Shown here: positions 1-23,748 of the stretch, piece by piece | Layout of the letters: each line of letters starts with the position of its first letter | Numbering within the stretch: the first letter of the stretch is position 1 | Virus record (IMG/VR): IMGVR_UViG_3300031933_000101 | Coordinates: 1 to 23,748 of that record | Source of the DNA: a virus | Direction: 5' to 3' (one strand) | Length of the DNA: 23,748 nt | Translations under genes and position numbers: made by a program | The notes under the pieces: generated by a model | Database searches by the model: none | What the model saw: the letters and a program-made list of their open reading frames with translations, nothing else | Told to the model about the DNA's origin: nothing

Positions 1-964
1 CCGAATCGAACCCAGCATCGATCAAGGACAAATCTGACGAAGCGATTAAAAACACTCTGTACCATTCGGGTGCGGTTCCGCTTGTCTCTAGCGTCAACCC
101 TGACGGGAACCCGCCAGCGTCCGTTCCTTCGGACCATGCTGCGTCAATCTGTTTTGTCAGGCCGGTCGCTAAAGTTATAATCGCCTGGTTTGTGCTGTCC
201 CGGCATGCGCCAGCAGATATATCTATGTCGTGGGATGCGTCGGTCCCGTTCGCGATATTCAACCCATAATGTGACGCGCCAAGCATTACGCTTGCTGCGT
301 TTAGGCTTGCAGGAGTTACAGCTGCGGCAGTGTCTTCCCCTGCTTGTGTATCCGCGTCGGTAGCGAACCTCATCACCCCTTTAAGGACGCTTGTCGCATC
401 GGCGTCGATCTTTTCCAAAGTCACTGCGCCTTTGGCAAGTTTCTCCGTTACAATTGAGCCGTTTTCAACTATGGTATATTGTGGCGTTTCGTTTGTCACA
501 GCATCCCCGGTTTCGTTCCACCCGAGGACTTTCCCCGCCTCGGGATGCGGCAGGTCGGTACTCGCTCCGGAAGTATCGAAATCGGGGAGCTTAAACGACA
601 CGCCGACTTGTCGGGACAGTTGTTGTATCTGCATAACGATCCGGTCAAGCTCTTGCTCAAGAGTGTCCGGCCTAAAACCGTCTCCTTGTATCAAGTCAAG
701 CCGTTGCGTGTAATCAACGTCCCGCACGACAATCAATTTCCCGTCGCTGTATGTTGCAACCGTAGTAAGCTCACCGCCACTTTCACTGCCCGCTCCCGTT
801 AGGGTATAATCGGTTGTGAGCGTCAGAGGACCTGAAATGTCACCGGCTGCATCTTCACGATAGACCGTCAAATCTGAGTCTTGGAGGAAATAAAAAGGGA
901 CGGTATAAACCGTCCCCCCTGTGCACACGAAAATGGTTTTACTAGTTTCGCTCGATAATGCCAT
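1..964 (-). CDS. Tail fibre protein, N-terminal part (runs off the window)
   Basis: This reading frame is open from an ATG at 964 to the window edge, so only the first 321 codons are visible and the receptor-binding tip is missing. The first ~130 residues (starting MALSSETSKTIFVCTGG) look like the T7-type fibre adaptor that fixes the fibre to the tail tube: a beta-rich head followed by the helical stretch DTLEQELDRIVMQIQQLSRQ. Next come linker motifs common in phage fibres, KGVMRFATDADTQAG and AAAVTPASLNAAS (about residues 195-225), which lead into the shaft. The start overlaps the stop of the preceding 2046-aa gene by one base (TAATG), so it is the next gene of the late operon. Expected role: host recognition at the cell surface. 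The family assignment rests on motif and position. Host range cannot be inferred without the C-terminus. Confidence 0.82.
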   Translation of the reverse strand, partial: MALSSETSKTIFVCTGGTVYTVPFYFLQDSDLTVYREDAAGDISGPLTLTTDYTLTGAGSESGGELTTVATYSDGKLIVVRDVDYTQRLDLIQGDGFRPDTLEQELDRIVMQIQQLSRQVGVSFKLPDFDTSGASTDLPHPEAGKVLGWNETGDAVTNETPQYTIVENGSIVTEKLAKGAVTLEKIDADATSVLKGVMRFATDADTQAGEDTAAAVTPASLNAASVMLGASHYGLNIANGTDASHDIDISAGACRDSTNQAIITLATGLTKQIDAAWSEGTDAGGFPSGLTLETSGTAPEWYRVFLIASSDLSLIDAGFDS

Positions 965-3900
965 TATTCACCCTTCCGCTTTGGGAATATGAGATTGACG
1001 GCTGTTCCATCGCCGCTTTCAACCTGGTCATAGCCTTTTTTAAGCCGCTTATATACCTGCGATACTGGGACGCCAGTGGCGTAGCTCCCAATTTCAGAAA
1101 GGCCGAAAATAACCTTTCCGGCATCTTCGGAGCTGAACTCGCCAGCAAACATATTAGCCCCCGCATCAACCGAATCCTTGCCAAGTCTTGATACGATGTT
1201 CACGAATTCAAGCGCCGGTGTCGATACCGCATCCCCATATCCGCTTCTGAGCGAATACCCAACAACATCGCGCACAACAGGAAAACCCTGCACGTTGTGA
1301 CCAACAATTTCCTTGGCGATTTCTTCAGGTTCGGGTGGCTCCCCTGTGCGCAAGTAAGCAAGCAGCACCAGCGGGGCGACAGGCTGAGCCACGCACGCCC
1401 AGAACATTTTCGTCATGAACTCATGCAGAGGCATCTTCCCAGCGCGAAAGGCTGCAACATACGCCCTTTGTACGTTCCCGAAATTGCCAGCAAAGCCGAA
1501 AAACGGTGTTACCAGCCGCCCGACAGAAGCAAGGCCCTCTGTGGACCGCTGCATGTGGGACAGTTCAAGTTCATTGCCTGCGGGCTGCAACGTCCTTATT
1601 TTCAGGTCTGCGGTAGAAACTGCTCGTTCAATGTCGCCGCCATTTCTAGCCAATTCGCCCTTAAACGTTCCAAGCCATGACGGGAGGAATACCATAGAGT
1701 CGGCCGCTATGATTCCGAAGTACCCGGCCGAAACCAAGTCTTCGTGCGAATAGCCTAAAATCTCCTTTTCCGGCGCAAACTTATACATCTTGCGCTTAAA
1801 GTCTTTGTCATACTGCGTATATCTAGAACGCATGTATGCCGACAATTTAAGCACAGCATCATATGAGTCTTTTGGGTTCTTGAAAAACGCCAAATAGCCG
1901 ATAGCTAAGTCAACCTTATTGACCTCGGCCAAGGCCATGAAAAACCCGCCGAAGTTTTTTACCGCCGTGACCACGTTCCAAGCCATGTAAAACGCCGAAC
2001 TTTTTTTCATGGCGCTGTCAAGGGTTCGGTCCCACCTAGAACCGCCAGATTTTTCAGGCCTAATGATATGCTTTAACGATGGCCTGATTAAGCGGTAAAG
2101 CTCGTTCCCTAAAACCCTTACGGCTTCGGTTCGGTAGATATTGTGTTGTGTTACCCTGTCAACGTCCCGCACAGCTTGTGCCAGGTGGGTAAACCGCAAG
2201 ACATCTTCGAGGTGTTCACTTAAAACCGACATTGACAGCTTGACCGGAAGCCCTGCCCCATTTGCGGTACGCTGTTTGGAGAACCCGCTTTTGGCCGATG
2301 GCGTCTGAAACACAGCCTCTTGTCGAGAAAGCATGTCGCTTTTTTCGTCCCATAATCCCGCCATGAAAGACAAACTGCCGTCATACCGGATCGGGAAATA
2401 GCCACCAGGGTGTTCTATCTCTGTCCCGTCATTCGCTCTGACCATGATCGGTCGAGCGTGAACTTTTTTCATGCGGGAGTGTTTTATTTTCAAGTGAACG
2501 CTGTCTGCCTGCGGAAATAGAGAATCGACAGAATCTAATATCCCCCTTATCGCGGCCCAATCATCCACGGACAAAATGCTCGTCAACTCGACAATCTGAT
2601 CTTCCGACATGGGCATGCCGTCGATGGTGAACCCAGACGATACCCTTTGCATGTTGTCTGCGGTGCCAATGTTCAGCGCCATCATGACAACATTTTCAAA
2701 CGTCCATTGCCGGTTGTCGGCTTTGTAACAGTCGGGAACCGGAACGGATGTCTTTATCTCGTTGCCGTTCTTTTTCCAAGACGTTATCAGTTGCGTCAGG
2801 TGAGGCTGAATTTTCTTCCCCATATCCTCTTTTGCCACGTACAAGGCATCCAGAGATTTTGCGAGACGCCCCCACAATTCCCTGACATTCACCCCGACTT
2901 TGCTTTTTTTGGAAACCCCCTCCCATCCGTCCATTTGCCGGAATATCCACAAGGGCAACTTAGTAGAAGCAAAGTACGATTCTTTCACGTCTTGGATTTT
3001 TCGAGCCAAAGAACCGTGTCGGGCTATTTTCTTCCCTTTCATCTTTGCCGTTTCGACAACCGCTTTCTCGGCAAGGGATGCAATCGATGTTTTCTCGTCG
3101 GACAGCAAGCCTTTTTTTATTTCCCGTCCGCGCCCGACAAGGAATTTCAACAGGTCGTCCAGTTCTTGAATTTCGCCCCAGGTCATTTCCGATGTGGCGC
3201 GGTCGTCTGTTTTCAGGTTTTCCGATATAAACGGGGCCCCAATCGAGGTTATTTCATCGACGTTTGCATTTAAATCGTCAATGAACTTCGACAGCGAAGG
3301 GGTGTCTTCATTTACGTCCAGCCTCCGCGAAACCATTTGATTTCTAAGCATAAGCTGGTTGATCTGCTGCCGGTATTCATAGGCAACGTCCGATTTCACG
3401 GCCCGTTTCCATCTGGTTTGCATCTTGCGGTAAGCTTCGTTGGCGCGGTAGTGCGCGGCAATGAGCGCCTCGTTCATTCTGGCTTTTTCGTTTAAGTCGA
3501 AAGCCTTTGTCCAGTCTCCCGCTTTGACCGCCTTGATAACCTGTTGGCGGAGTTTCCGCGACGTGGTGAGAATCTTACTGATCCTTATGGCGTCTCCGAC
3601 CTTTTGCGCGTCGGTGGTCTGGTCGGCCCAAATGCGTAGAGCCTTGCGCGCCAAAGCCGCCCTTCCCGCCGCTTCCTTACGCGCCAGCCACTTGCTTTCA
3701 AGCTCCATCTGCTTGCGTGATTGCGCGGTGCGTATGGCTTCTTCCGTGGTCAATTCCTGATCGTGTTCGATTTCCAACTGTGCCACTCGCTGTTCAATCC
3801 ACTGCTGCCGCGTTTTTGCCTTGGTCATCGCGTCCACGAATTCACGCGCCGATTCATACCCGGCTTCAATGGCCGCATGTTCGATATCGAGCCCGTCTTT

Positions 3901-6900
3901 TTTAAATAGCCCTTTGACACTTGGCAAGTTTATCTTGCCGAACAGCCGCACTACGCTGGCCTTGTCGATGCCTCCTTTCTCTACCAGCATATCCATAGCC
4001 TTGTAAACAGGCTCTTGCTTTATTTCTTCCTTGGCTTGTGCGCGGTATGCCTTGAGTCGTTCATCCAACTTGCCTACGCGCTGTTTGTCTTTCTTTTCTG
4101 TAGCCTCTGCGTTTTCGGACGCGCTGCGGTATTCTTTGATTTCCGCGTTGGTCGCTCCCGCCTCTTTTAAAAACTTCTCGTCGAGGATAGCGATCTGAGC
4201 CGCAAGTTCTCGCGCTTGTTGAATCTCCTCTTCTGTGGCAACCAGCCGGTCAAACACCCTTCGCAGGTCGTCGTTTATTTCTACCTGCAAGGCGTCGGCG
4301 GTGCGGTAAATCTTCACCAGCCACGACTTGAACTGACGGAACGCGGCACGCAATCCGGCAACGGGGGCTTCCCCTTCGCGCAAGTATGCCTCAAAGCCTC
4401 GCGCAAATTGCTCGTGCTGTTCCGTGGTCAGCTCACCGTCAACGCCGAGCCATTCCTTAATGGCTTTCCACTCTTCGACCTGCACGCCGTAGGTTTCGGC
4501 TACGTGCTGCAAGTCGCTTAAAAAGAAATGACCAAGTTCATGCAGAAAGGTGGACAGGTTTGCGCTCTCGAAAAGCGTGATAAGCGTTTTCCCGTCGCCG
4601 GTAAGTATTGCACCACGGGGGGCGGTGTCGGTGCGGAAGAACGTACCTTGTCCTCCACCCTGATAAAGATGGTCTTCTCCAACCTTCTCGGCGACGGAGT
4701 TATCAAAAAGCATAGCCCCGTTGCTGGTCTTTATCCCAACTATCTCGTTCGGCTCTATGACGTTTTCATAAATCCATTCATCAAATTGGCCGCGATTCCA
4801 GTCCCACATATCGGCACTGTCAACAATATCGGCAGGGTCCAGTGCCGCGACAAAATCATCAACGCTTAACTCTTCGACGGAAGCCGGGAGCCTGCCTTTC
4901 TCTTCATCCGCAAGATAAGCATCGCGTGCGAGTTCTTGGAACTCCGCAACCGGCATCAGCCTACTTATGGGTACGCGCCACGCAGTATCGCCAAAATGCG
5001 AGATAGCGTCCTGGTCATCGGCCCACTGCGACCATTCATCTTCGTTCAGGGTTTCGCCCTTGAATCGGTAGACATATTCTTTTTTGCTTTGCTGAAACTG
5101 CACCTGCCCCAACTGGTGAAGCTCGGCAAACTCGTCAAAATTCTGCCGCTGAATGGTGATGCCGAATCGTTTTAGATGTTCCGCCGCTTCAATTCCGGTC
5201 AGCTTTGCCAACACGTTGGCGCGGGCGATGATCGGCATAATGCTGTACGAGGCGTTGTCACCCTTCACCCCTGCGTCTTCTAGCTGGGCCTTAAGGTCGG
5301 CTTCAATTTGATCTACCATGTCAGGAGAAATTAGACGCCGTTGCTCTTCATCGTACAGCTCTTTAATCCGGACGTTCGCGGCACTTTCGGCTTGCACATC
5401 GGCCTCGGCTGCGTTAACCGTGGTTTCCTCTGCGCTGATACTCAGATCGTTCTGGAATAACGTCATGGCTTGGTCGGTACCGACGCCCGCAGCAACCTTC
5501 CCGAAGTCCATTTCTACTGCGCCACCGGTTTGTAACGCCGTGATAAGCTCGGTTCGGCTTACACCATACTGCTCCGCCCATGTCGTTACTTCCTGCTGAG
5601 TCATGCCCTGTTCATCGACCAGCGTTTCAATGATGCGGTCTGATTGAAGATATATCTTCTCCACGCCGTTTTTCCGCCCAACGCGGCTCATGAATTCGGC
5701 AAACGCTTCTGGCGACCGCTCCTTCAACCGCGACGCCTCGGCGGATGAGGCAACATCAACCATCTTGTTTTTCCGAACCTCCGCTTCCGTCTTGGCTTTG
5801 TGAGCGGCTTGGATGTCTCCGGCAAGGGTAACGCCACCTCCAGCCATGCCGAGCACCGCCATGCCTTTCCCGACCTTTGCGGCCACCTGTTGCAACTGCT
5901 CCATAGTCGCGGGGTCTTTGATCGTCTGCACAATGCCCTGGTCCTGCAACACCCCGCTGACGACAATGTTAGTCAATTCCTGCGCCATTTCGGTCGTAAC
6001 TTCGCCGGTCCACGCCATTGCGTAGTTTTTGGCGAAATCGAAAAACGCTTTGCGAATTGTCGGGTTGGAAAGCACCAAGCCCTTAACGCCGTTCGACATA
6101 ACTTTTCGCAACCCAGGAATGACTTTCGCCAGAGCCGAAAAGCCGACCGTTTCTAGGGTGGCGTTGGCGACACCGACAAGCTCGGCGGCTACGGCGGCTG
6201 TTTTGTCGTCTATCTGGTTGCCTTCGCCGTCCTGCAAGGTGCGAAACTCGCGGAACGCCTGCCCCGCTTCCACGTCGTGCGCATGCTCGAAATACCCAAC
6301 GCGGAGACCTATCCCAGCACCAGCCAAGGCCCCGGCAGGGGCGGTAATCGGTGCGGCAATCTCTCCGGTAGGTGCTGCGGCCACAGCTCCGGCACCGGCA
6401 CCTGTTATAGCACCGGTCAAGCCGCGTTCCATAACTTTAGGCGACTTCATCGACTCGAACATTTGGCCGACAAGCTCAGACGCTGCCGGGATGAATGATG
6501 ACAGGCCCGTATCTGTGGTCTCATAATTGCTGGCCGCGTCGAGCTTGGCGAGGTATTCAAGCTGATCGGGAGGTAAGTCTTTGCCCTGCAATATGAGCCG
6601 CCGCCGTTGTTCCCACAGCACCCCGCCCCGGTCCATTGCTTGTCCGGAAATGAATTCGCGGTATGTGTCGGTGCCCTTGACGAAACCAGGAACGAGAGAC
6701 GAAGAAAGCCCCCCAATGTTCTTCACGGCCTCCGCGTTTACAGCTTCCTGCTGCTGCTTTTTCAAAGCGGATGTCTTTTCCTCAATGGTGGCGAGGTTCT
6801 CAAGATCGTCCTGTGCCAGCGACATGAACCATGCATCTCTCGTCTGCCCTACAAGCACGGGGGCGCGGTCCCGCAACTTGTCGAAATCAGGCATATTTGC

Positions 6901-7104
6901 CGCCCTGCGAGCAACGTCAAGGTTGTCCTTGACAGCTTTTTGAGACACCCCTAGCTTAGATGATAAATTGTAAAGCTCTGCCGCCTCATCGGGGCTACGG
7001 TCGGCCTGCTTATACGCCTGTTGCGGGGTTGGCGGCTTTTCGACCGTTTCCCATTTTTCGTGCTTCTTCTCGGACCATGTGCCGTCTGCGCGCAAAATTT
7101 CCAT
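964..7104 (-). CDS. Giant internal virion/ejection protein, large polyvalent type with HELGH zincin motif
   Basis: At 2046 residues this is the largest gene here, and it sits where T7-like phages encode the internal core protein gp16 that is injected with the DNA. The N-terminus is soluble and helical. Two Ala/Gly-rich hydrophobic stretches (about residues 227-275 and 410-430) could insert into membrane. A metalloprotease-like HELGH motif lies at residues 855-859 and is followed by FARGFEAYLREGEAP and FKSWLVKIYR, a pattern known from phage 'large polyvalent proteins'. A long charged, coiled-coil-rich region spans about residues 950-1330. The last ~370 residues (from about RWDRTLDSAMKKSS, including LVTPFFGFAGNFGNVQRAYV) resemble the LPD38-type C-terminal domain of those proteins. 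I see no lytic transglycosylase signature such as T7 gp16 has. The start at 7104 has only a weak AGG upstream. The next gene, the fibre, overlaps its stop. The ejection role is inferred from size, position and composition. Confidence 0.8.
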   Translation of the reverse strand: MEILRADGTWSEKKHEKWETVEKPPTPQQAYKQADRSPDEAAELYNLSSKLGVSQKAVKDNLDVARRAANMPDFDKLRDRAPVLVGQTRDAWFMSLAQDDLENLATIEEKTSALKKQQQEAVNAEAVKNIGGLSSSLVPGFVKGTDTYREFISGQAMDRGGVLWEQRRRLILQGKDLPPDQLEYLAKLDAASNYETTDTGLSSFIPAASELVGQMFESMKSPKVMERGLTGAITGAGAGAVAAAPTGEIAAPITAPAGALAGAGIGLRVGYFEHAHDVEAGQAFREFRTLQDGEGNQIDDKTAAVAAELVGVANATLETVGFSALAKVIPGLRKVMSNGVKGLVLSNPTIRKAFFDFAKNYAMAWTGEVTTEMAQELTNIVVSGVLQDQGIVQTIKDPATMEQLQQVAAKVGKGMAVLGMAGGGVTLAGDIQAAHKAKTEAEVRKNKMVDVASSAEASRLKERSPEAFAEFMSRVGRKNGVEKIYLQSDRIIETLVDEQGMTQQEVTTWAEQYGVSRTELITALQTGGAVEMDFGKVAAGVGTDQAMTLFQNDLSISAEETTVNAAEADVQAESAANVRIKELYDEEQRRLISPDMVDQIEADLKAQLEDAGVKGDNASYSIMPIIARANVLAKLTGIEAAEHLKRFGITIQRQNFDEFAELHQLGQVQFQQSKKEYVYRFKGETLNEDEWSQWADDQDAISHFGDTAWRVPISRLMPVAEFQELARDAYLADEEKGRLPASVEELSVDDFVAALDPADIVDSADMWDWNRGQFDEWIYENVIEPNEIVGIKTSNGAMLFDNSVAEKVGEDHLYQGGGQGTFFRTDTAPRGAILTGDGKTLITLFESANLSTFLHELGHFFLSDLQHVAETYGVQVEEWKAIKEWLGVDGELTTEQHEQFARGFEAYLREGEAPVAGLRAAFRQFKSWLVKIYRTADALQVEINDDLRRVFDRLVATEEEIQQARELAAQIAILDEKFLKEAGATNAEIKEYRSASENAEATEKKDKQRVGKLDERLKAYRAQAKEEIKQEPVYKAMDMLVEKGGIDKASVVRLFGKINLPSVKGLFKKDGLDIEHAAIEAGYESAREFVDAMTKAKTRQQWIEQRVAQLEIEHDQELTTEEAIRTAQSRKQMELESKWLARKEAAGRAALARKALRIWADQTTDAQKVGDAIRISKILTTSRKLRQQVIKAVKAGDWTKAFDLNEKARMNEALIAAHYRANEAYRKMQTRWKRAVKSDVAYEYRQQINQLMLRNQMVSRRLDVNEDTPSLSKFIDDLNANVDEITSIGAPFISENLKTDDRATSEMTWGEIQELDDLLKFLVGRGREIKKGLLSDEKTSIASLAEKAVVETAKMKGKKIARHGSLARKIQDVKESYFASTKLPLWIFRQMDGWEGVSKKSKVGVNVRELWGRLAKSLDALYVAKEDMGKKIQPHLTQLITSWKKNGNEIKTSVPVPDCYKADNRQWTFENVVMMALNIGTADNMQRVSSGFTIDGMPMSEDQIVELTSILSVDDWAAIRGILDSVDSLFPQADSVHLKIKHSRMKKVHARPIMVRANDGTEIEHPGGYFPIRYDGSLSFMAGLWDEKSDMLSRQEAVFQTPSAKSGFSKQRTANGAGLPVKLSMSVLSEHLEDVLRFTHLAQAVRDVDRVTQHNIYRTEAVRVLGNELYRLIRPSLKHIIRPEKSGGSRWDRTLDSAMKKSSAFYMAWNVVTAVKNFGGFFMALAEVNKVDLAIGYLAFFKNPKDSYDAVLKLSAYMRSRYTQYDKDFKRKMYKFAPEKEILGYSHEDLVSAGYFGIIAADSMVFLPSWLGTFKGELARNGGDIERAVSTADLKIRTLQPAGNELELSHMQRSTEGLASVGRLVTPFFGFAGNFGNVQRAYVAAFRAGKMPLHEFMTKMFWACVAQPVAPLVLLAYLRTGEPPEPEEIAKEIVGHNVQGFPVVRDVVGYSLRSGYGDAVSTPALEFVNIVSRLGKDSVDAGANMFAGEFSSEDAGKVIFGLSEIGSYATGVPVSQVYKRLKKGYDQVESGDGTAVNLIFPKRKGE

Positions 7105-7111
7105 TTTTTTA

Positions 7112-7139
7112 TTGCCTGCCGCCGTGATGGTGGTATATT
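7112..7139 (+). promoter_or_regulatory. Sigma-70-like promoter of the plus-strand moron gene
   Basis: TTGCCT (7112-7117) and TATATT (7134-7139) are separated by 16 bases, and a TGG precedes the -10 box. It lies about 40 bases upstream of a very strong ribosome-binding site (AAAGGAGG) for the gene at 7180. It points against the surrounding late operon. The call is a consensus match by eye. Confidence 0.5.
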
Positions 7140-7179
7140 TTAAAAACAGTTATTAACAAACAGCTATAAAGGAGGTTTT

Positions 7180-7413
7180 ATGAGATGGGCCTGTCTGATT
7201 ATAAACGCCGTGCTATTTGTTTTCCCAATTAGCCTTATCATCCACGGGAAAGATATAGATTTGGCCTTCGCGGTAGCTGCTCTCATCATTGGCAACACCA
7301 TGGCACTAACGGAGTTTGACCCTGTGGTGCCACTTAAGTGCGTGCGGCTTTACTTCCATCGTAAAAAACTTGAAGAGGAAGCTAGAATTGCCGAACTCAA
7401 AAAATCATCCTAA
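7180..7413 (+). CDS. Two-helix membrane protein, moron-like gene inside the late operon
   Basis: The 77-residue product has two hydrophobic segments, about residues 4-22 (CLIINAVLFVFPISLII) and 26-44 (IDLAFAVAALIIGNTMAL), joined by a short HGKD loop. A basic/acidic helical tail follows (FHRKKLEEEARIAELKK). It should therefore be an inner-membrane protein with a cytoplasmic tail. AAAGGAGG stands 5 bases before the ATG, and a promoter-like pair lies just upstream. The gene reads opposite to both neighbours and its stop overlaps the end of the internal-protein gene by 4 bases. An independent unit of this kind in a virion operon is the classic moron arrangement, whose products often alter the host envelope or exclude other phages. 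That function is only a hypothesis. I do not recognise the family, and a holin-like role cannot be excluded. Confidence 0.8.
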   Translation: MRWACLIINAVLFVFPISLIIHGKDIDLAFAVAALIIGNTMALTEFDPVVPLKCVRLYFHRKKLEEEARIAELKKSS

Positions 7414-9131
7414 CGGGCTTTCTCGCGCATCTTCTGCCCATCAACGGTCATATAGTAATGGTACCCACCGCGCTGCCCAAGATAAAAGGCGCTCTGGTCT
7501 TCGTCCCAAATAGCGCCCGGCCATTCCCCGGCTTTACGGATTTTACTTACTTCGCGTTGGATGTATGTTTGGCGCTGTTCACGCTTATACCTAGCCTTGT
7601 CTGCTTCTGGCGTTGTCTTGATAACCGCCTGCTCGCCTGCCGTGTAGTCTTCTAAGTCAAGCGCCCCAAAATCCCACGTTGCTTTTTCTACGTCTGGCTG
7701 TGCAAGCTCCGTCCCCATCTTCACGATTTCGTTATAAGACGGATTGCGCTTGTTGACGCTGCGGAATTCTAAAACGTCCTGATACAAGACCTTCATAAAC
7801 CGCGCCTTGTCCTGGTCGTCTTTGAATATATCGCGCAAGTCACCTTTAAGAGTTTCAACGGCTTTGCCAAGGCTAGGCACCTCGCGCACTTTGCCAACTT
7901 CGGTCATGAGACTCTTGGCGTCTGATGGGTCAAGTTGTCCCTGGTTCGCGGCTCGCATCAAGTCAAGCTCCTGCCAGTCGCCAGACAAGACCTTCTCATA
8001 AGCCAAAAACCATTGGTTTAGCCGGTTTGTTTTCTCCCCGTCCTCGCCTCCTGTGGCACGCCTTAGCCAGCTTTTCACCTGTAGCTTCTGTGTAGGCTCA
8101 AGTCCTCCGTCTTTATCGATCGACGCAATGGAAACGTTCTCACCGTCATTGAAAATACGGTTGTAATATCGCTCTAGGCGGTCAAATTGCTTTTCATTGT
8201 CGATCTTGTCCTGTACCGCATGTTTGTGCGTCAGGTTGGAGATAACGGCGTTCCTGACATCATCGTCGTCAATGTCTTGTGCGAGCTCAAGCTGTGAAGC
8301 AGGCGTTCCCGCTATGGATTCAATCCGGTCTGTTTCCTTGTCGGCCTCGAACGGCACCCGCTCCTTTTCGGCCAACTCCGTAAGCGTTACAAGGTCGGAC
8401 GGTTCGAGAACCTTCTTTATTTTGTCGTCGGCAAGAAGTTCTTTTGTGCGGATTGGATCATCGTGCAACAACGTGCTTAATGCCGTCTTGGTAATCGTCG
8501 CCGCCGCCACCCGCTTGCCGTTTTTTACCGCTTGTGCATTGCCTGTGGGGCCGACAATAAACTCTATCTGCTCGTTCATGTTGGCAATGGCAATGTTTAT
8601 TTCCTCAACACCGCCGCCTGCCTGCAAGTCGGAAGCAAGTTGTTTTTCTGCAACATCCTGCGTGTCTTGCAGGGTCTGTCTGCGCCATTCCTGAATTTGC
8701 GTAGATTCCCAAGCCGCGAAGTTGCGCCGGTATGAGTTCTCTACATATCCAAGGTGCTCAATGGCCTTGTCGCGGTATCTCTTATTGACACCGTGCTTTG
8801 ATAACAGCTCGTCTTTCCACTTGCGCGAGTTGTCGTTATAGTTCTGATAGACCCCTTTAAATCCGGTCTGCTCGTTCGCAAGTGCGGCCTGTCCTTGACG
8901 TTCCTGTTTAGTCTTTTCCCACTCTTCAAGGGATCTCTGCTGGAACTCGTTTTTTGCCGCGAGGATGGCCGTGCGCTGTTCGCGTTCTTCCTTCCGTTGC
9001 GCGAACTGCATCAGGGCGTTGCCGAAGTTTTCACCAGCGTCGGCTACCGCTTGGTCTGCCGTGTTTCGTTTATACCCACCGACCGATGTCGGTAGGCTTA
9101 TGCTGCTTTCGTAGGTTGGTATCCTAGGCAC
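7410..9131 (-). CDS. Internal virion protein, long alpha-helical (gp15-like position)
   Basis: The product is 573 residues, rich in Glu, Lys, Gln and Ala, with long helical and coiled-coil stretches (for example NALMQFAQRKEEREQRTAIL near the N-terminus), no membrane segment and almost no Cys. It falls between a gp14-like protein and a gp16-like giant, where T7 encodes core protein gp15, and probably has the same part in the ejected internal core. I chose a GTG start at 9131: AGGGGG lies 6 bases upstream, the resulting N-terminus MPRIPTYESS is a sensible one, and it overlaps the previous stop by only a few bases. An in-frame ATG at 9158 (MALINRGRP) is possible but would overlap the upstream gene by 35 bases. 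Assignment by position and composition, not by a diagnostic motif. Confidence 0.75.
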   Translation of the reverse strand: MPRIPTYESSISLPTSVGGYKRNTADQAVADAGENFGNALMQFAQRKEEREQRTAILAAKNEFQQRSLEEWEKTKQERQGQAALANEQTGFKGVYQNYNDNSRKWKDELLSKHGVNKRYRDKAIEHLGYVENSYRRNFAAWESTQIQEWRRQTLQDTQDVAEKQLASDLQAGGGVEEINIAIANMNEQIEFIVGPTGNAQAVKNGKRVAAATITKTALSTLLHDDPIRTKELLADDKIKKVLEPSDLVTLTELAEKERVPFEADKETDRIESIAGTPASQLELAQDIDDDDVRNAVISNLTHKHAVQDKIDNEKQFDRLERYYNRIFNDGENVSIASIDKDGGLEPTQKLQVKSWLRRATGGEDGEKTNRLNQWFLAYEKVLSGDWQELDLMRAANQGQLDPSDAKSLMTEVGKVREVPSLGKAVETLKGDLRDIFKDDQDKARFMKVLYQDVLEFRSVNKRNPSYNEIVKMGTELAQPDVEKATWDFGALDLEDYTAGEQAVIKTTPEADKARYKREQRQTYIQREVSKIRKAGEWPGAIWDEDQSAFYLGQRGGYHYYMTVDGQKMREKAR

Positions 9132-9564
9132 TGGTCGCCCCCTGTTGATAAGCGCCATAAGACAGCACAGAAGAACCCACCTTGCCAACTGTGGATGCGA
9201 CCGCGCCTGTCGCCCGACTGCTGTAATTCTTCGCCGCCACTGTGGCCTTGTTCGATTGCGCTTCACCGCCAACCATAATAGCGGTCATGTCTTCTGCAGA
9301 TTCCTGCAAAGTTGATGCGAACACATCTTGTACGCTGCCGGACATAAGAGAGACGCCAGCTTTTGCGTACCCTACACGCTGCTTACCCATTATCTTTTGG
9401 GTGCGCTCGAATTGCCGTCTTGCCTCAACCGCCGCTTTCTTGCGCTGGTACTCGGCTTCGTTCTCGGCTACTTTTTCGTTGAATTTGGCCGTTTGATAAG
9501 AGGTGTAGCCGCCGTAAGCCGCAGCCGCCACGGATACAGCCAATGCCGCCGCCGCAAGTCCCAT
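9124..9564 (-). CDS. Internal virion protein, gp14-like
   Basis: The 146-residue product opens with an Ala-rich hydrophobic segment (MGLAAAALAVSVAAAAYGGY, residues 1-20). A charged coiled coil follows (about 25-60), then a conserved-looking core GVSLMSGSVQDVFASTLQES (about 71-90) and a Gly/Ser/Ala tail. Small virion proteins with an N-terminal membrane segment, a helical middle and a '(A/S)GV.L.GS..DV' motif are usual at this position in T7- and P22-like podoviruses. They are ejected and are thought to form part of the channel through the outer membrane. The ATG at 9564 shares its A with the TAA stop of the GNAT gene, so the two are translationally coupled. A TTG two codons upstream is in frame but less likely. 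Confidence 0.7.
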   Translation of the reverse strand: MGLAAAALAVSVAAAAYGGYTSYQTAKFNEKVAENEAEYQRKKAAVEARRQFERTQKIMGKQRVGYAKAGVSLMSGSVQDVFASTLQESAEDMTAIMVGGEAQSNKATVAAKNYSSRATGAVASTVGKVGSSVLSYGAYQQGATSA

Positions 9565-10022
9565 TACCAAACCTTCCCCAGCATGTAGGCATCAACCTTG
9601 TCGACCTCATGCTGTTTCATAATACCCTCAACCTCAAACCCAAGTTTTTGCAACCACTTGGCACCGTGCGGGTGGTCGGCTCTCACATGGGCCTCAAGCC
9701 TGTGCAGCCCTATAGCCTCTTGCGCGGATTCAAGCCCTCGCACACACGCCTTCCAAAACTCTTTCGGCATGCACTCAACAGCCGTTCCTGTCCATGCGCT
9801 GCACTGCGCCACCCCGGGCCACTTCTGCAAAAACACCCATATGGCGACCACTTCGTCCTCGCACATAAAGCTGTTGATAATGGCGCATTTCTCAAGCTTG
9901 CCAAACAGTCTGTGCATGCTCCCGAAGCCGCCATGCAGCCTGACAACCATAGCATCATGCTCACGCAACTTTGGCAAAAGCTGTTCCAGGTGTTCCATTT
10001 CGAACGGCACCACTTTAATCAT
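9564..10022 (-). CDS. GNAT-fold acetyltransferase-like protein (phage gp13 type)
   Basis: The 152-residue product has the layout of a GNAT acyltransferase. It starts with MIKVVPFEMEHLEQLLPKL. A beta segment AIINSFMCEDEVVAIWVFLQ follows, then a helix (KEFWKACVRGLESAQEAIGL), the strand HRLEAHVRADHPHGAKWLQK and the C-terminal LGFEVEGIMKQH. The last part corresponds to the usual 'N..A..L..K.GF..EG' end of the fold. T7 gp13-family proteins in virion operons share this fold and position and are often thought to act in assembly of the internal core rather than as enzymes. The start at 10022 overlaps the previous stop as ATGA. An in-frame ATG three codons earlier is also possible. Substrate unknown; the classic Q/RxxGxG/A acetyl-CoA loop is not obvious, so it may be non-catalytic. 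Confidence 0.75.
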   Translation of the reverse strand: MIKVVPFEMEHLEQLLPKLREHDAMVVRLHGGFGSMHRLFGKLEKCAIINSFMCEDEVVAIWVFLQKWPGVAQCSAWTGTAVECMPKEFWKACVRGLESAQEAIGLHRLEAHVRADHPHGAKWLQKLGFEVEGIMKQHEVDKVDAYMLGKVW

Positions 10023-12142
10023 CGTTGCCAAACCTCATAGTTGACCACCAAGGCGTTTATCGTGACGGGCAACGGCATATCACGCCGCAAATAAACGCGC
10101 TTGTCACTGCTATAAGCCCCCTCAATAAAGATGGACTTTTCCCCGCTGAACGGCTCAGGGGCTTCGCCAAACGTTATGTTTTCGTTGAAAATGATTTCGT
10201 CAAGGTTGTCGGAGCCCGGCCCTGCTTTCAGCCCGTAAGAGTCGGACAATCTCACGGCTACATATGGAAGAGATTTTACGCGTCCAATGCTTGCGCCATC
10301 GTTCAACGGTTCTTCAATGGGCAGAGTTTCCAAGTCAGACACATAATGCAGCCCAACAGCCACCTTGCTGGCGGCATAGTCAAGCTCTATCTGCCCGCTA
10401 GATACCGTTTTGTTTGATACGATGATGCCATCGGCCAACACGTCAACGTCTTCGCCTTCCAAATGGTCAAGACCCGTAATGGTTGTCGTGGCAACGCCAT
10501 CATATAGCACGCCACAATCGACAAGGTAAGCATCTGCAAGGTCGTCAGAGTTGAACTCATCGGCCATGTATTCGACATACTTTACAGTGCTGCCGTCAAT
10601 GGTGCGCTCAACGATGAAATACGGGATATCCCTATCTCCTCCGTTGACACAGGTAACGCTCTTCACGCTCCCTCCGGTCGTGTGCCGGTGCCACCCGACA
10701 ACCTTGTCGTCCCGCTTGTAGGTCAATGCCATCAGGGTTCCGTCAGAACGCACGCACCACACGATGGAGCTTGACCGCTGGATATCAATATCAACAATGG
10801 TATTGCTGCGAAGCAAGTGCTCTGCAAGAAGCGTCAGGTCCGGAGAACGGTAAGAGTCGTCGTCGTACAAATATGCGAATTCATGCAGGGCTTTACCGTC
10901 TCGCGCCACGAACAACACGGCATTGCCAACCTGTAAAGCCTGGATGTTCGCCCCGCCAACCGTGGTGTGCCGCCTCGCAAGGATCGCAGACGGCGTAATA
11001 GGCTCGTCCTGCCCCCCGCCGTTCATGAGCCATTCGCCGCCCGTGGTGCCGACGGCAAGCCCACCGCGAGCCGTGGTGAGCCACTTGATTTGGTTGACCT
11101 CGTTGGAGAGCGTTTTAAACGAGCACGCGTCCGAGTCCGTCACTTCGGCCTGCACCCTGAAGCTTGACAGGGCATCGGTTTCTGACAAATCGATATCGCT
11201 GTCGTTCGCCACAACAAGACGCGCTTCGTGCAGCGCGCCAACGGCTGGATATCCGGTCGTGTCGCTGTATTTACCGAGTTTCCATTGGGTGGTTGCCGAG
11301 GTCGGGAAACTACCAACCACAACCGTCACAGTGCAGTTCGTTGAGTCGGCAACATCGGTTATCTCGCCCCACTTCCATGCAGCCGAGTTGTAAATACGAA
11401 CCAGCCGCCCGACATCGGTTGACAAAAACCCCTGCCCGTCATTAATGCCGTCTGCGGCGCTAGCCGTTACCGTAACGCTGCCAGTCCCCGCGGATGCGAC
11501 TAAGGTTGTCGTGGTGCTGTTTAATGGTAAATACGGACCGTCAAGAAAGACCTCGTTGACAAACAACCATTCGGCCTCTCCGTACCGCTCCAACCTTTTG
11601 GTTGGATAGTCGGGGTGAAAGAACCACATAACGTCTGCGCTTTGCGTAATATGCAGATCGAACAGTTCGTCTTCCTGGTACGGGGTTGGGATTTCAAACA
11701 CATCGCCGCTAAGCGGATACCACCAATCGGTTTCCGTTGAAGGGTTGTAGTTCAGGTTCGCGTCAGACAGCGAGTAATAATTAACGCCGCTATAAGATAC
11801 CAAGGCTCCATGAGCATACGTGGTACCGCTATCCCATGCGTCCAAAGTCCCAACGGTCAACAGTGATCCGTCACGGCCAAGCCTGATATATTCCGGTCCA
11901 ATTTCCAGAACATAGGAAATATCAGCAGAATACTCGAACGGCAAAAGCCGCTGTACTTTCGTAGCATCCTTTACGGGCCACCCGTAAAACGTTCCCGGTC
12001 TTGTCGTTGCCCCGCCGTGCGGATGAAGGATGAAGTTTTCAAGACGGGCGAGAGAGTTCTTGTATTGCGGAAGGTCCACGCGCCCGAATAGTCGTTCGGA
12101 GATTTCCCCGCCTGTGAAGGATGTTTGCCAACGCCAGATCAT
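10019..12142 (-). CDS. Tail tubular protein B-like / tail stabilisation protein
   Basis: The 707-residue product is beta-rich and low in Cys. It opens with IWRWQTSFTGGEISERLFGR and continues LARLENFILHPHGGATTRPG, the hallmark N-terminus of podovirus tail-tube/stabilisation proteins (T7 gp12-like). Later segments such as SALGTTGGEWLMNG-type repeats (WLTTARGGLAVGTTGGEWLM, about residue 355) and LAEHLL/SSSIVWCVRSDGTL also fit that family. The protein would form the nozzle below the head and receive the fibre. Its ATG overlaps the stop of the tubular A-like gene (ATGA), and its own stop overlaps the GNAT start. The assignment rests on the N-terminal motif, length and gene order. Confidence 0.86.
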   Translation of the reverse strand: MIWRWQTSFTGGEISERLFGRVDLPQYKNSLARLENFILHPHGGATTRPGTFYGWPVKDATKVQRLLPFEYSADISYVLEIGPEYIRLGRDGSLLTVGTLDAWDSGTTYAHGALVSYSGVNYYSLSDANLNYNPSTETDWWYPLSGDVFEIPTPYQEDELFDLHITQSADVMWFFHPDYPTKRLERYGEAEWLFVNEVFLDGPYLPLNSTTTTLVASAGTGSVTVTASAADGINDGQGFLSTDVGRLVRIYNSAAWKWGEITDVADSTNCTVTVVVGSFPTSATTQWKLGKYSDTTGYPAVGALHEARLVVANDSDIDLSETDALSSFRVQAEVTDSDACSFKTLSNEVNQIKWLTTARGGLAVGTTGGEWLMNGGGQDEPITPSAILARRHTTVGGANIQALQVGNAVLFVARDGKALHEFAYLYDDDSYRSPDLTLLAEHLLRSNTIVDIDIQRSSSIVWCVRSDGTLMALTYKRDDKVVGWHRHTTGGSVKSVTCVNGGDRDIPYFIVERTIDGSTVKYVEYMADEFNSDDLADAYLVDCGVLYDGVATTTITGLDHLEGEDVDVLADGIIVSNKTVSSGQIELDYAASKVAVGLHYVSDLETLPIEEPLNDGASIGRVKSLPYVAVRLSDSYGLKAGPGSDNLDEIIFNENITFGEAPEPFSGEKSIFIEGAYSSDKRVYLRRDMPLPVTINALVVNYEVWQR

Positions 12143-12750
12143 GTTCTCTCGCTAACGTAGGAGGTTGATTGGTACGGTTCTGTTCGGTCGGTTTGCGCGT
12201 TCAGGGTCTTCATCCGCGCCATGCGGGCATCGTACACGCCTCTAAGAGCGTCAGCCATTTTGTAGCTTTTGGCGACGATCATAGCGAGGTCAACAGACAT
12301 CCTTGCGGCGAAGGCCTGCACAAACGATGGTGAAAACTTCGATGGGTCCTCGACCCTGGCAATATAGAGGATTTTTACCTCTTCCTCGTCTGTCAAAAGC
12401 TTTTCGCCCTCAACCTCCCACGTTTTCCCAAATGTCGCCACCTGCACACTCTGCGCTGTCGATTGGTCGAGCATGGCATATTCGTCGTCCTGCATTTCGA
12501 GCACTCGCAGGCAATCGGACGGCAAAGCGTAGGCATACAGGTAGCCGTATCCCGGGGTTTCATCAAGCCGCGCCAAAATCGCCCTGCGCTTGCAGAACGT
12601 CCAAGCGTGCGCCTCCTGAATCTCGTCTCGCAACAGGCTATATATGGCCTTACACGCTCTTCCTTCTGCGCTGGCATCATCCATGGTTGCAATTCTGCCG
12701 CCGCCCATCATGCCTAATGCTAGATTGCAAATTTGTACGTCACTGGCCAT
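12139..12750 (-). CDS. Tail tubular protein A-like head-completion protein
   Basis: The 203-residue product matches the gp11-type adaptor that joins the portal to the tail tube. It begins VQICNLALGMMGGGRIATMD, continues SAEGRACKAIYSLLRDEIQEAH and AWTFCKRRAILARL, and has YAYALPSDCLRVLEM about a third of the way in; these are all typical of the family. The length is usual. Its GGTGAT Shine-Dalgarno-like sequence lies just after a hairpin terminator, leaving no room for a promoter, so expression must come from readthrough of the head operon. It is followed by the tubular B-like gene with an ATGA overlap. Confidence 0.9.
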   Translation of the reverse strand: MASDVQICNLALGMMGGGRIATMDDASAEGRACKAIYSLLRDEIQEAHAWTFCKRRAILARLDETPGYGYLYAYALPSDCLRVLEMQDDEYAMLDQSTAQSVQVATFGKTWEVEGEKLLTDEEEVKILYIARVEDPSKFSPSFVQAFAARMSVDLAMIVAKSYKMADALRGVYDARMARMKTLNAQTDRTEPYQSTSYVSERT

Positions 12751-12759
12751 GTATCACCG

Positions 12760-12783
12760 AAAAGGGGAGGCCGAAGCCTCCCC
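12760..12783 (-). terminator. Intrinsic terminator between head and tail modules
   Basis: Read on the minus strand, GGGGAGGC and GCCTCCCC form an uninterrupted 8-bp stem closed by a TTCG tetraloop, followed by only four T's. It lies just after the last head gene and 9 bases before the start of the tail tubular A-like gene. The short T-run suggests partial termination. Confidence 0.8.
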
Positions 12784-12791
12784 ATTGTGGG

Positions 12792-12974
12792 TTAACGGAT
12801 GCCGTCACCAAGGTCTGTCAGGGTTTCCGGCTGTTTGTCTGGCTTATTTTCCTTCTTCTTGGTTTTGGCGGGTTCGCAACATGCGGGGCACTTCTTGCCG
12901 AGGATGTCGAACTCTTCTCCCGGCCTGCGACGCGCCCCGCCGATAAAGCACATTACCTTAGCTCTTACGCGCAT
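12792..12974 (-). CDS. Small basic phage protein of the head region
   Basis: The 60-residue product opens with RVRAKVMCFIGGARRRPGEEFDI, a pattern seen in many short phage proteins placed next to head genes, with the recurring '(G)G.RRRPG(D/E)EF' core. A CPAC pair (CxxC, about residues 29-32) and a Lys-rich tail (KTKKKENKPDK) follow. AGGGG stands before the ATG. It lies directly after the cement gene and ends just before the hairpin terminator. The fold suggested by the N-terminus is a small beta domain. No function is known to me; it may be a minor capsid or adaptor component. Confidence 0.75.
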   Translation of the reverse strand: MRVRAKVMCFIGGARRRPGEEFDILGKKCPACCEPAKTKKKENKPDKQPETLTDLGDGIR

Positions 12975-12984
12975 ATGTCACCCC

Positions 12985-13434
12985 TTACAGAGCGTCAGGA
13001 TAGGCGACGTTGTACGGCACGTCACTGGTCAGGAAAGCATTGACCTTGCCAGCTGTAACGGCTTCAACCGCAGTGGTCTGCAAAACGCCGAGATACCGCT
13101 CGTAAGTGCCTTGAGGAAGTTTCACGGCGCATACCTGATACCCTTCGACCAAAGTGGCCTGCGCAATGGCTGAGGTGCTGAAATGGTACGTTGCGCTGCC
13201 GTCTGCGGCAATAGCGGCCTGGGCGTCGGAACACAGATGGAACTGCACGGTAACGCCATCGCCAGCGGAATCGACATCGGTGTCAACCTCGATGACAAGA
13301 TACAGGTCTTCCCCAACGCCGGGGTTGCCAGGGACAGCGGTCATGTCAATGACATCGCCGATCAGATACGAGCCAGCCGCCCCCGTATTGAGGGCGGTGG
13401 CATCGCAAAATTCGTTGCGTTCGTCGAGAATCAT
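12985..13434 (-). CDS. Capsid cement/decoration protein, Bbp16-like
   Basis: The 149-residue product, which begins MILDERNEFCDATALNTGAA, is beta-rich and has the segments YLIGDVIDMTAVPGNPGVGE, DLYLVIEVDTDV and LPQGTYERYLGVLQTT. This is the layout of the cement protein of Bordetella phage BPP-1 (Bbp16 family), which sits on the coat surface and locks the shell. Being right after the coat gene, with only 15 bases between, supports it. AAGGAG precedes the ATG. Confidence in the family is high from the N-terminus and the YERYLGV motif. Confidence 0.85.
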   Translation of the reverse strand: MILDERNEFCDATALNTGAAGSYLIGDVIDMTAVPGNPGVGEDLYLVIEVDTDVDSAGDGVTVQFHLCSDAQAAIAADGSATYHFSTSAIAQATLVEGYQVCAVKLPQGTYERYLGVLQTTAVEAVTAGKVNAFLTSDVPYNVAYPDAL

Positions 13435-13449
13435 ATTTGCTCCTTTATC

Positions 13450-14448
13450 TTAAATGCCGGATTCGGTGTTCAGAATGGCGTCACAGCGTCGTACCGGGAT
13501 GCCGTCGAACATGGTGACATGCTTGCCTGCTACCTGCTCCATGGTCAGCGTAGACGATGCCACTTTGTTCATGATCTGACGCCGCAGGAAACTTTTGACG
13601 GTGCGATTACAGTAGAAGGCAGGACGGCCCATGGACAGCGAGGGGATAATTTCCACAGCCTGGGTCATCAGGTCGATGAGGTCGGGGCCGGAAGAGGCGT
13701 TTTTAACCAGGTCTTCCTGGTCAATGTTGATACGGCACACATACCGCCAGTCCCGCACAGTCAAGCCGCAGTCCCAACGGTAATGGCTGCGGTAGGCTTC
13801 CATGCGCCCCCCGCTGCCGTCAACGTCCTCGATGGTAACCTGCCCCTTGTCCTCATGTTGCAGGCCTGCCTTGGAGCCTTTGGGATAAATGCCGTGTATG
13901 GTGTTCGGGCCCCAAACGACAAGCCAGATAGAAGTGTTATCGGAGCCGTCAGGGGTGGCGGCAGAGGTCAGGATGTTGTCGCCGTTTTGTGCGCTCTGAT
14001 CGTTGAACCGCGGGGAGAAGCCCGTAAAGGCTTCGGGTTCGGTGGACTCATTGCCGTAAAAGAGGGTGGAAGAAAACTCGTTATTCATCCCCTCGATGTG
14101 GGCGCGGTCCTCAGACAGCCGGAATGATGCGGTGTTCCCGTTCAGATCGGCAAGAGCCTTGTCAACTTCGGCATAAGCTTCGAGCATACCGCAGGTGTCG
14201 GTAATCTGCGCGGTGGTCGATTTTGTCGGCTGCACGCCACCGTACAGCTTACGCCAGGTCGGAGTCGGAAGACCGGTGCGGATGGTGGTCCGATGGCCGG
14301 TTGGGAGGTTGCCTTCAAGCCAGACCATATCCTGCAAAATTTCGTTGGTCTGGTTCAACATTTCGGCAATAGTGTCAATTTTGCCGTTGGGGTCCAGCCG
14401 CTTGGTTATGTCAAGCAGCGTCGGGTGAGTAGTTGCAAGTGTGCTCAT
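13450..14448 (-). CDS. Major capsid protein (BPP-1 Bbp17-like)
   Basis: The 332-residue coat protein is expected to adopt the HK97 fold. Visible features are the N-terminus LATTHPTLLDITKRLDPNGK, the segment EMLNQTNEILQDMVWLEGNL, the acidic/aromatic stretch FSPRFNDQSAQNGDNILTSA, and the C-terminal HVTMFDGIPVRRCDAILNTE typical of podovirus coats of this group. It lies between the scaffold and cement genes as expected. AAGG stands 6 bases before the ATG. The 74-base gap upstream is the widest in the head operon and could hold a weak promoter: TATATT at about 14481-14486 on the minus strand, but with no good -35 box. Confidence 0.9.
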   Translation of the reverse strand: MSTLATTHPTLLDITKRLDPNGKIDTIAEMLNQTNEILQDMVWLEGNLPTGHRTTIRTGLPTPTWRKLYGGVQPTKSTTAQITDTCGMLEAYAEVDKALADLNGNTASFRLSEDRAHIEGMNNEFSSTLFYGNESTEPEAFTGFSPRFNDQSAQNGDNILTSAATPDGSDNTSIWLVVWGPNTIHGIYPKGSKAGLQHEDKGQVTIEDVDGSGGRMEAYRSHYRWDCGLTVRDWRYVCRINIDQEDLVKNASSGPDLIDLMTQAVEIIPSLSMGRPAFYCNRTVKSFLRRQIMNKVASSTLTMEQVAGKHVTMFDGIPVRRCDAILNTESGI

Positions 14449-14522
14449 GTTTTACCTTTCTCTCTGCCATCACGACAGTGAATATATGTGCGGCCCTGTC
14501 TCTCGACGGTCCATGTTCGTTA

Positions 14523-15149
14523 TCAGTTCATGTCCGGATACAAAATGTGTTCTGGGGTCTTCTCGCCCCCGCCGACGCCTCCCTGCGGACTGTCCTCAGA
14601 GAGCTTCTCGCCGATTTTTGACAATAGCTTGACCAAAACGGGAGAATTCCCCATGCCAGACTCATCAAGCCACTTACCAACTTCCTCATCCGCAAAAGTT
14701 TTCAACGTCTGGTTGGCAAGCCGCAGGGCCTCATCGTACTTCTCTTTGCCCATCTCCGACGCCATCTGCTTGAGCCCTTCTTGCATCTGTGCATCGGCTT
14801 GTTCCCGCAATTTCTCCGGCAGGTTGCCCATCCGCTCCACGTCGAACTTAACGAGCGCATTCACCTGTTCTTGGGTCAATCCGGCCTCTTTCGCAACTGG
14901 CGCGAAGGCTTCAAAAGTGGTGCTATCAATTTCCACACCTTCGGGGGCCGTGTATTCCTCCGGGGCTTGCGGGCCTTTCAAGGCGTCCTGCAATGCCTCA
15001 AACGAGTCGTAGCCCTTCATCGACTCGCGGTATTCTTCCGGCAATGCGTCTGCCCAATGACTTTGGTTTTCGCCTCCCTGCTCTTGGCTAACCTCTGTCG
15101 CTTCCGTTCCCTGGTCGGTTCCGGTGTCAAGTGCTGATTCTTCGCTCAT
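14523..15149 (-). CDS. Head scaffolding protein
   Basis: The 208-residue product is highly acidic and largely helical. Its disordered Ser/Thr/Glu/Gln-rich N-terminus (about residues 1-30) leads to WADALPEEYRESMKGYDSFE, a motif frequent in podovirus scaffolds and assembly proteins. A central helical region follows (GLTQEQVNALVKFDVERMGN, LREQADAQMQEGLKQM), then a Gly-rich linker and a short tail. Its place between portal and coat, its composition and its length fit a T7 gp9-like scaffold that guides coat assembly and leaves before DNA fills the head. The ATG shares one base with the preceding TAA. Confidence 0.82.
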   Translation of the reverse strand: MSEESALDTGTDQGTEATEVSQEQGGENQSHWADALPEEYRESMKGYDSFEALQDALKGPQAPEEYTAPEGVEIDSTTFEAFAPVAKEAGLTQEQVNALVKFDVERMGNLPEKLREQADAQMQEGLKQMASEMGKEKYDEALRLANQTLKTFADEEVGKWLDESGMGNSPVLVKLLSKIGEKLSEDSPQGGVGGGEKTPEHILYPDMN

Positions 15150-15418
15150 TAGTCCTCCATGGATATCTGTGTCAATTCAAGGCCGCGTTGCTCCAACTCA
15201 AGCAAGCCTTGATAGCTTCGTTTGTCCAGTGCGTTGAGGATCTTCAACCCGATAGCGCGCATCCCCTCATTGTAAAACGTCTGGCTGTTGCCGGTCATGC
15301 TCGGCTCAAATACGCCGCACTCACGAAGCAGGTCTTCAAGTACTCTTTGCCCGTGCGGTGTGGCAAGAAATGTGCGTCGGTAATCCTCGCGCATCCTGCG
15401 TATGGTGTCCTTGTCCAT
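15149..15418 (-). CDS. Bbp19-like small virion-region protein
   Basis: The 89-residue product carries the conserved pattern of the Bbp19 family: YRRTFLATPHGQRVLEDLLR, CGVFEPS, then QTFYNEGMRAIGLKILNAL. The ATG at 15418 overlaps the stop of the spike base gene by one base (TGATG). The frame stays open upstream but that part lies over the previous gene and has no start signal. The family is widespread between portal and coat genes of podophages. Its function is not established; a minor head or assembly role is inferred from position. Confidence 0.82.
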   Translation of the reverse strand: MDKDTIRRMREDYRRTFLATPHGQRVLEDLLRECGVFEPSMTGNSQTFYNEGMRAIGLKILNALDKRSYQGLLELEQRGLELTQISMED

Positions 15419-15657
15419 CAGTAAATAGCCACGATGTCGGTTGCGGTCGTGCCGGTATCCCACACCCGCTTTACCTCCATGCTGATGTACCCCTCGGCGG
15501 CAGGCCAAACAAAGGTGTCGCCCAAGATCGTGGTAATCTTTACCGTCCCGTAACCTCCTACCCATAGCGATCTTGCAGGCCTAGGAAGGTCGGTGTCGTC
15601 GGCAGGTGTTACGAGGAAGCCGCCTGCCCCTGCGGATATCGAGCCATTCGGTTGCAT
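15418..15657 (-). CDS. Spike base protein, RCAP_Rcc01079-like
   Basis: The 79-residue product is all beta, with the sequence pattern DTDLPRPARSLWVGGYGTVK, then FVWPAAEGYISMEVKRVWDT and the end GTTATDIVAIY. The 'PRPAR.L.VGG' start and 'VKRVW.TGTTAT.IVA.Y' end are the signature of the short spike base proteins found in gene transfer agents and many phages. There they are thought to anchor head spikes or fibres. It falls between portal and Bbp19-like genes and is translationally coupled to the latter. AGGAGA lies upstream of the ATG. Confidence 0.83.
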   Translation of the reverse strand: MQPNGSISAGAGGFLVTPADDTDLPRPARSLWVGGYGTVKITTILGDTFVWPAAEGYISMEVKRVWDTGTTATDIVAIY

Positions 15658-15666
15658 GTCTTCTCC

Positions 15667-17331
15667 TTATACTGCTGGCAATTTGTCCAACAGACCGTTT
15701 AATGCCGTGTCTTCTCCGGTAGGGGTTTGCCCTAAATCCTTCGCCGCTTTTGCCGCCTGTGACGCCTGCTCCATCATCATTTGTTGAGCCTGCGCTTGCT
15801 TGCGTTGCTGCCGCATCTCTGCCGCTTCGTCGTCGCTCCGTAGCATCTTCGGGTCAGCCCCAGCAAGGTCGGCGTATTCTTCCAGCATGGCATCAAAATT
15901 AACGCGGTCGAGAACTTCCGGATTGAAATTCGCAAGGTTCCCGGCAAACATGGCCGTCCTCTCTATCGCTTGCGTTCCGACTGCTTTCTGCGCCTGGGCG
16001 AGCAAAGACGTGTATTCAACCTTGATTTCCTGCCCCTGTATCTCCCTCGGAGGCTCCGGCAGGCGGCCGTTACGCATTAAAATATCGAACACGCGGTCTA
16101 CCAGAGGTGAAAGGAACTCGCTGTTCTGCCGCTCTAGGACAGGCCCGAGAATGGCGAGCTTTTCTTCATGCCTTCGCGCCACCTCCGTGGCTGTCATGTT
16201 TTTGTCTTCGAGGATCATCAGGAACAGATCGTTGAAAAATCCCTGCCTTATCCTGTTTTCTACCTCGCGTATTTCGGAAGCGACCGCGCCAATGTCCGGC
16301 GTAATCTGCACGGTCGACCGTATAATTTCGTTTTCCTTGGCGTTGACATAGTTCTGCGCATTTGGGAGCAGCGACAGCCTGCCTTTAAAGCTCGATGGTA
16401 TGTTCATCGGTGGGTTGACAACCTTGTCAATCGACGCGAGCTTGTCACGCTCCAACTTCTGCAGCATCTTTATATCGCCCAACATCTCCATGCCGGGGCA
16501 ATTAGAGCCGTAAGCGTCTTCTCCCACCACCTCCCAACGCGGGAACATGGCAGGCTGGGTATTGAACCCGCTCTCTTTTAGAAACGAGTCCTCCGGAGCC
16601 CCGTCCTCCCAATAGACCGAGGCCCAAGGCATGTTGTCAGACCCGGCTTTGTTGGGGTCGTAGTCCTTGCGCGGAAAGACGGCGTTAATTACTCGCACCT
16701 GCGCGTCTGGATTCTTTTCTGCAAGGTTGCGCGTATGCGGAGAGCAGTTGTTAAGCCCGAACTGTTCCGCTACCGTCCTTGCGGTCATCCAGTACCACCT
16801 GAAGCCCGTGTCAACACTCCCTGCATGGTCTGTGGCCAGCGTGTAGCTGCCGACCGTCCAAGGTACACAGCGGATCATCTTCTTAGGATCTTCGTAGACG
16901 GCAAAAGGTCCGGTGCCGAACACTACCTGCTCTAAAAACGGCGTATGCACGGCACTGTAGAAGTTTGACCGCGTAAACACCCCGTACATCACCTGCTGAA
17001 CATCGTGGAGCCACAACTTGGCGGGCTCCCAATCGTTCATATCCTCGTCCCACAGGCTCAGCTTCAGCCACGGGAGTGAGTGCGGTACCAATCCACCTTT
17101 GAGACCTGAAACGGCAATCGATACGGCGCGTGAGGCGGTACCGTTAATGATTTTGCTGTGCTTGTACTTGTCGCCCTTGCCTGCCTGCGTGTGCTTATCG
17201 ACAAACCGCCCATGGCGCGGCAGGATGAAGTCTGCAAGGTCTTTCCAGTGCGAATGCCAATCGGCGTCATCGCTGTCGCGTTTGAGCTTGTACCGCCGCT
17301 TAAGCCGGCGTAGTTTCTCGCTTGTAATCAT
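15667..17331 (-). CDS. Portal / head-to-tail connector protein
   Basis: The 554-residue product belongs to the T7 gp8-type connector family, which forms the dodecameric ring at the packaging vertex. The N-terminus LRRLKRRYKLKRDSDDADWH with WKDLADFILPRHGRF is diagnostic. Further family motifs are ASRAVSIAVSGLKGGLVPHS, VVFGTGPFAVYEDP and NMTATEVARRHEEKLAILGP (about residues 375-395), and the C-terminal Gln/Ala-rich helix (MRQQRKQAQAQQMMMEQ) is also typical. The ATG overlaps the stop of the upstream gene (ATGA). Length is normal for the family. Confidence 0.93.
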   Translation of the reverse strand: MITSEKLRRLKRRYKLKRDSDDADWHSHWKDLADFILPRHGRFVDKHTQAGKGDKYKHSKIINGTASRAVSIAVSGLKGGLVPHSLPWLKLSLWDEDMNDWEPAKLWLHDVQQVMYGVFTRSNFYSAVHTPFLEQVVFGTGPFAVYEDPKKMIRCVPWTVGSYTLATDHAGSVDTGFRWYWMTARTVAEQFGLNNCSPHTRNLAEKNPDAQVRVINAVFPRKDYDPNKAGSDNMPWASVYWEDGAPEDSFLKESGFNTQPAMFPRWEVVGEDAYGSNCPGMEMLGDIKMLQKLERDKLASIDKVVNPPMNIPSSFKGRLSLLPNAQNYVNAKENEIIRSTVQITPDIGAVASEIREVENRIRQGFFNDLFLMILEDKNMTATEVARRHEEKLAILGPVLERQNSEFLSPLVDRVFDILMRNGRLPEPPREIQGQEIKVEYTSLLAQAQKAVGTQAIERTAMFAGNLANFNPEVLDRVNFDAMLEEYADLAGADPKMLRSDDEAAEMRQQRKQAQAQQMMMEQASQAAKAAKDLGQTPTGEDTALNGLLDKLPAV

Positions 17332-17780
17332 CCGGCCTCCAACGCCTTCGAATTGCGCTTGCGTCGCGTGTATTCCATTTCCGTGGCCATTCTGCTGCGT
17401 GCGTTGCCTGTCGCCTGTTTGTAAACCTCATCGGCCGTCTCGCGGTCTCCGGTTGCAGGCACATGGGTTTTCAGACCGTCAAGCGCCGCCTTTTTTTGCT
17501 GCCCCTTGCTCTCTTTATATGGCTTCAGTGTGCCATCCGAGAGGTCAACAAACAGCTTCTTGGACCCCCACAGAGGAAAAGGTGTTTTGTTGGACGGCGT
17601 CTCTTCCGAGGTCTGTGCAGGGGTCTCCTTGCGGTTCTTGCCGTAAAGCTGCGTGCTGCCCATACCGAGAGCGGCGGTCTTCGCTTCATACGCCTGAGAC
17701 AACGCCAGTGCTTTGCGCTTCGCTTTCTTCTCTTCCAATTCAGGATCGGATTGTTCCGGTGTGTCTGGCGATCCGCCCAT
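17328..17780 (-). CDS. Hypothetical charged protein between TerL and portal
   Basis: The 150-residue product is hydrophilic and rich in Lys, Glu, Thr and Ala, with no membrane segment or Cys. It has helical charged ends (ELEEKKAKRKALALSQAYEA and MATEMEYTRRKRNSKALEAG) and a central disordered Pro/Thr stretch (ETPAQTSEETPSNKTPFP). I do not recognise a family. GGAGG lies just before the ATG. It is coupled to the portal by an ATGA overlap and follows TerL by 8 bases, so a packaging or portal-assembly accessory role is plausible but unproven. Confidence 0.78.
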   Translation of the reverse strand: MGGSPDTPEQSDPELEEKKAKRKALALSQAYEAKTAALGMGSTQLYGKNRKETPAQTSEETPSNKTPFPLWGSKKLFVDLSDGTLKPYKESKGQQKKAALDGLKTHVPATGDRETADEVYKQATGNARSRMATEMEYTRRKRNSKALEAG

Positions 17781-17788
17781 GGTTCCTC

Positions 17789-19339
17789 CTATAGGTTTTC
17801 GAACGGGTCGTATGCTTCCTGCCCCCTGTTTAACTCATCGTAAAAACCGCCCCTTACGTCAGGGTCCGGGAATTCCGCGCCTAGATCCGGGTCAACTATG
17901 CGTGCGATGTTGTCGAGCATGTCATCATGGATGCAGACCGGGAAACATATGTATTCCTCGTCGACGAAGAGCTTTACATAGTCAGCCATCTTCCCATCGT
18001 GCAACATAAACGGCAGGTGGTGCGGCATCCAAAACCGCCCGGTCTCAAATATGGGAATCAGTTTGCGGATACGGTCAAACTTCGACATCGGCCCACCAAG
18101 CGGCGTGATGTCAAAATGGTATGTCTCCTGATGCTGCTTATCCTCAATATGCTCGATGTCCGAGTCCTTGCCGTATTTCTCGTAGCCAACAGCCAGCGGG
18201 CGATACTTTTTGTGAAACTCGAACAGCTTCTTAGTTCGCTCCGTCAAATTAAGGCGGTCGCGTATGCCGTCAATGAGATAATAATTCCTGTCCGGGCCAA
18301 GCCCAATCACCACCATTGAGGTGTAGTCGGAGCCTTTCTTTTTTTCTCCGGCGGGATCGACCAGAATGTAGCGGTTGAATAAGTCGCTCTCAATGGACGG
18401 ATAGAACCGCAACCAATCCAGTTGAAACCCTTGCGCTTCGTCGGCTGTTGGATTTTGCAGCATCTGACACCCGAAAACATACGGCCCCATGTCCCGCCTC
18501 TTGTCACTCAAGGCATCTGCAGACAAAAAAACCGGCTTGCCGTCTGGCTTGCCGGTATCTGTTGCCGGATAGATGCGTGGTGTTACCGCCTCGCGCTCCA
18601 TCATTGTTCTGTATGTGTCGTTGAAGTGGTACCTCGTACCTATGTGCCGCCGCCTGCCTCCGTGCGCCCCAAGGTTTAGCGACACCGCCCACCGCTCTGT
18701 GACCTTAGCGATCATTTCGGGAGTTGTTACAGACTCCAGGGTGACAACATCGTCATAGACTAGTAAATTAAAATGCTTCGACGTCGGCTGCCCGTCCACA
18801 AGCCCCCACGCCTCTACTGTGGCCTCTTTTGGATTGCCTTTACGTTTGACGATAATGCCGCTATCTAGAGACCATTTTGGGGCCTCGCGACGTGGGTTGT
18901 CCCACAACACATCAGGGTAGACCTCCTTGAGCAGGGTGTTATGCTCAAACTCCTGCATGATCTGCGCTAAAAACGCTTTAGCGATAGGACGTGTGCAGGA
19001 AAATATCCCGGCGGTAACCTCCTGGCTCCAGTGAAACGAGTCCGCGCTGTGTGAGTCGAGAACGTCTTGTATCGTCCGCCCGAACGTTATCAGCGTCGAT
19101 TTATAATGCTCTCGCGCCCACAGATCTAAATAGCCGTCCGGTCTCTGCTGCACCTCACTGCACCGGTCAAACAACCAGTCACGATCGATGTCCCGACGAT
19201 GAAGCAACCTTGTCAGCAGGAAAAACAAATCACGCCGCCCGAGCTCATTCATCGTCTTGACGATGCAGCCGTCCTTTTCCGCATCATGAAGGATGTCAGC
19301 ATAAAATTCATTCGCTTGTTTTCTGCTCGTAAATTTCAT
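17789..19339 (-). CDS. terL: Terminase large subunit
   Basis: This is the DNA-packaging motor, an ATPase plus nuclease. In the 516-residue form starting at 19339, the ATPase shows a Walker A-like loop AREHYKST (75-82), a Walker B NLLVYDDVV with the acidic pair at 196-197, and a coupling-motif-like GTRYH (234-238). The RNase H-type nuclease has its metal ligands at D328 (YILVDPAG), probably E387 (VGYEKYGK) and D472/D473 (CIHDDMLDNIA). I chose MKFTSRKQAN because GGAG lies 8 bases upstream. Upstream in-frame starts (19381) would overlap TerS more. The 32-base overlap with terS is normal. It is a complete, apparently intact gene. Confidence 0.94.
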   Translation of the reverse strand: MKFTSRKQANEFYADILHDAEKDGCIVKTMNELGRRDLFFLLTRLLHRRDIDRDWLFDRCSEVQQRPDGYLDLWAREHYKSTLITFGRTIQDVLDSHSADSFHWSQEVTAGIFSCTRPIAKAFLAQIMQEFEHNTLLKEVYPDVLWDNPRREAPKWSLDSGIIVKRKGNPKEATVEAWGLVDGQPTSKHFNLLVYDDVVTLESVTTPEMIAKVTERWAVSLNLGAHGGRRRHIGTRYHFNDTYRTMMEREAVTPRIYPATDTGKPDGKPVFLSADALSDKRRDMGPYVFGCQMLQNPTADEAQGFQLDWLRFYPSIESDLFNRYILVDPAGEKKKGSDYTSMVVIGLGPDRNYYLIDGIRDRLNLTERTKKLFEFHKKYRPLAVGYEKYGKDSDIEHIEDKQHQETYHFDITPLGGPMSKFDRIRKLIPIFETGRFWMPHHLPFMLHDGKMADYVKLFVDEEYICFPVCIHDDMLDNIARIVDPDLGAEFPDPDVRGGFYDELNRGQEAYDPFENL

Positions 19340-19733
19340 GCATTTTCTCCGCCACAGCGGGGGATACCGAGTGATTAACATCTACAGCCCCGGCCACCTC
19401 GTGTTTCTCGGTATACAGCCCCGATGCTTTACCTCTGTTGACCTCTGCCGCGATGGCCGCTTGCCATTTCTGATCAGATTCGGCCAGGTCACGCAGGCGC
19501 TTTAGATCGTTTAGGTGCTGCTCAAGGGTGACTTGCGCCTTCTCGGCAGCGGGGGCCTGCAACTCCGCTATCCGTGCCGCGACCTTGCCGTTGTCCAGGA
19601 GCTCTTTAGCCCTGCGCCAGATCGTCGCCTCTTTCATTTTCCCGGCACTGTACGCCCGCCGATAGGCTTCGGACGCATTGCCCGTCTCGATGTAACCGAG
19701 GCAAAATTTTTCCTGTTTCGGCGTCAGTGCCAT
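19308..19733 (-). CDS. terS: Terminase small subunit (Terminase_2 type)
   Basis: The 141-residue product recognises the phage DNA to start packaging. The N-terminal MALTPKQEKFCLGYIETGNA, followed by SEAYRRAYSAGKM and RRAKELLDNGKVAARIAELQ, is the standard Terminase_2 helix-turn-helix region ('LT.KQ..F...Y...GNA.EAYR.AY'). A helical oligomerisation segment follows (about residues 70-105). Two consecutive ATGs exist, at 19736 and 19733. AGCAGG is better spaced for the second (6 bases). It overlaps the stop of the small gene upstream, and its end runs 32 bases into terL. Confidence 0.9.
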   Translation of the reverse strand: MALTPKQEKFCLGYIETGNASEAYRRAYSAGKMKEATIWRRAKELLDNGKVAARIAELQAPAAEKAQVTLEQHLNDLKRLRDLAESDQKWQAAIAAEVNRGKASGLYTEKHEVAGAVDVNHSVSPAVAEKMHEIYEQKTSE

Positions 19734-19876
19734 CATTTACCTGCTAACTTCCTCGCCTTCGGATTCAGACAATTGTTACCGCACATGCACCGCCGCCCCT
19801 TCTCCATAAACCGTCCCGCTGTGCAGTAGGCGCGGCAGTAAGCGGGATCAATGTCGGATTGCTTCAAATTCTTCAT
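19733..19876 (-). CDS. Small Cys-rich protein ahead of the terminase genes
   Basis: A 47-codon frame runs from ATG at 19876 to a TGA that overlaps the terS start. The product has two CxxxC-type pairs (AYCRAYC at about 14-18 and RRCMCGNNC at about 30-36) and a basic C-terminus (NPKARKLAGK), so it could bind a zinc ion. It has no clear Shine-Dalgarno sequence; a shorter form could begin at the internal MEKGRRC. Coupling to terS and the Cys spacing support a real gene. Comparable short zinc proteins occur beside terminase genes in other phages. Function unknown. Confidence 0.55.
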   Translation of the reverse strand: MKNLKQSDIDPAYCRAYCTAGRFMEKGRRCMCGNNCLNPKARKLAGK

Positions 19877-19926
19877 GATGTGGATAGTGTCCCCGTAATT
19901 TTTTTACATAATGTGTATTTTTCTTG

Positions 19927-19955
19927 TTGACACATGCCGCACCGCTTGGTATTGT
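19927..19955 (+). promoter_or_regulatory. Promoter of cassette 1 (first copy of the repeated leader)
   Basis: TTGACA (19927-19932), 17 bases, TATTGT (19950-19955), then TTTAACCACA and an ACAACTAACCAA leader. The same skeleton recurs at 20403 and 20891, but this copy lacks the palindrome between the boxes and has nine G's (19985-19993) where the others have AGGAGG. An A/T-rich tract lies upstream. The region 19877-19997 also faces the minus-strand late operon, for which I see no convincing promoter here. Confidence 0.75.
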
Positions 19956-19997
19956 TTAACCACAACGACGGAACAACTAACCAAGGGGGGGGGCAAC

Positions 19998-20156
19998 ATG
20001 ACCGCAACTTTCGAAGCAAACGGGAAAGCATGGAAGACTGACGAAGACACCCTCAACATTATGCGCGAATATAGAAACAGTGGTAACAGCTATATGGTAG
20101 CCGCTGTCTTCGAAATAGGCGTTGCTTGCGGCAGGATCGTCCAGGTGGCACAATGA
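19998..20156 (+). CDS. 52-aa hypothetical protein, first gene of cassette 1
   Basis: Start MTATFEANGKAW is chosen because it follows the G-rich ribosome site and the promoter copy 1 leader. The open frame upstream reaches through the promoter and is not used. The product is soluble with a helix around TLNIMREYRNSGNSYMVAAV and a possible second amphipathic helix after it. I do not recognise a family. Its stop overlaps the start of the HTH gene (ATGA), so the two are co-translated. It may act with the HTH protein, for example as a modulator, but this is only context. Confidence 0.75.
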   Translation: MTATFEANGKAWKTDEDTLNIMREYRNSGNSYMVAAVFEIGVACGRIVQVAQ

Positions 20157-20353
20157 CCCCAACAGCCCTCAAAGACTCCCTCAAGGCTCTCGGCTGGTCG
20201 CAATCGCGGCTGGCCGTGGCCCTAGGGGTAACGAAAACCACAGTTAGCAGGTGGGCGACAGGCCAAATACCCATTCCTCAGTATGCCGTTGCTTACCTTG
20301 CCCTAGCCATGAAAGTTAAAGAATTTTCCGGCGATTGCTTGCAGCCCCATTAA
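20153..20353 (+). CDS. Small XRE/Cro-like helix-turn-helix regulator
   Basis: The 66-residue product is one helix-turn-helix domain. After MTPTALKDSLKALGW come helix 2 SQSRLAVALG (16-25), the turn V-T, and recognition helix TKTTVSRWATG (27-37), then IPIPQYAVAYLALAMKVKEF. It is Cro-sized, lacks a separate dimerisation domain, and begins at an ATGA overlap with the 52-aa gene. It resembles the C-terminal domain of the 131-aa gene at 21295. It is a candidate to bind the 16-bp palindrome in promoter copies 2 and 3, or a site elsewhere. Its target is not known. Confidence 0.88.
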   Translation: MTPTALKDSLKALGWSQSRLAVALGVTKTTVSRWATGQIPIPQYAVAYLALAMKVKEFSGDCLQPH

Positions 20354-20367
20354 TTCGGGGCTTTTTT
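20343..20367 (+). terminator. Terminator of cassette 1
   Basis: AGCCCC (20343-20348) pairs with GGGGCT (20357-20362) and a run of T's follows. The TAA stop of the HTH gene lies in the loop. It is almost identical to the terminator at 21680. Confidence 0.85.
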
Positions 20368-20402
20368 ATTTTTATTTTTCTGCAATTTTTTATCTTTTCC
20401 TG

Positions 20403-20431
20403 TTGACACACCGAACGGTGTGCGGTATAGT
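20403..20431 (+). promoter_or_regulatory. Promoter of cassette 2 with palindromic operator
   Basis: TTGACA (20403-20408), 17 bases, TATAGT (20426-20431). The 16-bp palindrome CACACCGAACGGTGTG (20407-20422, two 7-base arms around AA) fills the spacer and overlaps the -35 box, so a bound protein would block RNA polymerase. The following leader (TTTAATCACAGTGAGGGACA to AACAGGAGG) is conserved with copy 3. Confidence 0.9.
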
Positions 20432-20472
20432 TTAATCACAGTGAGGGACAAACTAACTAACAGGAGGACATT

Positions 20473-20781
20473 ATGATCATCAGCAGCCAGCGTTACATCA
20501 ATGAAGAAATCGTAGCCGAAAAGATCGCCGCCGAGGATTTCGAAGTCATGCTTAGCCCCGAGTTCGAGATTGATGGCGCAACCTACCAGATTGTTCTTGA
20601 CGGCCACCACTCCCTGCAAGCTGCCAAGCAAGCCGGCGTTGCCCCCTCCTTCTGGGTTGCTGACTGCTCCGACCATGACGCCATCGGTCTCCTCGAAGCT
20701 GGCGCCATTGATGATTTTATGATCGCCGTCCACATGGGTAACGACTACTACAACACCGAAACCGGAAAGGATGTCTGGTAA
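20473..20781 (+). CDS. Protein with ParB-like DGHHS motif, first gene of cassette 2
   Basis: The 102-residue product begins with MIISSQRYINEEIVAEKIA and has a motif IVLDGHHSLQAAKQAGVAPS at about residues 40-59. This resembles the ParB/sulfiredoxin-like nucleotide-binding core (usually DGHHR or DG.HR followed by a helix), here with Ser in place of Arg. The rest is acidic, with an end rich in Asp and Tyr (HMGNDYYNTETGKDVW). It is far shorter than a ParB and lacks its DNA-binding helix-turn-helix, so partition is unlikely. A small nucleotide-binding or modifying role is possible. AGGAGG lies 5 bases before the ATG. It is directly controlled by promoter copy 2. Confidence 0.88.
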   Translation: MIISSQRYINEEIVAEKIAAEDFEVMLSPEFEIDGATYQIVLDGHHSLQAAKQAGVAPSFWVADCSDHDAIGLLEAGAIDDFMIAVHMGNDYYNTETGKDVW

Positions 20782-20894
20782 TGAAACTGACCACTGAGCA
20801 CAGCGCATCGAGCTATGGGATGCCCGTCTTTGTAGACGACGACAATCAACTGGTTATTCAAAATATTTTTCACTTTTTTTATTTTCCCTGTTGA
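20781..20894 (+). CDS. 37-aa ORF coupled to the DGHHS gene
   Basis: The ATG shares one base with the TAA of the preceding gene (TAATG), and the frame stays open for 37 codons, ending inside the -35 box of promoter copy 3. The first part, MKLTTEHSASSYGMPVFVDD, looks like a soluble protein; the last ten residues (IFHFFYFPC) are simply the translation of the T-rich promoter upstream tract. It has no ribosome site of its own beyond coupling. It could be an eroded or truncated gene cut short by the arrival of promoter copy 3. Confidence 0.45.
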   Translation: MKLTTEHSASSYGMPVFVDDDNQLVIQNIFHFFYFPC

Positions 20895-20919
20895 CACACC
20901 GAACGGTGTGCGGTATAGT
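20891..20919 (+). promoter_or_regulatory. Promoter of cassette 3 with palindromic operator
   Basis: TTGACA (20891-20896), 17 bases, TATAGT (20914-20919), with the same CACACCGAACGGTGTG palindrome at 20895-20910. Promoter, operator and leader differ from copy 2 by only five bases from CCTGTTGACA to the start codon, which fits recent duplication or strong selection. Confidence 0.9.
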
Positions 20920-20960
20920 TTAACCACAGTGAGGGACAAACCAACCAACAGGAGGATGTT

Positions 20961-21251
20961 ATGATCGAGCTGACCATCAAACGCCCCAACGGAGAAATCG
21001 AAAAAGTGGCTACCGAATTTGCCGGTATGACAAAGGTTTTGTTTGGTAAAATCCAAGAAGCAACCCGCAACGCAGGCCGTGGCGAAGTCCTTGTCTGGGA
21101 ACTCGTTGACACCCGCACTGACGACGAAAAGGCCGCACTTGCCAAACAAGACCGAATCGAAAGCATTAAACAACAAATCCGTAAAGCCCATGACCGCAAT
21201 GATGCGATCGCCGTTTCGAAACTGGAAAAAGAACTGGCGGCTATCAAATAA
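20961..21251 (+). CDS. 96-aa hypothetical protein, first gene of cassette 3
   Basis: The product has a beta-type N-terminus (MIELTIKRPNGEIEKVATEF, then GRGEVLVWELVDTR) and a long charged helical C-terminus (EKAALAKQDRIESIKQQIRK to KLEKELAAIK), which may form a coiled coil. There is no Cys or membrane segment. CAGGAGG precedes the ATG, and the first six bases of the gene (ATGATC) match those of cassette 2. I do not recognise a family. It shares an operator with the DGHHS gene, so the two are likely expressed together. Confidence 0.82.
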   Translation: MIELTIKRPNGEIEKVATEFAGMTKVLFGKIQEATRNAGRGEVLVWELVDTRTDDEKAALAKQDRIESIKQQIRKAHDRNDAIAVSKLEKELAAIK

Positions 21252-21294
21252 CCACCACACAAATAGCCCCGTTTCGTCGGGGAGGGAGGAAGTT

Positions 21295-21690
21295 ATGAAA
21301 TTTGTGAACCCTTTTCACAACACCGAAATCGACGTCGAGCCAATATCTGTCGGGGTTACAATCTACGATGAGCCGTGCGCCGAATTTACGGAATCTCAAA
21401 TTGAAAGCATCAGCATGGAACTCTGCGGTATCAAACAATGTACTTGCTGCAAATTTGAAAACCACTGCTACGATGAAGACGGCAAAAGTTATTTGATTAT
21501 GGTTAAAACTCAGGCCATGACAAAGGATGAACTCAAAGCCGCACAACTCACCCTTGGCCTCACCAACCAGCAATTAGCCGACGACCTTAAAGTTTCCCTC
21601 CGTGCCGTCGAAATGTGGCGGCAGGGGGCTAGGCCAATTCCTGGCCCGGTAGAAGTTGCGATTAATCTAATGCTTAATCAGCCCCGCTAG
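21295..21690 (+). CDS. Cys-cluster / helix-turn-helix regulator
   Basis: The 131-residue product has two parts. Residues 1-73 carry a Cys cluster, C44, C49, C51, C52 and C58 in ELCGIKQCTCCKFENHC, which could hold a zinc ion or an iron-sulfur cluster. Residues 75-131 are an HTH domain: MTKDELKAAQLTLGL, helix 2 TNQQLADDLK, recognition helix SLRAVEMWRQG, then ARPIPGPVEVAINL. The HTH resembles the 66-aa protein at 20153, including the 'W..G..PIP' end. The start at 21295 follows GGGAGGGAGG; the longer open frame upstream overlaps the 96-aa gene and is not used. The domain order (sensor-like N-terminus plus HTH) suggests a ligand- or redox-responsive regulator; this is inference. Confidence 0.85.
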   Translation: MKFVNPFHNTEIDVEPISVGVTIYDEPCAEFTESQIESISMELCGIKQCTCCKFENHCYDEDGKSYLIMVKTQAMTKDELKAAQLTLGLTNQQLADDLKVSLRAVEMWRQGARPIPGPVEVAINLMLNQPR

Positions 21691-21703
21691 TTCGGGGCTT
21701 TTT
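21680..21703 (+). terminator. Terminator of cassette 3
   Basis: AGCCCCG (21680-21686) pairs with CGGGGCT (21693-21699) and T's follow. The TAG stop of the HTH gene is in the loop. The last codons of the convergent minus-strand gene overlap it. Confidence 0.85.
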
Positions 21704-21809
21704 CATGCCGCGTCATCTCCACGCCGCCGCCCTTAACCAGTTGCGCACAGCCTTGGCATCGGTGGAAGTCAAGTGGATTGTCGCTCCATCGGCAGGTTTT
21801 ATCTGTCAT
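21687..21809 (-). CDS. 40-aa Cys/His protein, last gene of the small-gene operon
   Basis: ATG at 21809 overlaps the stop of the membrane peptide gene (ATGA). The product, starting MTDKTCRWSDNPLDFHRCQG, has Cys at 6, 18 and 21 and a His at 16, so it could form a tiny metal site. The frame remains open upstream to 21950 but that extension lies over two better genes. Coupling and Cys/His spacing support it. The 3' end runs into the convergent terminator of cassette 3. No known family. Confidence 0.55.
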   Translation of the reverse strand: MTDKTCRWSDNPLDFHRCQGCAQLVKGGGVEMTRHEKAPN

Positions 21810-21919
21810 CCCCACACCACACACGCAAACACGATGCCTGTTGTCAGGCCGAACCCTGCGGAAGCGGAAATGGCAGCTATGTGAGCAAGGCAGTTGATGT
21901 TTTCGATAACTCGTTTCAT
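21806..21919 (-). CDS. 37-aa single-pass membrane peptide
   Basis: ATG at 21919 overlaps the stop of the DUF3310 gene (ATGA), and its TGA overlaps the next start (ATGA). The product MKRVIENINCLAHIAAISAS continues with GFGLTTGIVFACVVWG. It has a short basic N-terminus and about 27 mostly hydrophobic residues (from 10 to the end), so it should be an inner-membrane peptide. Overlapping coupling on both sides argues that it is translated. Function is unknown; small phage membrane peptides can regulate lysis or inhibit host proteins. Confidence 0.6.
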   Translation of the reverse strand: MKRVIENINCLAHIAAISASAGFGLTTGIVFACVVWG

Positions 21920-22263
21920 TTGGCCTGCATCCTCTCGATTTCAAAATCAATGTATCGCCGCGCCTTTTTCAGATCCTCGATGGCGGCACCTTTTTTCCCA
22001 GCCCTCAGCACATACTTGACCACGTTGCCCAAACAGAAATTAAGCTCTCGCGTCACCTGGATAACCTCGATAGGCTCCCCGCATTTGCACCTGACCCCGG
22101 TGTCCGTGTAATGCGGTGGATGGTTAACCATGTCGGCCAACTCGCCTTGCTTGTCGTGCGCCACTGTTGGCTGTCTTGATACGCAACCCTCATTACTGCA
22201 CTGCAAAAAATTCCCGCTCCTCTCCAGTTCACTGCCGCAATAGCCACAACAAACAGCATCCAT
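21916..22263 (-). CDS. DUF3310 protein with N-terminal zinc ribbon
   Basis: The 115-residue product has two parts. Residues 5-27 form a zinc-ribbon pattern (CCGYCG to QCSNEGC). Residues 46-115 match DUF3310, a family found in T7 gp1.7-like and many other phage proteins tied to nucleotide metabolism: VNHPPHYT, EPIEVIQVTRELNFCLGNVV, KYVLRAGKKG and DLKKARRYIDFEIER. An extra CKC pair lies inside the DUF3310 part (59-61). Start 22263 is chosen because GGGGAGG lies 7-8 bases upstream and the ATG overlaps the previous stop (TGATG); the open frame extends further up but lies over another gene. Activity (nucleotide kinase in T7) is inferred from the family and not certain here. Confidence 0.85.
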   Translation of the reverse strand: MDAVCCGYCGSELERSGNFLQCSNEGCVSRQPTVAHDKQGELADMVNHPPHYTDTGVRCKCGEPIEVIQVTRELNFCLGNVVKYVLRAGKKGAAIEDLKKARRYIDFEIERMQAK

Positions 22264-22421
22264 CACTCCACCTCCCCGTAAATATCCCCGCCTCTGCACT
22301 CGCTCTGCGGCAACTCGCCACTCGCGATGAGGCACGCCTGCGGACATTTATGCCGGTCTTGGCATCCCCGGCAGCATGCGCCGTCTTTTCCCCTTATTTC
22401 GCAGCGGCAGCGTGTTTTCAT
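22263..22421 (-). CDS. 52-aa Cys-rich protein
   Basis: A 52-codon gene between two others: ATG at 22421 overlaps the previous stop (ATGA), and its TGA overlaps the DUF3310 start. GAGG stands 5 bases before the ATG. The product, starting MKTRCRCEIRGKDGACCRGC and continuing QDRHKCPQAC, has eight Cys in 52 residues (C5, C7, C16, C17, C20, C26, C30, C42) and probably binds one or two zinc ions. Such short multi-Cys proteins are usual in phage early regions. No known function. Confidence 0.7.
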   Translation of the reverse strand: MKTRCRCEIRGKDGACCRGCQDRHKCPQACLIASGELPQSECRGGDIYGEVE

Positions 22422-22612
22422 TTAATCCTCAAAATGTGACAGGCCTTGTTCGTGCATCTTCTGCGCTCTCCCTCCACCGTGGCGTTGTCCGTCCCGCACT
22501 CGCATACCCACTGGATAATTAGCGGGTAGCCGATAGGCACTTCACCGCCGCACTGTGCTGCCAGGTCGATGTAGTATTGCCGCCATTGTTCTTCGGTGGG
22601 CCATACTTCCAT
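22418..22612 (-). CDS. 64-aa zinc-ribbon protein
   Basis: The product starts with a helix (MEVWPTEEQWRQYYIDLAAQ) and has two Cys pairs, C37/C39 (VCECG) and C53/C58 (RCTNKACH), a zinc-ribbon spacing. TATGGAG lies 5 bases before the ATG. Its ATG comes just 10 bases after the T-tract of a strong hairpin terminator, with a promoter-like box further up. It heads the coupled five-gene unit reaching down to 21687. Function unknown; zinc ribbons of this type often bind DNA or RNA polymerase parts. Confidence 0.8.
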   Translation of the reverse strand: MEVWPTEEQWRQYYIDLAAQCGGEVPIGYPLIIQWVCECGTDNATVEGERRRCTNKACHILRIK

Positions 22613-22621
22613 ATCTGCTCC

Positions 22622-22656
22622 ATAAAAATACCCCGGCAGTGTTTAGCTGCCGGGGT
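22622..22656 (-). terminator. Intrinsic terminator/attenuator ahead of the zinc-ribbon operon
   Basis: ACCCCGGCAG and CTGCCGGGGT make a perfect 10-bp stem with a 7-base loop (22630-22656). On the minus strand it is followed by ATTTTTAT. It lies about 115 bases downstream of a TATACTCAAAAG box and directly before the ribosome site of the 64-aa gene. Confidence 0.85.
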
Positions 22657-22674
22657 GGAGGAGAGGAGGTGTCT

Positions 22675-22773
22675 ATGCTAACGCACCACAGACAGACGCC
22701 ACACGGCCAACATGGTATGTCGCCGTTATATGCCCGTAGGCAGGATGTAACGGAAAACGGAGAGGACTTTTGA
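22675..22773 (+). CDS. Possible 32-aa plus-strand ORF with strong ribosome site
   Basis: GGAGGAGAGGAGGTGTCT immediately precedes an ATG, an excellent ribosome site. The frame MLTHHRQTPHGQHGMSPLYA runs 32 codons, rich in His and Arg. No promoter is clear on this strand and it opposes its neighbours. The purine-rich stretch may instead serve another purpose, or be chance. Low confidence. Confidence 0.25.
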   Translation: MLTHHRQTPHGQHGMSPLYARRQDVTENGEDF

Positions 22774-22804
22774 GTATACCTGGCGATCCGGAACCTCTTC
22801 TCAA
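22773..22804 (-). promoter_or_regulatory. Possible promoter with TATACTCAAAAG box
   Basis: TATACT (22778 down to 22773) followed by CAAAAG repeats the 12 bases of the promoter at 23141. The best -35 candidate, TTGAGA (22799-22804), is 20 bases away, longer than ideal, so the call depends on the shared box. It would read into the leader with the hairpin at 22622-22656. Confidence 0.4.
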
Positions 22805-22812
22805 ATTTTCCG

Positions 22813-23067
22813 TCAATGGCTAAGGCCGCTGCTGTGTATACCGTAACGACCTCGTAACTCCGCCTCCACGTGGAAGGTGAGCTGAAGATCTGTGTCAAAG
22901 TCGCACCATTCGCATTTCGCATCATCCCAACTTGACGCAGGCCCGAGGCACATTCTCGCTAATTGCCGTTTCAGTAAGAGGCAGCGATCCCGATCCTCTC
23001 GGCTCTTGCTCCACGCTATACGCTGGATTTCGCCTTTGAGGTCGGTCATGCGCTGCTCTTTGTTCAT
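22813..23067 (-). CDS. 84-aa hypothetical protein behind an attenuator-like hairpin
   Basis: The product begins MNKEQRMTDLKGEIQRIAWS and is mostly helical and charged up to about residue 40 (REDRDRCLLLKRQLARM). A CEWC pair (about 52-55) sits in an acidic beta-type part. GGAGGG stands before ATG 23067. The same frame is open upstream to a GTG at 23121, but that would cross the terminator hairpin and has no good ribosome site; the shorter form is preferred. I do not recognise a family. It follows a strong promoter and a terminator, so its expression may depend on readthrough. Confidence 0.7.
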   Translation of the reverse strand: MNKEQRMTDLKGEIQRIAWSKSREDRDRCLLLKRQLARMCLGPASSWDDAKCEWCDFDTDLQLTFHVEAELRGRYGIHSSGLSH

Positions 23068-23080
23068 GCTCCCTCCGAAA

Positions 23081-23109
23081 CAAAAAAGGCCCCCAATTTT
23101 GGGAGCCTT
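23081..23109 (-). terminator. Intrinsic terminator/attenuator just after a promoter
   Basis: Read on the minus strand, AAGGCTCCC and GGGGGCCTT pair over about nine positions around AAAATT, then TTTTTTG. One pair is G-U on this strand but C-A on the other, so it favours minus-strand termination. It lies only about 30-50 bases after the likely transcription start and before the 84-aa gene. Confidence 0.82.
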
Positions 23110-23140
23110 CCGCTTGGACACATTTCGACCATCTCTTTTG

Positions 23141-23170
23141 AGTATAGCGAATAGGGGTAGCGAATGTCAA
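23141..23170 (-). promoter_or_regulatory. Strong sigma-70 promoter for the 84-aa gene leader
   Basis: On the minus strand, TTGACA (23170-23165), 18 bases, TATACT (23146-23141). It is the best promoter match of the minus-strand small-gene region. The transcript would start near 23134 and run straight into the hairpin at 23081-23109. Confidence 0.8.
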
Positions 23171-23190
23171 TAAAAAATTTACACTACCCC
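23154..23190. repeat. Inverted repeat GGGGTAG / CTACCCC around the -35 box
   Basis: GGGGTAG (23154-23160) and CTACCCC (23184-23190) flank the TTGACA box, 23 bases apart. The spacing places the two arms about three helical turns apart centre to centre. It could be a pair of operator half-sites, or chance. Confidence 0.4.
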
Positions 23191-23210
23191 ATTTTTAGCA
23201 TACTGTTTTT

Positions 23211-23654
23211 TTAAAAATTGGTAACTTTTCTTTTTGGCCAGATCCCGCGCTTCTTCGCTCGCTTCCAAAACGACCGGCAATAACTCCCAGCTGCGAGGCT
23301 GAGACTCTTTGACCATTGCCACTCATTGTATTTCGGTTTCAACCCGTATTCTCTCAACGCCTTGCAAACTTCGGGGTACTGGTCAAGCATGTACGGGGTG
23401 CAATATTGCGCAACGACAATCAGCGCCCCTCGCTCTGTGCCCGGCAGACACGACATAAGGTCAATCGCGTATTCCAGCCGGTAATCGGTCTTTCTCTCGC
23501 TCTGCACCATGTAACACGGCCCTTTTTCTACACCGCCGTTGGCAACATGGCTTTCAACTTCGCTGAACTTTCTCGTTATACCGCCTAGTGTTGGGTGCTG
23601 CGCCAGGTCGATAAGTTGGAATGCGTCCTGAAATGCTCGCTCCCGTTCGTCCAT
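23211..23654 (-). CDS. 147-aa hypothetical protein
   Basis: The product is mixed helical, with FQLIDLAQHPTLGGITRKFS near the start, YAIDLMSCLPGTERGALIVV in the middle and a basic end (CRSFWKRAKKRGIWPKRKVT) suited to nucleic-acid binding. I do not recognise a family; a late-transcription regulator of the Q/antiterminator kind is a guess based on the basic end and position only. Two ATGs lie side by side (23657 and 23654); AGGAGG fits the second. The start overlaps the end of the gene upstream. Confidence 0.78.
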   Translation of the reverse strand: MDERERAFQDAFQLIDLAQHPTLGGITRKFSEVESHVANGGVEKGPCYMVQSERKTDYRLEYAIDLMSCLPGTERGALIVVAQYCTPYMLDQYPEVCKALREYGLKPKYNEWQWSKSLSLAAGSYCRSFWKRAKKRGIWPKRKVTNF

Positions 23655-23748
23655 CATCCCTCCTGCTGTTTGAGGTAATCCGTTAACCTCCTACCCCTGC
23701 CCCATATCTGCTTGAGCGCCGCCAAGTCCTCAGCCATCCATGACGTTC
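23654..23748 (-). CDS. C-terminus of an upstream gene (partial)
   Basis: A frame open from the window edge ends at a TGA (23656-23654) that overlaps the next start. Its last residues are MAEDLAALKQIWGRGRRLTD then YLKQQEG. The end contains the AGGAGG ribosome site of the next gene. It could be the tail of a longer gene or a short gene starting at MAEDL. Too little is visible to name it. Confidence 0.5.
   Translation of the reverse strand, partial: TSWMAEDLAALKQIWGRGRRLTDYLKQQEG

Follow-up and report, generated by a model that had tools for sequence, protein, structure and literature searches.

The DNA analysed here, referred to as the window, is a 23.7-kb genome fragment of an uncultured phage. 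The packaging and structural genes recognised in it, namely those for the terminase small and large subunits, the portal (head-tail adaptor), the major head protein and tail proteins, all point leftward. An island at 19927-21700 runs rightward within this leftward genome, divergent from the terminase small subunit gene terS, and is bounded by the terS side (19308-19876, minus strand) and by a DUF3310 gene (21916-22347, minus strand). The island comprises two operons, each with a small HTH gene (HTH1 or HTH2) in last position, followed by a near-identical terminator. Operon A consists of P1, a 52-aa gene, HTH1 (66 aa) and its terminator. Operon B runs from P2 through a 102-aa gene and a 37-aa stub to P3, and continues with a 96-aa gene, the gene for a 131-aa protein that has HTH2 as its C-terminal 57 residues, and its terminator. 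The features of the island and its left flank are listed below.

19308-19736, minus strand: terminase small subunit gene (terS), left neighbour of the island (Pfam Terminase_2, 8.9e-14; phrog_51, 4e-21)
19733-19876, minus strand: 47-aa ORF in the gap between terS and the island (ORF list)
19927-19955, plus strand: predicted P1 core promoter, TTGACA-N17-TATTGT, HTH1 class (box positions from the sequence, class by comparison)
19956-19997, plus strand: P1 leader, which includes the poly-G tract (G9, 19985-19993)
19998-20156, plus strand: 52-aa cargo gene of operon A, overlapping the HTH1 start (ATGA); without family match
20153-20353, plus strand: HTH1, 66-aa XRE/Cro-like DNA-binding protein (HTH_3, 6.4e-08, above cut-off; phrog_4779, 1.8e-10)
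20343-20362, plus strand: predicted intrinsic terminator of operon A (repeat search)
20403-20431, plus strand: predicted P2 core promoter, TTGACA-N17-TATAGT, HTH2 class
20407-20422, no strand: palindrome CACACCGAACGGTGTG inside P2 (p = 0.005)
20411-20425, no strand: class dyad CCGAACGGTGTGCGG (pattern CCGnACnnnGTnCGG) inside P2, the better conserved operator candidate (comparison across units)
20432-20472, plus strand: P2 leader, conserved and unstructured, CACAGTGAGGGACAAAC...AACAGGAGG
20473-20781, plus strand: 102-aa cargo gene, phrog_4807, with relatives in Burkholderia and Salmonella phages
20781-20894, plus strand: 37-aa ORF, probably a gene stub, with its stop codon inside the P3 -35 box (junction inferred from L015)
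20891-20919, plus strand: predicted P3 core promoter, TTGACA-N17-TATAGT, HTH2 class
20895-20910, no strand: palindrome CACACCGAACGGTGTG inside P3
20899-20913, no strand: class dyad CCGAACGGTGTGCGG inside P3
20920-20960, plus strand: P3 leader, conserved
20961-21251, plus strand: 96-aa cargo gene, without confident family
21295-21690, plus strand: 131-aa in-frame fusion of an N-terminal domain with HTH2, the Met of HTH2 being at 21517
21680-21699, plus strand: predicted intrinsic terminator of operon B, inside an 86% repeat of the operon A terminator region

The initial annotation had described three copies of one promoter-leader block, and these were recovered with -35 boxes at 19927, 20403 and 20891, 17-nt spacers and the -10 boxes TATTGT, TATAGT and TATAGT. 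As it had also reported, there are 5 mismatches between copies 2 and 3 over the 77 positions from CCTGTTGACA through the ATG, both of these copies contain the palindrome CACACCGAACGGTGTG, and copy 1 carries the G9 tract. Each block had further been said to drive a small gene; each predicted promoter heads an operon rather than a single gene, and the P1 and P2 units both end with an HTH gene and a terminator. A repeat search returned a 113-nt repeat (20366-20478 and 20854-20966, 85% identity) and the 44-nt leader in three copies. Since the two terminator regions are near-copies as well, what was copied is the outline of the whole operon and goes beyond the promoter alone. The P2 and P3 promoters are near-consensus for sigma-70 (11 of 12 consensus matches), and a 7+2+7 inverted repeat in such a promoter has a chance probability of 0.005 when the hexamers are held fixed and the spacer is shuffled, the palindromes of P2 and P3 counting as one event because the two promoters are duplicates. 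The palindrome is absent elsewhere in the window at up to three mismatches (four strand-wise matches against 0.21 expected). A function of the leader as an RNA structure was rejected, as it folded no better than shuffled sequence (z about +1). The cassette adjoins terS, and its use as a packaging site was considered but set aside given its two to three occurrences, correct promoter spacing and a Shine-Dalgarno sequence before each ORF. Elsewhere in the window, a strong leftward promoter-like sequence, TTGACA-N18-TATACT (23170-23141, minus strand), contains the spacer direct repeat ATTCGCTA-N5-ATTCGCTA, exact only there, which is a candidate operator for leftward genes.

Comparison with close relatives showed where genes have been exchanged. 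L014 and L016 are 96-98% identical to the window over kilobases; this homology stops at 20483 and 20468, respectively, by the ATG of the P2 gene at 20473, and resumes at 21529, by the HTH2 ATG. The swap boundaries thus lie at two start codons. Between the P2 leader and HTH2, L014 and L016 each have a different set of genes, neither of which is related to that of the window, and L014 and L015 have cargo in common and different operators. The cargo has very probably been swapped by recombination. In L015, a promoter of the same type comes immediately after the terS-side flank and is preceded by ATTCAAAATATTTTTCACTTTTTTTATTTT, a near-copy of which sits just before P3 in the window. The simplest history would be that an L015-like ancestor with one operon gained the segment from P1 to the 37-aa ORF on its left, this ORF having presumably been cut where it met the old flank. 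The poly-G tract of the P1 leader, which serves operon A as Shine-Dalgarno sequence, is G9, G8 and G7 in the window, L014 and L016, respectively, where the operons otherwise match; this may reflect slippage, on/off switching of translation or an assembly error. Another relative of the window phage, G005 (L058, L059), encodes an Erf-type annealing protein, a CI-like XRE regulator and a replication initiator, a lambdoid-like and possibly temperate machinery that could drive mosaic exchange.

Most of the cargo has no homologs; the 102-aa protein is assigned to phrog_4807. Searches against Pfam, NCBIfam, PHROGs and PADLOC gave no match naming an anti-CRISPR or defence family, and the proposal that the cargo consists of known defence or toxin-antitoxin genes was dropped as no library match was confident. 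An anti-defence role is conceivable for these genes, although we hold this with rather less than even confidence.

More distant cassettes were retrieved through HTH2 or the leader in L061, L065 and L078. The large terminase subunits (TerL) of these phages belong to phrog_3717/phrog_2 (L061 and L065) and phrog_9 (L078), whereas that of the window belongs to phrog_38. In blastn comparisons, the window shared with L078 only the cassette (81% over 95 nt, 9e-16), with L065 the cassette (76%) plus 78 nt of HTH2 and nothing else, and with L061 the cassette, HTH2 and some downstream DNA. A cassette of about 100 bp is therefore common to phages with different terminases, and in the window, L061, L065 and L078 it is found close to terS on the opposite strand. 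One control unit copied before unrelated small genes, as first proposed, is seen both within this genome, in the repeats, and between phages. In the L061 phage, the reverse complement of L076 (3424-3460) carries a leader-only copy, CCACCACAGCGGGACAAACTAACCACACAGGAGG, without -35 or -10 boxes, that separates two genes of the same operon, as though a gene had come in with its leader.

A scan of IMG/VR for the palindrome 16-mer gave 11 other exact matches, none of them preceded by TTGACA; in the absence of the -35 box these matches are attributed to chance, and the idea of the palindrome as a widespread motif was rejected. The exact extended promoter pattern had no match beyond the window, and degenerate patterns recovered the known relatives, L078 and the unrelated L077. 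Among 50,697 phage and 72,556 plasmid records covering cultured phages and plasmids, the window cassette found no match, and the L078 cassette found in cultured phages only 25-nt matches (E = 0.9, Gordonia phages). With a view to the host, TerL was compared with 85,000 genomes, which gave one relative at 55% identity, and the promoter had no match in 398 genomes of the phylum of that relative.

The exact palindrome had been put forward as the operator, and in this form the proposal is not supported by the comparison of units, since the palindrome is broken in L014 and L016 (CACCCCGAACCCTGTG) and in L061, all of which have an identical or almost identical HTH2 recognition helix. The dyad common to HTH2-type units (window, L014/L016, L015, L061b and L065) is centred 3.5 bp downstream of the centre of the exact palindrome. 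The best shared symmetry of these units is CCGnACnnnGTnCGG, centred on spacer position 10, with p = 0.027 (0.047 without the window) by column shuffling that ignores kinship. HTH1-type units (window P1, L061a and L078) share a different symmetry centred on position 11 (p = 0.013, again by column shuffling with kinship ignored), which is perfect in L078 (TACCGCA-TGG-TGCGGTA). These p-values are modest, the sequences being few and related, and we treat them as leads because column shuffling leaves relatedness uncorrected. Taken one by one, L078, L065 and L068 each carry their own strong inverted repeat (p = 0.01, 0.01 and 0.03, respectively), and P1 and L061b have no significant dyad (p = 0.96 and 0.98). 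In this small sample, the class of dyad tracks the type of the terminal HTH. An operator-like dyad within the promoter is thus plausible from the alignment, and the exact palindrome of the window may be a stronger or second site peculiar to this phage. Copy 1 had been thought free of the repressor. P1, however, belongs to the second class, whose operons end in HTH1 and whose better-preserved member L078 has its own dyad, and it therefore more likely answers to a different repressor, HTH1. In L068 (5436-5464), a unit of the same operon plan contains another spacer palindrome, TACCCA-G-TGGGTA, and the HTH2 relative of this phage is distant (39%).

HTH1 and HTH2 are HTH proteins by homology, and HTH2 also by the fold of its model. 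In every HTH-type unit examined the HTH gene is last; in the window it is a small gene (<150 aa) at the 3′ end of an operon of short genes (<200 aa) on the same strand. HTH2, 57 aa long in the window, is a separate gene in L014, L015, L016 and L065. In the window it forms an in-frame fusion of 131 aa with one N-terminal domain, and in L061 (L076 reverse complement, 4671-5045) an in-frame fusion with another; the gene before HTH2 in L065 is a weak homolog of the N-terminal domain of the window fusion (32% over 47 aa). The HTH2 proteins of L014, L016 and L061 are 82-89% identical to that of the window, and the recognition helix SLRAVEMW is invariant across the class, as would be expected if all its members bind one core. 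Residue 19 of HTH2 (Gln or Ala) tracks the operator variant in six sequences, which are too few to count. In the AlphaFold model of the 131-aa protein the HTH2 domain is well predicted (helical core pLDDT about 87-91). The top PDB matches of the HTH2 model in Foldseek were C.Kpn2I, Aca2 (31% identity, rmsd 1.0), Aca10 and Aca1, with marginal E-values of 0.001-0.05 at which C proteins and HigA antitoxins, HigA2 included, score alike. Neither HTH1 nor HTH2 matched an Aca family model above cut-off, and the Aca2_YdiL model matched only the distant HTH of L068, below cut-off (17.4 against 23.8 bits). A PDB sequence search with HTH2 reached Aca3/Aca2 at E about 0.5, assigning no family, and searches of the HTH proteins against NCBIfam gave weak MqsA and HigA antitoxin matches below cut-off. 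Relatives of HTH1 are encoded near the terminase genes, on the opposite strand, in the Burkholderia phages BcepIL02 and BcepMigl.

The operon in L018 ends with a strand-helix-helix protein instead of an HTH, plausibly a ribbon-helix-helix protein according to a low-confidence single-sequence model (pTM 0.30), with a weak match to a PHROG transcription regulator (0.038). Its spacer is wholly different (TGACA-CC-TGTCA), and the change of both elements fits a joint replacement of regulator and operator. The suggestion that L018 has kept the leader with a different regulator found weak support (p between 0.009 and 0.32, according to which copy served for comparison).

On balance, we favour the view that the island is a pair of mobile, autorepressed accessory ("moron"-like) operons that work like acr-aca operons. 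From the sequence we infer promoter activity, repression and the identity of the operators, as follows. The near-consensus sigma-70 promoter and the unstructured, Shine-Dalgarno-rich leader would allow host RNA polymerase and ribosomes to express the small cargo strongly from the moment of DNA entry. The final gene in each operon would then supply an XRE/Cro-like HTH dimer that turns the operon off by binding the dyad that its own promoter contains between the -35 and -10 boxes, with HTH2 acting on P2 and P3, and HTH1 more likely on P1; autorepression of this kind through the spacer dyad we judge likely. Promoter-leader and HTH gene would form the constant ends between which the cargo is recombined, and the cassette would pass from one phage to an unrelated one and there take up the site divergent from terS.

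The palindrome might instead have no regulatory role, the cassette being a strong promoter, a leader and a recombination handle, comparable to the mobile promoter cassettes of T4-type phages, and the terminal HTH proteins acting elsewhere. Chance matches aside, only the window has the exact palindrome, which is broken in L014, L016 and L061 despite the high identity of their HTH2 proteins; the leader is conserved as much as the spacer in the aligned units, so the whole cassette may reflect recent common descent, and the Erf-type protein of G005 is a recombinase of the kind able to drive the exchange. We nevertheless regard this explanation as unlikely, as spacer positions 8, 12, 16 and 17, outside the hexamers, are invariant across both classes, the HTH2-type spacers hold their dyad even when the window is left out, and no HTH-type unit examined departs from the terminal position of the HTH gene. 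Less likely again is that the palindrome is bound by a lysogeny or host repressor encoded elsewhere, which would hold the operons silent or active in the prophage state, with the terminal HTH genes as cargo. The CI-like XRE protein of G005 is indeed encoded outside the island (L059:5229-5612, phrog_8, 2.5e-18), and a regulator gene could be missing from a fragment of this size. Lysogeny repressors, however, usually have several operators, and the window contains neither another copy of the palindrome nor a further copy of the CCGnACnnnGTnCGG dyad at up to one mismatch; the correspondence between dyad class and terminal HTH type, small as the sample is, also speaks against a repressor encoded elsewhere. 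Type II toxin-antitoxin operons in HigBA/MqsRA order, in which the toxin gene leads, the HTH antitoxin gene closes the operon and a promoter palindrome mediates autorepression, share the gene order and would accommodate the sub-cut-off MqsA/HigA matches and the HigA2 fold neighbour, but are very improbable here, since classical antitoxins pair with a fixed toxin and up to three unrelated small genes, none of a known toxin family, precede nearly the same HTH2 in the window, L014 and L016.

Several known systems come close to mobile autorepressed operons of the kind we favour. Arbiol et al. 2010 are said to have described in T4-type phages a mobile cassette made of a short early promoter and a stem-loop, which lies at module borders and aids gene shuffling. 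The unstructured leaders of the present cassette lack such a PeSL stem-loop, and the promoter here contains a dyad and is matched by an HTH gene at the far end. The initial annotation had considered the control system a candidate for an undescribed one, yet acr-aca operons are known to be laid out in this way, with a dyad in the promoter and an HTH autorepressor as the last gene (PMC9410906). In the acr-aca families tested, the core promoter contains an inverted repeat and is repressed by the HTH protein encoded last (PMC9410906), and the same aca recombines frequently with different acr genes (PMC9765179). The units described here resemble these operons (PMC9410906, PMC9410881, PMC9765179) in their near-consensus promoter, their core-promoter dyad (in P2 and P3; P1 alone has none), their small same-strand cargo without homologs, the last position of a small HTH gene, the change of cargo against a constant HTH, and the presence of Aca2, Aca10 and Aca1 among the fold neighbours of HTH2. 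The fusion of a cargo domain to HTH2 in the window also recalls Acr-Aca fusions such as AcrIIA1, although the HTH is C-terminal here and N-terminal in AcrIIA1. In contrast to acr-aca operons, HTH1 and HTH2 match no named Aca family by sequence and the operons contain no known Acr, for which reasons we do not file them as members; furthermore, the promoter-leader of about 100 bp is itself conserved across unrelated phages and occurs two to three times per genome.

In archaeal viruses, unrelated small early genes share one regulatory sequence, with the Aca-like Aca8 as proposed repressor (PMC11065993). That sequence is a BRE/TATA promoter, mostly before single genes at genome ends (PMC11065993), as opposed to the sigma-70 promoters of multigene operons beside terS seen here. 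The SAS/ESAS repeats of cluster K mycobacteriophages stand before numerous small genes from different families; about half have an inverted repeat, the consensus of which varies by subcluster (PMC3203893). SAS is the sequence GGGATAGGAGCCC at the start codon, without a shown promoter (PMC3203893), whereas the cassette is a full sigma-70 promoter with leader; GGGATAGGAGCCC is absent from the aligned leaders.

What is unusual in the present case is the combination of a mobile cassette with a fixed place beside terS. The main novelty is that a short promoter cassette moves between unrelated phages to one site, exchanging cargo against a constant regulator. More tentatively still than for the anti-defence role of the cargo, we suggest that tailed phages possess a dedicated cargo slot, in which the cassette and its matched HTH autorepressor travel together, always beside terS and against the late genes, and counter-defence cargo is freely exchanged. 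Were this so, HTH1 and HTH2 would represent new Aca-like families and the cassette could serve as bait for anti-defence genes in uncultured phages. Genes of this type resemble one another little in sequence and are recognised mainly by their neighbours. A conserved cassette with changing cargo would offer a DNA handle for their search in uncultured phages, as in archaeal viruses (PMC11065993). The relatives also form a natural series, in which the same HTH meets an altered operator and the same operator meets altered cargo, and which could be used to test the co-evolution of repressor and operator as modules are exchanged.

Follow-up and report, generated by a model that had tools for sequence, protein, structure and literature searches.

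A promoter closely followed by a terminator as a candidate late-gene switch in virus record IMGVR_UViG_3300031933_000101

Introduction

Near the end of virus record IMGVR_UViG_3300031933_000101 (23748 bases; the window analyzed here is the whole of this record), a near-consensus promoter on the minus strand is followed almost at once by an intrinsic terminator, and the locus therefore raises the question of what such a unit controls. The original prediction had offered two answers: either a short regulatory RNA of about 50 nt is made, or the 84-aa gene beyond the terminator is held back until antitermination occurs. Our analyses indicated that the second answer was probably right about antitermination, in which it is backed by relatives, by lambda and by the 21-type phages, and probably wrong in naming the 84-aa gene as the target, as the unit is kept in two relatives that have lost most of that gene. 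We consider it likely that the unit is a phage late-gene switch, with Q-type antitermination like that of lambda Q/PR'/tR', and with the product of the adjacent 148-aa gene (p148) as the antiterminator.

The promoter-terminator unit and its surroundings

The TTGACA-N18-TATACT sequence that had been predicted on the minus strand was found at 23170-23141 and is a sigma70-type promoter by an 11/12 sequence match, with the -35 hexamer TTGACA at 23170-23165, a spacer of 18 bases and the -10 hexamer TATACT at 23146-23141; the start is predicted near 23134, and we propose it as the late promoter. The complete hairpin and T-run anticipated shortly past the start, before the ribosome site of the 84-aa gene, were confirmed at 23111-23084 (minus strand; 12 pairs, loop of 4, T-run to about 23079). 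From these positions a short terminated transcript of about 55 nt is predicted (23134-23079, minus strand), with an MFE of -21.4 kcal/mol and a z of -2.8.

To place this unit in context, both strands of the window were scanned for a promoter of at least 9/12 with a strong terminator no more than 80 nt downstream, and 60 dinucleotide shuffles served as the control. The 23170-23084 unit was the one match in the whole window; the shuffles averaged 0.017 such pairs at 9/12, and 0 from 10/12 upward. A fit to the consensus does not prove use, and the promoter could in principle be a chance match ahead of a hairpin that merely ends the early operon. Given these shuffle counts, the direct repeat in the promoter and the equal layout in unrelated DNA (see below), we find that reading barely credible.

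The unit lies inside the 143-base gap that separates the p148 stop (23211) from the 84-aa gene, and it heads the late operon. Behind it, the minus-strand order is the 84-aa gene (22813-23067, its start at 23067 preceded by CGGAGG), a 64-aa gene, a DUF3310 gene, the terminase small and large subunits, the portal and the major head protein. The gene for p148, an ORF at 23211-23657 on the minus strand, is the last gene ahead of the late promoter, and its end is 40 bases from the -35. Because the window record stops at 23748, the genes ahead of p148 were deduced from relatives. Two features of a Q-type layout were thus found: a candidate regulator gene just 5' of the late promoter with co-directional late genes 3' of it, and an intrinsic terminator between the promoter and the first late gene, the latter in the window and in relatives. 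Further along the late leader region lies a second terminator (22656-22630, minus strand), and relatives have a terminator with another stem at the equivalent position.

Several other elements were observed in this part of the window. The 12-mer TATACTCAAAAG is found at 23135-23146, where it includes the late-promoter -10, and again at 22767-22778 (both minus strand), the second copy being before the second terminator and having no matching -35. The -35 of the late promoter lies between the arms of an imperfect inverted repeat, GGGGTAGTG / CGCTACCCC (23192-23157, minus strand), which could be an operator. The sequence GATGGT at 23133-23128 agrees with a -10-like pause element at the key positions only, and chance matches of this kind are common; it is a weak candidate for such an element. 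Elsewhere, a plus-strand gene block (19911-21690), one of its genes with an HTH domain, is embedded in the late region of the minus strand. Near-identical stretches (TTGACACACCGAACGGTGTGCGGTATAGTTTAA) surround the promoters at 20403 and 20891 there, and a weaker copy is found at 19927; this similarity suggests a single common operator.

A direct repeat within the promoter

The promoter contains an exact 8-bp direct repeat, ATTCGCTA, with copies at 23165-23158 and 23152-23145 (minus strand), the second overlapping the -10. The offset of the copies is 13 bp, both are within the promoter, and the window has no others. An 8-bp repeat arose by chance in 7 of 5000 promoter shuffles and in 11 of 5000 30-mers drawn at random from the window. 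We propose the ATTCGCTA repeat as a candidate antiterminator element between the -35 and the -10, with each copy a putative binding subsite. A search of the viral contigs for the repeat pattern returned no matches.

The corresponding site in relatives

Relatives were found through the large terminase, with 95-100% identity. At the p148/promoter/terminator site they have other DNA, in which a 115-116-aa gene is followed by a conserved promoter region with its terminator. This order of early gene, promoter and terminator recurs in L002, L006 and L007, in L004, and in the more distant L046, which encodes a 105-aa protein 43% identical to its L002 counterpart and has its own promoter and terminator; a clear direct repeat is absent from the L046 promoter. 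The gap from the -10 to the hairpin is 24 bases in both L002 and L046. As the DNA of the relatives differs and the layout is equal, we view the site as one architecture made of different sequences, although the relatives compared amount to few independent cases. In L006 the matching site comes after a 436-aa protein that we take, by eye and without a profile, to be a DnaB-type helicase, and a tRNA-Thr (TGT) gene (L006 7418-7493) is near the site corresponding to the 84-aa gene of the window. Two candidates for further cases were rejected: the match in L054 (genome_contigs) was false, being antisense to another gene, and in L012 the gene ahead of the terminator was the end of an endolysin.

Comparison of L002 and L004 showed which parts of the unit have been retained. 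The block TTTTTTTTAGCGATGYTAGCTTATA, 5' of and extending into the -10, is nearly identical in the two, whereas conservation is lowest in the leader, which has lost and changed bases and differs in length, and the hairpin stem is altered and still pairs. This pattern of a kept promoter block, a changed leader and a kept hairpin is consistent with a protein that recognises the promoter, combined with a terminator of any sequence. It counts against a small RNA acting on a specific target sequence, and no Rfam family reached threshold for this RNA; the short regulatory RNA of the original prediction is disfavoured, since no other part of the unit changes faster from one relative to another. A promoter and a terminator do bound the predicted transcript of about 55 nt, as they would a functional small RNA, and we nevertheless regard such a function as highly improbable. 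Among the viral_contigs, the TTTTTTTTAGCGATGYTAGCTTATA block was found in six, the same six that carry an 82-100% identical gene, and they represent few independent events because they are closely related.

The spacing of the relatives' promoters bears on a different possibility, namely that p148 activates the late promoter, that the terminator mainly closes the early operon, and that late RNA passes it through stronger initiation and leakage. In L002 and L004 there are 22 bases from TTGAC to the -10, compared with the usual 16-18, and a non-standard promoter of this kind could require an activator; the size of p148 is also usual among DNA-binding regulators. The window promoter, however, is near consensus and should need none, and in every case the terminator is 3' of the promoter at about equal distance, with the second terminator further on. 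Activation on its own is therefore an unlikely account of the unit. A weaker promoter-like sequence, TTACCA-N16-TATGCT, is present 5' of the late promoter (23224-23197, minus strand), and L002 and L004 have TTG-type hexamers, N16 and TATACT/CATACT at a nearly equal distance.

The relatives were also informative as to whether the unit could be an attenuator specific to the 84-aa gene, opened by translation of GTG or ATG frames across the hairpin. The in-frame GTG pointed out in the original prediction is indeed present at 23121, and a 22-codon ATG frame (23132-23064) crosses the hairpin and overlaps the 84-aa gene through the sequence ATGA at the start codon of the latter. Neither start has a clear ribosome site, with no obvious Shine-Dalgarno sequence for the GTG, and the 84-aa homologue in L002 has no comparable in-frame start upstream, so that we consider the GTG incidental. 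In L006 and L007, moreover, the 84-aa gene has been cut to its final 21 codons and the promoter and terminator are intact, from which we conclude that the terminator does not serve that gene. An attenuator of this type is very unlikely, and the controlled target is probably the entire late operon rather than the 84-aa gene. A pattern scan for homologues of the 84-aa protein found none.

The p148 protein

Sequence searches with p148 gave no match above noise in PHROGs, Pfam and NCBIfam and none in the PDB, and no homologues in phage records, viral contigs or species genomes. The protein does not belong to PF06530 (Phage_antitermQ) by family sequence match, and a profile comparison with 21-type Q gave no signal of similarity. 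The AlphaFold models of p148 and of the 116-aa protein were too poor to reveal a fold, and Foldseek returned no matches.

There was a weak similarity of p148 to the 105-116-aa proteins encoded at the same site in relatives, through the motifs LE[WY]AID and RxFWK (9.0 bits). This score was equalled in 4 of 20000 shuffles and was the top one among all frames of the window, and hhalign of p148 against the relatives' protein family gave P 1.3e-4; neither test was fully blind, because the motif had been noticed beforehand. Identities of 30-32% were obtained when a global alignment was forced, and they carry no weight as evidence. We propose that p148 is probably an unrecognised antiterminator that lets polymerase read into the late genes. 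It is possible, and we suggest it tentatively, that p148 belongs with the 105-116-aa proteins to a new family of antiterminators, so far seen only in uncultivated phages, which has no sequence relationship to lambda Q, 21Q or AlpA and has a site geometry of its own (the 13-bp repeat offset, and the spacing of 22 from TTGAC to the -10 in relatives).

The proposed late-gene switch

The sequences of the promoter, the repeat and the terminator were observed directly, as were their order and its conservation; use of the promoter, binding of p148 to the repeat, pausing and processive antitermination are what we infer from this arrangement. The late promoter (23170-23141) would fire, and polymerase would halt at the 23111-23084 terminator after about 55 nt. 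Once produced from the early operon, p148 would bind the spacer repeat of the promoter and board polymerase soon after the start, and the loaded polymerase would enter the late genes by passing both this terminator and the one at 22656-22630. If it acts as lambda Q, 21Q, AlpA and GafZ do (PMC6606751, PMC7969949, PMC9371919, PMC11150451), p148 may prevent hairpins from folding in the RNA exit channel.

We favour the late switch based on the lone promoter-terminator pair in the window, the gene order, the layout in relatives, the repeat, the conserved promoter core, the persistence of the unit in L006 and L007 and the geometry of Escherichia phage PhiR49_2. Counting against it are the lack of similarity of p148 to 21-type Q or the PDB, its weak link to the relatives' proteins, the repeat offset of 13 rather than 8, an L046 promoter without a clear repeat, the relatives' spacing of 22 and the want of a clear -10-like pause element. 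If correct, the proposal assigns a function to proteins that Pfam, PHROGs and the PDB do not match, and it would be another case of Q-type antitermination carried out by unrelated protein families. The promoter, terminator and protein are all small enough to be placed directly in a reporter assay.

Comparison with known antitermination systems

The order of replication genes, Q, PR', tR' and late genes in lambda is also seen here, partly via relatives, and the distance from the regulator stop to the -35 is 42 bases for lambda Q-PR' and 40 bases for p148. The leaders differ, that of lambda being about 195 nt and that of the window about 55 nt. Lambda Q and 21Q have no obvious homology to each other (PMC6606751); the lack of a PF06530 match therefore lowers the case that p148 is a Q protein and not the case that it works like one.

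AlpA of Pseudomonas and GafZ of the Caulobacter gene transfer agent are proteins unrelated in sequence to Q that have a binding site between the -35 and -10, with terminators further downstream (PMC7969949, PMC9371919, PMC11150451). They are chromosomal or gene-transfer-agent regulators, and p148 matches no PDB chain by sequence. The window shares with them the downstream terminators and a putative regulator unrelated to Q in sequence, and its ATTCGCTA repeat is the candidate for a corresponding site between the -35 and -10.

In 21Q, the site is a 6-bp direct repeat between the -35 and -10 in which positions -21 and -13 are essential (PMC6606751). PhiR49_2 (L060), which has a 21-type Q (PF06530), carries AGTATGT twice by the -10 with an offset of 8, followed by about 50 nt and then the terminator. 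The window differs from this 21-type Q/PR'/tR' arrangement in its repeat offset of 13 and in p148 having no sequence similarity to 21-type Q. It has the same succession of a gene, here for the proposed regulator, directly upstream, a direct repeat that precedes the -10 and runs into it, some 50 nt, an intrinsic terminator and the late genes, and PhiR49_2 is thus the nearest match in layout to the proposed switch.
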